Shown here: positions 1-64,000 of the stretch, one piece after another
How positions within the stretch are numbered: the stretch's first letter is position 1
How the letters are laid out: every line of letters begins with the position of its first letter
Origin: Calothrix anomala FACHB-343
GTDB taxonomy: Bacteria; Cyanobacteriota; Cyanobacteriia; Cyanobacteriales; Nostocaceae
DNA length: 64,000 nt
Assembly: GCF_014696435.1 (NCBI RefSeq)
Contig: NZ_JACJQG010000009.1
Coordinates: forward strand, 62,001-126,000
Direction of reading: 5' to 3'
Position numbers and translations under genes: made by a program
Notes under the pieces: model-generated
Told to the model about the DNA's origin: nothing
Database searches by the model: none
The model's input: only the letters and a program-made list of their open reading frames with translations

Positions 1-1
1 T

Positions 2-613
2 ACAAAAGTAACTATTTTGCGATTATTTCAAGAATGGACTCAGCGTAGTAGCCAACAAGTATTAGCAGCGCGATCGCAATTTAGTTTCGGGATAGACGCA
101 TTAGGTGCGACAATCAATCAAGATGCGCCAGATGGTCAATTTTTTACCTGGCGAGGACAGGCGCAATGGGTAAGGTTATTAGCACCAGAAACTTTATTTT
201 TATTGCGTACAGATTTACAAATAGCTGATAAGCCTCTCTTAGCTTCTGAACAAATTGGCTTAGGAGCACAAGCAACAGTTAGAGGTTATCGTCAAGACCA
301 AATATTAGCAGATAATGGCTTTTTAGCAACGGCAGAATTCCGTTATCCAGTATTACGAGTTCCTCAAGTTAATGGTTTATTACAAATTACTCCATTTCTA
401 GATTTTGGCACAGCTTGGAATATTTCTCAACCGGGGAGAAATAACCTTAATCCCGATACTCTAGCTTCTACAGGAATCGGACTTTTATGGCAACAAAATA
501 ATTTAACAGCGCGTTTTGATTGGGGTATTCCTTTAGGTATTGATATTTCTAATAAAAATACTTGGCAGGAAAATGGACTCTATTTTTCTGTGGTTTATAC
601 ACAGGCTTTTTAG
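2..613 (+). CDS. ShlB/FhaC/HecB-type two-partner secretion transporter, C-terminal fragment
   Basis: The frame is open from the window edge, so the gene starts upstream and only about 203 C-terminal residues are present. The sequence reads as the end of an Omp85-like outer-membrane beta-barrel: alternating hydrophobic/polar strands, the motif GLGAQATVRGYRQDQILADNG (VRGY is the conserved ShlB/FhaC signature), FLDFGTAW, and a terminal strand ending in aromatic Phe (VVYTQAF). Proteins of this family export a large filamentous-haemagglutinin-like partner (TpsA) across the outer membrane. The partner is not in the window. A CHAT protein gene follows 47 bp downstream, a plausible co-expressed gene. 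Confidence 0.88.
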   Translation, partial: TKVTILRLFQEWTQRSSQQVLAARSQFSFGIDALGATINQDAPDGQFFTWRGQAQWVRLLAPETLFLLRTDLQIADKPLLASEQIGLGAQATVRGYRQDQILADNGFLATAEFRYPVLRVPQVNGLLQITPFLDFGTAWNISQPGRNNLNPDTLASTGIGLLWQQNNLTARFDWGIPLGIDISNKNTWQENGLYFSVVYTQAF

Positions 614-653
614 TCAATAGTCAACATTCAACAGTCAACAGTCAACAGTCAAC
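612..653. repeat. heptamer STRR repeat (GTCAACA units)
   Basis: Short tandem copies of AGTCAACA-like heptamers fill the gap between the transporter stop and the CHAT gene. This belongs to the STRR class common in Nostocales. It also argues against a CHAT start upstream of 661, since such a start would translate the repeat. Confidence 0.8.
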
Positions 654-660
654 AATATTT

Positions 661-3393
661 ATGTCTCTCATTTTACTTTTAAGTAGTTTATTTATCAATT
701 CATCGCCTAATCTGACTCAACAAATTTCACCTCTAGTTGCAGTGATTAACAATCAAGTTTCAGAGGAACGAGTTAGCAAGGGTAAAGATGTATTAGATAA
801 AGCTGTAATATCATACCAACAAGAACAATATGCACCAGCTTTGAAGATGTTTCAACAGGCTGATGTAGCATTTCAATTATCGGGAGATAAACTTAACCAA
901 GTATTAACATTAAATTACCTCTCTTTAACTTATCAACAGTTAGGACAGTTAGCTGATGCGCAACAGGCGACTGACGAAAGTTTACAACTATTAAAGAATA
1001 AATCTGATAGCAAAGATTATTTATCAATTCTTGCTCAAACGCTAAATACTCAAGGTCAATTACAATTAGCAAAGGGGGAAACCGAAAAAGCTTTAACTAG
1101 TTGGCAAGAAGCAAGTAATACTTATAGTAAAATTGGCGATGAAATCGGCAAGCTTGGCAGTAAAATTAACCAGGCGCAAGCATTACAAACATTAGGACTT
1201 TACCGTCGCGCTAATAATACCTTAGAAGAAATTAAACTAATTTTAGATAAACAAGCAGACTCTGTTTTAAAAGTAACTGGCTTGCTGAGTCTGGGCAATA
1301 CTTTACGTGTGGTAGGACATGCTGATAAATCTCGGAATATTTTAACAGAAAGTTGCCAAATTCAAGCAAAATTATTGAAATTAGAAACAGTTTGTAATTC
1401 TACATTATCAGCAAGTTTAAACAATACTAATACAGGAAAACCAAACCCCCAACAAGAAAAACTGGCAGAAATTTTATTAAGTTTAGGAAACACGGCGCAA
1501 GCACAGCAAGATATTGAAGCGGCTATTCGGTTTTATGAACGTTCTTTAACTATTTCTCAAAAGCAAACTACACAATTACAAGCAAATTTAAATCAATTAC
1601 GATTGTTAATTCAATCTGGTGAAGATAAGTTTTTGTTGACGCAAGGTTTACCCCAGAAAATTATCTCGCAAATTGCTAATTTATCAACCAAAATAGAAAG
1701 TTTACCCGCAAGTCGCAGTAATATTTATGCGCGGATTAATTTTGCCCAAATGCTGCTAAAGTTAGGCAAAACAGGATTATTAACTAAAGATGTAATTGCC
1801 CAAAATAATTGTAAATCTGCTGATTCTTTGTGTAATGCTGCTAAGATTGTGGCTACAGGTTTTCAGCAAGCGAAAACTTTAGCAGATGTGCGATCGCAAG
1901 CTTACGCTTTAGGTACATTAGGTAGTTTATACGAATACACTCAGCAATGGACGGAAGCGCGAACTTTGACGCAGCAAGCGCTAAAATTAGCAGAAGGGAT
2001 TCAAGCTAGAGATATTGCTTACCGTTGGCAATGGCAATTAGGACGGATTCTTAGTGCTACAGGTAATCCTGAAGAAAATCAACCAGGTGCCATTGCTGCT
2101 TACGATCGCGCAGTCAAGAGTTTAAAATCTATACGTCGTGATTTAGTCACAGTCAATCGCGATGCACAATTTTCTTTTCGCGATGAGGTAGAACCAGTGT
2201 ATCGCGAGTATGTGAGCTTACTTTTACCAAAAACAGGCGAACCGAGTGCGGAGAATTTAGATAAAGCTAGAAAAGTTATTGAATCTTTACAGTTAGCAGA
2301 ACTCGATAACTTTTTCCGTTCCGCTTGTTTAGACAGTAAACCCGTGGAAATTGATGAAATCGATACACAGAAACAAACTGCGGTAATTTACCCGGTACTG
2401 TTGAGCGATCGCTTATCGATTATTCTCTCATTACCACACCAGCAAAAAAATAAATCTCTGAAATTACATACAGTTATTCTCGCGAAACAAGAATTTCAAG
2501 CACAAGTTAAAAAACTCCAGCAAGAAATATTTCTCAAAAGTCCGCGAGAATTCCTTAAAACCTCAAAGCAAATCTATGAATTGTTAATTCGCCCTATTGA
2601 AGCCGATTTAGAAAATAGTGGTGTGAAAAATATAGTTTTTGTTTTAGATGGTAACTTACAGAGTATCCCAATTTCTGCACTTTACGACCAAGAAAAAAAG
2701 CAATATTTAATTCAAAAATCATACAACATTGCTATCACCCCAGGTTTAGAATTATTACCCCCAAAAGCTGTGAGTCAAAACCGCTTACAAGCATTAATTG
2801 GGGGACTAAGTGAAGCCCGTGATACATTCCCCGCTATCCCTGGTGTTAAAAATGAACTTGAGCAAATCAAAGATATATTAGCAACTAGAGGAAATTTTAT
2901 TAATGAAAATTTCACCCAGCAAAAAATAGAAGATGCAGTGAAGTCATTTCCTGGGGGAATATTACACCTAGCAACACATGGTAAATTTAGTTCTAAAGCT
3001 GAAGAAACTTTTATTTTAACTTGGAACCAAAGGTTAAATGTCAATGATTTTAGTTCGGTACTTAAAACTCGTGAATCCAAGCAACAAGCGGCTATAGATT
3101 TACTAGTTCTCAGTGCTTGCGAAACAGCCGCCGGCGATAGCCGCGCAGCTTTAGGAATAGCTGGAATTGCTGTACAATCGGGGGCGCGCAGCACATTGGC
3201 GACGCTTTGGACTGTTAACGATGAAGCTACTTCGGCGTTGATGATTGAGTTTTATAAACAGATAGCGCAAAACCAAAAAAAAGCTGAAGCTTTGCGAAAT
3301 GCGCAACTTCTTCTGCTATCAGGAAAATTAAATCCTGTATTTAAACATCCCTATTACTGGGCACCTTTTGTATTAGTCGGTAACTGGCAATAA
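661..3393 (+). CDS. TPR-repeat CHAT domain protein (caspase-like)
   Basis: About 910 residues. The open frame extends back to 562, but that part overlaps the transporter gene and the heptamer repeat, so ATG 661 is preferred; it gives a hydrophobic N-terminus (MSLILLLSSLFINSS) that could be a signal peptide. Residues about 45-500 are tetratricopeptide-type helical repeats. The last ~300 residues are a CHAT domain with the caspase/separase-like dyad visible as H773 in LATHG and C820 in LSACET, followed by GARSTLATLW and the closing PYYWAPFVLVGNW. CHAT proteins are predicted clan CD cysteine peptidases or scaffolds. The position directly after a two-partner-secretion barrel suggests an envelope or secretion-linked role; the substrate is unknown. 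Confidence 0.88.
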   Translation: MSLILLLSSLFINSSPNLTQQISPLVAVINNQVSEERVSKGKDVLDKAVISYQQEQYAPALKMFQQADVAFQLSGDKLNQVLTLNYLSLTYQQLGQLADAQQATDESLQLLKNKSDSKDYLSILAQTLNTQGQLQLAKGETEKALTSWQEASNTYSKIGDEIGKLGSKINQAQALQTLGLYRRANNTLEEIKLILDKQADSVLKVTGLLSLGNTLRVVGHADKSRNILTESCQIQAKLLKLETVCNSTLSASLNNTNTGKPNPQQEKLAEILLSLGNTAQAQQDIEAAIRFYERSLTISQKQTTQLQANLNQLRLLIQSGEDKFLLTQGLPQKIISQIANLSTKIESLPASRSNIYARINFAQMLLKLGKTGLLTKDVIAQNNCKSADSLCNAAKIVATGFQQAKTLADVRSQAYALGTLGSLYEYTQQWTEARTLTQQALKLAEGIQARDIAYRWQWQLGRILSATGNPEENQPGAIAAYDRAVKSLKSIRRDLVTVNRDAQFSFRDEVEPVYREYVSLLLPKTGEPSAENLDKARKVIESLQLAELDNFFRSACLDSKPVEIDEIDTQKQTAVIYPVLLSDRLSIILSLPHQQKNKSLKLHTVILAKQEFQAQVKKLQQEIFLKSPREFLKTSKQIYELLIRPIEADLENSGVKNIVFVLDGNLQSIPISALYDQEKKQYLIQKSYNIAITPGLELLPPKAVSQNRLQALIGGLSEARDTFPAIPGVKNELEQIKDILATRGNFINENFTQQKIEDAVKSFPGGILHLATHGKFSSKAEETFILTWNQRLNVNDFSSVLKTRESKQQAAIDLLVLSACETAAGDSRAALGIAGIAVQSGARSTLATLWTVNDEATSALMIEFYKQIAQNQKKAEALRNAQLLLLSGKLNPVFKHPYYWAPFVLVGNWQ

Positions 3394-3868
3394 AGTGGTT
3401 ATTTAGCCATCTTAAATGATTGACAAAATATATATGGGTTTGTTAACTGTTAACCGTTGACAGTTAACAGTTAAGGATAATTGTAGGTTGGGTTGAACGA
3501 AGTGAAACCCAACAAACTCCCGAAAATGTTGGGTTTCGTTCCTCAACCCAACCTACACAGTTTCCGTTTTTCTGTTAACAGTTGACAGTCAACGATCAAC
3601 AGCCAAAACCGATATGTTTCGCAACTAAAATAGGATTGCTATAGCAATTCACAATTTACAATTAAAATGTTTGATTGGCGATTGTTTAAAACTCTCACGA
3701 ATGAATAATGATCCCCCTCGACATTTATTTTGAATTGCGCTAACTTAACTTATCTAAATATAGATTTTTTCTATTTGTATCATTATTTAAGTCTCATAGT
3801 CTTAGGACTGGCAATACTGACTATAAAATGTGATACTTGCACAAGCGTGAAAACAGACAACACATTTT
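3394..3868. other. 475-bp intergenic region with repeats
   Basis: It holds a GTTAACAG/GTTGACAG heptamer patch (about 3443-3475 and again 3573-3602) and a strong foldback element listed separately. The AT-rich last 250 bp presumably carries the promoter of the SLH gene; no clear -35/-10 pair or ORF could be assigned. Confidence 0.5.
3483..3556. repeat. foldback element copy 1 (GTAGGTTGGGTTGA termini)
   Basis: A 14-bp perfect inverted repeat (3483-3496 with 3543-3556) encloses a second inverted repeat of 11 bp (3504-3514 with 3527-3537), so the whole 74 bp can fold into one long hairpin. A longer relative with the same termini is at 6554-6683. There is no coding capacity; it resembles a MITE or dispersed palindromic repeat. 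Confidence 0.85.
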
Positions 3869-4657
3869 ATGGTAAATAATCCCCTATTTTCAGACATACA
3901 AAATCATTGGGCAAAAGCCTCTATTTTAGCTGCATCTCAGAGAAATATCTTAAAAGGTTATCCCGATGGAACTTTTCGCCCTAATGCACCAGTGACTCGT
4001 GCGGAGTTTGCAGCAATAATTGTTACAGGTTTACCCAAACAGTCAGTATCTCGTCCCCCGATTACTTTTACTGATGTACCGGCTAGTCATTGGGCAGCTA
4101 AAGCGATCGCTCAAGCATATCAGACAAACTTCCTCTCTGGCTATCCCAACAGTTTATTTAAGCCCAGTGAACAAGTGTTACGGGTGCAAGCCTTCGCAGC
4201 AGTAGCTTCTGGGTTAAAATACCAAGCTACAGCCGATCCAACAAGTATTTTAAAGAAAAATTACGATGATTTGGCGCAAATTCCCAGTTATGCGATAAAT
4301 GCGATCGCAGCTGCAACGGAAAAAGCCATCGTTGTCAACTACCCCGACATCAAACGCTTACAGCCCAATCAAAACATTACCAGAGGCGAAATCGCCGCCT
4401 TAGTTTGTCGAATTTTAGGGTTGCAGACTGTACCGTACAATTACATTCCTGGTATAGAATTATTCGCGATCCCACCAAAATTTGATACAGCCGATGCTTT
4501 TACAGCAGAATTGGCAAGAGTGCAAATTAATAATCAGTGGGGTTATATCGATAAAACCGGACAATTTGTCATTCCCCCAGAATTTGATGAAGCCCATCCT
4601 TTTGCAGAAGGATTGGCATTAGTTAAAGACAATATTATTAAATCAAGCATCACCTAA
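3869..4657 (+). CDS. SLH-domain protein with one WG repeat; N-terminal part of a possibly split gene
   Basis: 262 residues. Three S-layer homology modules are visible at about 6-55 (FSDIQNHWAKASI ... GYPDGTFRPNAPVTRAEF), 65-120 (FTDVPASHWAAKAI ... GYPNSLFKPSEQVLR) and 130-190 (DDLAQIPSYAINAI ... PNQNITRGEIAALV). A WG repeat follows (WGYIDKTGQFVIPPEFDEAHPFAEGLALVKD). No signal peptide is visible. The frame ends at TAA 4655-4657; the next gene starts at 4661 in the same frame and also ends in WG repeats. The two are probably halves of one ancestral SLH-WG-hydrolase-WG protein broken by one stop codon, though two coupled genes cannot be excluded. Confidence 0.82.
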   Translation: MVNNPLFSDIQNHWAKASILAASQRNILKGYPDGTFRPNAPVTRAEFAAIIVTGLPKQSVSRPPITFTDVPASHWAAKAIAQAYQTNFLSGYPNSLFKPSEQVLRVQAFAAVASGLKYQATADPTSILKKNYDDLAQIPSYAINAIAAATEKAIVVNYPDIKRLQPNQNITRGEIAALVCRILGLQTVPYNYIPGIELFAIPPKFDTADAFTAELARVQINNQWGYIDKTGQFVIPPEFDEAHPFAEGLALVKDNIIKSSIT

Positions 4658-4660
4658 TTC

Positions 4661-6520
4661 ATGGAAATTCGCGGTATTTGGATTACAACCACAGCTAGCC
4701 AAGTCTTAAATTCTCCACAAAATATTGCTGAGGCGATGAATTTTCTTGCAGACACAGGATTTAACGTTGTATTTCCTGTTGTTTGGAATAATGGCGAAAC
4801 CATTTATCCCAGTAAAGTCATGGGAGAAAATTTTGGCATAGAAATTAATCAGAAATTTAAAGGTAGAGATCCCTTAGCAGAATTAATAGCTGAAGCTAAA
4901 CGAGTTAATATTGCAGTTATTCCTTGGTTTGAATATGGTTTTGCTAGTTCCTATCAAAAACAAAACGATGCTATCCTCACTAAAAAACCAGAATGGGCAG
5001 CGATTGATGCTAATAAAAAACCAGTAGTTAAAAATGGCTTTACTTGGCTAAATGCTTTTGATAGTCAAGTCCAAGAATTTTTATTAAGTTTATTTCTCGA
5101 AGTCGTTAAAAAATATGACATAGCAGGAATTCAAGGAGACGATCGCTTTCCTGCTTTACCCAGTGAAGCCGGTTATGATGATAAAACAATTGCTCGTTAC
5201 AATCAAGAATTTAATCAATCACCACCAGCAAATATCAAAGATCCAACTTGGTTACAATGGCGGGCTGATATTCTTTCTAATTTTTTAACCCGCGTCTACC
5301 GAGAAATTATTAATATTAAACCTGAATTAATTATTTCCCTATCTCCCAGCGTTTATCCTTGGGGTTATGAAAACTATCTCCAAGATTCTCAAGCTTGGGT
5401 TGACTTAGGATTAGTTGATTTAATTCATCCCCAGGTATATTGGAAAGAATTTGACACTTATAAGCGAGATATAGATAGATTTATAGCGAGTAATTTTAGC
5501 AAACAGCAACTACCCCAACTCGTTCCCGGTATATTGTTAAAACAAAGTACCTATCGAATTTCACCAGAATATTTAGTCCAGGCAATTAAGTATAATCGTT
5601 CCGTGGGGCTGCAAGGAGAATTATTATTTTTCTACGAAGGTTTACTAGAAGATAATAAAGCCTTAGCCAAAGTTCTAAAAGCTGAAGTTTACGCAAAACC
5701 GCCTGGTAAATTTGACCCCAAAGAAATCAAAAATAATAGCTTTACTCATAGGCGGATAAATAGTCATTATATTACCAGAAATATCTCCCAAGAAATTATC
5801 CTGAAAGCTCAATTTGATTGGGTAGAACCATTTTCTCAAGGTATCGCTGCCGTCAAAATGGGATATAAATACGCTTATATTGATAAAATTGGTAAATTGC
5901 TCACTCGCTTTGACTATGATGTAGCTGAACCATGTAGAGAAGGACTAGCACTAGTAAAATTTAAAAATCTATATGGCTATATCGATGTAACTGGTAATCT
6001 GAAAATTAAGCAACAATTTAATGGTGCAAAATCATTCTCTGAAGGTTTAGCTGCTGTCAAAAAAGGCGATAAGTGGGGATATATTGGGCAAGGATATATT
6101 GGGAATAATGTGCCATTAGTAATTCCTACAAACTTTGATGATGCTAAATCTTTTTCTGAAGGATTAGCTGCTGTCAAAATTGCTGATAAATGGGGATATA
6201 TTGATAAACAGGGTAATGGAATCATTCAATTCAATTTTGATGATGCTAGCAATTTTTCAGCAGGTATAGCATTAGTCAAATTCCGAGATAAATTAGGTTA
6301 TATAGATAAAAATGGCAATTACCTGATTCAACCCCAGTTTGATGATGCTGATATTTTTTCAGAAGGTTTAGCCCCTGCGAAATTAGGCAATAAATGGGGA
6401 TATATTAATCAGTATGCTGAATTTACCATTCCCCCAAATTTTGATAATGCTAAACCTTTTGTTGATGGTATGGCATTAGTTAATGTTGGGGATAAATGGG
6501 GATATATTCGTAAATGTTAA
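4661..6520 (+). CDS. GHL10-type (DUF187-like) glycoside hydrolase with WG repeats
   Basis: 619 residues. Residues 1 to about 350 match the family-10-like hydrolase group: MEIRGIWITT, ADTGFNVVFPVVWNNGETIYPS, AVIPWFEYGF, GIQGDDRFPALPSEAGYD, SPSVYPWGY, DLIHPQVYW. Residues about 390-619 are six or seven WG repeats of the form KWGYIDKxGxxxIxxxFDDAxxFSEGLAxVK. The family is linked to carbohydrate, possibly peptidoglycan, cleavage. There is no signal peptide and no Shine-Dalgarno-like sequence before ATG 4661, which fits this being the downstream half of a gene interrupted by the stop at 4655-4657. Confidence 0.85.
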   Translation: MEIRGIWITTTASQVLNSPQNIAEAMNFLADTGFNVVFPVVWNNGETIYPSKVMGENFGIEINQKFKGRDPLAELIAEAKRVNIAVIPWFEYGFASSYQKQNDAILTKKPEWAAIDANKKPVVKNGFTWLNAFDSQVQEFLLSLFLEVVKKYDIAGIQGDDRFPALPSEAGYDDKTIARYNQEFNQSPPANIKDPTWLQWRADILSNFLTRVYREIINIKPELIISLSPSVYPWGYENYLQDSQAWVDLGLVDLIHPQVYWKEFDTYKRDIDRFIASNFSKQQLPQLVPGILLKQSTYRISPEYLVQAIKYNRSVGLQGELLFFYEGLLEDNKALAKVLKAEVYAKPPGKFDPKEIKNNSFTHRRINSHYITRNISQEIILKAQFDWVEPFSQGIAAVKMGYKYAYIDKIGKLLTRFDYDVAEPCREGLALVKFKNLYGYIDVTGNLKIKQQFNGAKSFSEGLAAVKKGDKWGYIGQGYIGNNVPLVIPTNFDDAKSFSEGLAAVKIADKWGYIDKQGNGIIQFNFDDASNFSAGIALVKFRDKLGYIDKNGNYLIQPQFDDADIFSEGLAPAKLGNKWGYINQYAEFTIPPNFDNAKPFVDGMALVNVGDKWGYIRKC

Positions 6521-6937
6521 GGGTAAGATTATTTGAGCCACTGCGAGAAAATCGTAGGTTGGGTTGAGGCTTTGCGAAACCCAACAAAGCCCCCAAATGT
6601 TAGGTTACCGTTCATAGTAATCTGTACAAAGCTACCCAAAGAAGCGACGTAAATGTTGGGTTTCGTTCCTCAACCCAACCTACGCAGGTTAAAGTTTTTG
6701 GGCTTAACAGCGCAATATTAGAGGTAATATCCCTCACTTATCCCGAAATTCCGCCCTCACCCTCAAGGGTGGGGCTAACCGAACAAAGCCTGCCTACGCA
6801 GGCTAATAAACTTGATAAAGAGGTAAATAACGGGAATTTGGCATAACTACATTTATGTTTAAAGTTTCTGTAAACTTGCATAACCTCATACCACTGAGAA
6901 ATATATTGATTTGTAGCCAAAATCAGTATAAATTTTC
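6521..6937. other. 417-bp intergenic region, mostly repeat
   Basis: The first 160 bp hold the second foldback element. The remainder, up to the CHAT gene at 6938, has no convincing ORF; a reverse-strand open frame of 60 codons at 6738-6920 has no recognisable features. The promoter of the downstream gene presumably lies here. Confidence 0.5.
6554..6683. repeat. foldback element copy 2 (GTAGGTTGGGTTGA termini)
   Basis: The termini (6554-6567 and 6670-6683) are identical to those of the element at 3483-3556. The inner arm GAAACCCAACA and its partner TGTTGGGTTTC are also kept, but about 55 bp of extra sequence sits in the loop. Same orientation as copy 1. Confidence 0.85.
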
Positions 6938-9900
6938 ATGAAAAAGCATAAACAACTTCCCGCGTTAGCTTCTCGCGCTGCGGCTTTATTTTTCGCCCTG
7001 CTTTTATTATCCGAGTCAACAGCCGCTAGTTTGGGGAGTCATGGGGTAAAAATTGCCCAGCAACCAGCGTCTACGCCGTCAGTTCCCTTGAATGCAGAAC
7101 AACAAAAGTTATACCAACAGGGTGTAAAGCTAGTTGGAGAAGCAGAGGAGTTAAAGAAGAAGGGGACTAAAGAAGGATATCAACAGGCGATAAATAAATA
7201 TCAGCAAGCTTTAAAAATTGTTCAGGAATTAAGATTACGTGCAGAAGAAGCTGAGATAACCCTAGCAATTGGTTTAATTTATTCTATTTTCTCAGAGAAT
7301 TTAGAAGCCCTAAAGTATTTCAATGAATCTCTCAAGATTTCCCGTGAATTAAAACTTCCTATAATTGAAGCATCAGCACTAACTGTTATAGCTCAATCTT
7401 ATACCCGAACTGGTAAACCTCGCGAAGCACTCACTTATTTAAAACAAGCAGAGTCTATTTTTCGTAAAGAAAAAAGATTGGATGCTGTCGCCTCAGTTTT
7501 ATTATCTATGGCAGCCGTATACACTGGGTTAGGTGAAATACCTCAAACTCTTGAACCGCTAAATCAAGCGTTAATAATTTATCGTGATGTATTAAAAGAT
7601 TTACCAAAACAAGCTACAGTTTTGAAGCAGATTGGCTACAGTCATTCCCAAATGGGTGAACCTCAAAAAGCTTTGAAATACTATGAAAAAGCTCTAGAAA
7701 TTCAGCAAAAAAGCCAAGATTTATTACCCGCCCAAGCAGAAACATTGAGATATATTGGCTCTTTATATCATCAATTAGGTAAATCAGAAGAAGGTCTTAA
7801 TTATTTAAATCAAGCTAGAAAGATTCAACAAGACAAAGGTTTATTAATTGCAGAAGGTTTAACCATTCAAGCTATTGCTGATATTTATACATCACAAGGA
7901 GATTATCAAAAATCAATAGAACATCACAAACAGGCAACAATTCTCTTTCAAAAAGGAGGTAATGCAACTTTAGCATCCTTAAGCCTTCAACGTATTATCA
8001 GTATATACAAGAATTATATTGGCGATGCTCAAAAAGCATTAGAATTCATAGATGAAGCTCTCAAACTTGATAAGAAGGTTACGGGAGACATAGAAAGATA
8101 TGCCGTTACTCTTAACCAAAAAGCTGATATTTATACATCGCAGGGAGAGTATCAGCAGGCTTTAGAAATTTATAACGAAGCATTAGACATTGCAACAGCC
8201 ACAAAAAATAAAAATATAGAAGCTCGTACTCTTAGCAATCTGGCATCTCTTTACGAGCTATTAGGCGACTACGATTTAAGTAGTAAAAATTATAAACAGG
8301 CACTACAGATATATCGACAAATACCAGATAAGCCATTTGAGCTTATGCTTCTTCCTTTAATTGGTAACTTATATATGACAAAGGAAGAATATCCCGAAGC
8401 TATAAAATATTACAATCAGATTTTATCATTATCACGAGAACAAAATAATTCTACATTTGAAATCACAGGATTGATGGGGCTAGCAAGAGTTTACGAGTTA
8501 CAGAAAGATTTTCCCAAAGCTTTAAAAAATGCTGAAGCTATGTTAGCTTTATCCAAAAAAAATGGATATAAATATTCAGAAGCAGGCGCTCTCAGCTTAA
8601 TTGGTATTATTAACCGAACAAAAGGTGATTACCAACAATCATTAACTAATCACCAAAAAGTTTTATCACAGTACCGTCTGTTGGGAGTGCGTAAATTAGA
8701 AGCTCAAACTCTCAACAATATTAGCCTAACTTACGGATTATCAAAACAATATCAGCAGGCGATAAATACACTCAATGAAGAATTGAAAATACGGCGTGAG
8801 TTAAAAGATAAAACAGGCGAAGCAGATGCACTTTACCTAATCGCCATCAACCAACGCAAACTAGGAAACCTCAACGCCGCACTTACCAACATCGAAGCAG
8901 CAATCCAAATCATCGAAAATATCCGCAGTAACGTCAAAAACTCAGACTTACGTACTTCCTACTTCGCCACAGTCCAAAGTTACTATAAATTCAAAATCAA
9001 CTTATTGATGGAACTGCACAAAAAAGACCCATCAAAAGGATACAATGCCCAAGCCATTGAAACAAGCGAAGCATCTCGCGCCAGAGGACTTGTAGAACTA
9101 TTAACCGAAGCCCGCGCCAATATCCGCAAAGGTGCAAACCCCGAACTTTTAGCCGAAGAACGCCGCATACAAGCTTTAATTGATGGTAAAGAAAAAGTCC
9201 GCTTTGAAATAGTTAACAGCGACAAAATTAACAACCCAATATTTAAAGCCAACGCCGAGAAATTACAAACAGAAATTGATGAACTCCTCAGTCAACAAAA
9301 AGAATTAGAAACCAAAATCCGCCAAACTAGCCCACAATACGCTAACCTCAAATACCCCCAACCCCTAACTTTAGCCCAAATTCAGCAACAACTCGATAAA
9401 GATACCCTACTATTACAATATTCCTTAGGTGCTGAACGCAGTTTTTTATGGGTAGTTTCTCCCAATTCCCTCGATACTTACGAACTTCCCAAAAAACAAG
9501 AAATAGAAAAAAGCGCCATTAATTTATTTTGTTTAATTAGCCAAAATACCTCTAAACCACCATCTGTAACTAACAAAGAAAATCCCTGCGCTAACATCAA
9601 AACTCAGCAAATAGATAGCGCCGCTAAAGAACTAAGTCAACTAATTCTCGCACCTGTTAAAGATAAATTAGGCACAAAACGCTTAGTAATTGTCGCTGAT
9701 GGTGCTTTGCAATATATTCCCTTTTCCGCCTTAGCTAATTTAAATTTTCAACCAAGCTCCACACCACAACAACAAGATAAACCCAAAAATTCCTGTGAAA
9801 CTGATAGAAGTATATTTCGTCCTTGTGCCTCACTTGACGATCAGAGCTTCAATTACCAACCTTTACTAGTAAATCACGAAATTGTCAGCTTACCTTCCGC

Positions 9901-10687
9901 ATCTACCATTGCCATTCAACGCCAACAACTCGCCAATCGTCCACAAGCACTTCAAGCCTTAGCTATCCTCGCAGACCCAGTATACAACGCTACCGATACA
10001 AGAGTTACCAGCGCCCAAAATAAACAACTGCAAAAGCAAGATTCTGTTAATTTAGAACTAGAACGTTCTCAAATCAGGCGTTCTGCTGATATTCTCAATC
10101 GTGATATATGGACGCGGCTTTTAGGTACTCGTAAGGAAGCAGAGACAATATTTAACCTAGTACCAAAATCCAAAGGTGTACAACTGTTAGATTTTGCCGC
10201 AAATTACACCGCAGCTACCAGCAGCAATCTCAATCAATTCCGAATTTTACACTTTGCTACCCACGGCTTTGTGAACGATGCTAACCCAGAATTATCAGGG
10301 ATTGTACTTTCTTTGGTAGATAAACAAGGTAAAGATATTCGCGGATATCTGCGATTAGCAGACTTATTTAACCTCGATTACCCAGCAGATTTAATTGTTT
10401 TGAGTGCTTGCGAAACCGGATTAGGTAAAGAAATTCAAGGTGAAGGCTTGGTAGGCTTGACAAGGGGATTGATGTATGCAGGTGCAGAAAGATTACTCGT
10501 GTCTTTATGGAAAGTCAGCGATGAAGGCACATCTGAGTTTATGCAAGAATTTTACAAGCAAATGTGGCAGCAAAATAAATCAGCTTCTCAGGCTTTGCGG
10601 GCGACGCAATTAAAAATGTGGGAGCAAGAAAAATGGCGTAATCCTAATTATTGGGCAGCATTTACATTTTTGGGCGAATGGAATTAA
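6938..10687 (+). CDS. large TPR-repeat CHAT domain protein
   Basis: 1249 residues. Residues 1-45 look like an export signal (MKKHKQLPALASRAAALFFALLLL ... AQQ). Residues about 60-680 contain many tetratricopeptide repeats (for example QALKYYEKALEIQQK, YQQALEIYNEALDIA). A coiled-coil-prone linker (about 730-800) precedes a CHAT domain of about 400 residues with H1109 in FATHGF and C1158 in LSACETGLG, then GEGLVGLTRGLMYAGAERLLVSLW and a terminal NPNYWAAFTFLGEW. The TPR array probably recognises a partner and the caspase-like domain may cleave it. Longer than the other CHAT protein here and not a close duplicate. Confidence 0.9.
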   Translation: MKKHKQLPALASRAAALFFALLLLSESTAASLGSHGVKIAQQPASTPSVPLNAEQQKLYQQGVKLVGEAEELKKKGTKEGYQQAINKYQQALKIVQELRLRAEEAEITLAIGLIYSIFSENLEALKYFNESLKISRELKLPIIEASALTVIAQSYTRTGKPREALTYLKQAESIFRKEKRLDAVASVLLSMAAVYTGLGEIPQTLEPLNQALIIYRDVLKDLPKQATVLKQIGYSHSQMGEPQKALKYYEKALEIQQKSQDLLPAQAETLRYIGSLYHQLGKSEEGLNYLNQARKIQQDKGLLIAEGLTIQAIADIYTSQGDYQKSIEHHKQATILFQKGGNATLASLSLQRIISIYKNYIGDAQKALEFIDEALKLDKKVTGDIERYAVTLNQKADIYTSQGEYQQALEIYNEALDIATATKNKNIEARTLSNLASLYELLGDYDLSSKNYKQALQIYRQIPDKPFELMLLPLIGNLYMTKEEYPEAIKYYNQILSLSREQNNSTFEITGLMGLARVYELQKDFPKALKNAEAMLALSKKNGYKYSEAGALSLIGIINRTKGDYQQSLTNHQKVLSQYRLLGVRKLEAQTLNNISLTYGLSKQYQQAINTLNEELKIRRELKDKTGEADALYLIAINQRKLGNLNAALTNIEAAIQIIENIRSNVKNSDLRTSYFATVQSYYKFKINLLMELHKKDPSKGYNAQAIETSEASRARGLVELLTEARANIRKGANPELLAEERRIQALIDGKEKVRFEIVNSDKINNPIFKANAEKLQTEIDELLSQQKELETKIRQTSPQYANLKYPQPLTLAQIQQQLDKDTLLLQYSLGAERSFLWVVSPNSLDTYELPKKQEIEKSAINLFCLISQNTSKPPSVTNKENPCANIKTQQIDSAAKELSQLILAPVKDKLGTKRLVIVADGALQYIPFSALANLNFQPSSTPQQQDKPKNSCETDRSIFRPCASLDDQSFNYQPLLVNHEIVSLPSASTIAIQRQQLANRPQALQALAILADPVYNATDTRVTSAQNKQLQKQDSVNLELERSQIRRSADILNRDIWTRLLGTRKEAETIFNLVPKSKGVQLLDFAANYTAATSSNLNQFRILHFATHGFVNDANPELSGIVLSLVDKQGKDIRGYLRLADLFNLDYPADLIVLSACETGLGKEIQGEGLVGLTRGLMYAGAERLLVSLWKVSDEGTSEFMQEFYKQMWQQNKSASQALRATQLKMWEQEKWRNPNYWAAFTFLGEWN

Positions 10688-11212
10688 GCAGGTTGGCGTC
10701 ATGAAAATACTGGCAAGGGCTATCATTAGAGAGGTGATAACCCTTGTCTGTACAGTGGTGAAGGTGGGTAAATCTATACTTTTTTTAACGCAAAGGTACG
10801 CTAAGGTTCACGCAAAGGTACGCGGAGTTTTTTTCAGTTCTTTATCTGCCAAAATAATTACTTGCATCTTGATATTAAATTGGTGTTACTTAATTTGTAA
10901 TTCGTAATTAAATCACTCTCAATGGGGATAGTAACCAAGCTGAATGTATGGTAGAAAGCTATATTGATGCTCCCCGCTAATGTGCAGCATCTCGTAGAAA
11001 AGACACCAAGAATGCCAATAATTATGAGACTGTGCGGCAATCTTAATTGACTAAGAAATATACAGATAAGTTAAGAATTATGAAAGAAAATCTGTCTTTG
11101 TCATGATTTCAATTTTTAAACTTTTTTAGTTATTTTTATTTGTATTAGTGGCTATAGTCAAGATGTAAAATTATTAATAATACAGTCTTGAAAGCAAGAC
11201 AGGGAAGGAGTT
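10688..11212. other. 525-bp intergenic region
   Basis: A short dispersed direct repeat (ACGCAAAGGTACGC at about 10788-10835, two imperfect copies) is present. The 68-codon open frame at 10701-10907 shows no family feature and overlaps this repeat, so it is not called. The final AT-rich 150 bp precede a good ribosome site (GGAAGGAG at about 11203) and likely hold the promoter of the ligase gene. Confidence 0.45.
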
Positions 11213-12820
11213 ATGGTAACATTAAACGTGTCAGAGATAGATGGGGTTGATCGGTTTCGTCGTTTGCAATCAACTTTGCGCGATCGCTGGAAAACTATGG
11301 AACTGTTTGATAACAGTGAAGCCGATATTTTGATTATTCCTTCCTTAAGTATTGACCAGCGAGAACTACAAAAAGTAGAAGGGTGCGAACATTATGAAGA
11401 ACGATTATTATTTTCTTTGATGCGATTGCGGAATCCGCGAACTCGATTAATTTATGTAACATCAATGCCGTTGCATCCAAGTATTATTGATTACTATTTG
11501 CAACTGTTACCAGGAATTCCTTTTTCCCACGCCCGGAATCGGTTACTGTTACTTTCTACTTATGATTCTTCCCTTAAACCCCTCAGTCAAAAAATTTTAG
11601 AACGTCCGCGTTTGCTAGAGAGAATTCGTCAAGCGTTCAGACCAGAACAAGCCTTTATGGTTTGTTACAATTCCACATCTTTAGAAGCAGAATTATCGTT
11701 AAAATTGGGCGTACCTCTATATGCAGCCGCCCCAGATTTACAAATTTGGGGTTCAAAAAGTGGTAGTCGCCAGATATTTGCAGAAAGTGGCGTACCTCAT
11801 CCAGATGGTAGTCAAAGGGTATGGAGTGCGCAAGATTTAGCGCAAGCAGCTAGCGATTTGTGGGAACGCCAACCGACATTACAAAGAATGGTAGTCAAAC
11901 TCAATGAAGGGATTTCCGGTGAGGGAAATGCTTTGCTAGATTTACGACCAATTATGAATGTAGCACCAGGAGAAGCTTCTAGTGCTAAACGAGTCGCAGC
12001 AATTAGCGATCGCTTTGCAAATTTGCGTTTTCAAGCATCTCAAGAAACCTGGGCTAATTTTTCCGGGCGCATCTGTGAATTAGGTGCAATTGTCGAGGCT
12101 TTTGTGGAAGGCGAAAATAAGCGATCGCCCAGCGTTCAAGGGCGGATTACACCCACAGGCGAAATCGAAATACTTTCCACCCATGACCAAATTTTAGGGG
12201 GGCCTGACGGTCAAATTTATCTTGGTTGTCGCTTTCCCGCAGATGAAAGCTACCGCTTGGAATTACAGCAATTAGGATTAAAAGTTGGCAGAAAACTCGC
12301 GGAAAAAGGTGCTTTAGAAAGATTTGGGGTAGATTTTATCGCCGTAGAGCAAGAAAATGGTAAATGGGATATTCAAGCTATTGAAATTAACCTGCGTAAA
12401 GGCGGTACTACTCACCCATTCATGACCCTCAAATTATTAACTAATGGGCGCTATGACCTATCAACAGGGTTATTTTACAGTCAACAAGGTCGTCCAAAAT
12501 ACTACATCGCCACCGATAATTTGCAAAAAGACCGCTATCAAGGTTTATTACCCAACGATTTAATGGATATTATTGCCCATCACAGATTGCACTTTGATAG
12601 TTGCACTGAGACAGGTACAGTATTTCACCTCATGGGTTGTCTTTCCCAGTTTGGCAAATTGGGATTAACCAGCATCGGCGACTCATTGCAACAAGCAGAA
12701 GATATATATAACCGAGTGGTGAAAGTTTTGGATCAAGAAAGCCGCAGCGATAGTCAAGATTTTCCCTCATTTTCCGATTATGCCTTCCCCGTACTATGGG
12801 ATGGACAGTTTAATTCCTAA
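11213..12820 (+). CDS. PGM1-related ATP-grasp peptide ligase
   Basis: 535 residues. ATG 11213 follows GGAAGGAG at good spacing. The protein resembles the PGM1 peptide-ligase group: an N-terminal sensor-like half (LIYVTSMPLHPSIIDYYLQLLPGIP), then an ATP-grasp core with the phosphate-binding stretch VVKLNEGISGEGNALLDL (about residue 228) and the metal/ATP ligand segment AIEINLRKGGTTHPFMTLKLL (about 390). Related enzymes ligate amino acids or peptides through acyl-phosphates. No peptide precursor or tailoring gene is adjacent, so the substrate is unknown. Confidence 0.8.
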   Translation: MVTLNVSEIDGVDRFRRLQSTLRDRWKTMELFDNSEADILIIPSLSIDQRELQKVEGCEHYEERLLFSLMRLRNPRTRLIYVTSMPLHPSIIDYYLQLLPGIPFSHARNRLLLLSTYDSSLKPLSQKILERPRLLERIRQAFRPEQAFMVCYNSTSLEAELSLKLGVPLYAAAPDLQIWGSKSGSRQIFAESGVPHPDGSQRVWSAQDLAQAASDLWERQPTLQRMVVKLNEGISGEGNALLDLRPIMNVAPGEASSAKRVAAISDRFANLRFQASQETWANFSGRICELGAIVEAFVEGENKRSPSVQGRITPTGEIEILSTHDQILGGPDGQIYLGCRFPADESYRLELQQLGLKVGRKLAEKGALERFGVDFIAVEQENGKWDIQAIEINLRKGGTTHPFMTLKLLTNGRYDLSTGLFYSQQGRPKYYIATDNLQKDRYQGLLPNDLMDIIAHHRLHFDSCTETGTVFHLMGCLSQFGKLGLTSIGDSLQQAEDIYNRVVKVLDQESRSDSQDFPSFSDYAFPVLWDGQFNS

Positions 12821-12845
12821 TTACCTTAAAAAATCTCCACTTTCC

Positions 12846-12916
12846 TCTCTGCGCACTCTGCGTCCTCTGCGGTTTACAAATCAATTATTTAACCACGAGG
12901 CGCAGAGAACACAGAG
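12846..12916. repeat. dispersed imperfect inverted repeat (CTCTGCG/CGCAGAG)
   Basis: CTCTGCGTCCTCTGCGGTT is followed after about 20 bp by AACCACGAGGCGCAGAG, near complementary, giving a 70-bp foldback. An open frame of 62 codons crossing it is judged spurious. Confidence 0.6.
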
Positions 12917-12964
12917 ATTAAGAGACTTCCAAGTAAAAAAATATTCCATTGCTATTGTTCACTG

Positions 12965-13006
12965 TTGACGGTTCACGGTTAACAGTCAACAGTCAACAGT
13001 CAACAA
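12965..13006. repeat. heptamer STRR repeat (AGTCAAC units)
   Basis: At least three direct copies of AGTCAAC after degenerate GACGGTTCACGGTTAAC units, upstream of the kinase gene. Confidence 0.75.
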
Positions 13007-13117
13007 CTTGAACGGAATAATTTATTTTTTGGAGTTCCCTAAGAGTTAATAAAGTGCAATCTGTTGCAACTTCTGACTACAACCGACAATAAACGCTAAA
13101 ATCGATTCAGCCTTTGT

Positions 13118-14866
13118 ATGTTAGCGGTTGTGTCTCACAACACTCTGAGTGCGGTTCACTGCATAAATCCCGATTGTCAACGTCCCTATCCTCAACCTTG
13201 GGGAAACAAATTTTGTAACAACTGTGGCGCACCGTTACAGTTGTTAGATCGTTATGTACCAATTCAACCTTTAGGTGCGGGAGGATTTGCCCAAATTTAC
13301 ACAGTTTGGGATGAAAAAACTCAAACAGAAAAGGTACTAAAGGTTTTGGTGGAAAGTTCCGCCAAGGCGCTGGACTTATTTAAACAAGAAGCTGATGTTT
13401 TAAGTAGTTTACGCCATCCAGGTGTGCCAAAAGTAGAGGCGGATGGGTATTTTTTACTCAATTTAGCAAACCCCCAACCGCGCCAAATGCATTGTTTGGT
13501 GATGGAAAAAATTAATGGTCAGACTTTAGAGGAGGTACTGAAAAATTATCCTCAAGGCTGTCCAGAAAATCTAGTAGTAACCTGGTTAACCCAAGCGGTG
13601 CAAATTTTACAGGAATTGCACAAACGCCAGATTATCCACCGGGATATTAAACCTTCTAATTTAATGCTGCGCAATCGGCTGGGAAATACAGCAATAACTG
13701 GGCAAAATCAGCTAGTATTGATTGATTTTGGTGGTGCAAAACAATTTAGTCCGGCGAAAGTGCGATCGCAATCCAGTTCTACAAGGTTATTTTCTTCTGG
13801 TTACAGTCCACCAGAACAAGTCATTGGCGGTAATGTCGGGCCTAGCGCAGACTTTTACGCTCTAGGGCGGACAATGATTGAATTACTCACAGGTAAATAT
13901 CCGCCAGAATTGGAAGATCCGCAAACTGGGTTATTGCAATGGCGCAATCGGGTTAATATTAACCCCAGATTGGCAGATTTATTAGATGACATGATCCAAG
14001 AAGATGTGCGATCGCGTCCTTTAAATGCCAAAATCATCCAAAGACGGTTAACCAGAATCGCTCAAGTCTCCTCGCCTCAACAATTATCAGTTTTTATTAA
14101 AAATCATCTACAGCAAGCATCAATCCGATGGAAAATTTTGATGCAAGCCATCGAGCAAGCTGTAAAGGAATTTACTAAAGCAGTAAGTAAAACTACGATA
14201 TTAATTTTCAAAAGTATCGGCAAATTCCTCCTCGCCTGTTTAATTACAATTTGGGCGATGATCCTTACAGGGAGTGGTGCGGTACTGGGTACAATCGCCG
14301 GATTCTTTTTAGCATATCGCACAATTTTAGGCGATCGCCTGGCGCAACAGATTATAAATCAGCTACCAGGGTTGTTTAAACCAGATCAAACAATTGCGAT
14401 CGCCGAAATTTTAGTATTTGCGATCGCTGGCTTAGGAACCGCTTGGGGACTCACCGTAGCAGGCGGATTTGCCCAGCGAAGGCGATTTTTGGTTGTGTCA
14501 CTCATGGGTATAATTAGTTACAGCCTAGCTTGGTTAATTTTGCAACTAACCATACCCACCAACAGCAATGAAGGATTAGTCATTTCCATAGTGTTTGCAG
14601 TATTCCTGCTGACATTGAGCTTAGGACTACGCAGCCATCGCATAGTGTACGCAGTCATTGCTTCTTTAGGTACTGCAATGTTATTTGCAGGAGCCATTCG
14701 CTTAGGCATTCTGCCAACTATCTTCCAATTTTCCAGCCCACCCCGATGGTATCAAGTCTTAATACCTAGTACATTTTTTGCCATAGAAGGCATCTTGATG
14801 AGCTTCTGGTTAGGAGTGAGCTATTACCTCATAGTTCCCGGCTTGCGCTTCTTAGGCTGGCGTTAG
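13118..14866 (+). CDS. zinc-ribbon serine/threonine protein kinase with membrane tail
   Basis: 582 residues. An N-terminal four-cysteine ribbon is visible (C15, C20, C33, C36; HCINPDC ... FCNNCGAPL). The kinase domain runs from about 45 to 310: Gly loop LGAGGFAQIY, Lys in KVLKVLVES, catalytic HRDIKPSN (D176), DFGGAK, and SGYSPPEQ. From about 350 there are six or seven hydrophobic segments, so the C-terminus is anchored in the membrane with the kinase probably cytoplasmic. Such bacterial Hanks-type kinases are abundant in Nostocales; the signal and target are unknown. Confidence 0.9.
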   Translation: MLAVVSHNTLSAVHCINPDCQRPYPQPWGNKFCNNCGAPLQLLDRYVPIQPLGAGGFAQIYTVWDEKTQTEKVLKVLVESSAKALDLFKQEADVLSSLRHPGVPKVEADGYFLLNLANPQPRQMHCLVMEKINGQTLEEVLKNYPQGCPENLVVTWLTQAVQILQELHKRQIIHRDIKPSNLMLRNRLGNTAITGQNQLVLIDFGGAKQFSPAKVRSQSSSTRLFSSGYSPPEQVIGGNVGPSADFYALGRTMIELLTGKYPPELEDPQTGLLQWRNRVNINPRLADLLDDMIQEDVRSRPLNAKIIQRRLTRIAQVSSPQQLSVFIKNHLQQASIRWKILMQAIEQAVKEFTKAVSKTTILIFKSIGKFLLACLITIWAMILTGSGAVLGTIAGFFLAYRTILGDRLAQQIINQLPGLFKPDQTIAIAEILVFAIAGLGTAWGLTVAGGFAQRRRFLVVSLMGIISYSLAWLILQLTIPTNSNEGLVISIVFAVFLLTLSLGLRSHRIVYAVIASLGTAMLFAGAIRLGILPTIFQFSSPPRWYQVLIPSTFFAIEGILMSFWLGVSYYLIVPGLRFLGWR

Positions 14867-14868
14867 GT

Positions 14869-14929
14869 ATTGGGCATTGGGCATTGGGCATTGGGCATTG
14901 GGCATTGGGCATTGGGCATTGGGCATTGA
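14869..14929. repeat. heptamer STRR array, ATTGGGC x8
   Basis: Eight perfect head-to-tail copies of ATTGGGC starting three bases after the kinase stop codon, ending in a degenerate ATTGA. Confidence 0.95.
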
Positions 14930-14951
14930 GCAAAAGTCAAATAGAATTCTT

Positions 14952-14990
14952 AATTTTGAATTTTGAATTTTGAATTTTGAATTTTGAATT
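14952..14990. repeat. heptamer STRR array, TTTTGAA x5
   Basis: Five perfect copies of AATTTTG in direct orientation plus a partial copy, 22 bp after the previous array. Confidence 0.95.
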
Positions 14991-15031
14991 GTTTGTCTCC
15001 CTTGTCCTCAAACAAAGCCCCAAAATTTAAA

Positions 15032-15068
15032 ATCCCCCTAGCTGCTTCTGAGCTTGAGCTAGGGGGAT
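15032..15068 (-). terminator. 12-bp perfect hairpin, T-run on the minus side
   Basis: ATCCCCCTAGCT (15032-15043) pairs with AGCTAGGGGGAT (15057-15068). On the + strand it is not followed by T residues; on the - strand the next bases are TTTTAAATTTT, so it best fits termination of leftward transcription. No leftward gene is seen to its right, hence low confidence in the role. Confidence 0.5.
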
Positions 15069-15431
15069 CGCATATGTGATAGTCTATAAAAGGTTCAGTA
15101 TAGTTCGTTACGACACGATTCTAATCCCTAAATTTAGTTTTGGGTAGTAGATTCACCCGAATTTATAAGAATTTTATAACTTCTTCATTGTCGCTTCATT
15201 ACCCGTAATTTGCCGAAAAATTCGGATATCTTGTGTATGAGAATAGGTATAGTTGTTATGCCTTCCCCAACAACCTTAAATTGGCTGTAATCCAGACTAT
15301 CCGCCTTTACTGTGGTATGAGCCACAAGTTAGCCTCTCGCTATCTCGCGATAAGTTAGGAGAATTTAGGTATTACAGGTATGCAACTGCACTGGCTATTA
15401 CATATCATCTTTGTAAATATCCTTAAAAAAT

Positions 15432-15959
15432 ATGAAACTCCACATTACTGCTACCCTCACCCTGTTAGCTTGTTTTGGGGTAGGGGGACAGGCCTTTGCC
15501 TTCAATCCCCAAGACTTAGAGCAATTAAAAGCAACTAAAAGTTGTCCTAGATGCGATTTAAGTGGTGCCGATCTCACTCAAGTTCCCTTAACGGGGGCTA
15601 ACTTACGTGGCGCTAACTTGAGAGCAGCCAATTTATCCCAAGTCAACCTGACAAATGGCGATCTCACAGGGGCGAACCTAGAAACTGCTATTCTTAGTTC
15701 TGCCAATCTCACAGGTGTCTCTTTCACAGGTGCAAATTTAAAGTCAGCATCCTTAGAAAAAGCTAATCTTTCCTACGCTGGGTTTATTAGCGCCAACTTA
15801 GAAGCTGCTAACCTCAAGGATGCAACATTGCTATTTACTAATTTCCGGGGAGCCAATTTCCGACTGACTACCCTAGCTAATGGTGTCGTCACTTCCGATA
15901 AACCCTACGGTTGGTCATTACAAGAAGGTACAGAAGCAGATGTAAATCCGAGGAAATAG
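15432..15959 (+). CDS. secreted pentapeptide-repeat protein
   Basis: 175 residues. A signal peptide is clear (MKLHITATLTLLACFGVGGQAFA). From about residue 40 to 150 the sequence is a run of A(D/N)Lxx pentapeptides (LSGADLTQVPLTGANLRGANL and onward), predicted to fold as a right-handed quadrilateral beta-helix. Two cysteines precede the array (CPRC), a pattern common in cyanobacterial members. Likely exported to the periplasm or thylakoid lumen; molecular role unknown. It is followed by its own strong terminator. Confidence 0.88.
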   Translation: MKLHITATLTLLACFGVGGQAFAFNPQDLEQLKATKSCPRCDLSGADLTQVPLTGANLRGANLRAANLSQVNLTNGDLTGANLETAILSSANLTGVSFTGANLKSASLEKANLSYAGFISANLEAANLKDATLLFTNFRGANFRLTTLANGVVTSDKPYGWSLQEGTEADVNPRK

Positions 15960-15992
15960 CGCTTTAACCTCTACACTTTTGGTCAGATTCCT

Positions 15993-16027
15993 CAACAAAG
16001 CCCGCGTAAGCGGGCTTTGTTGTTTTT
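15993..16027 (+). terminator. rho-independent terminator of the pentapeptide gene
   Basis: A 13-bp perfect stem (15993-16005 with 16010-16022), GTAA loop, followed by TTTTT. It lies 34 bp after the stop codon. Confidence 0.93.
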
Positions 16028-16377
16028 AGTAGTAGACTTCCAGAAATTCAGAAAATAATATTTTCTTTCCTCCCCCCTGCTCCCTGCCACCTTGCCCCTA
16101 GTTAACGATCCATTAACAGTTCGCGGAAGTCCCCACCCCGAAAGTGCAGGGTGGGGATAGGGAGCGGGCGGCTGCGCGGGTTCTTCCTTGAGGAGATAAA
16201 GGTAGCAATACCAGAGACGCTGTGTAAGACCAAATTGTACTTGTACAAGGAGGCAACGGCGAATGAGACGCGAAACGTTGATGGTTGTTTTTATGAGCGA
16301 TACGCTTCAGCGAAGCAAGCCGGAGTACTTCACCACTTCTTTATCATGGAGAAAAAGCTGTCAACTGCGATCAATTC
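16028..16377. other. intergenic region with GC-rich hairpin
   Basis: A 9-bp stem TCCCCACCC/GGGTGGGGA lies at 16130-16157. An open frame of 77 codons at 16151-16384 has no recognisable motif and overlaps the following gene start, so it is not called. The sequence around 16260-16340 is less AT-rich than nearby spacers and contains short inverted stretches (GCTTCAGCGAAGC), possibly a repeat remnant. Confidence 0.4.
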
Positions 16378-17565
16378 ATGCTGAACCAAATAAAAGACTT
16401 GGCTACAAAGCTAGCACCTCGCCTGATTGAAATTCGTCGCCACATCCACTCACACCCAGAACTTAGCGGTCAGGAATACCAAACAGCAGCCTTTGTTGCT
16501 GGCGTGCTATCTTCTAGCGGTCTGTATGTACAAGAAGGCATTGGTAAAACAGGCGTAATTGGCGAATTACGAGTTAATAGCAGTGATGAAAGATTATTAG
16601 CTATTCGCACTGATATGGACGCTTTGCCAATTCAAGAACGCACTGGTTTAGAATACGCATCTCGCACCGAAGGTGTAATGCACGCTTGCGGTCATGATGT
16701 CCACACCACAGTTGGGTTAGGCACGGCAATGGTACTATCCCAAATGGCAGAAGAACTAGGTGGTAAAATCCGGTTTTTATTTCAGCCAGCAGAGGAAATT
16801 GCCCAAGGGGCTAGTTGGATGGTAGAAGATGGAGCGATGAAAAATGTCTCAGCGATATTGGGGGTACATGTTTTTCCTTCCATCCCTGCAGGTTCTATTG
16901 GTGTGCGTTATGGTGCATTGACAGCTGCGGCTGATGATTTAGAAATTTTGATTATTGGCGAATCTGGACATGGTGCGCGTCCCCATGAAGCAGTTGATGC
17001 GATTTGGATTGCTTCCCAGGTAATTACAGCTTTACAGCAAGCTATTAGCCGGACACAAAATCCTTTACGTCCTGTGGTCTTAACTATAGGACAAATTAAC
17101 GGTGGTAGAGCGCCGAATGTAATTGCTGATAAAGTGAGGTTATTGGGAACAGTGCGATCGCTCCATCCCGAAACCCGCGCTCAACTTCCCAACTGGATTG
17201 AGAACATTGTCGCTAGTGTTTGCCATTCCTATAGGGCTACTTATCAAGTCAATTATCACCAGGGTGTACCCAGCGTGCAAAATGATTACGCCCTGACACA
17301 ATTGTTACAATCAGCCGGAGAAGAAGCTTGGAGTAGCGATCGCGTTCAAGTCTTACCCGAACCCTCTCTCGGTGCAGAAGATTTTTCCGTTTATCTAGAA
17401 CACGCCCCCGGCTCTATGTTTCGCTTGGGTGTAGGCTACAAAGAGAAAATTCTCAATCACCCATTACACCACCCCGAATTTGAAGTTGATGAAACTGCCA
17501 TTATCACTGGTGTTGTCACAATGGCCTATGCCGCCTACAAATACTGGCAAAATTCTCAAGCCTAA
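16378..17565 (+). CDS. M20-family amidohydrolase (N-acyl amino acid hydrolase type)
   Basis: 395 residues, normal length for the IAA-amino-acid hydrolase/AmhX/HipO group. Family motifs are present: RRHIHSHPELSGQEYQTA, RTDMDALPIQE, MHACGHDVHTT (metal ligands C and H), FQPAEEIAQGA (catalytic and metal-binding Glu), GVHVFPSIPAG, and a C-terminal HHPEFEVDE (metal His). A central dimerisation domain spans about 180-290. It probably removes acyl groups from N-acyl amino acids in the cytoplasm with a two-metal centre. No good Shine-Dalgarno site precedes ATG 16378, but the family N-terminus starts here. Confidence 0.9.
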   Translation: MLNQIKDLATKLAPRLIEIRRHIHSHPELSGQEYQTAAFVAGVLSSSGLYVQEGIGKTGVIGELRVNSSDERLLAIRTDMDALPIQERTGLEYASRTEGVMHACGHDVHTTVGLGTAMVLSQMAEELGGKIRFLFQPAEEIAQGASWMVEDGAMKNVSAILGVHVFPSIPAGSIGVRYGALTAAADDLEILIIGESGHGARPHEAVDAIWIASQVITALQQAISRTQNPLRPVVLTIGQINGGRAPNVIADKVRLLGTVRSLHPETRAQLPNWIENIVASVCHSYRATYQVNYHQGVPSVQNDYALTQLLQSAGEEAWSSDRVQVLPEPSLGAEDFSVYLEHAPGSMFRLGVGYKEKILNHPLHHPEFEVDETAIITGVVTMAYAAYKYWQNSQA

Positions 17566-17660
17566 TTCAATTGCTGATTCCTGTTTTGCTTCAACTTGAT
17601 TATCTCAGTTGAAGCAACTCTTGATTTGTGTAACGACAAATTAAGAATAGGGTGTAAATA

Positions 17661-18128
17661 TTATTCAGGTTCATCCTGAGATTTCTCTGATTCTGCAATC
17701 AATTCATCCAAACTATCTGGAAATGTCCCTCGCGCAACCATCTTGGTAAACACTTCATAACAATCATCCTTCGCTCCCTCTTTGCGCGGAAATCCTAACC
17801 ACAAAATTACAATCGCCTTTAATTTTGTAGCGTCGAATGCTCGAAAAAATAGGCGATATCTTTCTGGTAAACCCATCTTCTTTACCCGTCCGTAGCGTTT
17901 TAATGCTCCCGTCAAAGCAAAGTGACTGGCAAGGGGATCGGCAGGTATTTTAGTTTCAATGGCAACAGTAATTGCAGCAAATAACTTTACCGTTGCATGG
18001 GTTTTAAACTCAGCTTCTGGTAAGTTTTTCCTTAGTTCTGAAACCCGATCAAATAATTCTTGATACTGAGTACCAAATAATTGTGGATGAAAATAAATCT
18101 CCCAATTATTACTGACAAACTTAGGCAT
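17661..18128 (-). CDS. YhaV-family toxin (type II toxin-antitoxin)
   Basis: 155 residues, the usual size. It carries the YhaV/RelE-superfamily pattern: WEIYFHPQLFGTQYQEL, DPLASHFALTGALKRYGRVKKMGLPERYRLFFRAF, ILWLGFPRKEGAKDDCYEVFTKMVARGTFPDSL. Known family members are ribosome-dependent or free mRNA interferases, neutralised by a PrlF-like antitoxin. The upstream gene on the same strand, 10 bp away, encodes such an antitoxin, supporting an operon. Confidence 0.88.
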   Translation of the reverse strand: MPKFVSNNWEIYFHPQLFGTQYQELFDRVSELRKNLPEAEFKTHATVKLFAAITVAIETKIPADPLASHFALTGALKRYGRVKKMGLPERYRLFFRAFDATKLKAIVILWLGFPRKEGAKDDCYEVFTKMVARGTFPDSLDELIAESEKSQDEPE

Positions 18129-18138
18129 CTTCTAGCAG

Positions 18139-18456
18139 CTAATCTTCTATTTCCACACTCTCAATTAATTTATGTGCCGCCTCAGACATCTCAGTTGTGT
18201 AAGGTTGCAAGCTGTTATTTTTCAATGCTTCTATCATGGCAAAATCAAGAAACAGCCGCATCATTAGGGAATCGTCTTCATCCTCGTCATCAATTGATTC
18301 GGGAATAATTTTGACGATCGCAGTATTGGGGGACAATACTTCTATCCAACCTGAAGCATTAGCAAATTGGGGATATTCGCGGTAAAAATCCGCAGGTAAG
18401 CGAAATCCGGCGCTGTTACCAATTTTGGTACTGCGAATTTTGTATGGGTTGCTCAT
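18139..18456 (-). CDS. PrlF/AbrB-like antitoxin
   Basis: 105 residues. The N-terminus (KIRSTKIGNSAGFRLPADFYREYPQF) is a SpoVT/AbrB-type swapped-hairpin DNA-binding fold with the characteristic KIGNSAGFRLP; the acidic centre (DDEDEDD) and helical C-terminus would wrap the toxin. Antitoxin-first order with a short gap to the YhaV-type toxin is standard. An inverted repeat over the start codon is a likely autoregulatory operator. Confidence 0.85.
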   Translation of the reverse strand: MSNPYKIRSTKIGNSAGFRLPADFYREYPQFANASGWIEVLSPNTAIVKIIPESIDDEDEDDSLMMRLFLDFAMIEALKNNSLQPYTTEMSEAAHKLIESVEIED

Positions 18457-18485
18457 TATGTATATACGTAATGTACTTACATAAT
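18455..18485 (-). promoter_or_regulatory. candidate operator of the toxin-antitoxin operon
   Basis: ATTATGTA (18455-18462) and TACATAAT (18478-18485) form a perfect 8-bp inverted repeat covering the antitoxin start codon, with internal TACGTA and GTAC palindromes. This is the expected place for antitoxin binding; function is inferred. Confidence 0.55.
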
Positions 18486-18492
18486 AGCAATT

Positions 18493-18636
18493 TTAGGACT
18501 TACGCAGTGTCAGATATTTTTCATGCTTTTTGTCAATGGTCAATAGTCCATAGTCCAAAAACTTGAATTTTGACCATTGACTTTTGACTTTTGACCACCC
18601 TTGTGAGGGTTTTTGTGTTCGGTGCGTAAATCCTAA
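18493..18636. repeat. MITE-like element, 144 bp
   Basis: Termini TTAGGACTTACGCA (18493-18506) and TGCGTAAATCCTAA (18623-18636) are inverted copies with one mismatch. The interior has heptamer-like TTTTGAC/CATTGAC units and no gene. It lies eight bases outside the toxin-antitoxin operator. Confidence 0.7.
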
Positions 18637-18683
18637 ATTTGTAGGCGTTTTGAAAAAAAATTGACACAGGCAGCGCAATAAAA

Positions 18684-18709
18684 ACTCCCAACACCTAAAT
18701 GCTGGGAGT
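18684..18709 (-). terminator. terminator of the hemerythrin gene
   Basis: On the minus strand ACTCCCA ... TGGGAGT (7-bp stem, 12-nt loop) is followed by TTTTATT. It lies 51 bp after the minus-strand stop at 18761. Confidence 0.8.
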
Positions 18710-18760
18710 GTACAACTCTAACTAACCTTTACTAACCTCTAGAGAAAAGCTGAATTCGTT

Positions 18761-19813
18761 CTACACGTTGGCTTCGCTGACAACGCCAAGTCTTTCTTGA
18801 ATTTTCTTCTTCGCAGCTTTGAACTCAGTAGCCCATTGTTCGGTTTGGTCGCTGCTTAGGTTGTTGCGAATAGCTGCAAACATTGTGCTTTCTTCTTGAC
18901 GGATATGGTCGCCAACTGCATCCATCAACTGCTTAACTTTATCCTTGAATTGCTGTGAAGAGGGGCTAATGGCTTTAATTTCTTCCAACACCCGCTTCAT
19001 TTCAGCTTGCTCATCATACAGTTCTTGGGTGTCATCCTGACCGTAGAAAGCACGTACTCTAGGATAAACAACTTCTTCTTCAGCTTCAGCGTGAGCTGTT
19101 AAATCCTTGTAAATTTGACCAAAGTACTCTTGGATTTTTTGGGGATCGTTGCTTTGCAGCAGTTCGGTAAACAGAGTATTTACCTTGTTGTGATCCAAAC
19201 GAATGACATCTTGGATATTTAGATCCTTCTTGTCACTACCTTGGGTAACTGCACTACCAACAGCACCGCTAACTGCGGCCATAGCATCTTGAACTCTCGC
19301 CCAAATACCTTGATCTGCTTCTTGTCCAGTGAGTTCGCGAACACCCAAGATTTCCAGAACACCTTTGAGTTGCTCTTGGTGAGCGCGGTTTTCAAAGTTA
19401 ATAGCGTTTAAAGGCCCGATCGCCAACATGACATCAGCACCAACTTTTTGCGCAGCTTTGTGCACAATCAAGCCACTCATAACTATTTGATGCTTCAGCA
19501 ATTCATGCTGAGATACCTTCTCATACAAGCTGAGTTCAGAACCTTGGAATAATTTTCTAGCACTGTCAATAAATTGTTGAACTGTTTGTTTGGGTTCAGC
19601 TTGAATACCATACTGACCGATGACAGTTTCTAAAATACCCAGGTTTTTTTGATCGTCTTGGATAAAATCCCGGATGCGGTCAGAAATTTCGCCATCTAAA
19701 CCTTGCTGCAAAAGTTGCTGCTCATTTTCTAAAACCAACTGTTGCAGTGCTTTCATATTTGCCAATTTAACGGCAATTGCATTACGTTTAGTATCATCTA
19801 AATTAACTACCAT
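18761..19813 (-). CDS. hemerythrin-domain (HHE) protein with ferritin-like N-terminal half
   Basis: 350 residues. The N-terminal ~170 residues are helical and resemble a ferritin-like/DUF892-type bundle. The C-terminal ~150 residues carry hemerythrin ligands: DVIRLDHNKV, LTAHAEAEEEVVYPRV (HxxxE), and DHIRQEESTMF (HxxxE). Such proteins bind a diiron centre and sense or store oxygen, iron or nitric oxide. ATG is preceded by GAGGAG on the minus strand, a good ribosome site. Monocistronic with its own terminator. Confidence 0.85.
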   Translation of the reverse strand: MVVNLDDTKRNAIAVKLANMKALQQLVLENEQQLLQQGLDGEISDRIRDFIQDDQKNLGILETVIGQYGIQAEPKQTVQQFIDSARKLFQGSELSLYEKVSQHELLKHQIVMSGLIVHKAAQKVGADVMLAIGPLNAINFENRAHQEQLKGVLEILGVRELTGQEADQGIWARVQDAMAAVSGAVGSAVTQGSDKKDLNIQDVIRLDHNKVNTLFTELLQSNDPQKIQEYFGQIYKDLTAHAEAEEEVVYPRVRAFYGQDDTQELYDEQAEMKRVLEEIKAISPSSQQFKDKVKQLMDAVGDHIRQEESTMFAAIRNNLSSDQTEQWATEFKAAKKKIQERLGVVSEANV

Positions 19814-20205
19814 TATTCAGTTCTCCTCAGGAAAAGAATTCTTAGTTGTCACTAATACCAAGTTTGCATACTGCTGAGAATCCTTCCCTCTTTCTTTTGA
19901 GTGATTACTTGAGTAACTTCAGGTAGAAAATAAAAAAAGTGACTCTGAAATTTATACTTCTACTTTTAGATAGATAGAAACTTACTCTTGAGTCTTTCGC
20001 TAGATAGATAAATTTTTATTGCAGATTTTTTAGATTTGCTCAAAGATAGTCAAATAATTTTGGATTTTAGAGTCAATGATTTGATATTGACTACATTTAC
20101 CTAAGCTAGGAGCGCCATTTATGTTTCCAAGCAGTAGCATTTAGGCAATCAAAAAACAAATCCATAATTGTAAATTGGCAACATCAAATAGGAGATTAAT
20201 TGATA
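19814..20205. other. 392-bp divergent intergenic region
   Basis: It separates the hemerythrin gene (leftward) from the DUF2993 gene (rightward), so should hold both promoters. Related TAGATAGATAG-type direct repeats occur at about 19968-19978 and 20001-20011. No ORF or RNA gene recognised. Confidence 0.4.
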
Positions 20206-20952
20206 ATGCCCGAAAGTCCTGGACTAGGAGAGCAAGCCCTAAATAAAGCAGCAGAAGTAGGTTTATCTAGCCAATTAGATGAAGTAGAAAATTTAGATGT
20301 CAATATCAAAACCGATCCGCTCAAATTGGTTCAGGGACAGGTAGATTCAGTCTCCATTGAGGGAGAAGGGATGGTGATGCAAAAAGACCTCCGCGTTGAG
20401 GAGATGAATATGCAAATCCAAAGCGTCGCCATTAATCCTTTGAGTGTTGCATTTGGCAAAATTGAATTGACAAAACCGACTGTAGGAAGTGCGCGAGTTG
20501 TGTTAAATGAAGCCGATATTAACCGCGCCTTTAATTCTGATTATGTTCGTTCTCAACTGCAAAATCAGCAGATCCAAGTCAATGGCAAAGCAACAACAAT
20601 TAACCCCCAAAATGTAGAATTTCGCCTACCTGGTGAGGGAAAAGTTGCCATCAATGCCAATATTTGCTTAGGAGAAACTGGGGAAATTCACCAAGTGGCT
20701 TTTGAAGCAGTACCTCGCGTGAGTACAAATGGGAAAACTGTTTCTTTAGAAAATGTGGAATATGGACAAGGTGAGGAAATATCGCCAGAACTCACAAAAG
20801 CTTTGGTTAATCAAACCAGCGAACTTTTGAATTTAAGCAACTTTGACTTAGAAGGAATGACCTTACAAGTTAACAGTTTACAAGTAGAAACAGGCAAATT
20901 AATTCTTCAAGCTCAAGCTTATGTTGAGCAAATCCCTTCCACTGAAAAGTAA
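20206..20952 (+). CDS. DUF2993 (LmeA-like) protein
   Basis: 248 residues. The start is taken at ATG 20206; a TTG at 20200 in the same frame is possible, and GGAG at 20191 could serve either. The sequence has the DUF2993 pattern NLDVNIKTDPLKLVQGQVDSVSIEGEGM, then alternating beta strands. Homologues are lipid-binding-like or periplasmic in some bacteria, but no signal peptide is seen here, as is usual in cyanobacteria. It is 12 bp upstream of a DUF2231 membrane protein gene and probably co-transcribed. Biochemical role unknown. Confidence 0.8.
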   Translation: MPESPGLGEQALNKAAEVGLSSQLDEVENLDVNIKTDPLKLVQGQVDSVSIEGEGMVMQKDLRVEEMNMQIQSVAINPLSVAFGKIELTKPTVGSARVVLNEADINRAFNSDYVRSQLQNQQIQVNGKATTINPQNVEFRLPGEGKVAINANICLGETGEIHQVAFEAVPRVSTNGKTVSLENVEYGQGEEISPELTKALVNQTSELLNLSNFDLEGMTLQVNSLQVETGKLILQAQAYVEQIPSTEK

Positions 20953-20964
20953 GGTAATAAAATA

Positions 20965-21507
20965 ATGGAAACTACAGAAACAACTTCCACTCCATTTCCA
21001 AATATTCCCCCAATTATTGAAAGTGACGATCGCGAATTTAATGATACAGGTGTACCAAGTACAGTAGCGATCGCCGGTCATCCCCTCCACCCCTTAACTG
21101 TAATTTTCCCCATCGCCTTTTTAGCTGCTGCGTTGGGAAGCGACTTTGGCTATTGGTTAACCAAAGATTTCTTCTGGGCTAGGGCTTCCATGTGGTTAAT
21201 TGGCTTAGGATTAGCCGGAGGTGCGATCGCAGCTTTAACCGGACTCAGCGACTTTACAAAAATTGAACGAGTCCGCAAGCGTCAAGCAGGCTGGGCGCAT
21301 TTGATTCTTAACGTTTCTATTCTCGTCCTAACACTCGTCAACTTCCTCATCCGTCTAGGTAATGTTGATTCACGTATCCTACCTTGGGGACTTCTCATCT
21401 CATTAATTGTCGGCACCTTAACTAGCATTTCTGGCTGGTTTGGTGCCGAACTTTCCTATCGTCATAAAATCGGTGTAGTAGGTGCTGGTAGTAAAAGATA
21501 TCCGTAA
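20965..21507 (+). CDS. DUF2231 integral membrane protein
   Basis: 180 residues. After a polar N-terminus, four hydrophobic segments are visible (about 48-65, 74-92, 112-130, 137-158). The motif AIAGHPLHPLTVIFPIAF is the DUF2231 signature (HPLHP). These proteins are uncharacterised cytochrome-like or ferric-uptake-like membrane proteins; the conserved histidines might bind haem or metal, which is inference. Likely in an operon with the DUF2993 gene. Confidence 0.82.
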   Translation: METTETTSTPFPNIPPIIESDDREFNDTGVPSTVAIAGHPLHPLTVIFPIAFLAAALGSDFGYWLTKDFFWARASMWLIGLGLAGGAIAALTGLSDFTKIERVRKRQAGWAHLILNVSILVLTLVNFLIRLGNVDSRILPWGLLISLIVGTLTSISGWFGAELSYRHKIGVVGAGSKRYP

Positions 21508-21867
21508 ATATCTAAAAGAATGTAATTAAATACACTGAATCAGGTGGCATTAACCACCTTCACCTTGTTTAGTGCAACTCAAAGAACTGAAAAATCAACC
21601 TAAATAAATAGCGATCGCTATTTATTATTCATTCCTGCTCATCATAGTTGCGATGAGCTTTTTCTTTATATATAAAAATTACGCAACTATCCCTCAAATC
21701 CGGTTTTTGCTGATAGGTTCGCCAATCTCACCAACAAACAGAACTTTCCCATAGAAAATATAGCCATCCTCCTTCTCCCCCTTCCCTTGTCTCTCTTGTC
21801 CATATTGATTAACTATTGGGTTATGCTTGAGCTTAGTTATGCCTAAATTAAATCCCAATAATTAAAA
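21508..21867. other. 360-bp intergenic region
   Basis: A small hairpin AGGTGG/CCACCT (21542-21559) after the DUF2231 gene may be a weak terminator; its T-run is poor. A HIP1 site lies at 21611. Nothing else was recognised. Confidence 0.4.
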
Positions 21868-22095
21868 ATGCAGAAAAAAGTTAAAGTGAAACCTAATTCT
21901 AAACAGCAAAAAATTGCAGAGCAAACCGATGGTAGTCTAAATGTACATTTAAAATCCCCACCAGTAGATGGTAAAGCTAATGAAGAGTTAATTAAACTAC
22001 TAGCAGAAAAATTTAATGTCCCTAAATCTCACATCAAAATTAAACTGGGCGCATCTTCTCGCCAAAAATTGGTAGAAATCGACACCGATATTTAG
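21868..22095 (+). CDS. DUF167 (YggU-like) protein
   Basis: 75 residues. It matches the small DUF167 family: [61 protein letters not shown]. The family fold is a small alpha/beta protein of unknown function found in bacteria, archaea and eukaryotes. Slightly short for the family, which is normal for cyanobacteria. Confidence 0.85.
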
Positions 22096-22163
22096 TATTA
22101 ACTCAGTATGTATAAATAAACCAAACTACATTACGACACGTAACTAGACTTACAACCCTTACC

Positions 22164-22254
22164 AATGACAAATGACAAATGACAAATGACAAATGACTAA
22201 TGACTAATGACAAATGACTAATGACAAATGACTAATGACAAATGACTAATGACA
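22164..22254. repeat. heptamer STRR array (AATGACA/AATGACT)
   Basis: About thirteen consecutive heptamers alternating AATGACA and AATGACT. Confidence 0.95.
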
Positions 22255-22373
22255 GCCCTTGCCAGTATTTTCGTTACGCCGACCTACTTAACTTAGTATT
22301 TAGAAGTTAGTTAACAGCTATCAGGGTAAAGCTGATAACTATTAACTAATAACTTTTGATAATCATCATGCGA

Positions 22374-22985
22374 TCATTCTTGGTTAATACTTATATATCC
22401 TGATTGAGATTTGACCCGTTCTATCCAAGCTTGAATCGCTGAAAATTGTGTCAAATCAAATCCACCTTCATTCGCAACATGCGTATAAGCAAACAATGCA
22501 ATATCAGCAATAGTGTAGCGTTCGCCAACAAAAAACTGATTAGCGCTTAAATGTTTTTCCATCAGTTTTAATGCAGCATAACCCGGTTCGCGCCTTTGTT
22601 TGATAGCTTCTTGATATTCTTCGGCTTTACCCAAAATAGAGATTAAATATCTCGATGTCGCAATAAAAGGCTCGTGACTAGATTGCTCAAAAAATAACCA
22701 TTGCATCACTTGAGCGCGGAGAAATCTGTCATAAGGTAGAAATTCTGTGCCTTCACTTAAATACACCAAGATGGCATTTGATTCTGATAAGTATTTTCCT
22801 GGCTCAATCTCCAAAAGGGGAATTTTACCGTGAGGATTTTTACTCAAAAATTCGGGTGTTCGAGTCTCGCCTTTGGTGATATTAACTTCTATTCTCTCAA
22901 ATGGCATTCCAATTTGTGTCAATAGAAGACGTATCTTGTAGCCATTACCTGAAGGTAAAAAATCGTACAGCCGTAATATTTCCAT
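22374..22985 (-). CDS. glutathione S-transferase family protein
   Basis: 203 residues, normal GST length. The N-terminal thioredoxin-like domain has YDFLPSGNGYKIRLLL (catalytic Ser/Tyr region), the cis-proline segment GKIPLLE, and the SESNAILVYLSE glutathione-gamma-glutamyl binding motif. The C-terminal helical domain contains RYTIADIALFAYTHVANEGGFDL, the conserved N-capping box. It likely conjugates or reduces electrophiles with glutathione in the cytosol; substrate unknown. Confidence 0.9.
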   Translation of the reverse strand: MEILRLYDFLPSGNGYKIRLLLTQIGMPFERIEVNITKGETRTPEFLSKNPHGKIPLLEIEPGKYLSESNAILVYLSEGTEFLPYDRFLRAQVMQWLFFEQSSHEPFIATSRYLISILGKAEEYQEAIKQRREPGYAALKLMEKHLSANQFFVGERYTIADIALFAYTHVANEGGFDLTQFSAIQAWIERVKSQSGYISINQE

Positions 22986-23189
22986 GCCAAAAATATAATA
23001 GGGAATATGTGCAGAATGTGGGGTTCAAAATACAATATCTTACCAAATGATTTTCAAAAAACCGGATATTTTCTGATTTATATTCAGTATCTGACTGTGA
23101 AGTAGAATTATCTGAAGAAATAAAAAAAATATTAATTATTTATCATTATTTTAGATGTGTGATTTTAATCTGTGGTCACAAATAAAAAT

Positions 23190-23873
23190 ATGTGTGGAAG
23201 ATTCACCTTAAACCAGACAGCAGCCACCCTAGCTCAAGCTTTTGAACTAGAAGCAGTACCCGACTTGACGGCGCAATATAACGTTGCACCTACGCAAATG
23301 GTGGCGACAGTAGTACAAAAATCTGAGAGTGACAAGCGACAATTTCAGCAGTTACGTTGGGGGTTAATCCCCTCATGGGCGAAAGACCCAGGAATAGGAG
23401 CAAAATTGATTAATGCTAGAGCTGAAACTGTGGCAGAAAAACCTTCTTTTCGTTCAGCTTTTAAGCACAGACGCTGCTTAGTTTTGGCTGATGGCTTTTA
23501 TGAATGGCATCAAAAACAGGGTAAAAAGCAACCTTTTTATTTTCGCTTGCAAAATGGTCAACCATTTGCTTTTGCTGGTTTGTGGGAGAAATGGCAATCT
23601 CCTGAAGGTGAGGAAATAAACTCTTGTACAATTTTGACTACAGCCGCTAACGAAGTGCTACAACCAATCCATGACCGAATGCCAGTAATTTTGGCACAGG
23701 AAGATTACAATCTGTGGTTAGATCCCCAACAGCAAAAGCCGGAAGTCTTACAGCCGCTATTGCGTTCCTATCCAGCCGCAGCTATGAGCAGCTATGCAGT
23801 TAGCACTTTGGTCAATAAACCCCAGCATAATACCCCAGAGTGCATTCTGCCAATCAGTGAGAACAATCCCTGA
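23190..23873 (+). CDS. SOS-response-associated peptidase family protein (YedK/HMCES type)
   Basis: 227 residues. The start is set at ATG 23190, giving MCGRFTL, because the family needs cysteine at position 2: after Met removal Cys2 forms a thiazolidine crosslink with abasic DNA. Other conserved parts are NARAETVAEKPSF, RRCLVLADGFYEW (catalytic Glu), and IHDRMPVIL (His). The protein therefore probably shields abasic sites in single-stranded DNA. The frame extends seven codons upstream to a GTG at 23172, but that would bury the cysteine. Confidence 0.92.
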   Translation: MCGRFTLNQTAATLAQAFELEAVPDLTAQYNVAPTQMVATVVQKSESDKRQFQQLRWGLIPSWAKDPGIGAKLINARAETVAEKPSFRSAFKHRRCLVLADGFYEWHQKQGKKQPFYFRLQNGQPFAFAGLWEKWQSPEGEEINSCTILTTAANEVLQPIHDRMPVILAQEDYNLWLDPQQQKPEVLQPLLRSYPAAAMSSYAVSTLVNKPQHNTPECILPISENNP

Positions 23874-24080
23874 CAAATCGGTAAAATTAGGTGTTAAGTA
23901 TAGCGATATAGCGATCGCTAATTTACCAAATTAATACAATTTGCGGCTCTCCCCTTTCATCCGTTTGACTAAAGAGGGACAATAAGGAAGTTCCGCCTAT
24001 GCCCACAAAATAACCACGGCTAAACAAACTCCCCTTTGAACATCTTTTAAGCCAATAGCTGCAACCCCACAGAAGCAAAT

Positions 24081-24602
24081 ATGCCAAGAACCCAGAAAAA
24101 CGATAATTTTATTGACAAATCCTTTACAGTCATGGCAGATATCATTCTCAAGATACTGCCAACCAACAAAAAAGCAAAAGAAGCGTTTGTTTATTACCGA
24201 GATGGCATGTCAGCCCAGGCAGAAGGCGAATATGCTGAAGCCTTAGAATATTACGAAGAAGCCCTGACATTAGAGGAAGATCCTAACGATCGCGGTTATA
24301 TCCTCTACAATATGGGACTAATCTATGCCAGTAATGGGGATCATGACAAAGCTTTAGAACTTTACCACCAAGCAATAGAATTAAACCCCCGTTTACCCCA
24401 AGCTTTAAACAACATCGCCGTGATTTATCACTACAAAGGCGAAAAACTCAAAGAAACTGGGGATCATGACGGTGGTGAAGCTATGTTTGACCAAGCCGCC
24501 GATTACTGGATTAGAGCAATTCGCATGGCTCCCAACAACTATATTGAAGCCCAGAACTGGTTAAAAACCACTGGTAGAATGCAAATTGACGTATTCTTTT
24601 AG
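24081..24602 (+). CDS. ycf3: photosystem I assembly protein Ycf3
   Basis: 173 residues, the standard Ycf3 size. The N-terminus ([46 protein letters not shown]) is diagnostic. Three TPR repeats follow ([34 protein letters not shown], and the C-terminal [19 protein letters not shown]). Ycf3 is a thylakoid-membrane-associated chaperone for PsaA/PsaB assembly. The stop codon runs directly into a heptamer array. Confidence 0.97.
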
Positions 24603-24697
24603 TCAATAGTCCAAAGTCAATAGTCAATAGTCCAAAGTCAACTAACTATTGACCATTGACCATTGACTAATGACAATTGACCAATGACCAATGACTC
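24602..24697. repeat. heptamer STRR array between ycf3 and gatC
   Basis: AGTCAATAGTCC, CATTGAC and AATGACC heptamers, in two opposite-sense halves (GTCAATAGT and ACTATTGAC), which can pair into a foldback. Confidence 0.9.
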
Positions 24698-24706
24698 TGA
24701 TTAACA

Positions 24707-24997
24707 ATGATTGACCGCGAACTAGTCCGTAAAGTAGCCCTGCTTGCTCGTTTAGAATTACAGCCAGAAGAAGAAGAAAAATTTACTACTCAACTAGGTA
24801 GTATTCTGGATTACATCGAACAATTAAATGAACTGGATGTAAGTGATGTTCAGCCTACAACCAGGGCAATAGATGTCAGCAATGTCACCCGCGAAGATGA
24901 ATTAAAACCCTATCCTGACCGCGAAGCCATCCTCCAAGGTGCGCCGGAACAGGAAGGAGACTTTTTCAAAGTACCAAAAATTCTCAATGCGGAATAG
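24707..24997 (+). CDS. gatC: Asp-tRNA(Asn)/Glu-tRNA(Gln) amidotransferase subunit C
   Basis: 96 residues. Typical Gat[49 protein letters not shown], and [14 protein letters not shown] ... [10 protein letters not shown]. GatC bridges GatA and GatB in the enzyme that converts Glu-tRNA(Gln) to Gln-tRNA(Gln). gatB is close downstream with one GST-type gene between; gatA is not in the window. Confidence 0.97.
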
Positions 24998-25020
24998 TCA
25001 ATAGTCAAATAACAAATGAC

Positions 25021-25050
25021 AATTGTACAGACGCGATTCATCGCGTCTCT
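25021..25050. repeat. 30-bp dispersed palindromic repeat, copy 1
   Basis: It contains AGACGCGA-TTCA-TCGCGTCT, an 8-bp perfect stem (25029-25048). An exact 30-nt copy is at 27699-27728. It lies just before the ribosome site of the next gene. Confidence 0.85.
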
Positions 25051-25066
25051 AACCAAGGAGATAATT

Positions 25067-26035
25067 ATGGGTTTGGGAATCCTCAAAGATGGAAAGTGGA
25101 TATCGGAACGGGATCAAGAAGATTCTCAAGGTAGATTTATTCGTCCCTCAACCACTTTCCGCCATAAGATTACAGCTGATGGCTCTAGTGGATTTAAAGC
25201 TGAAAGAGGACGCTATCATCTGTATATTTCCTGGGCTTGTCCTTGGGCTTGTCGGACTGCAATTATGCGTCAGTTAAAAGGACTGACAGATGTAATTGGT
25301 TTATCTGTAGTTGGGGCGGTAATCGATGAAAATAGTTGGGAATTTAGCGATGAACCGGGCGCAATTCCCGATACAGTAAATGGTACTCAATATCTTTGGC
25401 AAATTTATCTCAAGGCTGAACCTAACTATAGCGGACGGGTAACAGTCCCCGTTTTATGGGATATTCAACAACAGACAATTGTTAATAATGAATCTCGCGA
25501 AATCATTCGCATGTTGGATACAGAATTCAATGCTTTCGCGAAAACAGATGTAAATTTCTATCCCACCGAATTACAAAAAGTAATTGACGAGACGATTGAC
25601 GCAATTTACAAACCTATTAATAACGGTGTGTATCGCGCAGGATTTGCTACTAGTCAATCAGCTTATGATGAAGCTGTCACAGAATTATTTGTTGCGCTGG
25701 ATAGTTGGGAACAAGTTTTAGATCGACAACGCTATCTCTGCGGTAGTCAAATTACCGAAGCAGATTGGTGTATGTTTACTACCTTGTTTCGCTTCGATCC
25801 CGTTTATTACGTGCATTTCAAATGCAACATCCGGCGAATTGTTGAGTATCCTAATCTGTGGAATTATCTCAAAGAACTTTACCAAGTACCGGGAGTTAAA
25901 GAAACTTGTAATTTAGACCATATCAAACGGCATTATTATCGCAGTCATCCCAAGGTAAACCCCACCAGGATTGTACCAAAAGGGCCGTTGATTGATTTTG
26001 ATGCGCCCCATAATCGCGATCGCCTACCTGTATAG
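25067..26035 (+). CDS. glutathionyl-hydroquinone reductase type GST (Xi class, YqjG-like)
   Basis: 322 residues from ATG 25067, which follows AAGGAG at 7 nt; the longer frame from 25016 would translate the palindromic repeat. Diagnostic features are RYHLYISWACPWACRTAIMRQLKGL, with the Xi-class Cys-Pro-Trp active site (nucleophile C), VPVLWDIQQQTIVNNESREIIRML (SNES-like glutathione site), and the C-terminal YLCGSQITEADWCMFTTLFRFD. Enzymes of this class reduce glutathionyl-hydroquinones. It sits between gatC and gatB without functional link. Confidence 0.92.
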   Translation: MGLGILKDGKWISERDQEDSQGRFIRPSTTFRHKITADGSSGFKAERGRYHLYISWACPWACRTAIMRQLKGLTDVIGLSVVGAVIDENSWEFSDEPGAIPDTVNGTQYLWQIYLKAEPNYSGRVTVPVLWDIQQQTIVNNESREIIRMLDTEFNAFAKTDVNFYPTELQKVIDETIDAIYKPINNGVYRAGFATSQSAYDEAVTELFVALDSWEQVLDRQRYLCGSQITEADWCMFTTLFRFDPVYYVHFKCNIRRIVEYPNLWNYLKELYQVPGVKETCNLDHIKRHYYRSHPKVNPTRIVPKGPLIDFDAPHNRDRLPV

Positions 26036-26149
26036 TCGGCAATCCCTATCTCACAAACTCAGCAATCAACACTATTTAAGACTTCAACGCAACTTCTAGG
26101 GCAGTTACAATAGTACCCTTAAGAAGGATTATGCCCGATTTTTGATTTT

Positions 26150-27625
26150 ATGACTTCTGCTACAACTGTAAAAACCGAGTACGAAGCGATTATTGGTCTA
26201 GAAACCCATTGTCAGCTGAGTACAAATACCAAGATTTTTTCTACCAGTTCGACAGCATTCGGTGGTGACCCCAATACTAACATCGATCCAGTATGTATGG
26301 GTTTACCTGGAGTATTACCAGTTCTCAACCAAAAAGTACTCGAATATGCCGTAAAAGCAGGTTTGGCACTCAATTGTCAAATCGCTAAATATAGCAAATT
26401 TGACCGTAAACAGTATTTTTATCCTGACTTACCCAAAAATTACCAAATATCACAATATGACTTACCAATCGCCGAACATGGTTGGTTAGAAATTGAATTG
26501 GTAGATGCTGATGGCAATCCTGTTCGCAAACGCATTGGGATTACCCGATTGCACATGGAAGAAGATGCAGGTAAATTAGTACACGCAGGTAGCGAAAGGC
26601 TTTCCGGCTCTAGTTATTCTCTAGTAGATTACAATCGCGCAGGTGTACCATTAGTTGAAATCGTTTCCGAACCAGATCTGCGTTCTGGACAAGAAGCTGC
26701 TGCTTATGCCCAAGAATTGCGGCGCATTGTACGCTATCTTGGCGTTAGTGATGGCAACATGCAAGAAGGATCTTTACGTTGCGATGTCAACATCTCTATT
26801 CGTCCCGTAGGACAAAAAGAATTTGGCACAAAAGTAGAAATTAAAAACATGAACTCATTCAACGCCATCCAAAAGGCGATTGAATATGAGATTGAACGCC
26901 AAATCGCAGCCACAGAAGCAGGCGATCGCATTATTCAAGAAACTCGGCTGTGGGAAGAAGGTTCGCAACGTACAATTAGTATGCGGACAAAAGAAGGTTC
27001 TAGCGATTACCGCTATTTCCCCGAACCAGATTTAGCACCCATAGAAGTTTCCCCAGCACAATTAGAAAACTGGCGCAGCGAACTTCCCGAACTCCCCGCC
27101 CAAAAACGCCATCGTTACGAAAGTGAATTAGGGCTTTCTGCCTACGATACCGGAGTTTTGACAGAAGATAAGCCTGTTGCTAACTATTTTGAAGCCGCGA
27201 TCGCAGCTGGCGCAAGTCCCAAAGCTGCTGCTAACTGGATTACCCAAGATATTGCAGCCTACCTCAACAAGCAAAAACTCACCATCAGCGAAATCGGTTT
27301 AACTCCCCAAAATTTAGCTGATGTGATTTTGCGGATTGAACAAGGTAAAATCAGTAACGCCCAAGCCAAACAAAAGTTACCAGACTTGCTCAAAGGCGTA
27401 TCTCCTGAAAAAGCTTTCGCCGGACAAGAACTCATCAGCGATCCTGCTATTTTAGAACCAATCGTCGATGAAGTCATCGCCGCCAATCCCAAAGAACTAG
27501 AAAAATATCGCAACGGTAACACCAACCTCAAAGGCTTCTTTGTTGGACAAGTCCTGAAAAAAACCGAAAAACGCGCCGATCCCAAGCTCACAAATGAATT
27601 GGTAGAAAAGAAACTCAATTCTTAA
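26150..27625 (+). CDS. gatB: Asp-tRNA(Asn)/Glu-tRNA(Gln) amidotransferase subunit B
   Basis: 491 residues, full length. Conserved segments are EAIIGLETHCQLSTNTKIF, GLPGVLPVLNQ, KFDRKQYFYPDLPKNYQISQ, DYNRAGVPLVEIVSEPDLRS, EGSLRCDVNISIRP, GTKVEIKNMNSFNAI, and TRLWEEGSQRTISMRTKEGSSDYRYFPEPDL. The C-terminal YqeY-like tRNA-binding domain spans about 345-491. GatB phosphorylates misacylated tRNA and hosts the transamidation site. A terminator follows at once. Confidence 0.98.
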   Translation: MTSATTVKTEYEAIIGLETHCQLSTNTKIFSTSSTAFGGDPNTNIDPVCMGLPGVLPVLNQKVLEYAVKAGLALNCQIAKYSKFDRKQYFYPDLPKNYQISQYDLPIAEHGWLEIELVDADGNPVRKRIGITRLHMEEDAGKLVHAGSERLSGSSYSLVDYNRAGVPLVEIVSEPDLRSGQEAAAYAQELRRIVRYLGVSDGNMQEGSLRCDVNISIRPVGQKEFGTKVEIKNMNSFNAIQKAIEYEIERQIAATEAGDRIIQETRLWEEGSQRTISMRTKEGSSDYRYFPEPDLAPIEVSPAQLENWRSELPELPAQKRHRYESELGLSAYDTGVLTEDKPVANYFEAAIAAGASPKAAANWITQDIAAYLNKQKLTISEIGLTPQNLADVILRIEQGKISNAQAKQKLPDLLKGVSPEKAFAGQELISDPAILEPIVDEVIAANPKELEKYRNGNTNLKGFFVGQVLKKTEKRADPKLTNELVEKKLNS

Positions 27626-27653
27626 CCCCAATTCAATCAATGATTTTTCACTC

Positions 27654-27682
27654 ATCCCCTGTTTAACCACCAGGGGATTTTT
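27654..27682 (+). terminator. rho-independent terminator of gatB
   Basis: ATCCCCTG (27654-27661) pairs with CAGGGGAT (27671-27678), then TTTT. It separates gatB from the small-RNA array downstream. Confidence 0.9.
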
Positions 27683-27698
27683 ACCCCTTATCAATAAA

Positions 27699-27728
27699 AA
27701 TTGTACAGACGCGATTCATCGCGTCTCT
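27699..27728. repeat. 30-bp dispersed palindromic repeat, copy 2
   Basis: Exact copy of the 30 nt at 25021-25050, with stem AGACGCGA/TCGCGTCT (27707-27726). Same orientation, about 2.7 kb away, here just ahead of the small-RNA array. Confidence 0.85.
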
Positions 27729-27748
27729 GATTAATGCAAAGATGGGTT

Positions 27749-27776
27749 ATACCCCTCAATCCCAAAGTGCTATACT
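27749..27776 (+). promoter_or_regulatory. promoter of array unit 1
   Basis: TATACT (27771-27776) is a good -10; the -35 is degenerate (ATACCC at 27749-27754), 16 bp away as in the other units. CCCCTCA and GTGC are shared with the other copies. Confidence 0.55.
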
Positions 27777-27782
27777 CTGTTA

Positions 27783-27833
27783 ATTGAATACACCATGATG
27801 GTCTGGAAAGCTGTTTAAATGGCTCCTCTTTTT
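27783..27833 (+). ncRNA. tandem small RNA, unit 1 (degenerate copy)
   Basis: About 50 nt between a -10 box (27771) and TTTTT. It aligns with units 2-4 (ACACCATGATGGTCTGGAAAGCTG against GCACCCTGATGATCTGGAGAGCTG) but the terminator stem is eroded to AGC/GCT with mismatches. Probably a diverging or dying copy. Ends are estimated from promoter spacing and T-run. Confidence 0.55.
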
Positions 27834-27885
27834 CTAGACTCCAGCAACTTAGACAAAAATATCTCAAAATTTTTAATAGGGGGTC

Positions 27886-27913
27886 TTGCCCCTCACTGCA
27901 AACGTGCTATAAT
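27886..27913 (+). promoter_or_regulatory. promoter of array unit 2
   Basis: TTGCCC (27886-27891), 16-bp spacer, TATAAT (27908-27913), a near-consensus housekeeping sigma promoter. Confidence 0.8.
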
Positions 27914-27919
27914 CTGATA

Positions 27920-27972
27920 TATAGATGCACCCTGATGATCTGGAGAGCTGCCCAAGTAGCTCTCTCTTTTTT
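27920..27972 (+). ncRNA. tandem small RNA, unit 2
   Basis: Start is placed about 7 nt after TATAAT. The body holds ATGCACCCTGATGATCTG, then a terminator stem GAGAGCT (27943-27949) / AGCTCTC (27958-27964) with loop GCCCAAGT and a T-rich tail to 27972. The unit is self-contained and about 52 nt long. The family is not recognised with certainty; the layout recalls the NsiR1 tandem sRNA array of heterocystous cyanobacteria, but no hetF gene is adjacent. Confidence 0.75.
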
Positions 27973-28028
27973 AAAGCTTCCATAAAACTTCATCATATCT
28001 TTGCACAAAAATAGCTGATCGATGGGTA

Positions 28029-28056
28029 TTGACCCTCATGCGTAAAATGCTATGAT
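28029..28056 (+). promoter_or_regulatory. promoter of array unit 3
   Basis: TTGACC (28029-28034), 16-bp spacer, TATGAT (28051-28056). Confidence 0.8.
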
Positions 28057-28062
28057 ATGCTA

Positions 28063-28114
28063 CGTAGATGCACCCTGATGACCTGGAGAGCTGCTTAAGT
28101 AGCTCTCTTTTTTT
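28063..28114 (+). ncRNA. tandem small RNA, unit 3
   Basis: Same body ATGCACCCTGATGACCTG, stem GAGAGCT (28086-28092) / AGCTCTC (28101-28107), loop GCTTAAGT, then seven T. The differences from unit 2 (GAT to GAC, CCC to CTT in the loop) leave the stem intact, consistent with selection on RNA structure. Confidence 0.75.
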
Positions 28115-28175
28115 ATTGGCGATACAACAGCAAAAAAAGATTAATCATTTTTTTATATTTTTTAACTAAGGGGTC

Positions 28176-28203
28176 TTGCCCCTCATAGCAAATGTGTTAT
28201 AAT
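28176..28203 (+). promoter_or_regulatory. promoter of array unit 4
   Basis: TTGCCC (28176-28181), 16-bp spacer, TATAAT (28198-28203), nearly identical to unit 2 including the flanking GGGGTC and ATCTGATATATAG. Confidence 0.8.
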
Positions 28204-28209
28204 CTGATA

Positions 28210-28260
28210 TATAGATGCACCCTGATGATCTGGAGAGCTGCCCAAGTGGCTCTCCTTTTT
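28210..28260 (+). ncRNA. tandem small RNA, unit 4
   Basis: Body identical to unit 2 through the first stem arm; second arm GGCTCTC (28248-28254) makes one G-T pair, followed by CTTTTT. It ends the array; the next gene is on the opposite strand. Confidence 0.75.
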
Positions 28261-28403
28261 CAATTTTTATCCACAACTGAATATTTTCTAGTCAAGACTT
28301 GAGTAGTTAATTTGTCAGCAGGCTTTGTTATGGATGAACTAAGGGCAGTTTTATTAATCAATGCACAGTAACTAAAATGCCCTAACAATTTTCAGCAGAA
28401 TCT

Positions 28404-29276
28404 CTAAACAGCTTTCATCGATTCAATACACTTTTTCATTTCTTGCTGCATAGTATCAACATCAGCATGAAATCTTCGACCATGACCAGGTAGTACCCAC
28501 TCAAATGAGTAATCAGCTAACTTACTCATGGATTTAATCTGTTCTGACCAAGAATACCAACAGAAATCGCGGAACGCAACTAATTGTTGTAAGTTATTTG
28601 ACCAAGCGAGATGATCGCCAGTAAAGAGAAACTTATTTTGATAAAGTAAAACAGTGTGCCCTTGGGAATGACCGGGAACTGGGATAATTAATACATCTGC
28701 AGTTAAAGCAAATGGTTCCCCACCAGTTAGTTGGATTTCCACATTGCGAGTACTTGCAGTAATATCATCAGTATGAAGAACGCGCTGACAATGAAAATGT
28801 TCAGCAAAATTTTGATGATCTGCAATATCATCTCTGTGGGTGAGATACATATAAGCAACTCCCCCCATCTCTTCTAAACGCTTGACTAAAGGCGCTGAAA
28901 AACTGGGAGAATCTACTAAAATATTCCCTGCTGGATGTTGAATAAAATAGCTAGCTGCAGCAAAAGATTTTTCTGAGTGATAGCCACAATGGTAAACATT
29001 TTCTGCTATTAATATTGGCAGAGTTTCTTGCGCAATTTTAATATCTTCAGGTTTTTCAACTGTACCAATAGAATTAGTAGGACAAGATAAAAGTGCTTGT
29101 AGTGCTGCTAATCTTTCAGTAGAATTTGTGGGTTGATGATAAACTGCTGACTGTTCGTCAATACTATGAAATACTTCCGGAGCCATCCAGCGACAGGTAT
29201 CACAATCTATACAAGTATTATCTACATAAAAATCGCCGTGAACATTTTCTGAGCGACGTAGTTTTAAATTCGCCAT
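28404..29276 (-). CDS. ferredoxin-domain MBL-fold hydrolase
   Basis: 290 residues. The N-terminal ~75 residues are a single-cluster ferredoxin module (C22, C25, C28 and C65 followed by Pro; CIDCDTC ... LLSCP). The rest is a metallo-beta-lactamase fold with THRDDIADH (a variant of HxHxDH), VPGHSQGHTVLLY, LFTGDHLAW, and VLPGHGRRFH near the end. The fusion suggests an iron-sulfur-dependent redox or hydrolytic enzyme; MBL relatives are thioesterase- or glyoxalase-like. Substrate unknown. Convergent with the small-RNA array. Confidence 0.88.
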   Translation of the reverse strand: MANLKLRRSENVHGDFYVDNTCIDCDTCRWMAPEVFHSIDEQSAVYHQPTNSTERLAALQALLSCPTNSIGTVEKPEDIKIAQETLPILIAENVYHCGYHSEKSFAAASYFIQHPAGNILVDSPSFSAPLVKRLEEMGGVAYMYLTHRDDIADHQNFAEHFHCQRVLHTDDITASTRNVEIQLTGGEPFALTADVLIIPVPGHSQGHTVLLYQNKFLFTGDHLAWSNNLQQLVAFRDFCWYSWSEQIKSMSKLADYSFEWVLPGHGRRFHADVDTMQQEMKKCIESMKAV

Positions 29277-29498
29277 ATTAAAATCCTTTCCGCCTAGCTA
29301 ATTGCTGAGAAGAGCAACCTATATCACCACGCTAGCAAAACTCAACGCAGATTATAGAAGTCTTGAGAGATAAATTGATTGCTCAAATAGAGACATATTC
29401 TGATACAGCTAGCAGCAAAGGATCGTCTTTTGCTAATGATACAAAATTAGGTATTTTATAGAGAAATAAAAATAAGCGATCGCCTATCTTTAATTAAC

Positions 29499-30149
29499 TT
29501 ATAAATAACCTTCAACTTCAGCAAATTTACGCAATCGTGGCAAACATTGACGTTGATAAAAGCTGCTTAAAGTCGGGATCGGTAAGCCAAATTGCTCAGA
29601 TAATTCCTTCCAGCTAGCTTCTGGGGGTAGGCGTTTCAAAATTAATATCTGACAGTTGACATCGGGACGGCCTTTCACACAAGTAGCCCGCAAATCTCCC
29701 GTAGTATCCGCTTTTACCCACATCCTGACATTGTCTAAAATTGGCGGTGCTTCAGGGGTAGCAGCGAGGTTTTCTACAGGATCAATTATCTCACTGCGAT
29801 CGCCTGAACCAGACTGAAGTACTTTCAAAGGAACCTTAATAATTTGTTCTCGTTGTTGGTTGATATAAAAGTCTTGTAATCGGCGTTTTAAATATGCATT
29901 CAACCAAGTTACAACACTCCCATAGTTAGGATCGTAAGCTTGGCCTGTATTAGCTTCACAAATATTACGACAAAAATATAACCAAGTTTGTTGGAGTGCG
30001 TCTTGATAATAGGAAGTAGTTTCCTTCCAAAGTTTGTTTGCAGTCAAGCGAATGATTTGTGTAAGCAACTTTTGACGCTGTAAACTTCCAGGTGGATTTT
30101 TACAGGCTTGGGTAACTAAGTGGCGTAGCTCTTCATCCAATTTAAGCAT
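29499..30149 (-). CDS. sigma-70-like (ECF-type) regulatory protein
   Basis: 216 residues. The N-terminal half resembles sigma region 2 (DALQQTWLYFCRNICEANTGQAYDPNYGSVVTWLNAYLKRRLQDFY), and the C-terminal 45 residues are a region-4-like helix-turn-helix (PPEASWKELSEQFGLPIPTLSSFYQRQCLPRLRKF). The linker is longer and less typical than in standard ECF factors, so it may be a divergent sigma factor or a sigma-like regulator. No adjacent anti-sigma gene is seen. Confidence 0.65.
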   Translation of the reverse strand: MLKLDEELRHLVTQACKNPPGSLQRQKLLTQIIRLTANKLWKETTSYYQDALQQTWLYFCRNICEANTGQAYDPNYGSVVTWLNAYLKRRLQDFYINQQREQIIKVPLKVLQSGSGDRSEIIDPVENLAATPEAPPILDNVRMWVKADTTGDLRATCVKGRPDVNCQILILKRLPPEASWKELSEQFGLPIPTLSSFYQRQCLPRLRKFAEVEGYL

Positions 30150-30376
30150 ACTAATCTGGGTTGAAAAAGCAAGAATAGCACAGTATGGCGTATAACAATG
30201 TACTAAAGAATTACCCTTCGTCGTGATATTAATTCGGATGGTTCATCCAGGAAATGAGGATTTTGATTGATAGTCAGAGGCAAGACGTAGAGAGTTTGTT
30301 AGATAAACTGTCCCCACGTCTTGCAAAAGCTTTGAAATTATGGAATTTCCAGTTTAATTACTTAACTGTTATATAT

Positions 30377-31756
30377 CTATAAACCCAACCAAGAAAAGAA
30401 TTGTTTCCACCAAGAATTTGTAATTTCACCAACAGTTAACTTCATCTTGCGGCGAATATCTTGAATATTCCAGTTGGTTAGCTTGGCTAAAGTTTGCGCT
30501 TCTTGTTCAAAGCGTTTAGGTAAAGACTGTTTATATTCTCTTCCAGCAGGACATTTGACCTCACCTAAAAACGGATGTTGTAAAATATAACGTCCCTGGA
30601 AAGACTCGCGATTGGAAGTTTCTTGGAACATTGGATCTTCAGGAAACTTGTTGCGCGTATAGCGGATATGCAAGCGACTGATGAAAACGCCACTGTTATA
30701 AACCGGAGGACGTACAGTACGACGGGATGCGGGAAAGTCATCACTAGAATCCCCATCTAGCCAAAATACGCCAGCTTGCTTTAATTCTTCTGGCGATAAA
30801 GGTTCAGCAGAACAAGGATCGCAACTGCTCATATCCCAGGCATATTCCAAGAAAGCAACTTTGCGGTCTTCTTTATTGTAGGCTGTTTGGAACATGGACT
30901 TATAGAATTCGCCAAATTCCTCTTTGACATACAGGGGAATATTGGCATCAGAAGGGATTTTTACTGTCCGGTAATTAGTAGTTTCCGCTTGTCCTTTGGG
31001 CGATAGGATATAAACAATCACATCCTGTTCGCTAGCAGCATTAACCATACCTAAGCGGATGGGAAGCATGAATCTTGGGGATTTATAGGAAATTTGTATT
31101 GGGCGCAAAAACTGATAACCAGAGTCTTCAAATTTATCGAGGTTGACTTTAGCAACAAAGAATTTCATCGCCGAACGGATATATGGCTTGAGTAAATCTT
31201 TTGCACCTTGAGGAATTTTGTAACCGTTTTGACGCAGCCAGGTTTCCAATCCACCCGATTCTTTAGCGCTGAGAATCACAATGTCATATTCGCCAACATT
31301 GAAACGCGCCTCGACAGTAACACCCAAATTATCAGCACTTCCTCTGTTACCTGCGCCTTCACTTCTGGCTGCTGGTGCAGGTACTCCTTGGAATTTCTCC
31401 GCTTCATCAAGTCGAGCGCAGGGATCTGAGTCGAAATATTCTACCAAGCGCGGTGCGCTAAAAGCGTCAAGACGTTCAATAATCTTGGGTTCAGCAACAC
31501 GAACTTGCTCTTTTTTCAAAACAGTAGGTACGGGGACAACGATCGCAAAATCTTTGACTTCCCCTTGAAAATCATTCGCCATTGTCAGCACAGTGCGATC
31601 GCCATCTCGCGCAATTACTACTTGAGAAGCTTTGTTATATAATTTGGCATCAGCTTTAGACACATAAAATCCGCAAAATGCCCATGCTGTCGGCGCAAAG
31701 CACAGCACAGCTACCAACGCCATCACTATGGGGATGAAGAATTTTAAAGGTTTCAT
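30377..31756 (-). CDS. DUF2330 exported protein
   Basis: 459 residues. It has a signal peptide (MKPLKFFIPIVMALVAVLCFAPTAWAF) right before the family start CGFYVSKADAKLYNKASQVVIARDGDRTVLTMANDFQGEVKDFAIVVPVPTVL, which is the DUF2330 signature. A C-terminal hydrophobic tail (WWKQFFSWLGL) is short. Predicted periplasmic or lumenal, function unknown. It is 26 bp downstream of an RnfD-like membrane protein gene on the same strand, so probably in one operon. Confidence 0.85.
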   Translation of the reverse strand: MKPLKFFIPIVMALVAVLCFAPTAWAFCGFYVSKADAKLYNKASQVVIARDGDRTVLTMANDFQGEVKDFAIVVPVPTVLKKEQVRVAEPKIIERLDAFSAPRLVEYFDSDPCARLDEAEKFQGVPAPAARSEGAGNRGSADNLGVTVEARFNVGEYDIVILSAKESGGLETWLRQNGYKIPQGAKDLLKPYIRSAMKFFVAKVNLDKFEDSGYQFLRPIQISYKSPRFMLPIRLGMVNAASEQDVIVYILSPKGQAETTNYRTVKIPSDANIPLYVKEEFGEFYKSMFQTAYNKEDRKVAFLEYAWDMSSCDPCSAEPLSPEELKQAGVFWLDGDSSDDFPASRRTVRPPVYNSGVFISRLHIRYTRNKFPEDPMFQETSNRESFQGRYILQHPFLGEVKCPAGREYKQSLPKRFEQEAQTLAKLTNWNIQDIRRKMKLTVGEITNSWWKQFFSWLGL

Positions 31757-31782
31757 TTTATTTCTCGATTTTGTTAAAGGAG

Positions 31783-32616
31783 CTAGGGGCTAGGGACTGG
31801 AGAATTATCAGTAACACTATTGTTATCTTCTTTACTTAGCCAGTAATATTCTGGGGCGGAGAAAAAGGCATCGAATAGCAGCGTTAACGGAGCTAGGATA
31901 AATAATGCCCAAAAAACTGCACTGGAAATAAAGAAGTAATTCCGCAGTATAAAAGTGAAGATGGCAATGCAGATTGCCCACAGTATACGCCCGATTCTGG
32001 CATTAGGAATTGACCGAGGATCGGTGACCATAAATAGAGCAAATAACAGCAAAGATCCACTCATCAACCGATGCAGATAAACATCCCAAGTCCACCCCAG
32101 CCAGAGATTACGCATCGCCTCTAGCATGGCGTAGGAACCCAAAAAAGCGGCTGTAGTGTCCCAACGACCAACTCGTTGCAAAATCATCCCCCCAGTCCCG
32201 ACAAATAACAGCCCATACCACCAGTCCTCACCCCACTGTCCGGGAGAAACCCAAGCATCAGTGGTGAGTAATAAAGCAGTAATAATGCCAAAATTCGCCG
32301 GATTGAAGAAATGCTTATTTCCGACTTGGAAGAGAAACTTACTTGCGATCGCACTAGCTGCGGCTAAAGCCATTGTTGTCCAATGATCCGCCCGTAACAG
32401 TAAGCTGAGTCCTAATGAAGTAATTAGGGCGCTACGAAGATTCAGCTTGTGTTCTTGGCTAATTAGCGATGACAAAATCCATTGAGTTAATAAACAAGTT
32501 GCGATCGCAACCCCAATTAACTCCGGACGCAGCGTCCAATCCCTAGTCCCAATTCCCAAAACAAGGAACAACGACAAAAACAAAATTTGATAATCTCGGA
32601 TATCATTTAACACCAT
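31783..32616 (-). CDS. RnfD/NqrB-like integral membrane protein
   Basis: 277 residues with about eight hydrophobic segments. It resembles RnfD/NqrB subunits of ion-pumping flavin electron-transport complexes: VGNKHFFNPANFGIITALLLT, SPGQWGEDWWYGLLF, and MVTDPRSIPNARIGRILW. In RnfD/NqrB a conserved Thr/Ser binds FMN covalently; whether it is kept here needs alignment. No other rnf/nqr subunit is nearby, so it probably works outside a classical Rnf complex, together with the DUF2330 protein. Confidence 0.78.
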   Translation of the reverse strand: MVLNDIRDYQILFLSLFLVLGIGTRDWTLRPELIGVAIATCLLTQWILSSLISQEHKLNLRSALITSLGLSLLLRADHWTTMALAAASAIASKFLFQVGNKHFFNPANFGIITALLLTTDAWVSPGQWGEDWWYGLLFVGTGGMILQRVGRWDTTAAFLGSYAMLEAMRNLWLGWTWDVYLHRLMSGSLLLFALFMVTDPRSIPNARIGRILWAICIAIFTFILRNYFFISSAVFWALFILAPLTLLFDAFFSAPEYYWLSKEDNNSVTDNSPVPSP

Positions 32617-32814
32617 TACCCGTCTACTCCGGGATTCCTCGCAGATTTTTCCTCAATCTAGACGGTGAAACGGGTAAATAATGCCGTTGTTACAGTTTTT
32701 GTTACAAACTCAATTTATCAGCATCGGAAATCGGGCGAGAACTTTATACAAATTAATCTTGCGTATCCATTCGCTACAATTCAAACATCATCTTCCATCC
32801 CAACCCTGAAGCTT

Positions 32815-33300
32815 ATGGAAATCCGCAATGCGACACCAGCCGATGTCCCCAAAGTCTTACCTATGGTTGCAAAGATTTGTGCTTTGCATGATGCTTGGGA
32901 CTCAGCCAAATACGGATTTTTGCCCAATCCAGAACAGCGTTATCAAAACTGGTTAGGACGATTAGCAAATAGCGAGCGTAGTGTATTTTTAGTAACTGAA
33001 GATGCAGAGAACTTAGTAGCGTTTTTAGTAGCGACAGTTGAACGCGAAATCCCAATTTATCGGTTACAAGAATACGCTTTTATTCACGATCTGTGGGTTG
33101 AGCCAGAATATCGCCAAAAAGGAGTAGCAAAACAGATGGTGATGCAAGCTGTGGAAACCTTCGCGCAAATGGGCGTGAAGCAAATTAGATTAGACACCGC
33201 AGCCATCAACGAAGCCGCACGCAAATTATTTGCATCTTGTGGTTTTCGCATCAGCACTATAGAAATGCTGATAGAGATTGATGTCATATCTGAGACATAA
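32815..33300 (+). CDS. GNAT-family N-acetyltransferase
   Basis: 161 residues from ATG 32815 (MEIRNATPADVPKVLPMV), the normal GNAT opening; the open frame extends 50 codons further upstream but that part is not family-like. The acetyl-CoA binding motif A is visible (FIHDLWVEPEYRQKGVAKQMVMQAV), and motif B (GVKQIRLDTAAINEAARKLFASCGF). Acceptor unknown. Divergent from the RnfD-like gene. Confidence 0.88.
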   Translation: MEIRNATPADVPKVLPMVAKICALHDAWDSAKYGFLPNPEQRYQNWLGRLANSERSVFLVTEDAENLVAFLVATVEREIPIYRLQEYAFIHDLWVEPEYRQKGVAKQMVMQAVETFAQMGVKQIRLDTAAINEAARKLFASCGFRISTIEMLIEIDVISET

Positions 33301-33751
33301 GTTAGGACTTGCTGATAGTCAATAAGCCATTGAAATATCCTTATATATCCAAGAATAATTCTCTTGAGTAGAAAAATTCATGTAATCTTCATATTACTAC
33401 TCACATTGTTAATGTGTAGAAGCATTGCCATATCTACATTTAGGATATTTTTTCTTTATGTAAGGAAAGTAATAATTATAAATTATTAGTAAATTTTTTA
33501 AAAAAGAGTTGTTTTTATGGAAATGTTATCTAATTATACCTAAGTAAGGCAATAGATAAAGTATCTACCAGCTAGTAAATCAGAGTTCAGCCATCGTCAT
33601 CTGTGCTGATACAGTCCATAATTTTTATCTCAACAACTTCAAATACTCCAATAGTTAATCTCGGTGCTTAATTCAAGTCTCACCCCTTAATAAGCTTGCT
33701 TATTATCAAGGGTGAGTGCAAAAAGTAACACCAAAAAATCTGGGAATAAGG
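33301..33751. other. 450-bp intergenic region with leader hairpin
   Basis: AT-rich. Immediately before the next gene CACCCCTTAATAAG folds with CTTATTATCAAGGGTG (33681-33714), a structure that could act as a leader hairpin since it ends about 40 nt from the start codon. No other element recognised. Confidence 0.4.
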
Positions 33752-34555
33752 ATGACAATGATACAGGAAAACGTTGCACTTAAACAGCACTACATCCTGG
33801 GCATGAAAGTCAATGTTATCAACTATAAAGATGCAACTAGACAAGTCATTAAATTTGCTAAAGCTAGGAAGTCAAGCTATGTCTTCTTAGCAAATGTACA
33901 TATGGTCATGGAAGCATATGACTCTGCTGAATTCCGGCAAATTGTAAATGCAGCAGATATAGTGACTCCCGATGGTAAACCATTAAGCTGGAGTTTACAA
34001 GCATTGGGAGCTACCAACCAGCAGCAGGTTTGTGGCAGAGAACTGACTCTTCAAATCTTGAAAGCTGCAGCATTAAGCAGAATATCGGTGGGTTTCTATG
34101 GGAGCAGTAAAAATGTTCTCAGCGCTTTAGTCACAAAAATGAAACAGAATTACCCAGATATAAATATCGCTTATGCTTACTCACCGCCTTTTCGTTCTCT
34201 AACCCCACAAGAGAAAGATGATGTCATTCAAGAGATTAAATCAACTGGAGTACAAATTCTTTTTGTAGGATTAGGATGTCCTAAACAAGAACGCTGGATA
34301 GCTCAACATAAAAATCAAATTCCTGCCGTCATGTTAGGAATAGGAGGAGCATTCGATATGCTTGCTGGTGCTAAACCTCAAGTACCATGTTGGATGCAAA
34401 ACATAGGATTAGAGTGGCTCTTTCGATTGTGTTTAGAACCTCGTCGCCTATGGTATAGAAATTTTAGGCATAGCCCTAGATTTATAGTTATGTTTGCGCG
34501 TCAAATTCTCAAATTAATACTGATACTTGCATTATTACCTGCCCCAGCTTTTTAG
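33752..34555 (+). CDS. WecG/TagA/CpsF family glycosyltransferase
   Basis: 267 residues from ATG 33752; ATG 33758 fits the AAGGA site better and GTG 33716 is also open. The family core is clear: NVHMVMEAYDSAEFRQIVNAADIVTPDGKPLSWSLQALG (catalytic Asp region), GRELTLQIL, SVGFYGSSKNVL, LFVGLGCPKQERWIAQHK, VMLGIGGAFDMLAGAKPQVP, LEWLFRLCLEPRRLWYRN. Such enzymes transfer N-acetylmannosamine(uronate)-type sugars to lipid-linked acceptors. With the neighbouring deacetylase it suggests exopolysaccharide synthesis. Confidence 0.9.
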   Translation: MTMIQENVALKQHYILGMKVNVINYKDATRQVIKFAKARKSSYVFLANVHMVMEAYDSAEFRQIVNAADIVTPDGKPLSWSLQALGATNQQQVCGRELTLQILKAAALSRISVGFYGSSKNVLSALVTKMKQNYPDINIAYAYSPPFRSLTPQEKDDVIQEIKSTGVQILFVGLGCPKQERWIAQHKNQIPAVMLGIGGAFDMLAGAKPQVPCWMQNIGLEWLFRLCLEPRRLWYRNFRHSPRFIVMFARQILKLILILALLPAPAF

Positions 34556-34762
34556 GGAAATGATTGAGAATTTACTCTTGATTTACACCATCTGGAACAA
34601 TATTTTGTAGATAAAAAACACTATTTAAGCTGATGAATAATAGGAAAATTACCAAATCTAATCTCAGCTAAAAAGAATTAAAACATACCTCGATACCTCT
34701 GATTATTATTTAATACAAACTAATAAGAGAATTTAGGCAAATTTTATGATATTGGTGTAAAC

Positions 34763-35650
34763 ATGATACCATTTTTACAAATGGCAAAAGTAAGTCAACG
34801 ACAGCAACATGCCTTCACAGTAGATGTTGAAGACTGGTATCACGGTACAACTGACGAAGACATGAAAGTCTGTGCAGAACGTCGTCTGCATTATGGTTTA
34901 GGTACTTTATTAGAACTCTTGGCAGAATTTGAAGTTAAAGGAACTTTTTTTTGGCTAGGTCAAGCAGCATTAGATAACCCACATCTTGTTAAGCAAGTAG
35001 CTGAAGCTGGTCACGAAATTGGCTGTCATGGCTTATTACACGAGTTTATATACAATATGTCACCTCAAAAGTTTAGAAGTGATACTCAACGTGCCCAGAA
35101 CATACTTGCTGACTTGACAGGTAAGTCAGTTGTTGCATATCGTGCGCCATATTTCTCAATCGTACGTAAATCTTTGTGGGCGCTAGATATCCTGGCTGAA
35201 TTGGGATTTCGATATGACTCCAGTATTTTTCCTGTAAAAAATTGGCGCTACGGAATACCAGATTTTGAGCCACAACTACAACAGATTCACACATCCACTG
35301 GTTCAATTTATGAAATACCGCTTTCGGTTCGGCAGATTATAGGACAAAATATACCCATCAGTGGCGGAGCTTATTTTCGCCTTTATCCCTATATACTAAC
35401 AAAAAATAACTTTCTGGCGGCAGAACGTGAAGGAAAGAATGTCGTCTTTTACACTCATCCTTGGGAACTAGATCCCGATCATCCACCGCTATCACTACAT
35501 TGGAAAGAACGTCTTACACACAACATTAATCTCCACTCAACAAAGACGAAACTGCGGCGATTGCTACAAGATTTTTGCTTTACATCTTTGGGCAAGCTTT
35601 TAGAAAATCAAGTCTTGAAAGAAGATAAAATGTCTGAATTAGTGGTTTAG
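34763..35650 (+). CDS. polysaccharide deacetylase (DUF3473/exosortase-locus type)
   Basis: 295 residues. NodB-type core: AFTVDVEDWYHG (catalytic DVED), GTFFWLGQAA, GHEIGCHGLLHEFIYNM (metal His), RAPYFSIVRKSLWALDILAELGFRYDSSIFPVKNWRYGIPDF, and the C-terminal VVFYTHPWELDPDHPPL typical of the DUF3473 subgroup. It removes N-acetyl groups from an extracellular polysaccharide. No signal peptide. The start could also be ATG 34781 (MAKVSQ). Confidence 0.9.
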   Translation: MIPFLQMAKVSQRQQHAFTVDVEDWYHGTTDEDMKVCAERRLHYGLGTLLELLAEFEVKGTFFWLGQAALDNPHLVKQVAEAGHEIGCHGLLHEFIYNMSPQKFRSDTQRAQNILADLTGKSVVAYRAPYFSIVRKSLWALDILAELGFRYDSSIFPVKNWRYGIPDFEPQLQQIHTSTGSIYEIPLSVRQIIGQNIPISGGAYFRLYPYILTKNNFLAAEREGKNVVFYTHPWELDPDHPPLSLHWKERLTHNINLHSTKTKLRRLLQDFCFTSLGKLLENQVLKEDKMSELVV

Positions 35651-35678
35651 CAAAATTTTTTTGAGTTTTGCAATAAAA

Positions 35679-35730
35679 AATTGGGCGATCGCCAGCTAAT
35701 TTAATTGTTTGCAGATGCGATCGCCCAATT
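35679..35730. terminator. bidirectional terminator built from HIP1 sites
   Basis: AATTGGGCGATCGC (35679-35692) and GCGATCGCCCAATT (35717-35730) form a 14-bp perfect stem between two convergent genes, with A-rich sequence on the left side giving a T-run for leftward transcripts. Both arms contain a HIP1-type GCGATCGC. Confidence 0.75.
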
Positions 35731-35738
35731 GCGGTTAA

Positions 35739-36227
35739 TTACACAGCCTGATAACTGCCAGAGTAAGTATTTTTGAGAGGTGTCCAACGAAAAGCGCGAT
35801 CGCCACCTCTTTCAATTACTACCTTGACTTTTGGTTCTAATTGTGGTAATGCCGTTAAGTAATCAATTTCCTGATTGGAAAGAATATGTCCCTCAATAAT
35901 CCACAACACTAGTCCTTTGGACTTTGGTGGTAACTGTTCTAAGTGGGAACCGATTAGAGGTGGCAAATAGTATACATTACCTACTGCCGCACCACTACCA
36001 GTACTTTTTTTACCCAAATGAGGTGGTCTGACTCCATGAACTCCGGTGAGATAGGCAGCCAAATCCCCTAGTCCCTTAGCAGTAATGTGGAGAGTTTCGT
36101 AGCCGGTTGCACGCAGTCGGCGGCGATACCGACCTTCATAACCTCCCTCTGGAGGTACATAAACACCAAGAGAACCAACTTTTTCTAGTTCGCGAATAAA
36201 AGCGTTGCCAGTGGTAAGTAGCGCCAT
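35739..36227 (-). CDS. ndhN: NAD(P)H-quinone oxidoreductase subunit N
   Basis: 162 residues, usual NdhN length. N-terminus MALLTTGNAFIRELEKVGSLGVYVPPEGGYEGRYRRRLRATGY and the segment GVRPPHLGKKSTGSGAAVGNVYYLPP are diagnostic. NdhN is a peripheral subunit of cyanobacterial NDH-1 complexes on the thylakoid membrane, used in respiration, cyclic electron flow and CO2 uptake. It is divergent from the ribosomal cluster, an arrangement also known from Nostoc-type genomes. Confidence 0.97.
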   Translation of the reverse strand: MALLTTGNAFIRELEKVGSLGVYVPPEGGYEGRYRRRLRATGYETLHITAKGLGDLAAYLTGVHGVRPPHLGKKSTGSGAAVGNVYYLPPLIGSHLEQLPPKSKGLVLWIIEGHILSNQEIDYLTALPQLEPKVKVVIERGGDRAFRWTPLKNTYSGSYQAV

Positions 36228-37220
36228 AGATATTCGTTCTATCTCACTTTAGATATCTCTATTATTTATCGTGAACCGTTCAATTAGGCTCAACAATTAA
36301 TTTATGATCTAGATTAGGATTACTTGCTGTCAATCCATCCGGCAATATCGCCTCATCACCAATTTGCTTTCTCTAGACAGCACCGGAATGAGAGACAAAG
36401 GGAAAAGATAATTATTACCTATTCTCGTCTTCCCCATGCCCCATGCCCAATGCCCCATGCCCAATGCCCAATGCCCAAAAACTTTCTAGACAAATCTAAA
36501 TAAATCATTTATATTGTTAGATTGTGACCAAATACGCAAATTAGGCTGCCCTCTTATTGGCATTCTGAGCTAGTGTAAGCATCAAGAGTTAATGACTTGA
36601 TAGCAAATTTGCAAAAAGCTAGCGTAGAGCGATCGGAGACTGGTAAACTAAAAAAGCTTTCGGGTCAAATATAGAACTTATGGCTGGAAAATTCAAGCCA
36701 ACCCTAAGTTCCAGGCTACATTCACTCCTGTAGTCCTGAAAAAGTAGGCAAAACCTTGAACAATAGTTTAAGGTATTTTAGTCGGAGTAGAAACTAAGCA
36801 GTAGTGTTGGTTTGGTCGCATTACATCAGCCTTAGTTAAAGGATACTGAGTGGCAAGAAGCTGCTTAAGTCCCACTACAGCACGGCTGTCGCTAAATGTC
36901 GGCCAGCCCGTTTTTAGCGCCTGCCTCCAGAAAGTGCCTAAGCAATTGCTTGGATAAAAGCATTGCTGCACAAAGTGCAAAGCCCTCAAGCCTTGCCTTG
37001 ATTCCAGAAGTTAACCCTTCTTATAAAGAAGGTGCTTATGGCTGTTCTGGTGAACTGGTGAGTGAAAGTAAACGGATTCACCAAACAGTAAGGACATAGT
37101 TTTTTGTGTCCCGGAAAACTTGGAGCCTCCAACACGGCTCTAAATTTATCGGTGGACAAAAAGCCTGTCTTTTAGAGTCCGATGCCAAGGTTAGCAAGTA
37201 GATAAGGAGAACCAGTTACT
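36228..37220. other. 993-bp region upstream of the ribosomal cluster
   Basis: It holds a heptamer array (36432-36477) and then about 740 bp without a credible gene: the open frames at 36768-36989 (-) and 36896-37099 (+) have no family features. A compact inverted stretch GCTGTCGCTAAATGTCGGCCAGC followed by GTTTTTA lies at about 36884-36917, and TTGGAGCCTCCAA at about 37120. It likely contains the promoter and a long 5' leader for rplC; GATAAGGAGA at 37201 is the rplC ribosome site. Confidence 0.5.
36432..36477. repeat. heptamer STRR array (ATGCCCC/ATGCCCA)
   Basis: Six head-to-tail heptamers of CCCATGC type; it is the reverse complement of the GGGCATT arrays found at 14869 and 53604. Confidence 0.9.
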
Positions 37221-37856
37221 GTGTCTGTAGGTATTCTCGGCACCAAGCTGGGCATGACCCAAATATTTGACGAAGCAGGAGTAGCAATTCCTGTTACCGT
37301 CGTCCAAGCGGGCCCATGCACTGTTACCCAAGTAAAAACCAAACAAACTGATGGTTATTCGTCCATTCAAGTTGGTTTTGGTGAAGTAAAACCCAAAGCG
37401 CTAAACAAACCTTTGTTAGGGCACTTAGCAAAATCATCTGCCCCAGCGTTGCGCCATTTGAACGAGTATCGCACAGATACTGCCAGCGATTATGCTTTAG
37501 GTCAAGAAATTAAAGCAGATATTTTTAGTGCAGGTCAAATTGTAGATGTAATCGGTACAAGTATCGGTCGCGGTTTTGCAGGCAACCAAAAGCGCAACAA
37601 TTTTGGTCGCGGGCCCATGTCACATGGTTCCAAAAACCATAGAGCACCCGGTTCCATTGGTGCAGGTACCACCCCAGGTCGTGTTTATCCCGGTAAACGG
37701 ATGGCAGGACGTTTAGGTGGTAGTCGCGTCACAATCCGCAAATTGACTGTAGTACGAGTGGATGCAGAGCGCAATTTACTGCTAATCAAGGGAGCTATTC
37801 CTGGTAAACCAGGTGCGCTGGTAAATATCGTACCTGCCAAGAAAGTTGGTAAGTAG
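37221..37856 (+). CDS. rplC: 50S ribosomal protein L3
   Basis: 211 residues, GTG start with AAGGAG upstream. [27 protein letters not shown] is the L3 N-terminus, and [49 protein letters not shown] is the central extension that reaches the peptidyl-transferase centre. First gene of the cluster; rpsJ, which precedes rplC in many bacteria, is absent here. Confidence 0.98.
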
Positions 37857-37857
37857 T

Positions 37858-37956
37858 CAAGAGTCATTAGTTGTTAGTCATTAGTCATTAGTCATTGGCT
37901 AAGGACAAGTGACAAGGACAAATGACAAAGGACAAATGACAAAGGACAAGTGACAA
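37858..37956. repeat. heptamer STRR array in the rplC-rplD spacer
   Basis: AGTCATT heptamers switch to GACAAGT/GACAAAG units. The last units overlap the proposed ribosome-binding region of rplD. Confidence 0.9.
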
Positions 37957-37958
37957 AG

Positions 37959-38591
37959 ATGGTTGAGACTATAGTTAAAAATTGGCAAGGAGAACAAGTC
38001 GGAGAGACTTCGTTTGAGTTGCGGGTTGCCAAAGAAGAAACAGCAGCCCATATTGTCCACAGAGCCTTGGTGAGACAACAAACCAACGCTCGTCAAGGAA
38101 ACGCAAGTACAAAAACCCGCTCTGAAGTTAGAGGTGGTGGCCGCAAACCTTGGCGGCAAAAAGGTACAGGTCGCGCCCGTGCAGGGTCAATTCGTTCACC
38201 CCTGTGGCGTGGTGGTGGTGTAATCTTTGGCCCCAAACCCAGAGATTATGATTTAAAGATGAACCGCAAAGAGCGGCGTTTAGCACTGCGCACAGCATTT
38301 GTGAGCCGTGTGGACGATTTGATTGTTGTAGAAGAATTTAGCGAACAGCTATCCCGCCCCAAAACGAAAGAATTAGTCGCAGCACTAGCGCGTTGGGGAG
38401 CTGCGCCAGAAAATAAGACACTGTTAATTTTGTCTGACATTGCGGAAAACGTGAATTTATCCGCCCGCAACGTCGAAAATTTAAAGCTAATTGCAGCAGA
38501 TCAGTTAAACGTTTTCGATTTACTGCACGCTGACAAAATAGTCGTTACAGCATCAGCCCTTGCAAAAATTCAGGAGGTCTACAGTGCCTAA
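37959..38591 (+). CDS. rplD: 50S ribosomal protein L4
   Basis: 210 residues from ATG 37959 ([21 protein letters not shown]); a GTG at 37950 in the repeat is also in frame. The L4 loop is clear: [51 protein letters not shown]4 lines the exit tunnel and in some bacteria represses its own operon. Its stop overlaps the rplW start by 8 nt. Confidence 0.97.
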
Positions 38592-38898
38592 CTTCGACCC
38601 CCGCAACCTAGCTGACTTAATTCGTCGCCCCATTGTTACAGAAAAGGCGACCATCCTCATGGAGTTAAACAAATATACATTTGAAGTAACTCCCAAGGCT
38701 ACCAAACCAGAAATTAAAGCTGCCATCGAAGACTTATTTCAGGTCAAGGTTGTCAAAGTCAATACTTGTAACCCACCAAGAAAAAAGAAGCGCGTGGGTA
38801 AATTTATTGGTTACAAGCCCCAATACAAGAAAGCGGTTGTTACTATCGCAGCTGGGGATGTAGAGAAGGTTAGACAAGTTCTATTCCCAGAGGTCTAA
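38584..38898 (+). CDS. rplW: 50S ribosomal protein L23
   Basis: 104 residues. GTG 38584 is chosen because AGGAGG lies 6 nt upstream (38572-38577) inside the end of rplD; the longer frame from 38560 lacks such a site. [38 protein letters not shown] is typical L23. L23 forms the docking site for trigger factor and SRP at the tunnel exit. Translational coupling with rplD is likely. Confidence 0.96.
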
Positions 38899-38905
38899 AA
38901 CAAAG

Positions 38906-39769
38906 ATGGGTACTCGTTCTTATCGCCCCTATACCCCTAGTACTCGCCAAGTTACAATCTCTGACTTTGCGGAAATCACCAAAACCGAGCCAGAAAAATC
39001 CCTGACTAAGTACGTACATCGTGCTAAAGGACGGAACAACCAAGGCCGGATTACCAGCCGTCGTCGGGGTGGCGGACACAAAAGACTGTATCGGATTATC
39101 GATTTTAAAAGAGATAAAAGAAATATTGTCGCTACAGTTACAGCAATTGAATACGATCCCAACCGCAACGCGCGGATTGCCTTGGTGCAATATGAAGATG
39201 GCGAAAAACGGTACATTCTTCATCCCAACGGCTTAAAAGTTGGTACCAAAATTATTGCTGGGCCAGAATCTCCTATTGAAGATGGGAATGCGTTACCCCT
39301 AGCGAATATTCCCTTGGGTACCAGCGTACATAATGTAGAAATGACACCTGGTAAAGGTGGTCAAATTGTGCGTGCTGCTGGTGCGACAGCGCAAGTAGTC
39401 GCCAAAGAAGGTAATTACGTTACCCTCAAGCTACCTTCTGGTGAAGTGCGCTTAATTCGCCGCGAATGCTACGCCACCATTGGACAAGTAGGTAACACCG
39501 ACGCCAGAAACTTAAGTGCAGGTAAAGCTGGACGCAATCGCTGGAAAGGACGCCGTCCCAAAGTTAGAGGTAGCGTCATGAACCCAGTAGACCATCCCCA
39601 CGGTGGTGGTGAAGGTAGAGCGCCGATTGGGAGATCTGGGCCTGTTACTCCTTGGGGTAAACCTACTTTGGGTGCCAAAACACGCAAACCTAAGAAAGCT
39701 AGCAGTAAATTCATTGTGCGCCGTCGCCGTAAATCTTCTAAACGCGGTCGCGGTGGTCGTGAATCCTAG
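38906..39769 (+). CDS. rplB: 50S ribosomal protein L2
   Basis: 287 residues. [63 protein letters not shown], and [20 protein letters not shown] (the conserved His loop near the peptidyl-transferase centre) identify L2. Basic C-terminus. Seven bp after rplW. Confidence 0.98.
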
Positions 39770-39900
39770 AATTTTAGATTTTAGATTTTGGATTTTCGAT
39801 TGGGTTTAACTAATGAGCATTCAAAACTTTTAAAGCTTAATTAAAATACCTAGTCATCCAAAATCCGAAATTCATGCATCCAAAATCCGAAATCCTAAAA
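39770..39900. repeat. degenerate heptamer repeats in the rplB-rpsS spacer
   Basis: ATTTTAGATTTTAGATTTTGGATTTTCGA-type units and, in opposite sense, CAAAATCCGAAAT twice (about 39857-39898). Together they can form a foldback. No gene. Confidence 0.7.
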
Positions 39901-39913
39901 GCAAAATAGCACT

Positions 39914-40192
39914 ATGGGTCGTTCTCTAAAAAAAGGTCCTTTCGTAGCCGATCACTTACTCAGCAAAGTTGAAAAGCTGAACGCCAAAAACGAAAAACAA
40001 GTTATTAAAACTTGGTCGAGAGCATCGACAATTTTACCCCTGATGGTTGGTCACACCATCGCTGTTCACAACGGTCGCCAACACGTTCCCGTGTTTATCA
40101 GCGATCAAATGGTAGGACACAAATTGGGAGAATTTGCCCCCACACGTACCTACAGGGGTCATGGCAAAAGTGATAAAAAATCAGGGAGATAG
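39914..40192 (+). CDS. rpsS: 30S ribosomal protein S19
   Basis: 92 residues. [74 protein letters not shown] are unmistakable S19. It forms the head of the small subunit with S13. The stop codon merges into a heptamer array. Confidence 0.98.
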
Positions 40193-40260
40193 TCAAAAGT
40201 CCAAAGTCCATAGTCCAAAGTAAAAACTATTGACTATTGACGATTGACTATTGACAAAAG
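40191..40260. repeat. heptamer STRR array in the rpsS-rplV spacer
   Basis: AGTCCAAAGTCCATAGTCC followed by opposite-sense ACTATTGAC units, able to fold back. Confidence 0.85.
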
Positions 40261-40269
40261 GAAAAAAAT

Positions 40270-40629
40270 ATGGCTACTGATACTACTGAAGTCAAAGCGA
40301 TCGCTCGTTTTATCCGCATTTCTCCCTTTAAAGTGCGTCGTGTACTCGATCAAATTCGGGGCAAATCGTACCGAGAAGCGCTGATTATCCTGGAATTTAT
40401 GCCCTATCGCGCCTGCGATCCTGTTTTAAAGGTTCTCAGAAGCGCTGCCGCTAATGCCGAGCATAATGCTGGTTTAGATCGCGCCCAGCTAATTATCACC
40501 CAGGCATACGCCGACCAAGGCCCAGTACTCAAACGATTCCAACCCAGAGCGCAGGGTCGAGCTTACCAAATTCGCAAGCCAACGTGTCATATCACCGTAG
40601 CTGTAGGCGCTGGCGCTGCTGCGGAATAA
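40270..40629 (+). CDS. rplV: 50S ribosomal protein L22
   Basis: 119 residues. [51 protein letters not shown], and the tunnel hairpin [26 protein letters not shown]. Standard length. GGAAAAAA precedes the start only weakly. Confidence 0.98.
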
Positions 40630-40680
40630 TTCATAGACACAAAACATTGCGTAAAGTAAGAAATTTTAGAGGAAGCATTT

Positions 40681-41445
40681 GTGGGACAAAAAATTCATCC
40701 AGTTGGTTTTCGGCTGGGTATTACACAAGAACACCAATCTCGCTGGTTTGCCGTTCCTGACAAATATCCAGAACTGCTCCAAGAAGACCACAAACTCCGT
40801 CAGTATATAGAACAAAAGCTGGGCAGACTAGCGCAAAACAACGCCGGGATCTCAGAAGTCCGGATTGAGCGCAAAGCCGACCAAATCGACTTAGAAGTCC
40901 GCACAGCTAGACCTGGTGTAGTTGTCGGTCGTGGTGGTCAAGGTATCGAATCCTTACGTACCGGACTCCAAGAACTGTTGGGTAGCAATCGCCAAATTCG
41001 CATCAACGTAGTAGAAGTACAACGAGTCGATGCTGATGCTTACTTGATTGCTGAATATATCGCTCAACAATTGGAACGCCGCGTATCTTTCCGTCGCGTA
41101 GTCCGCCAAGCTATTCAACGTGCCCAACGTGCTGGCGTGCAAGGTATTAAAGTCCAAGTTAGCGGTCGGTTAAACGGCGCAGAAATCGCCCGTACAGAAT
41201 GGACTCGTGAAGGTAGAGTACCCTTACACACCTTAAGAGCTGACATTGATTACTCTTACTGCACAGCCAAAACCGTTTACGGTATTTTAGGCATCAAAGT
41301 GTGGGTATTTAAGGGCGAAATCATTCCCGGACAAGAAGAAACCCAAGCCGCACCCACCGCTACCCGCGAACGGGAACGCGAACCTCGCCGCCGTCAACAA
41401 CAACGCCGTCGCCAACAATTTGAAGACCGATCAAATGAAGGATAG
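40681..41445 (+). CDS. rpsC: 30S ribosomal protein S3
   Basis: 254 residues, GTG start with GAGGAAG upstream. [23 protein letters not shown], the KH domain [18 protein letters not shown], and [30 protein letters not shown] identify S3. The C-terminal 30 residues are an Arg/Gln-rich tail typical of cyanobacterial S3. S3 sits at the mRNA entry site. Confidence 0.98.
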
Positions 41446-41535
41446 TCAAAAGTCCATAGTCCGTAGTCTATAGTCCAAAACTAACTATTGACTTTTGACC
41501 ATTGACTTTTGACCATTGACTCTTAACTCTTGACA
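41446..41535. repeat. heptamer STRR array in the rpsC-rplP spacer
   Basis: AGTCCATAGTCCGTAGTC units followed by opposite-sense ATTGACTTTTGACC units. Confidence 0.88.
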
Positions 41536-41539
41536 AACC

Positions 41540-41974
41540 ATGTTAAGTCCTAGAAGAACTAAATTCCGCAAACAACAACGCGGACGGATGGAGGGTCTAG
41601 CCCACCGTGGTAGTACCCTGAACTTTGGCGATTTTGCACTCCAAGCTCAAGAACCCGCTTGGATTACCTCAAGGCAAATCGAGGCTTCCCGTCGAGCCAT
41701 GACTCGTTACATTCGCCGGGGTGGACAAATTTGGATTCGGATTTTCCCTGATAAACCCGTAACCATGCGTCCGGCGGAAACCCGGATGGGTTCTGGTAAA
41801 GGTAACCCAGAATTTTGGGTAGCTGTAGTTAAGCCAGGGCGGATTTTGTTTGAAATCGCTGGTGTTTCCGAAGAAATTGCCCGCGAAGCCATGCGTTTGG
41901 CTGCATACAAGCTGCCAATCAAAACCAAATTTATTGCCCGCCCTCAAATACAGGAAATACAGGAGCAGGAGTAG
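41540..41974 (+). CDS. rplP: 50S ribosomal protein L16
   Basis: 144 residues. [78 protein letters not shown] are diagnostic. It contributes to the A-site and central protuberance of the large subunit. Three bp before rpmC, so translationally coupled. Confidence 0.98.
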
Positions 41975-41977
41975 GTT

Positions 41978-42205
41978 ATGCCTCTTCCCAAAATTTCAGA
42001 AGCTAGAGAATTAACTGACGAGAAACTGGCTGAGGAAATTGTTGCTGTTAAAAGACAACTATTTCAATTGCGCTTGCAAAAAGCGACCAGACAATTAGAC
42101 AAGCCCCATCAGTTTAAACACGCCCGACATCGCCTAGCGCAATTGCTAACGGTTGAAGGAGAACGCAAACGGGCAGCAAGTCAACAGGCTCAAGAACAAA
42201 AGTAG
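41978..42205 (+). CDS. rpmC: 50S ribosomal protein L29
   Basis: 75 residues. ELTDEKLAEEIVAVKRQLFQLRLQKATRQLDKPHQFKHARHRLAQLLTV is a typical two-helix L29, located between rplP and rpsQ as in most bacteria. Confidence 0.96.
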   Translation: MPLPKISEARELTDEKLAEEIVAVKRQLFQLRLQKATRQLDKPHQFKHARHRLAQLLTVEGERKRAASQQAQEQK

Positions 42206-42211
42206 AAGATT

Positions 42212-42463
42212 ATGGCAGTCAAAGAACGAGTTGGCTTGGTAGTGAGCGATAAAATGCAAAAAACGGTAGTAGTAGCCGTAGAAAACCGCGCTCCTCACCC
42301 CAAGTACGGCAAAATTGTAGTTCAGACCCGGCGCTATAAAGCTCATGATGAAGAGAATCAGTGCAAAGTGGGCGATCGCGTTCGCATTCAGGAAACTAGA
42401 CCCCTGAGCAAAACCAAGCGCTGGCAAGTCACAGAAATTCTCAACGCTAAAGCTACAACTTAA
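42212..42463 (+). CDS. rpsQ: 30S ribosomal protein S17
   Basis: 83 residues. [49 protein letters not shown] and [18 protein letters not shown] are the S17 motifs. Six bp after rpmC. Confidence 0.97.
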
Positions 42464-42504
42464 TAGTTGTTATCAAATTAACAACTTAACAAGGGAGACA
42501 AATT

Positions 42505-42873
42505 GTGATTCAACCCCAGACTTACCTGAATGTCGCAGATAATAGCGGTGCCCGAAAGCTAATGTGCATCCGCGTATTAGGCGCTGGCAACCGTCGTTAT
42601 GGCGGCGTGGGTGATAAAATTATTGCCGTTGTCAAAGATGCTCAACCCAACATGGCTGTGAAAAAGTCAGATGTGGTCGAGGCAGTAATTGTCCGCACTC
42701 GCAAAAGTATCAATAGAGATAGCGGTATGAGCATTCGCTTTGATGATAACGCCGCAGTAATCATCAACAAAGATGGTAACCCCAGAGGCACACGGGTATT
42801 TGGCCCGGTAGCACGGGAACTGCGTGATAAAAACTTCACCAAAATTGTTTCGTTGGCTCCGGAGGTGCTGTAA
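42505..42873 (+). CDS. rplN: 50S ribosomal protein L14
   Basis: 122 residues, GTG start after [34 protein letters not shown] and [55 protein letters not shown] are standard L14. Its stop codon overlaps the rplX start by one base (TAATG). Confidence 0.98.
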
Positions 42874-43223
42874 TGGTAAAACAGCCACAACCCAAGGTGT
42901 TTCATAAAATGCACGTCAAAACTGGCGACACTGTACAAGTGATTGCTGGTAAAGACAAAGGAAAAGTTGGTGAAGTGATCAAGGCACTGCCTCAACTGAG
43001 TAAAGTTATTGTCAAAGGCGTCAATATTAAAACTAAGCATGTAAAGCCTCAACAAGAGGGCGAATCAGGAAGAATAGTTACCCAAGAATACCCGATTCAC
43101 AGCTCTAACGTGATGCTTTACTCGACTAAGCAAAATGTCGCCAGTCGCGTATGCTACACCTTCACTGCTGAAGGTAAAAAAGTGCGGAAGCTCAAGAAAA
43201 CTGGCGAGATTTTAGATAAATAA
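42873..43223 (+). CDS. rplX: 50S ribosomal protein L24
   Basis: 116 residues. KOW motif [44 protein letters not shown] identifies L24, an assembly initiator protein. The one-base overlap with rplN indicates tight coupling. Confidence 0.97.
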
Positions 43224-43337
43224 TCATCTGCCAAGGGACGATTTTAGATGAGATTTTAAATTCAATCTAAAATCCAAAATCTAAAATCTAAACTTCGAGG
43301 TTCCCTGACCAAGCCCAGGGATAAACAGGAAAAAACT
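43224..43337. repeat. foldback of ATTTTAGAT-type units in the rplX-rplE spacer
   Basis: GATTTTAGATGAGATTTTAAATT faces AATCTAAAATCCAAAATC, giving an imperfect hairpin of about 70 nt; same unit family as in the rplB-rpsS spacer. Confidence 0.6.
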
Positions 43338-43886
43338 ATGGCGACAACAAGACTAAAAACCTTATACCAAGAGACAATCGTTCCCAAACTGACCAATCAG
43401 TTTCAGTATACTAACGTTCATCAAGTACCAAAGTTGGTGAAAGTTACTGTAAACCGAGGTTTAGGGGAAGCGGCTCAAAATGCGAAAGCATTAGAAGCGT
43501 CTCTCAACGAAATTGCGGTGATTACTGGTCAAAAACCAGTAGTAACCAGAGCGAAAAAAGCGATCGCAGGCTTCAAAATTCGTCAAGGTATGCCTGTTGG
43601 CATCATGGTCACCTTGAGAGGCGAAAGAATGTATGCCTTCCTTGATAGACTGATTAGCTTGTCCCTACCTAGAATTAGAGATTTTCGCGGCGTTAGCCCC
43701 AAAAGCTTTGATGGTCGCGGTAACTACACACTAGGTGTAAGAGAACAGCTAATTTTTCCAGAAATCGAGTACGACAGCATCGATCAAATCCGTGGTCTAG
43801 ATATTTCCATCATCACCACAGCGAAAAACGACGAAGAAGGTCGCGCCCTACTGAAAGAATTGGGTATGCCTTTTCGCGATCAATAA
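43338..43886 (+). CDS. rplE: 50S ribosomal protein L5
   Basis: 182 residues. [80 protein letters not shown], and [30 protein letters not shown] are typical. L5 binds 5S rRNA. rpsN, which often follows, is missing here and rpsH comes next. Confidence 0.98.
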
Positions 43887-43906
43887 GTTCATCTAAAGAG
43901 GGAACG

Positions 43907-44308
43907 ATGGCGGCTAACGACACAATTGCAGATATGCTGACGCGCATCCGCAATGCCAATTTGGCGAGGCATCAAACTACACTAGTGCCTGCGACAAAAA
44001 TCACCCGTAGTATTGCGAAAGTACTACGAGATGAAGGCTTTATTGCTGAATTTGAAGAATCAGGAGAAGGCGTAAAACGTAACTTGGTGATTTCCCTGAA
44101 ATATAAGGGTAAAAATCGTCAACCACTAATTACTGCCCTCAAGCGCGTAAGTAAGCCTGGTTTGCGGGTTTATTCTAATCGCAAAGATTTACCCAGAGTA
44201 CTCGGTGGTATCGGCATCGCCGTTATTTCAACATCCAGTGGAATCATGACCGACCGCGAAGCGCGGCGTCAGAACTTGGGTGGCGAAGTACTGTGCTATG
44301 TCTGGTAG
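43907..44308 (+). CDS. rpsH: 30S ribosomal protein S8
   Basis: 133 residues. [22 protein letters not shown] and the C-terminal [36 protein letters not shown] match S8. GAGGGAACG lies just upstream. Confidence 0.98.
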
Positions 44309-44384
44309 TCATTAGTCATTAGTCATTTGTCATTAGTGAAAGACAAAGGACAAAGGACAAAGGACAAATAACAAAGGACAAAAA
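44307..44384. repeat. heptamer STRR array in the rpsH-rplF spacer
   Basis: AGTCATT units then GGACAAA units; the latter supply purine-rich AAAGGACAAA close to the rplF start. Confidence 0.9.
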
Positions 44385-44387
44385 GTC

Positions 44388-44936
44388 ATGTCTCGTATTG
44401 GTAAACGTCCAATTACTATTCCCGCCAAAGTGCAAGTGGCGATTGATGGCACAAAAGTTGTCGTCAAAGGGCCTAAAGGAGAACTTTCTCGTGATTTACC
44501 TACTCAAGTGATAGTCTCTCAAGAAGGCGAAACATTACTGGTGACCCGTCGGGATGATTCTCGTACCGCCAGACAAATGCATGGTTTGAGCCGTACCTTA
44601 GTAGCCAATATGGTTGAGGGCGTGTCTCAAGGTTTTCAACGCCGTTTAGAAATCCAAGGTGTTGGTTACCGGGCGCAAGTGCAGGGTCGTAACCTAGTTT
44701 TAAACATGGGTTACAGCCATCAGGTACAAATTGAACCACCCGAAGGCATTCAGTTTGCTGTGGAAGGTACAACTAACGTCATAGTCAGTGGCTATGACAA
44801 AGAAATCGTAGGCAACACAGCAGCGAAAATTCGTGCGGTTCGGAAACCAGAACCTTATAAAGGCAAGGGTATTCGCTACGCCGGTGAAGTGGTCAGACGG
44901 AAAGCTGGTAAGACTGGTAAGAGTGGTAAGAAGTAA
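44388..44936 (+). CDS. rplF: 50S ribosomal protein L6
   Basis: 182 residues. [99 protein letters not shown] identify L6. Two bp before rplR. Confidence 0.98.
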
Positions 44937-44938
44937 AC

Positions 44939-45301
44939 ATGAAACTTACTCGTAGAGAATCAAAAACACGTCGCCATAGACGTATCCGTGGTAAAGTTCA
45001 AGGCTCTCCAGAACGTCCACGCCTAGCTGTGTTTCGCTCCAACGAGCATATTTACGCTCAAGTAATTGATGATACTCAGCATCATACTTTGGTTTCAGCT
45101 TCAACTGTAGAACCAGGGTTGAAATCGAGTTTAGCCTCAGGTGCTAACCGCGACGCATCAGTGCAAGTTGGCAAATTAATCGCAGCGCGATCGCTAGAAA
45201 AAGGCATCACCAAAGTCGTCTTCGATCGCGGTGGTAACCTTTACCACGGTCGCATCCAAGCACTAGCTGATGCCGCTCGTGAAGCTGGTTTAGATTTCTA
45301 A
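44939..45301 (+). CDS. rplR: 50S ribosomal protein L18
   Basis: 120 residues. [46 protein letters not shown] and [26 protein letters not shown] are typical. L18 binds 5S rRNA with L5. Confidence 0.98.
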
Positions 45302-45302
45302 A

Positions 45303-45440
45303 GTCATTTGTCATCAGTCATTAGTCTTTTGTTCAAGAACAACTGACAACTGACAACTGACAACTGACCTTTCAGGTTCGTCAGTTGCTCATGGGGGAAA
45401 CCCCCAAGACCGCACTGACTCACAACTGACAATTGACTAA
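45303..45440. repeat. heptamer array plus hairpin in the rplR-rpsE spacer
   Basis: AGTCATT and AACTGAC/CAACTGA heptamers flank a hairpin TGGGGG-AAA-CCCCCA (45392-45406). The long spacer could reduce or attenuate transcription between rplR and rpsE; no T-run follows the hairpin. Confidence 0.75.
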
Positions 45441-45456
45441 CAGAGAGCATTTAATT

Positions 45457-45984
45457 ATGGCAACTGGTCGTCGTAAAGCAAACCGCGCAAAAAAAGAAGA
45501 AACCAACTGGCAAGAGCGAGTCATTCAAATCCGCCGGGTGAGTAAAGTCGTCAAAGGTGGTAAAAAACTCAGCTTCCGCGCGATCGTCGTCGTCGGTAAC
45601 GAACGCGGTCAAGTTGGTGTTGGTGTAGGCAAAGCCTCAGATGTAATTGGCGCGGTGAAAAAAGGCGTAGCCGATGGTAAAAAACATCTCATTGACATCC
45701 CCATTACCAAATCTAATTCCATCCCCCATCCTATTGATGGTGTAGGTGGTGGAGCTAAGGTGATTATGCGCCCAGCCGCACCCGGTACTGGGGTAATTGC
45801 TGGTGGTGCTGTGCGGACTGTATTGGAATTAGCTGGAGTGCGTAACGTCCTAGCGAAACAACTCGGCTCCAACAATCCACTCAACAATGCCAGAGCCGCA
45901 GTCAACGCCTTATCTACCCTGCGTACCTTAAATGAAGTCGCTGAAGATCGGGGTGTTCCTATTGAAAATCTCTACATTGTTTAG
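45457..45984 (+). CDS. rpsE: 30S ribosomal protein S5
   Basis: 175 residues from ATG 45457 ([40 protein letters not shown]), preceded by GAGAG; an upstream frame start at 45433 lies in the repeat. [33 protein letters not shown] and [33 protein letters not shown] are diagnostic. The next gene is rplO; rpmD (L30) is absent, as expected in cyanobacteria. Confidence 0.97.
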
Positions 45985-46032
45985 TAGAGCCAATTTTTCC
46001 GAGTATTTGTGTAAAAAATTACTATTTACATC

Positions 46033-46479
46033 ATGAGACTCAACGATGCCAAGCCTCAAAAAGGCTCAAAAAAACGCCGTAAGCGTGTAGGTAGAGGTAT
46101 TTCTGCAGGACAAGGTGCCAGCGCTGGTTTAGGGATGCGGGGGCAAAAATCCCGTTCTGGTAGCGGTACCCGCCCAGGCTTTGAAGGTGGTCAGCAGCCA
46201 TTGTACCGCCGCTTACCCAAGTTGAAAGGTTTTCCCCAAGTTAATCGGAAAATTTACACTACGATTAATGTAGATAAGCTAGCTTCTCTGCCTGCCAATA
46301 CAGAAGTAACTTTGGAATCCTTAAGAGCAGCAGGTATCCTGACTGCGGCAAAAGGGCCATTGAAAATTTTGGGTAACGGGGAACTGAACGTTCCACTCAC
46401 AGTTAAGGCAGCAGCTTTCACGGGCCAAGCTCGTAGCAAAATTGAGGCAGCTGGAGGCAGTTGCGAAGTGACAGAGTGA
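46033..46479 (+). CDS. rplO: 50S ribosomal protein L15
   Basis: 148 residues. [67 protein letters not shown] is the L15 N-terminal extended region. It precedes secY as in most bacteria. Confidence 0.98.
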
Positions 46480-46550
46480 AGCCCAATAGCGCACTTAAAA
46501 TGCTAGCCAACTCGCTTCCAGCGCCTGGTTCACGATAAAGGTAGCACTCT

Positions 46551-47864
46551 ATGATCAGTCGAGACAAAGCCCCAACGGCTCAAGAAACTTTTATGCAGAT
46601 GGCTCAAGCAGCTGGACTGAGAGGTAGGCTGCTTGTAACTGTCGGTATTTTAATTTTGGTTCGCCTGGGCATCTTTCTGCCTGTACCAGGTATTAATAGA
46701 GTTGAGTTTGCCAGACAACTCCAAAACAATAATGCCATATTCGGTTTATTGGATATATTTTCTGGGCGCGGATTTTCGACTTTGGGCGTTTTTGCTTTAG
46801 GGATTTTGCCCTTCATTAATGCGTCCATTATTATCCAATTACTCACGGCTGCCATCCCATCTTTAGAAAAGTTACAGAAAGATGAAGGTGAAGCGGGACG
46901 GCGGAAAATTTCGCAAATTACTCGCTACGTCACTGTAGGTTGGGCGATTATTCAAAGTACTGCTTTTTCAGCTTTTTTCCTCCAACAGTTTGCCTTACAA
47001 CCAGGCCCCTTATTTGTAGCAGAAACGGCGATCGCTCTCACTGCTGGTTCCATGTTCGTTATGTGGGCTTCGGAACTAATTACCGAAAGAGGTCTTGGTA
47101 ATGGAGCATCATTGTTGATTTTTGTCAACATTGTGGCATCCCTGCCAAAATCTTTGGGCGATACCATCGATTTGGTGCAAGTTGGCGGTCGGGAAATTGT
47201 TGGTCGGGTAATTGTGTTGGTGTTGGTCTTCCTAGCGACAATTGTTGGTATTGTATTTGTGCAGGAAGGCATTCGCCGCATCCCAATTATTTCCGCACGG
47301 CGTCAAGTAGGGCGGCGAGTTTTGGCTGAACAACGTAGCTACCTACCTCTACGGCTCAACTCTGGTGGCGTGATGCCAATTATTTTTGCCGCAGCTATCC
47401 TGAGTTTGCCACTATTAATTGCTAATTTCACGAAAAACCCGGATTTGGCGAGAATTGTTAACACTTACCTCAGTCCCGGTGGTTCTCAGCCTTGGGCTTA
47501 TGCCTTGGTTTACTTAATTTCTATTGTTTTCTTCAGCTATTTCTATTCTTCGTTGATTGTCAACCCAGTAGATGTAGCCCAGAACTTGAAGAAGATGGGT
47601 TCAAGTATTCCGGGAATTCGCCCTGGTAAAGCTACTAGTGAGTACATCGAACGGGTAATTAATCGACTGACTTTTTTAGGTGCAATCTTTTTGGGCTTTG
47701 TGGCAATTATCCCTACAGCAGTGGAAAGTGCTTTAGGTGTACCAACCTTTAAGGGATTAGGAGCTACATCTTTATTGATCTTGGTTGGTGTGGCAATTGA
47801 CACGGCGAAGCAAGTCCAAACCTACGTAATATCTCAGCGCTATGAAGGAATGGTGAAACAATAG
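46551..47864 (+). CDS. secY: preprotein translocase subunit SecY
   Basis: 437 residues with ten predicted membrane segments. Characteristic parts: [48 protein letters not shown] (plug region), [42 protein letters not shown], and the final [13 protein letters not shown]. In cyanobacteria SecY serves both plasma and thylakoid membranes. The stop overlaps the adk start by one base. Confidence 0.98.
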
Positions 47865-48418
47865 TGACGCGATTAATCTTCTTGGGGCCACCTGGAGCTG
47901 GTAAAGGAACACAATCTCAAAAATTGGCTCTTCACTTGCAGATTCCCCATATTTCTACGGGTGATATTTTAAGACAAGCAATGAAAGACCAAACTCCTTT
48001 GGGAGTTAAAGCTCAAAGTTATGTTGATAGCGGCGAGTTAGTTCCCGACCAGCTAGTACAGGACTTGGTACAGGAGCGGCTAGAGCAACCTGATGCTCAA
48101 TCAGGTTGGATTCTCGATGGCTTTCCTCGGAAAGTAACACAGGCAGCTTTTTTAGGAGAACTGCTGGAAACAACTCATCAAGGTGGCGAAAAGGTAGTTA
48201 ACCTTGATGTCCCCGATGATGTGGTAGTTGCTAGGTTACTTGCCAGAGGGAGAAAGGATGATAGCGAAGATGTTATTCGCCGTCGTCTAGAAGTTTATCG
48301 CTCGGAAACTGCACCTTTGATTGATTATTATGGCGATCGCCAAAAGCTACTCACTATTAATGGTAATCAATCCCCAGAAGAAGTCACAAGCGCGCTGCAA
48401 AAGGTAATCGAGTCTTAA
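47864..48418 (+). CDS. adk: adenylate kinase
   Basis: 184 residues, GTG start. P-loop [46 protein letters not shown] (DGFPR), and [18 protein letters not shown]. The LID is short and lacks a zinc site, which fits cyanobacterial enzymes (the E. coli protein is about 214). It balances ATP, ADP and AMP. Coupled to secY by a one-base overlap. Confidence 0.97.
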
Positions 48419-48646
48419 GCAAGCAGATATATCAGGGGTAGGCGGGAGAAATCCCTAGATGAAATTTCTCCCATATCCCCAATTTAGTGCCCAGATAAAA
48501 TTCTTGGCTGTCTGGCTGTGTAGGGCAGATAGCAACTTTAGCTAAGATATATTAAGAAACTGTTGATATATTTCGTAAAGTATGTTCTCTTGCAAATGAA
48601 GCTCAAGCAATAGAACAGGAGAATGTTGAGTTGAGGAAAAAACAAG

Positions 48647-48871
48647 TTGTCTAAACAAGATTTGATTGAAATGGAAGGGACAGTCACCGAGTCATTACCC
48701 AATGCGATGTTTCGCGTTGACTTGGATAATGGCTTTAATGTCCTGGCACACATTTCCGGCAAAATCCGCCGGAATTATATCAAAATTTTACCTGGCGATC
48801 GCGTCAAAGTGGAGTTAACTCCCTACGACCTGACAAAAGGTAGAATCACCTATCGACTGCGCAAGAAGTAA
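48647..48871 (+). CDS. infA: translation initiation factor IF-1
   Basis: 74 residues, TTG start 48647 ([71 protein letters not shown]), a full S1/OB-fold IF-1; GAGGA lies 10 nt upstream. A rare TTG start could limit expression. The 228-bp gap after adk probably contains a promoter for infA-rpmJ-rpsM. Confidence 0.96.
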
Positions 48872-48986
48872 GGTTATGTAGAGAATATTACCATATAATC
48901 CCTTTGTTGGGTGTTCCCTAGTCATTTAACTGACTAATTTCTGTAAAAATGCTATAATTCACTATTTGGAGTTAATTACAAAAGGC

Positions 48987-49100
48987 ATGAAAGTCCGAGC
49001 CTCAGTCAAAAAGATTTGCGAAAAGTGTAACGTGATCAAACGCCGTGGTCGCGTTATGGTGATTTGTGTTAACCCCAAGCATAAGCAACGTCAAGGCTAG
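48987..49100 (+). CDS. rpmJ: 50S ribosomal protein L36
   Basis: 37 residues: it begins [20 protein letters not shown] and ends [10 protein letters not shown]. The zinc-binding residues C11, C14, C27 and H32 are kept (C+ type). ATG 48987 follows AAAAGGC. Position between infA and rpsM is canonical. Confidence 0.96.
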
Positions 49101-49215
49101 TGTTCTGATAATCAATCAGAACTAAATGCGACACAAAAACGCCAGACAAAGCCCAAAATGCGCTTAACCGCATTTTTATCACAGCAATAGCCAGAACAAG
49201 AGGGAGAAATTCATT

Positions 49216-49596
49216 GTGGCACGTATTGCCGGAGTAGACCTGCCACGCGACAAGCGTGTCGAGATTGGTCTCACCTATATCTACGGAATTGGTTTATCTC
49301 GGTCGCAAGAAATTTTAGCGACTACAGGTGTTAACCCAGACACCCGCGTTAAAGAACTCAGTGATGCTGATATTGCTGCCCTAAGAGCCGAAATCGAAAG
49401 CAACTATCAAGTTGAAGGTGACTTGCGCCGATGGGAAGCGATGAACATCAAGCGCCTGATTGATATTGGTACTTACAGAGGTCGGCGTCATCGGATGGGC
49501 TTACCAGTAAGAGGACAAAGAACTCGCACCAATGCCAGAACCCGTCGCGGTAGAAGGCAGACAGTGGCAGGTAAGAAGAAAGCACCAGGCAAATAA
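49216..49596 (+). CDS. rpsM: 30S ribosomal protein S13
   Basis: 126 residues, GTG start after [40 protein letters not shown] and [37 protein letters not shown] are S13. It contacts P-site tRNA in the head of the small subunit. Confidence 0.98.
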
Positions 49597-49654
49597 ATAA
49601 TATGTTCATGCTTGCTCATCCGAGCAAGGTTTACCTTACATTCACTACACAAAT

Positions 49655-50050
49655 ATGGCGCGACAACCAACCAAAAAAACCGGAAGCAAGAAGCAAAAGC
49701 GCAACGTACCCAACGGTATGGCTTACATCCAGTCTACTTTCAACAATAGCATTGTCACCATTACCGATCAAAACGGCGATGTGATTTCATGGGCAAGTGC
49801 TGGTTCTAGCGGTTTTAAAGGCGCAAAAAAGGGAACTCCCTTTGCTGCGCAAACTGCTGCTGAAAGTGCTGCACGTCGAGCCATTGACCAAGGAATGCGG
49901 CAAATTGAGGTCATGGTAAGTGGCCCCGGCGCAGGTAGAGAAACTGCGATCCGCGCACTCCAAGGTGCAGGATTGGAAATTACCTTGATTCGGGATATCA
50001 CTCCGATTCCTCATAACGGTTGCCGTCCGCCCAAGCGCCGCCGAGTTTAA
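49655..50050 (+). CDS. rpsK: 30S ribosomal protein S11
   Basis: 131 residues. [49 protein letters not shown] and the end [19 protein letters not shown] are typical. rpsD, which often follows, is absent; rpoA is next. Confidence 0.98.
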
Positions 50051-50396
50051 CACCAACCTTGAGGGCGGTGAAAGCAAGAAGTTCGAGCACGGAAAAGTCA
50101 CCTGTAATGCCTGCTTGAACCAAGGAAAAGCAAACTGCTGTGGCAAAATTGTGGCTTTGGACTTCAGACGGCTTGGGTAACCTAAAAACGAGCAAATCCT
50201 AGCAACAGGAAGCTGGAAATTTTTCGGAATACCCAAAAATTAAATATTATCGCCCAAAAGCTGAATTAGGGGTGCAATTAAAGACATTTGCAGTTGGCAG
50301 ATTGACATACCTAGAGTAAGCTTCAGGGCAAGAACTAAATTCGGGAGGCAAGCGATTTGCCTACTAGCAGCACCTTAAACAGAGGGAGGCAACTCC
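50051..50396. other. 346-bp spacer between rpsK and rpoA
   Basis: No ORF with family features. It is too long for a simple operon gap, so a separate rpoA promoter or an mRNA leader is likely; no promoter boxes could be assigned with confidence. AGAGGGAGGC at about 50380 is the rpoA ribosome site. Confidence 0.4.
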
Positions 50397-51344
50397 GTGG
50401 CGCAGTTTCAAATTGAATGTGTAGAGTCTACAACTGAGGAAAGTCGAAGCCATTACAGTAAATTTGTCTTGGAACCTCTAGAACGCGGTCAAGGAACGAC
50501 AGTAGGTAACGCCTTAAGGCGGGTTTTACTGTCCAATCTAGAGGGGACAGCAGTTACAGCAGTAAGGATTGCAGGTGTTTCACACGAGTTCGCCACAGTT
50601 CCGGGTGTGCGGGAAGATGTGCTGGAAATCCTCATGAAAATGAAGGAAGTCATTCTCAAAAGTTATTCCTCTCAACCGCAAATAGGGCGGTTACTCGTTA
50701 ATGGCCCTGCAACCGTTACGGCGGCACATTTTGATTTGCCAAGTGAAGTAGAAATCATCGATCCCACCCAATATGTAGCCACCTTAGCTGAAGGCGGCAA
50801 ACTAGAAATGGAATTTCGGATCGAGAGAGGTAAAGGTTATCGCACCGTAGAACGAGGACGGGAAGAAGCCACATCTTTGGACTTCTTGCAAATCGACTCG
50901 GTGTTTATGCCAGTGCGAAAAGTTAACTATAGTGTCGAAGATGCCCGTGGGGACGGCTCGATCGCTAAAGACCGATTGCTATTAGAAGTTTGGACTAATG
51001 GTAGTATCTCTCCCCAAGAAGCACTATCATCGGCTGCGGGCATTCTGGTAGATTTATTCAACCCACTAAAAGATATATCACTAGAACCCACCGATACAGG
51101 TTCAGATATTCCCGACGATCCTACCGCCCAAATTCCCATCGAAGAATTACAGCTTTCTGTCAGGGCATACAACTGTCTCAAGCGCGCACAAGTTAACTCT
51201 GTAGCCGACTTGCTGGATTATACCCAAGAAGACCTGTTAGAAATTAAAAACTTTGGTCAGAAGTCAGCCGAAGAAGTAGTTGAAGCTTTACAGCGACGCT
51301 TAGGCATTACCCTACCCCAGGAAAGAAGCTCTAAACACAGCTAA
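50397..51344 (+). CDS. rpoA: DNA-directed RNA polymerase subunit alpha
   Basis: 315 residues, GTG start. N-terminal assembly domain: RSHYSKFVLEPLERGQGTTVGNALRRVLLSNLEGTAVTAVRI. C-terminal domain (about 235-305) with PIEELQLSVRAYNCLKRAQVNSVADLLDYTQEDLLEIKNFGQKSAEEV, the DNA- and activator-binding alphaCTD. Normal cyanobacterial length. Confidence 0.98.
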   Translation: MAQFQIECVESTTEESRSHYSKFVLEPLERGQGTTVGNALRRVLLSNLEGTAVTAVRIAGVSHEFATVPGVREDVLEILMKMKEVILKSYSSQPQIGRLLVNGPATVTAAHFDLPSEVEIIDPTQYVATLAEGGKLEMEFRIERGKGYRTVERGREEATSLDFLQIDSVFMPVRKVNYSVEDARGDGSIAKDRLLLEVWTNGSISPQEALSSAAGILVDLFNPLKDISLEPTDTGSDIPDDPTAQIPIEELQLSVRAYNCLKRAQVNSVADLLDYTQEDLLEIKNFGQKSAEEVVEALQRRLGITLPQERSSKHS

Positions 51345-51386
51345 AATCAAAACCGTTAGTACGTTAGTAATTGATATTGCATTATT

Positions 51387-51737
51387 ATGCGTCACCGTTG
51401 TCGGGTCAAGAAACTTGGTAAACCAGCAGATCAGCGTCGTGCTTTGTTACGGGCGCTGACTACTGAACTAGTCCGTCATGGACGAATTACCACTACTTTA
51501 GTTAGAGCTAAAGTAGTACGCGCGGAAGTAGATAAAATGATTACCTTAGCTAAAGATGGCTCCTTAGCAGCACGTCGCCAAGCTTTGGGCTACATCTACG
51601 ATAAATCACTAGTTCATGCTCTATTTGAGCAAGCTTCCACTCGCTATGCAAATCGTCAAGGCGGTTACACCCGCATCCTGCATACAGTACCTCGTCGGGG
51701 TGATAATGCTGAGATGGCGATTATTGAACTAGTTTAA
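51387..51737 (+). CDS. rplQ: 50S ribosomal protein L17
   Basis: 116 residues. [55 protein letters not shown] and the end [18 protein letters not shown] identify L17. It follows rpoA as usual. Confidence 0.98.
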
Positions 51738-51738
51738 G

Positions 51739-51790
51739 TCATTGGTCATTAGTCATTGGTCATTTGCAACTGACAACTGACAATTGACAA
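51739..51790. repeat. heptamer STRR array in the rplQ-truA spacer
   Basis: AGTCATTGGTCATT units, then CAACTGACAACTGACAATTGAC. Confidence 0.88.
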
Positions 51791-51801
51791 AACAAATCTG
51801 T

Positions 51802-52650
51802 ATGATAGAAAGCCACCAGCCAAGAGAAACTCATCGAGTAGCCCTAGTAATTCAATACTTGGGCACTCATTTTCATGGCTGGCAACGGCAAAAGCAACAG
51901 CGTACAGTTCAAGAAGAGATAGAAACAGCGATCGCGAAAATTCTTGGGTATCATGTAACACTACATGGTGCAGGCAGAACCGATGCGGGAGTTCACGCCG
52001 CCGCCCAAGTTGCCCATTTTGAAGCTACGGGTTTAATTCCACCTCACAAGTGGGCAGATGTTCTTAATAGCTATTTGCCCAATGATATATTAATCAGGGC
52101 TTCAGCAGGTGTCGGTAACCGTTGGCACGCTCGTTTTAGTGCAGCCTATCGGCGGTATCGCTACACGATATACACTGAAGATCAGCCGAACTTGTTTGTG
52201 CGACCCTTCAGTTGGCATTATTATTATGCACCCCTAGATGAAACCTTAATCAAAGCTGCCCTGAAACCCCTGCTGGGAAAGCATCATCTAGCTGCTTTTC
52301 ATCGTGCAGGCTCAAAGCGATCGCATTCTTGGGTAGAAGTACAAGCAGCAGAATGTCATCGTAACGGGCCATTAATTCATATTGAAATCCAGGCAGATGG
52401 ATTTTTGTATGGCATGGTTCGGCTTTTAGTAGGGATGCTGGTACAAGTAGGTACTGGACAGCGCACCCTAGCTAACTTTACTGAATTGTGGAAAGCTGAA
52501 CGACGAGAAGAAGTGAAATATGCCGCACCTCCCCAAGGTTTGTGCTTGTTGCGAGTCGGCTATCCAGATTTCCCTTTTTCCCCAAATGTTTGGTATGACA
52601 ATCTGCCAAAATTTGTTTTTAGTCAAGAGTCAATGGTCAAAAGTCAATAG
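51802..52650 (+). CDS. truA: tRNA pseudouridine(38-40) synthase
   Basis: 282 residues from ATG 51802; a TTG at 51784 lies in the heptamer array. VALVIQYLGTHFHGWQRQKQQRTVQEEIE, GAGRTDAGVHAAAQVAHFEA (catalytic Asp), RYRYTIYTEDQPNLFVRPFSWHYYY, IEIQADGFLYGMVRLLVGMLVQVG are TruA motifs. The last ten residues (FSQESMVKSQ) are encoded by heptamer-repeat sequence, so the natural C-terminus seems to have been extended or replaced. Confidence 0.96.
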   Translation: MIESHQPRETHRVALVIQYLGTHFHGWQRQKQQRTVQEEIETAIAKILGYHVTLHGAGRTDAGVHAAAQVAHFEATGLIPPHKWADVLNSYLPNDILIRASAGVGNRWHARFSAAYRRYRYTIYTEDQPNLFVRPFSWHYYYAPLDETLIKAALKPLLGKHHLAAFHRAGSKRSHSWVEVQAAECHRNGPLIHIEIQADGFLYGMVRLLVGMLVQVGTGQRTLANFTELWKAERREEVKYAAPPQGLCLLRVGYPDFPFSPNVWYDNLPKFVFSQESMVKSQ

Positions 52651-52728
52651 TCAATAGGCAATAGTCCCATGACAACTGACAACTGACAACTGACAACTGA
52701 CAACCAAAAATGACAAGGGACAAATTAC
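52621..52728. repeat. heptamer STRR array running from the truA 3' end to rplM
   Basis: AGTCAAGAGTCAATGGTCAAAAGTCAATAG units lie inside the last codons of truA; after the stop, AACTGAC units (four) and GACAAGGGACAAAT units reach rplM. Confidence 0.88.
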
Positions 52729-52730
52729 AA

Positions 52731-53186
52731 ATGACTAAAACATACCTTCCTTCTCAAGATTCTCTTGAGCGTGAGTGGTACGTAGTAGATGCTACAGACC
52801 AACGCCTCGGCCGCCTCGCTAGTGAAATCGCTATGGTTTTGAGAGGCAAAAAGAAAGCTGAATATACTCCCCACCTAGATACAGGTGATTTTGTCATCGT
52901 GATCAATGCCGATAAAGTAGCAGTTACAGGTAAAAAACGTACCCAAAAACTCTACCGTCGTCATTCTGGTCGTCCTGGCGGGATGAAGACAGAAACCTTC
53001 GCCAAGCTGCAACAGCGTTTGCCAGAAAGAATTGTCGAACATGCTGTGAAAGGGATGTTACCTAAAAACAGCCTGGGTAAGCAGTTGTTCACCAAGCTGA
53101 AAGTTTATGCTGGCCCAACTCACCCCCATGCAGCACAACAACCCAAAGAACTCAAAGTTAATACAATTCCTGGAGCAGAAAGTTAA
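52731..53186 (+). CDS. rplM: 50S ribosomal protein L13
   Basis: 151 residues from ATG 52731 ([42 protein letters not shown]); an in-frame ATG at 52710 lies in the repeat. [62 protein letters not shown] are L13. Overlaps rpsI by one base. Confidence 0.97.
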
Positions 53187-53605
53187 TGGTAGCAGTAGCA
53201 GAAACTACTAGCGGTCGTGCCGTATACTGGGGTACTGGCCGTCGTAAGTCCGCAGTAGCAAGAGTTCGCCTCGTTCCTGGTAGCGGTCAACTGATTGTTA
53301 ACGGTAAAGATGGTAACTTGTACTTCCAGTTCAACGCCAACTACTTGGGTGTCATCAAAGGCCCTCTAGAAACCTTGGGACTAGAGAGTGAATATGACAT
53401 CTTGGTGAAAGCTGAAGGTGGTGGTTTGACCGGACAAGCTGATTCTATTCGTTTGGGTGTAGCTCGTGCTTTATGCCAACTAGATCCAGATAACCGTTCA
53501 CCTTTAAAAACAGAAGGTTACCTAACCCGCGATCCTAGAGCTAAAGAACGGAAGAAATACGGTTTACACAAAGCTCGCAAAGCACCTCAGTACTCAAAAC
53601 GTTAG
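53186..53605 (+). CDS. rpsI: 30S ribosomal protein S9
   Basis: 139 residues. [48 protein letters not shown], and the P-site-contacting tail [24 protein letters not shown] are typical. Coupled to rplM through TAATG. Confidence 0.98.
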
Positions 53606-53661
53606 GGCATGGGGCATTGGGCATTGGGCATTGGGCATTGGGCATTGGGCATTGGGCATTT
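53604..53661. repeat. heptamer STRR array (GGGCATT) after rpsI
   Basis: Seven or eight copies of GGGCATT starting at the rpsI stop codon, same unit as at 14869-14929. It is followed by CTAGCCCCTAGCCCCTAGTC units (about 53671-53698). Confidence 0.93.
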
Positions 53662-53748
53662 TTAATTATCTAGCCCCTAGCCCCTAGTCTCTAGTCCCTG
53701 CCATCATCTGAAAGTTATAATTGATATAGATTCACCACAAAAGGAACA

Positions 53749-53988
53749 ATGGCTAAATCTGATATTCATCCCAAGTGGTATCCAGAAGCAAAAGTTTACT
53801 GCAACGGTCAAGTAGTGATGACTGTTGGCTCTACTAAGCCAGAACTGCACGTAGATGTTTGGTCTGGAAACCATCCTTTTTACACCGGCACTCAGAAGAT
53901 TATTGATACTGAGGGTCGAGTAGAACGCTTCTTGCGTAAGTACGGTATGAGCAGCACTCAAAGCGCTGGCGACTCAAACAAAAAGTAG
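53749..53988 (+). CDS. rpmE: 50S ribosomal protein L31 (zinc-free type)
   Basis: 79 residues. MAKSDIHPKWYPEAKVYCNGQVVMTVGSTKPELHVDVWSGNHPFYTGTQKIIDTEGRVERFLRKYG matches L31, with a single cysteine; the C-x-x-C zinc motif of the C+ form is missing. It forms part of the intersubunit bridge B1b. AAAGGA sits upstream. Confidence 0.96.
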   Translation: MAKSDIHPKWYPEAKVYCNGQVVMTVGSTKPELHVDVWSGNHPFYTGTQKIIDTEGRVERFLRKYGMSSTQSAGDSNKK

Positions 53989-54089
53989 CGGGTTGGCTCT
54001 GCGGTTAACGACGACCCTGCAATCAGCTGGGTCGATTGTCATTTAATGCTTGAGCCAATTTGTTATTTTAAGGAGCGATCGCACTCATC

Positions 54090-55190
54090 ATGGCTGAATC
54101 ATACCTGCTGGACAAACTAAAATCTGTTGAACAAACTTTTAATGAATTAACTCGTCGTCTTGGTGACCCCGATACCGCGAGAAATCCTGACGAGTTTCAA
54201 CAAATTGCTAAATCTCGTTCTTCTTTGGAAGAGGTAGTTAATACCTATGAAACTTGGAAAGTAGCTCAAGAAGATTTGATCGGAGCGCGTCAGGTTTACA
54301 AAGAATCGGCGAGCGATCCGGAGTTGCAAGAAATGGCAGCGCTGGAAGTAGACGAACTAGAACAAAAAATAGAATATTTAGAGAACCGCTTAAAAATATT
54401 ATTGCTACCCCGCGATCCCAACGATGATAAAAACATCATGTTGGAAATTCGTGCTGGTACTGGCGGCGATGAAGCGAGTATTTGGGCTGGCGATTTACTG
54501 CGGATGTACTCTCGCTACGCTGACAGCCAAGGTTGGAGAGTGAAACTAGTGAGCGAGTCACTAGGGGAAATGGGCGGTTTTAAAGAAGTAATCCTGGAAA
54601 TTCAGGGTGAGAGTGTTTACAGTAAGCTGAAGTTTGAAGCCGGAGTCCATCGGGTGCAGCGCGTACCAGCAACAGAAGCAGGCGGAAGGGTTCACACTTC
54701 TACAGCCACAGTCGCTATCATGCCAGAAGTGGATGATGTGGAAATCCACATTGACCCTAAGGATATTGAAATGACTACGGCTCGTTCTGGTGGCGCTGGT
54801 GGACAAAACGTCAACAAGGTGGAAACTGCTGTTGACTTGATGCACAAACCTACCGGAATTCGGATTTTCTGTACAGAAGAACGCAGCCAGTTGCAAAACA
54901 AAGAACGGGCGATGCAAATTTTGCGGGCGAAACTGTATGAAATGAAGTTACGGGAACAACAAGAAGCTGTAACTTCGATGCGGCGATCGCAAGTTGGTAC
55001 AGGATCGCGATCGGAAAAAATTCGCACCTACAATTATAAAGACAACCGCGTTACCGATCACCGTCTGGGACAAAACTATTCTCTTAACCCTGTATTGGAA
55101 GGCGATTTAGAATCAGTTATACAATCTTGTATCTCTCAAGACCAGCAGGAACGTTTGGCAGAGTTAGCGGCTTCTGGTGCTACAAGCTAA
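54090..55190 (+). CDS. prfA: peptide chain release factor 1
   Basis: 366 residues. [23 protein letters not shown] contains the PxT (PAT) stop-codon recognition tripeptide of RF1, and [20 protein letters not shown] the catalytic GGQ loop. C-terminal [21 protein letters not shown] is typical. RF1 reads UAA and UAG. Last gene of the cluster; its end overlaps the convergent minus-strand gene by 27 bp. Confidence 0.98.
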
Positions 55191-55646
55191 TTGTTCGTTT
55201 GATAATTTATCTTCAACCGCTTGTTGTGATGTTATTTTTAACACCGATAAGCGGTTTTCTAATGCAGTAGAAATTGCCTCTACCATTTCCTGAAAATATT
55301 GATAGTAAAGAAATTCATGCTTCAGAATATGATTTAATATTTTCCAATCACTCAGTGTTTGGCAGGTATCAATTAATTTTTCTACTTCCTGTTGCCAACG
55401 CTGAAAAATTCTGTAGCTGAAAAAGCTGCTGCAAATATTACCTTTTTCATCCCAATAGGAAATACAAACTTGATGCTTCAGGGAATGGATTTTCTTGATT
55501 TGCTTCACCTTGTAGCCTTTAGCGTTTAAAGCTGCTTTCGCCTCAGGATGAGAAATAAACCATTGTTCTGGTTTAATTTTATTAGACCTAATCAGGCTGT
55601 GACCTTTACGGCGATAGGAGTTAATTTTGCGCGGACTACACAACAT
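55164..55646 (-). CDS. hypothetical protein, convergent with prfA
   Basis: About 160 residues from ATG at 55646 ([26 protein letters not shown]); the frame extends 12 codons further. No family recognised. It is basic at the N-terminus, with aromatic-rich [17 protein letters not shown] near the C-terminal third; [20 protein letters not shown] may be a small beta region. A partial copy of its 5' end lies at 56221-56255. The overlap with the end of prfA suggests the true stop may still be evolving or that prfA and this gene interfere. Confidence 0.55.
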
Positions 55647-55723
55647 AATGCACCTTTTAAGCAAGTAACAGTCATGGCACAAATTTACTATTGGCGTTAT
55701 CTCAATATTTAAAGGAAAATTGT

Positions 55724-55749
55724 TATATTAAAACTTAAACTTTAATATA
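55724..55749. promoter_or_regulatory. AT-rich inverted repeat in the divergent promoter region
   Basis: TATATTAAA (55724-55732) and TTTAATATA (55741-55749), a 9-bp perfect inverted repeat with 8-bp spacer between the divergent hypothetical and regulator genes. A candidate protein-binding site; role inferred. Confidence 0.4.
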
Positions 55750-55803
55750 CTATTGACAACTATCAATGTCAATTGAAAATTAAAATTGTAAAGATTGCTG
55801 ATT

Positions 55804-55813
55804 AAACTTGTAA
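55804..55813. promoter_or_regulatory. AAACTTGTAA motif, copy 1
   Basis: Exact copy of a 10-mer found four times around the two XRE genes; 28 bp before the first XRE start codon. Confidence 0.5.
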
Positions 55814-55841
55814 ATAACGCAGTTGAATAGCTAAACAAGCA

Positions 55842-56204
55842 GTGAACATTGAAAGCAGAGAAAAACTGATTGAAATTATCAAATTAGCTCGTGGTTCCAT
55901 GAGTCAGCGAGCATTTGGCAAGCTTTTGGGAGTTTCGGCTACTGCTGTTCAATTGTGGGAAAAGGGTGTAAACGTTCCAGATACAGAGTATTTAGCGAAA
56001 ATAGCAGCTAGAGCAGGCTATACATTAGAAGAATTACTCGGTTGCTTAGATGGCAAACCAATACCAGAAACTTCAGATTTAAGTTTGATTTTGAGACAAA
56101 TCAAGCACATGCCTCTTAACCAAGTGGCGCAAATTGTTCAGGCGGCGGCTGATAGACTGGCTGCTGTAGCCCAAGCGTCTGAAGATGAAGCCAAAGCTAG
56201 TTGA
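55842..56204 (+). CDS. XRE-type helix-turn-helix regulator, paralogue 1
   Basis: 120 residues, GTG start. HTH_3 domain at about 18-70: SMSQRAFGKLLGVSATAVQLWEKGVNVPDTEYLAKIAARAGYTLEELL. The C-terminal part (LRQIKHMPLNQVAQIVQAAADRLAAVAQASEDEAKAS) is helical and may dimerise. It is about 60-65% identical by eye to the second copy at 56653, with identical recognition-helix region, so both may bind the same operators. Confidence 0.85.
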   Translation: MNIESREKLIEIIKLARGSMSQRAFGKLLGVSATAVQLWEKGVNVPDTEYLAKIAARAGYTLEELLGCLDGKPIPETSDLSLILRQIKHMPLNQVAQIVQAAADRLAAVAQASEDEAKAS

Positions 56205-56220
56205 ACCAATCCATAACATG

Positions 56221-56255
56221 ATTTTGCGCGGCTTACGCAACATGATGCACCTTTT
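56221..56255 (-). pseudogene. fragment duplicate of the 5' end of the minus-strand hypothetical gene
   Basis: 35 nt match 55626-55660 with four differences; on the minus strand it reads MLRKPRKIM against MLCSPRKIN. The rest of the gene is missing, so this is a remnant of a tandem duplication. Confidence 0.6.
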
Positions 56256-56279
56256 TCCCCTAATTTGACCAAAGAGGCG

Positions 56280-56307
56280 GAGGGGCAGGGGGCAGGGAGC
56301 AGGGGGA
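56280..56307. repeat. GC-rich purine repeat, copy 1
   Basis: 28 nt of GAGGGGCAGGGGGCAGGG type, identical to 57801-57828. Dispersed, non-coding. Confidence 0.8.
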
Positions 56308-56520
56308 GCAGTCCCCTGTCCTGGAGCCGTGGAGCGGAGCGGAACACGGGTATGAAGCCCCGCCCTTGTTTGTTCGCTCTTACTGGGGCGGAGTCTGAGC
56401 TTCTGTTCCAAGTCTTCCCCCTTGCCCCCTGCTCCCCTGCTTCTTGTGACAGCTTGCAGTCTGTAACGAATTTCCGCGATAAAATGGATGAGTATCGTTA
56501 ATTTAGACAATTTTATATTT

Positions 56521-56530
56521 AAACTTGTAA
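56521..56530. promoter_or_regulatory. AAACTTGTAA motif, copy 2
   Basis: Exact 10-mer, 45 bp before copy 3, upstream of the second XRE gene. Confidence 0.5.
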
Positions 56531-56560
56531 TTGTAAAGCCTAGATTTAATTTACCGTTGG

Positions 56561-56575
56561 CAAGTAAACTTGTAA
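56561..56575. promoter_or_regulatory. AAACTTGTAA motif, copy 3, in the palindrome CAAGTAAACTTG
   Basis: CAAGT-AA-ACTTG is a perfect dyad at 56561-56572, typical of an XRE-type operator, 78 bp before the second XRE start. Confidence 0.55.
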
Positions 56576-56652
56576 ATGCCTAAATGCCTAAATTAAATAT
56601 TTATTTATCGCTGAGAATAAACTAGTCAATTCAGGGGAAAAATACTACAGCA

Positions 56653-57015
56653 GTGGATTTAGAAGCTAGAAAGAAACTGATTGAAGTCGTGAAAATGGCT
56701 CGTGGCTCGATGAGTCAAAGAGCTTTTGGTAAACTTCTGGGCGTTTCGGCTACTGCGGTGCAATTGTGGGAAAAAGGCGAGTCGATTCCAGATACACAAA
56801 ATTTAGCCAACATTGCAGCGAGAGCAGGCTATACGATGGAGGAATTGCTGAACTACCTTGGTCTTAAGCCAGTGTCAGAATCCTCTGATGTAAATCAGAT
56901 TGTCAAGTACATCAAATCTATGCCGTTAAGCGAAGTCGCCATTATTGGCAGAGTAGTAATGGATAGATTAGCAGCAGCTGCGGAAGCTTCGGTAGATGAA
57001 GTTAAAGCAAGTTAA
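56653..57015 (+). CDS. XRE-type helix-turn-helix regulator, paralogue 2
   Basis: 120 residues, GTG start. DLEARKKLIEVVKMARGSMSQRAFGKLLGVSATAVQLWEKGESIPDTQNLANIAARAGYTMEELLNYLG is the HTH_3 domain. Same length as paralogue 1 and ending in the same KAS. The shared helix SATAVQLWEKG indicates shared DNA specificity, while the C-terminal halves diverge (possible partner change). Confidence 0.85.
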   Translation: MDLEARKKLIEVVKMARGSMSQRAFGKLLGVSATAVQLWEKGESIPDTQNLANIAARAGYTMEELLNYLGLKPVSESSDVNQIVKYIKSMPLSEVAIIGRVVMDRLAAAAEASVDEVKAS

Positions 57016-57055
57016 ATAGTTAGTTGAATGTTTGTGAGCGATCGCGCTTCTGTTT

Positions 57056-57071
57056 ACAAGTAAACTTGTAA
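57056..57071. promoter_or_regulatory. AAACTTGTAA motif, copy 4, in the palindrome ACAAGTAAACTTGT
   Basis: ACAAGT-AA-ACTTGT at 57056-57069 is a 6-bp perfect dyad, downstream of paralogue 2 and upstream of the next gene, so it could control that gene. Confidence 0.55.
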
Positions 57072-57273
57072 TTTTATTGACATGAATATACGAAAATATT
57101 AAATTTTATTACAAATAAATAATAATAAATACAAATTTTATCAAAGTCTTGCTTTTTATTTGTTGTGCATAAGATAGCACTGGTGGAGAGAAAAGTAAGC
57201 CAGCATTGGGTGTGGAAACCTCTGGAATTAATTGAGATAATGTGAAAAAATTTTATTTTTTTGAGGTGTATTT

Positions 57274-57759
57274 ATGTCACTACCTAATGAACCTTCAGCT
57301 TGGCAAGTAGAATCAAGCGATGCTTTTGTACCAGTTTATTATAAAGGTGATTTAGCTGGGTTTTTCAAAAAAGAATATGCTCATGACATTATTAAGTTTT
57401 TAAATGAGGAAGAAGTTTTAAAAAAAGCACTGAAATTGGCTTGTATTGATTTAGTTAAAGAAACTAATGGTGATAGCAAAGAAGTAAGCAATTTGATCAA
57501 AAAATATATCAAAATGAGTAGGCGTCCCAAGTACGGAACGAGAGCGATCGCGCTTTTATTAGCTGAAAGACAAAAGGCGCTTGATTTGAGTAGTCAGGAG
57601 TTTGCTAAATTCTGCGATACATTTAAACTTTCACCAGATGCACTCAATAATATTTATGCTGGCGAAGCTATTGAAGATAATTTATTAGCACCGCTTTCTA
57701 GGATACTAGGTATAACAAAAGAACAGTTACTAGAAGTGCGGGATGGTTCAAAAGAATAA
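57274..57759 (+). CDS. hypothetical protein with HTH-like C-terminal part
   Basis: 161 residues. No family recognised with certainty. Residues about 100-155 (ALLLAERQKALDLSSQEFAKFCDTFKLSPDALNNIYAGEAIEDNLLAPLSRILGITKEQLLEV) look like an XRE-type fold; the N-terminal 60 residues (VPVYYKGDLAGFFKKEYAHDIIKFLNEEEVLKKAL) are of unknown fold. GAGG lies 10 nt before ATG. Position after the two XRE genes and the dyad at 57056 suggests shared regulation. Confidence 0.65.
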   Translation: MSLPNEPSAWQVESSDAFVPVYYKGDLAGFFKKEYAHDIIKFLNEEEVLKKALKLACIDLVKETNGDSKEVSNLIKKYIKMSRRPKYGTRAIALLLAERQKALDLSSQEFAKFCDTFKLSPDALNNIYAGEAIEDNLLAPLSRILGITKEQLLEVRDGSKE

Positions 57760-57800
57760 GGGACTTACAACTAAAAAAATATACTAACACTTTTTAGGCA

Positions 57801-57828
57801 GAGGGGCAGGGGGCAGGGAGCAGGGGGA
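57801..57828. repeat. GC-rich purine repeat, copy 2
   Basis: Identical 28 nt to 56280-56307. Confidence 0.8.
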
Positions 57829-57881
57829 AAAATAAAAATATTTTCTCTCAGAACTTCTACATATCATATTGGTAGAATCTT

Positions 57882-58709
57882 GTGAAAACTGACATTATAT
57901 TTTATCGGCTATTTCTTGAAATACCGAGTATTTTCTTTGAACTGATTAGCAATCATCCTGAGGAAGCCAACAATTATCAGTTTGCATCCGTTGAAATTAA
58001 ACAAACTTCATTTCGGATTGATGGTGTATTTTTACCTGTAGAAACCATTGATAAACCGATTTACTTCGTTGAAGTGCAATTTCAACAAGATGACGAAATT
58101 TACTCAAGACTGATAGCAGAAATATGTTTATACCTGCGTCAGAACAAACCCCAAAATGATTGGAATGCTGTAGTTTTATATCCGAACAGGAATGTAGATA
58201 CAGGAGATATAAAACACTATCGGGAATTTTTTGATAGTCAAAGAGTAAGAAGAATTTATCTCGATGAATTAGGTGATAATGCAACATTACCAATTGGCAT
58301 AGCTACTGTTAAATTAGTAATTGAAGACAAAGATATAGCTATTAACCAAGCAAGGGAGTTGATCGCCAGAACTAGACAAGAGACAAACTCTCAATTACAG
58401 CAACAATTATTACAATTAATAGAGACTATTTTGGTTTATAAATTCCCCAATATGAGTCGGGAGGAAATTGAAGCAATGTTTAGCTTGAGCGAGTTAAAAC
58501 AAACTAGATTTTATCAGGAAGCTTTTCAGGAAGGGAAGGAAGAAGGCATAGCACAAGGTGAGCGGACTGGTAAGTTAAAAGCAATAATACCAATGTTGTC
58601 TGCTGGGTTGACTGTAGAGCAAATAGCTCAAGCTTTGGAATTGAGTGTAGAGGAAGTTAGCCAGATAGTACAGCAACAGGCTTCTAATTCCACAAGCAGC
58701 GAAGCATAG
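57882..58709 (+). CDS. Rpn/DUF2887-family putative PD-(D/E)XK nuclease
   Basis: 275 residues, GTG start. N-terminus MKTDIIFYRLFLEIPSIFFELI and FRIDGVFLP ... KPIYFVEVQFQQDDEIYSRL contain the D-x(n)-E-x-Q nuclease-like core of the Rpn/YhgA group. A Glu-rich hinge and C-terminal LKAIIPMLSAGLTVEQIAQALELSVEEVSQIVQQ is the usual HTH-like repeat tail. Family members promote recombination or act in defence; common in Nostocales as many copies. No transposon ends are visible here. Confidence 0.85.
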   Translation: MKTDIIFYRLFLEIPSIFFELISNHPEEANNYQFASVEIKQTSFRIDGVFLPVETIDKPIYFVEVQFQQDDEIYSRLIAEICLYLRQNKPQNDWNAVVLYPNRNVDTGDIKHYREFFDSQRVRRIYLDELGDNATLPIGIATVKLVIEDKDIAINQARELIARTRQETNSQLQQQLLQLIETILVYKFPNMSREEIEAMFSLSELKQTRFYQEAFQEGKEEGIAQGERTGKLKAIIPMLSAGLTVEQIAQALELSVEEVSQIVQQQASNSTSSEA

Positions 58710-58924
58710 CAGCAGAATTTGAATAATAGGGTAGACGAATGTCGAAATGGGGGCTGTAATTTAGGTATATATAACTTAATTAGATGTGAGTGTGACAATC
58801 TCAGACTCTTTTTTTATCATTGCTGAAAATTTCCCTGACGAAATATTAATTAAATTTTGTTAAGATTGACACGGCAATAACTCTTCATCCCCCAACTACC
58901 CATCCCCTACCTGAGAGAAACTTG

Positions 58925-60619
58925 ATGCTGCGACTAGAACATATTAGTAAAATTTACCCTACAGGTGAAGTTCTTAAGGACATCAACTGGGAAGTCAAAC
59001 CAGGCGATCGCATCGGCTTAGTCGGTGTCAATGGTGCAGGTAAATCTACCCAGCTAAAAATTATATCTGGGGAAATGGAACCCACATCAGGCGAAATCAT
59101 TCGTCCTGCGAGTTTACATATAGCTTACCTGAACCAAGAATTTGAAGTTGACCCCAGTCGGACTGTCAGAGAAGAATTTTGGACTGTATTTAAAGAAGCG
59201 AATCAAGTACAGCTTTCCATCGCTGAGGTGACAAGAGAGATGGAAACTGCGACTCCAGAGGAACTGGATAAATTAATCCACAAATTAGACAAATTACAGC
59301 GTCAATTTGAAGCCTTAGATGGTTATGGTTTAGAATCACGCATCGGGAAAATCTTACCAGAAATGGGATTTGAACAAGAAGATGGCGATCGCCTCGTTAG
59401 CGCCTTCTCTGGTGGTTGGCAGATGCGGATGAGTTTGGGTAAAATTCTGTTGCAAAAACCCGATTTATTGCTACTGGACGAACCGACTAACCATTTAGAC
59501 TTAGAAACTATTGAATGGTTAGAAAATTACCTCAGAAGTCTGACAACGCCAATGGTCATAGTTTCCCATGACCGGGAGTTTCTTGACCGTCTCTGTAACC
59601 AAATTGTGGAAACTGAACGCGGTGTTTCTACTAGTTACCTGGGTAATTATTCTGCATATTTGCTACAAAAAGCGGAAAATGAAGCAGCACAACTAAGTGC
59701 TTACGAACGCCAGCAAAAAGAAATCGAAAAACAACAAACATTTGTTGATAGATTCCGCGCTAGTGCTACCCGCAGTACCCAAGCCAAAAGTCGCGAAAAA
59801 CAACTAGAAAAAATTGAACGGATTGAAGCACCAACCGCAGGGGTAAGAACTCTGCATTTCCGCTTCCCCGATGCACCTCGTAGCGGTAGAGAAGTGGTGA
59901 ATATTAAAGAGTTGACTCATATCTATGATGATAAAATCTTGTTTTTAGGCGCGAATCTCTTTATTGAAAGAGGCGATCGCATTGCTTTCTTAGGCCCCAA
60001 CGGTGCAGGTAAATCTACCCTATTACGGGTAATTATGGGTATGGAGCCACCTACAGAAGGTACTGTGAAATTAGGCGATCATAATGTAATTCCGGGTTAC
60101 TTTGAGCAAAATCAAGCAGAAGCTTTAGATTTACAAAAGACAGTCATGGAAACAATTCACGATGAAGTTCCTGACTGGAAAAATGAAGAAGTGCGCACCT
60201 TATTAGGACGTTTCTTATTTACTGGAGACACAGTATTTAAACAAGTTGGTGCATTAAGCGGTGGCGAAAAGGCGCGTCTAGCTTTAGCGAAAATGCTCTT
60301 ACGTCCAGCGAACTTACTCATATTAGATGAGCCGACAAACCATTTAGATATTCCAGCAAAAGAAATGTTGGAAGAAGCACTGCAAAATTATGAGGGTACG
60401 GCGATTGTTGTCTCTCACGACCGTTATTTTATCTCCCAAGTAGCGAATAAAATTGTGGAAATTCGCGATGGTGAATTCCGCGTCTACTTAGGCGATTATC
60501 ATTACTATCTGGATAAAATTGCTGAAGAAAAAGAACAAGCCAAGTTAGAGGCGATCGCAGCTGAAAAGGCTGCTAAGAAAGCCGCTAAAGCCGCTAAAGC
60601 CTCAGCAAAACGTAAATAA
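58925..60619 (+). CDS. ABC-F family ATPase
   Basis: 564 residues from ATG 58925; TTG 58922 is one codon upstream. Two nucleotide-binding domains with Walker A GVNGAGKSTQLK and GPNGAGKSTLLR, signatures FSGGWQMR and LSGGEKARLA, Walker B LLLLDEPTNHLD and LLILDEPTNHLD, joined by a P-site-tRNA-interaction-like linker (about 240-310). There is no membrane domain; the C-terminus is Lys/Ala-rich. ABC-F proteins act on ribosomes, as in Uup/EttA. Specific role unknown. Confidence 0.93.
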   Translation: MLRLEHISKIYPTGEVLKDINWEVKPGDRIGLVGVNGAGKSTQLKIISGEMEPTSGEIIRPASLHIAYLNQEFEVDPSRTVREEFWTVFKEANQVQLSIAEVTREMETATPEELDKLIHKLDKLQRQFEALDGYGLESRIGKILPEMGFEQEDGDRLVSAFSGGWQMRMSLGKILLQKPDLLLLDEPTNHLDLETIEWLENYLRSLTTPMVIVSHDREFLDRLCNQIVETERGVSTSYLGNYSAYLLQKAENEAAQLSAYERQQKEIEKQQTFVDRFRASATRSTQAKSREKQLEKIERIEAPTAGVRTLHFRFPDAPRSGREVVNIKELTHIYDDKILFLGANLFIERGDRIAFLGPNGAGKSTLLRVIMGMEPPTEGTVKLGDHNVIPGYFEQNQAEALDLQKTVMETIHDEVPDWKNEEVRTLLGRFLFTGDTVFKQVGALSGGEKARLALAKMLLRPANLLILDEPTNHLDIPAKEMLEEALQNYEGTAIVVSHDRYFISQVANKIVEIRDGEFRVYLGDYHYYLDKIAEEKEQAKLEAIAAEKAAKKAAKAAKASAKRK

Positions 60620-61013
60620 GCAGGTCGTAGCAGTCAAATTTAAATCGGGTGCGTGATGCTAAAATTCCTTGGTTGACAAGGATTAATACCCAAGTTTAAG
60701 CATTACGCACTACTGCTATTTAAAGATTTATTAACCAGGAATTAACACACACTTGCAGAAATACCGCTCAATCTGCAACATCTATGATAAAACCCAAGTT
60801 AGAGACTAACTACTGACGGTACACAAAAGCTTTTTTGGCATAAATAGCCCCACACAATTATCACAAATAATACGCAAAAGTTACTAAAGTTAAAAAAAAT
60901 CTAAAAAATACTGAAACTTTTCATAAAAGAAGTTAATAAGCAGAAATCCTCTTGCAGTGGTGATTAGCAGTGGTATCATTCGGGTATTACAAAAAGTAAA
61001 GGGCAATTTTACT
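60620..61013. other. 394-bp intergenic region with a foldback
   Basis: It holds the foldback 60649-60710 described below; the remaining 300 bp are AT-rich with no gene and should carry the gpmI promoter. Confidence 0.4.
60649..60710. repeat. foldback element (GTGCGTGATGCT / AGCATTACGCAC)
   Basis: GTGCGTGATGCTAAA (60649-60663) pairs with TTTAAGCATTACGCAC (60695-60710) with small mismatches; an inner hairpin CCTTG-GTTGA-CAAGG is nested. It resembles a short MITE or a terminator of the ABC-F gene; no T-run follows. Confidence 0.6.
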
Positions 61014-62612
61014 ATGACCAAAGCACCTGTTGCTCCTGTGGTGCTAGTCATTTTAGACGGATGGGGCTACTGCGAGGAGAAGCGTGGAAACGCGATTGTT
61101 AATGCGAAAACTCCAGTCATGGATAGCTTATGGGCAGCTTATCCACACACCCTCATCCGCACCTCAGGAAAAGCCGTAGGGTTGCCAGATGGACAAATGG
61201 GCAACTCGGAAGTTGGTCATTTGAACATTGGCGCTGGACGGGTAGTACCGCAAGAATTGGTACGCATCTCCGATGCGGTGGAAGACGGTTCTATCAAGCT
61301 CAACCCAGCACTTGTCAAAATTTGCCAGGAAGTGCGCGATCGCAATGGCAAGCTGCATATAGTCGGTCTGTGTTCCGAGGGTGGCGTACATTCCCATCTC
61401 ACCCACGTAGCAGGTCTACTAGAGTTAGCTAAGGATCGGCAAGTTTCCCAAGTTTGTATCCACGCCATTACCGATGGTCGTGACACCACACCGACCCAAG
61501 GTATCAAAGCAATTGGGCAATTGCAAGAATACATAGACCGCATAGGTATTGGGCAGATAGTCACCCTGAGCGGTCGCTACTACGCGATGGATCGCGATCA
61601 TCGTTGGGATCGAGTTAAACGTGCCTATGACGTAATGACCCAAGATGAGGTGACTGACAATCGCCAAGCTGTAGAAGTCTTACAAGCATCCTACGCTGCC
61701 GGAGTCACAGACGAGTTCATCAACCCCACACGCATTGCTTCTGGCGCAATTGCAGCCGGGGATGGAGTCATTTTCTTCAACTTCCGCCCCGATCGCGCTA
61801 GACAACTCACTCAAGCTTTTGTTAGCCCAGAATTTACAGGCTTTGAAAGACAGCTGATTCAACCCCTAGCCTTTGCTACTTTTACTCAGTACGATCCAGA
61901 TTTAAAAGTAGCGATCGCCTTTGAGCCGCAAAATCTCACCAATATTTTGGGAGAAGTCATAGCTAATCAGGGTTTAAAGCAGTTCCGCACCGCAGAAACA
62001 GAAAAATACGCCCACGTTACCTACTTTTTCAATGGCGGTCTAGAAGAACCTTTTGCAGGCGAAGATCGGGAACTCGTAAGCAGTCCAATGGTAGCAACTT
62101 ACGACAAAGCCCCAGCCATGTCAGCAGAAGCAGTCACAGATGTAGCGATCGCCGCGATTGAAAAATGTATCTACTCGTTAGTTGTGATTAACTATGCCAA
62201 CCCGGACATGGTAGGACATACGGGTCAGATAGAAGCTACGATAGAAGCAATTGAAAAAGTTGATCGCTGTTTGGGTCGCCTACTTGCTAGCATTACTAAA
62301 GTTGGTGGGACAACAATTATTACTGCCGATCACGGTAATGCTGAGTACATGCTAGATGATGCGGGTAATCCTTGGACAGCCCACACCACCAACCCTGTAC
62401 CTTTAATTCTGTTGGAAGGAGAAAAAGTCAAAATCCCTGGACATGGTACAAACGTCGAACTGCGAAGCGATGGCAAGCTAGCCGACATTGCACCAACTAT
62501 TCTTGAGATTTTACAACTACCTCAACCATCAGAAATGACAGGGCGATCGCTAGTAGTCCCAGCCGGATATGATGTGCAACGCAGTCGTACCCCTGCCCAA
62601 GTAGGTTTGTAA
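61014..62612 (+). CDS. gpmI: 2,3-bisphosphoglycerate-independent phosphoglycerate mutase
   Basis: 532 residues from ATG 61014 (MTKAPVAPVVLVILDGWGYCEEKRGNAIVNAKTPVMDSLWAAYPHTLI); the open frame extends 19 codons upstream without family similarity. The alkaline-phosphatase-fold motifs LPDGQMGNSEVGHLNIGAGRVVPQ (catalytic Ser), HAITDGRDT, GRYYAMDRD, FNFRPDRARQL, NYANPDMVGHTG, and TADHGNAEYM are present. The enzyme interconverts 3- and 2-phosphoglycerate with two Mn ions. Followed by secG. Confidence 0.97.
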   Translation: MTKAPVAPVVLVILDGWGYCEEKRGNAIVNAKTPVMDSLWAAYPHTLIRTSGKAVGLPDGQMGNSEVGHLNIGAGRVVPQELVRISDAVEDGSIKLNPALVKICQEVRDRNGKLHIVGLCSEGGVHSHLTHVAGLLELAKDRQVSQVCIHAITDGRDTTPTQGIKAIGQLQEYIDRIGIGQIVTLSGRYYAMDRDHRWDRVKRAYDVMTQDEVTDNRQAVEVLQASYAAGVTDEFINPTRIASGAIAAGDGVIFFNFRPDRARQLTQAFVSPEFTGFERQLIQPLAFATFTQYDPDLKVAIAFEPQNLTNILGEVIANQGLKQFRTAETEKYAHVTYFFNGGLEEPFAGEDRELVSSPMVATYDKAPAMSAEAVTDVAIAAIEKCIYSLVVINYANPDMVGHTGQIEATIEAIEKVDRCLGRLLASITKVGGTTIITADHGNAEYMLDDAGNPWTAHTTNPVPLILLEGEKVKIPGHGTNVELRSDGKLADIAPTILEILQLPQPSEMTGRSLVVPAGYDVQRSRTPAQVGL

Positions 62613-62618
62613 ACAAGA

Positions 62619-62641
62619 TAACAGTTAACATTTAACTGTTA
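62619..62641. terminator. hairpin between gpmI and secG
   Basis: TAACAGTTAA (62619-62628) pairs perfectly with TTAACTGTTA (62632-62641), loop CAT. There is no T-run, so it may be a partial terminator or mRNA-stabilising hairpin. Confidence 0.5.
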
Positions 62642-62694
62642 GCTTCACCCTGACACTTTTGTTTTGAAATTGACTATCTATTTAGATTGCTACC

Positions 62695-62928
62695 ATGACA
62701 GTTTCTAATATTGTTCAAGGAATTTGGGCACTTTCCGCCGTTGGTTTAATCGTCTTAGTTTTGCTGCATAGTCCCAAAGGAGATGGTATTGGAGCCATTG
62801 GCGGACAAGCTCAACTATTTAGCAGCACCAAAAGTGCAGAAAACACCTTAAACCGAATTACTTGGGCATTAACAGTAATTTTTCTCGGTTTAACAGTAGT
62901 TTTAAGCGCCGGCTGGCTACCTAAGTAA
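62695..62928 (+). CDS. secG: preprotein translocase subunit SecG
   Basis: 77 residues with two membrane segments: IVQGIWALSAVGLIVLVLLHSPKGDGIGAIGGQAQLF and LNRITWALTVIFLGLTVVLS. The loop sequence SPKGDGIGAIGGQAQLFSST is typical of SecG. It assists the SecYE channel. Only 82 bp after gpmI, same strand, an arrangement conserved in cyanobacteria. Confidence 0.95.
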   Translation: MTVSNIVQGIWALSAVGLIVLVLLHSPKGDGIGAIGGQAQLFSSTKSAENTLNRITWALTVIFLGLTVVLSAGWLPK

Positions 62929-62945
62929 GCATAGGGAATAGGGAT

Positions 62946-63695
62946 ATGGGGCAAAAAATCCAATACCCAACACCCAACCCCCAGAAAAATTTATTTCTAC
63001 GACAGTTACTAGCAGTTCTTACCTTAGCCATAGGCACAGGGCTGCTAGTTATTTTTACTCATCTTCCTGCTACCGCCTCATTTCCTTCACCAAAACCCCA
63101 TCCTCTACCGCCAACCTTAGCCCAATGGCAAGATAATACCAACAGTGGCGATTATTTTGGAGAAATTACACCCACTCAAGTTGGTTATTTAGTTTGGTCG
63201 CAGTTTCCCATTAAAGTTTACGTAGAAACGCCAACAACAATTAACAGCCAGCAAGCGCAAGCTTGGGTTAACAGCGTCTTACAAGCTGTGCAAGAATGGA
63301 ATGCTTATTTACCTTTATTAATAGTAGAAAAACCAGAGGTTGCAGATATTAAAATTTTGCGCAAAGCACCACCTCTGCAAATTTCCCCTACTGATAAAAT
63401 TCCCCGTGCGCGTTCAGCTTTAACAACCTACGAGTTATATACCAACAACAAAGTTTTATTGCATCGCTTCACTATATTATTGAGTCCTAGCCAGACTGGT
63501 AATTATGTCCTAGCCGCAGCGCGTCACGAACTCGGCCACGCCTTGGGAATTTGGGGTCATAGTCCGCTACAAACTGATGCTTTATACTTTTCTCAAGTAC
63601 GCCAACCGCCGCCGATTTCTGCTAGAGATGTGAATACCTTGAAACGGGTTTATGAACAGCCAACTAGTTTGGGGTGGTCTTTGGTAGAGAATTAA
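62946..63695 (+). CDS. matrixin-like zinc metalloprotease, exported
   Basis: 249 residues. One N-terminal hydrophobic segment (LLAVLTLAIGTGLLVIFTHL) acts as signal or anchor, so the protease domain lies outside the cytoplasm. The metal motif HELGHALGIWGH (three His ligands and the catalytic Glu) near residue 200 is that of M10-like peptidases. No Met-turn methionine is obvious after it (TDALYFSQV), as in other cyanobacterial relatives. Substrate unknown. Confidence 0.85.
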   Translation: MGQKIQYPTPNPQKNLFLRQLLAVLTLAIGTGLLVIFTHLPATASFPSPKPHPLPPTLAQWQDNTNSGDYFGEITPTQVGYLVWSQFPIKVYVETPTTINSQQAQAWVNSVLQAVQEWNAYLPLLIVEKPEVADIKILRKAPPLQISPTDKIPRARSALTTYELYTNNKVLLHRFTILLSPSQTGNYVLAAARHELGHALGIWGHSPLQTDALYFSQVRQPPPISARDVNTLKRVYEQPTSLGWSLVEN

Positions 63696-63781
63696 ATTAA
63701 TAATAAAAAGATGTGGGTAGGGGTTTAGCAATGCTAAACCCTATAAAAAATCTATATGTATCGCGATTTTATTGAATTGGT

Positions 63782-64000
63782 ATGACTAACTTAAACGTAC
63801 AGATACCTGAATCTTTGTATAAACAAATTGAAGCCTTAGCAATTAGAGAAAATATGTCCATTGAAAAGCTTGTAGCGATCGCTTTATCTGCACAAGTTTC
63901 TGCATGGTTGACTAATGGCTATTTAGAAGAAAAAGCCAAAAGCGATAGTTGGCAGAAATTCCAGCAAGTTTTGAATAAAGTCCCTAATGTAGAGCCAGAA
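63782..64000 (+). CDS. small antitoxin-like protein, cut by the window end
   Basis: Open from ATG 63782 through the last base (73 codons, no stop). MTNLNVQIPESLYKQIEAL resembles ribbon-helix-helix antitoxins, followed by AIRENMSIEKLVAIALSAQVSAWLTNGY and a charged end. Probably the antitoxin of a type II module with the toxin beyond the window; a HIP1 site is inside the gene. Confidence 0.6.
   Translation, partial: MTNLNVQIPESLYKQIEALAIRENMSIEKLVAIALSAQVSAWLTNGYLEEKAKSDSWQKFQQVLNKVPNVEPE

Follow-up and report, generated by a model that had tools for sequence, protein, structure and literature searches.

A tandem array of predicted small RNA genes downstream of gatB in Calothrix anomala shares its 5′ domain with NsiR1 and carries HetR-type palindromes

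A four-unit array downstream of gatB

The window, a 64-kb stretch of the Calothrix anomala FACHB-343 genome, contains a tandem array of four 101-nt units on the forward strand, starting at 27733, 27870, 28013 and 28160 and hence spaced by 137, 143 and 147 nt. Identities to unit 2, used as the reference, are 66, 100, 73 and 90% for units 1 to 4. The array follows gatB (26150..27625, forward strand, assigned with NCBIfam/Pfam), which is its conserved upstream neighbour, and faces a convergent gene on the reverse strand (28404..29276). This confirms the four-unit array described by an earlier sequence-only reading, which gave the same number of direct units at intervals of 137–147 bp. That reading had placed the array between gatB and an MBL-fold gene; the former stands, but the latter encodes a Fer4_13 ferredoxin domain and an MBL-superfamily domain just under the Pfam cut-off. 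The ferredoxin domain is located at the N-terminus of this protein, and the convergent gene keeps its position only in the nearest fetched relative.

Putative promoters were located through their −10 boxes, all four of which lie where they had been proposed: TATACT in unit 1 (27771..27776), TATAAT in unit 2 (27908..27913, preceded by TGC), TATGAT in unit 3 (28051..28056, preceded by TGC), and TATAAT in unit 4 (28198..28203, preceded by TGT), each on the forward strand. The accompanying description of sigma70-like promoters with 16-bp spacers applies to units 2–4, with 10 of 12 matches in each call, but not to unit 1, which has no good −35 hexamer. Three such calls compare with 2.2 in shuffled sequence, which is not significant alone, and hence the case for the array rests on conservation.

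Units 2–4 also end in terminator-like hairpins followed by a T-run (three found vs 0.6 expected), as previously noted, although the stem comprises 10 pairs instead of the 7 bp first assigned to it. Predicted RNAs, all on the forward strand, extend over 27919..27972 for unit 2 (start derived from the −10 box; seed AGATGCACCCTGAT from 27923; hairpin 27942–27965), 28062..28115 for unit 3 (seed from 28066; hairpin 28085–28108), and 28209..28260 for unit 4 (seed from 28213; hairpin 28232–28255). Folding z-scores for these three units are −2.30, −2.58, and −2.82, respectively. Unit 1, with a putative RNA at 27783..27832 whose two ends are predicted, displays a diverged seed (ATACACCATGATG) and an imperfect stem, and folds no better than its shuffles (z-score +0.22); here the body and stem have diverged while the promoter block is retained. 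We consider the original interpretation of these units as separate small RNA (sRNA) cassettes, each with its own promoter and terminator, to be right.

Conservation and linkage to gatB

We built a covariance model from the four units. In the genome of origin, this model yields good scores solely at these four places. Across the family Nostocaceae, it matches 213 of 218 genomes and all 56 genera, with 1–8 copies per genome, which places the array beyond chance, and in a sample of 388 genomes from the order it matches 265. Three of the five non-matching family genomes were searched again with laxer filters, still without a match. Of the 133 loci holding copies with this hairpin (some of these loci overlap), 80 have an upstream gatB gene in the same orientation, at a distance of 54–598 nt in 77 of them. 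This linkage is common to 11 GTDB families, and the suggestion that the array occupies a new site is therefore not upheld. Copies of this gatB type reach families that gave no HetR match. The terminator hairpin is retained with covariation, as judged from a model-fitted alignment: 97.2% of cells are paired, and 22 cells show a change on each side of the stem, a value reached by 0 of 500 shuffles. Only three pairs have such a two-sided change, however, which is not above shuffles (152 of 500 as high). Separately, one genome carries a six-copy array of gatB-type units away from gatB (L076/L232, G087:C58), and a gatB-linked copy is present on a contig of Scytonema hyalinum (L112).

The presence of several copies per genome within the family, up to eight, could also be expected of a functionless repeat, either mobile or dispersed. 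We regard this explanation as extremely improbable and rejected it as contradicted by conservation: seed copies in the genome of origin occur at two sites only, linkage to gatB extends over 11 families, and the box and hairpin are kept, the invariance of the seed across 378 contexts being itself a product of the search design.

A 5′ domain shared with NsiR1

No Rfam family was detected in the 64-kb window at gathering cut-offs. The best sub-threshold match within the array is to NsiR1 (RF02399), with unit 3 at 26.9 bits, unit 2 at 17.8, and unit 4 at 14.8 against a cut-off of 39, and unit 1 is not among the matches shown with E-values. The covariance search for NsiR1 that had been proposed for these units thus returns a match, albeit one below threshold (26.9 of 39 bits at best). 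The cmscan alignments of units 2–4 span all 60 positions of RF02399 and are identical at GUAGAUGCAC and CUGAU. Identity lies in the first 18 nt, and the hairpins are different; the 5′ domain GUAGAUGCACCCUGAU (U or C at the flank) is common to NsiR1 and units 2–4, and diverged in unit 1. For comparison, RF02399 itself exceeds its threshold in all 218 genomes of the family, and 2 of 14 control genomes give a signal below it.

The second site of the seed in the genome of origin, on contig C86, is an 11-copy NsiR1 array beside the HetF gene, in which 10 of the 11 copies have TCCGGA at the −35 position. HetR is encoded on the same contig (C86:74824-75270, NCBIfam HetR). This genome therefore combines a single seed with two promoter types, each in an array of its own. 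By its sequence, the gatB array is a sibling of NsiR1. Similarities to NsiR1 as reported include the 5′ domain, a length of ~50–60 nt, a promoter and terminator for each unit, and a tandem multicopy arrangement (PMC9045159). The differences lie in the site (gatB and the MBL-like gene vs hetF), the promoter (a HetR-type palindrome vs DIF1 TCCGGA), the hairpin (GAGAGCU-type vs CCCC-type), and the score, which for the gatB array is below RF02399 gathering (39 bits). The absence of TCCGGA from the array, previously pointed out, is confirmed, the nearest occurrence in the window being at 29176. Between the two identities initially offered for the array, that of a different multicopy sRNA family fails on the 16-nt 5′ domain shared with NsiR1, whereas that of an NsiR1 relative at another site, distinct from the DIF1-driven array, is correct.

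A leaderless micro-ORF starting with MHPD, instead of a base-pairing RNA, would offer another reason for the invariance of this block, which includes ATG CAC CCT GAT, and many NsiR1-type copies do read MHPDN-stop. However, the GTA preceding the ATG is equally conserved, an in-frame stop within 75 nt is missing from 119 of 378 contexts, and the frames of gatB-type copies run into the terminator. Coding potential was rejected on these three grounds, and we deem it very improbable.

No gatB-linked or HetR-palindrome sibling appears in the passages covered from a subset of the papers naming NsiR1, and a gatB-linked NsiR1 sibling with a HetR-type palindrome is thus provisionally new. Searching the literature for the motif text returned two virus papers only, both unrelated. 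A study on Limnospira, a filament without heterocysts, reports a 57-nt RNA162 resembling NsiR1 (PMC8400943). A second possible relative is the Nostoc PCC 7120 sRNA 4547237r, which is 51 nt long, confirmed by Northern blot, and restricted to heterocystous strains by BLAST (12 of 27) (PMC4734099). It may belong to the same family as the gatB-array sRNAs, which it resembles in size and heterocystous restriction when compared by description. A pattern scan of genome contigs matched 14 named loci, PCC 7120 not among them, and neither TCCGGA nor GGGN5CCC was found in 16 related loci at the promoter position that corresponds to the NsiR8 start of PCC 7120, 319 nt upstream.

Some other arrangements were observed within the wider family. 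Long and regular NsiR1 arrays with a DIF1 box of TCCGGG in place of TCCGGA occur in L131, L133, L134 and similar loci. Locus L102 (G222:C140, 1094-1330 and 1501-1580) holds two copies that combine a HetR-type box and the NsiR1 seed with a third hairpin, CGCCCAG; one of them passes the RF02399 cut-off (41.7 bits) and adjoins a HEARO RNA (RF02033).

A HetR-type palindrome at the −35 position

The conserved block before the −10 box, earlier taken as part of a sigma70-like promoter, matches the HetR recognition core GGGN5CCC and is not merely a −35 hexamer. The boxes, all on the forward strand, are GGGTTATACCCCTCA in unit 1 (27744..27758; 6/6 core positions, 11/14 to the hetP core), GGGTCTTGCCCCTCA in unit 2 (27881..27895; 6/6, 12/14 to the hetP core and 12/15 to the hetZ site) and again in unit 4 (28171..28185; 6/6, 12/14 to the hetP core), and GGGTATTGACCCTCA in unit 3 (28024..28038; 5/6, 10/14 to the hetP core). 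The GGGN5CCC core occurs 10 times in the window, including three times inside the array. Published sites are GAGGGGTCTAACCCCTC for hetP and GGGTCTAgCCCagCA for hetZ, with GGGnnnnnCCC as the structural requirement (PMC4192349). The boxes predicted here from sequence share with the hetP and hetZ promoters this core, with a CTC flank as in hetP, while differing in that they would drive sRNAs and are nearer to the start than the hetZ site.

Across fetched loci, we counted distinct copies according to the HetR status of their genome. A box of at least 5/6, at a fixed position, accompanies 78 of the 79 copies with this hairpin in genomes with a HetR match (54 genomes), 60 of 60 in genomes not searched for HetR (26 genomes), and 2 of the 24 in genomes where a HetR search came back empty, compared to ~0.9% for shuffled upstream sequence. 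The 22 of these 24 copies that lack a box all come from two families, f8 and f18, in which the body, the −10 box, and often the gatB linkage are retained while the HetR-type box is missing. Copies with other hairpins in genomes with HetR have TCCGGA or a DIF1-like box in 84 of 99 cases, and a HetR core in 8 of 99. The model that brought in many of these loci had the box in its training. In loci retrieved solely with the bare short motif, a search that takes no account of the promoter, copies with this hairpin displayed the box in 33 of 33 cases outside f8 and f18, and in 0 of 3 inside.

HetR (PF03574) was found in 236 of 388 genomes of the order. Among 317 genomes outside the family, 163 have both the sRNA and HetR, 32 the sRNA only, 2 HetR only, and 120 neither; the 32 sRNA-only genomes include 16 from f8, 12 from f18, and one each from f9, f10, f15, and f29. 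At the level of the class (319 genomes, own included), 162 have motif TAGATGCACCCTGAT with HetR, 8 the motif only, 1 HetR only, and 148 neither, and the reversed motif has zero occurrences in every listed class genome. These genomes are related, hence p-values are not independent and small ones overstate the case. Copies with a box but no HetR match were seen in four genomes, G225 (99% complete), G354 (97%), G405 (82%), and G455 (89%), and the first two are exceptions against a strict HetR link. The GTDB families other than Nostocaceae are not known to form heterocysts. The presence of relatives sharing the 5′ end in nearly all examined HetR-bearing cyanobacteria points to a long-standing association of HetR with these RNAs. 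A copy is found ~3.5–5 kb from hetR in two genomes of one genus (G103, copy at C1:1709161-1709258 on the minus strand and hetR at 1712787; G101, copy at C10:137141 and hetR at 142124).

That both box and HetR follow phylogeny, and that G225 and G354 have the box without a HetR match, would be consistent with a palindrome belonging to another regulator, or to a promoter or terminator part, that simply tracks filamentous lineages. We nonetheless find this quite unlikely, given that the exact GGGN5CCC carries the hetP flank CTCA at a fixed position, and that the box is absent from gatB-linked orthologues of f8 and f18.

Proposed regulation by HetR

We consider it likely that the array consists of four trans-acting sRNA genes, siblings of NsiR1, that are activated by HetR and pair with their targets through a shared 5′ seed. 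Each unit would be transcribed from its own promoter, where the HetR-recognition palindrome takes the −35 position, and the intrinsic terminator would release an RNA of ~50 nt. Its 5′ end (GUAGAUGCACCCUGAU), being invariant and unpaired or weakly paired in the fold, is the presumed pairing part, i.e., the seed in common with NsiR1 that would base-pair with target mRNAs. HetR most likely binds the palindromes and activates these promoters, since the box sits where the activating DIF1 box is located in NsiR1 genes. The same seed would then be produced by two routes, directly through HetR at the gatB array and through DIF1 and HetZ for NsiR1 beside hetF. This is in line with a report in which HetZ is required at DIF1 promoters and GGGN5CCC is a direct site of HetR action at hetP and hetZ (PMC7377430). 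Against HetR binding here, HetR sites needed context in a ChIP study, in which nine new sites failed to shift, and the GGGN5CCC site of hetR itself was dispensable.

The sign of regulation could also be the opposite, with HetR blocking RNA polymerase at the −35 position of the same sRNA genes and the RNAs marking vegetative cells or stationary phase. This is the main rival to activation because the HetR region of Nodularia hetZ, 56–17 nt before the start, lies further upstream than the box, which here overlaps the −35 region. Repression would also fit 4547237r, possibly of the same family, which was seen in PCC 7120 under long nitrogen starvation and in dense cultures (PMC4734099). We judge repression unlikely, however, as DIF1 activates from the same position in the NsiR1 siblings and the −35 hexamers match poorly, a trait of promoters that depend on an activator.

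HetR is present in many filamentous cyanobacteria that do not form heterocysts. Building on activation by HetR, a more tentative possibility, to which we give somewhat less than even weight, is that an ancestral RNA regulon of HetR, independent of heterocysts, exists across filamentous cyanobacteria in general, where HetR directly switches gatB-side, seed-sharing sRNAs via GGGN5CCC, with NsiR1 as a DIF1-driven branch that multiplied beside hetF to serve heterocyst development. The sRNA promoters whose HetR core tracks the presence of HetR would provide a short-promoter test of the role of HetR outside heterocysts. NsiR1 would be recast as one member of a wider family in which selection keeps the 5′ domain and not the hairpin.

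Candidate targets of the seed

NsiR1 is reported to repress its targets through base-pairing with the translation start, as in alr3234, and also to pair with hetF (PMC9045159). We searched 49 genomes for perfect seed complements (TCAGGGTGCATC), and most matches fell within the sRNA genes, read from the opposite strand. Among the extra sites (20 regions fetched), one precedes the start of hup, the HU gene, by ~50 nt, within its 5′ UTR, and the others are in coding or unassigned DNA. The potential pairing with hup extends over 15 nt in 7 of 9 genomes of the same genus and in G074, with only an interrupted duplex in the genome of origin and G012. Duplex energies were computed for 29 of 30 fetched hup leaders, one being dropped because its start was not recognised: 15 reached the 1% point of 600 random segments or fell beneath it, and 16 did so for the 5% point. 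Without the eight leaders that prompted the idea, these numbers are 7 and 8 of 21, and 0 of 200 shuffled seeds gave duplexes as low on average. Yet none of the 15 leaders taken from other families passes (lowest energy −14.0 vs −17.8), and the hup element resembles a hairpin of its own (GATGC...GCATC), so we treat the hup 5′ UTR as a weak, family-limited candidate target.

None of these 15 leaders holds the element GATGCATCAGGGTGCATC, while other Nostocaceae hup leaders hold variants of it. It is located ~50 nt before the start in hup leaders L238, L240, L241, L256, L258–L263, and L271, and forms a small inverted repeat as well as a 15-nt complement of the sRNA seed.
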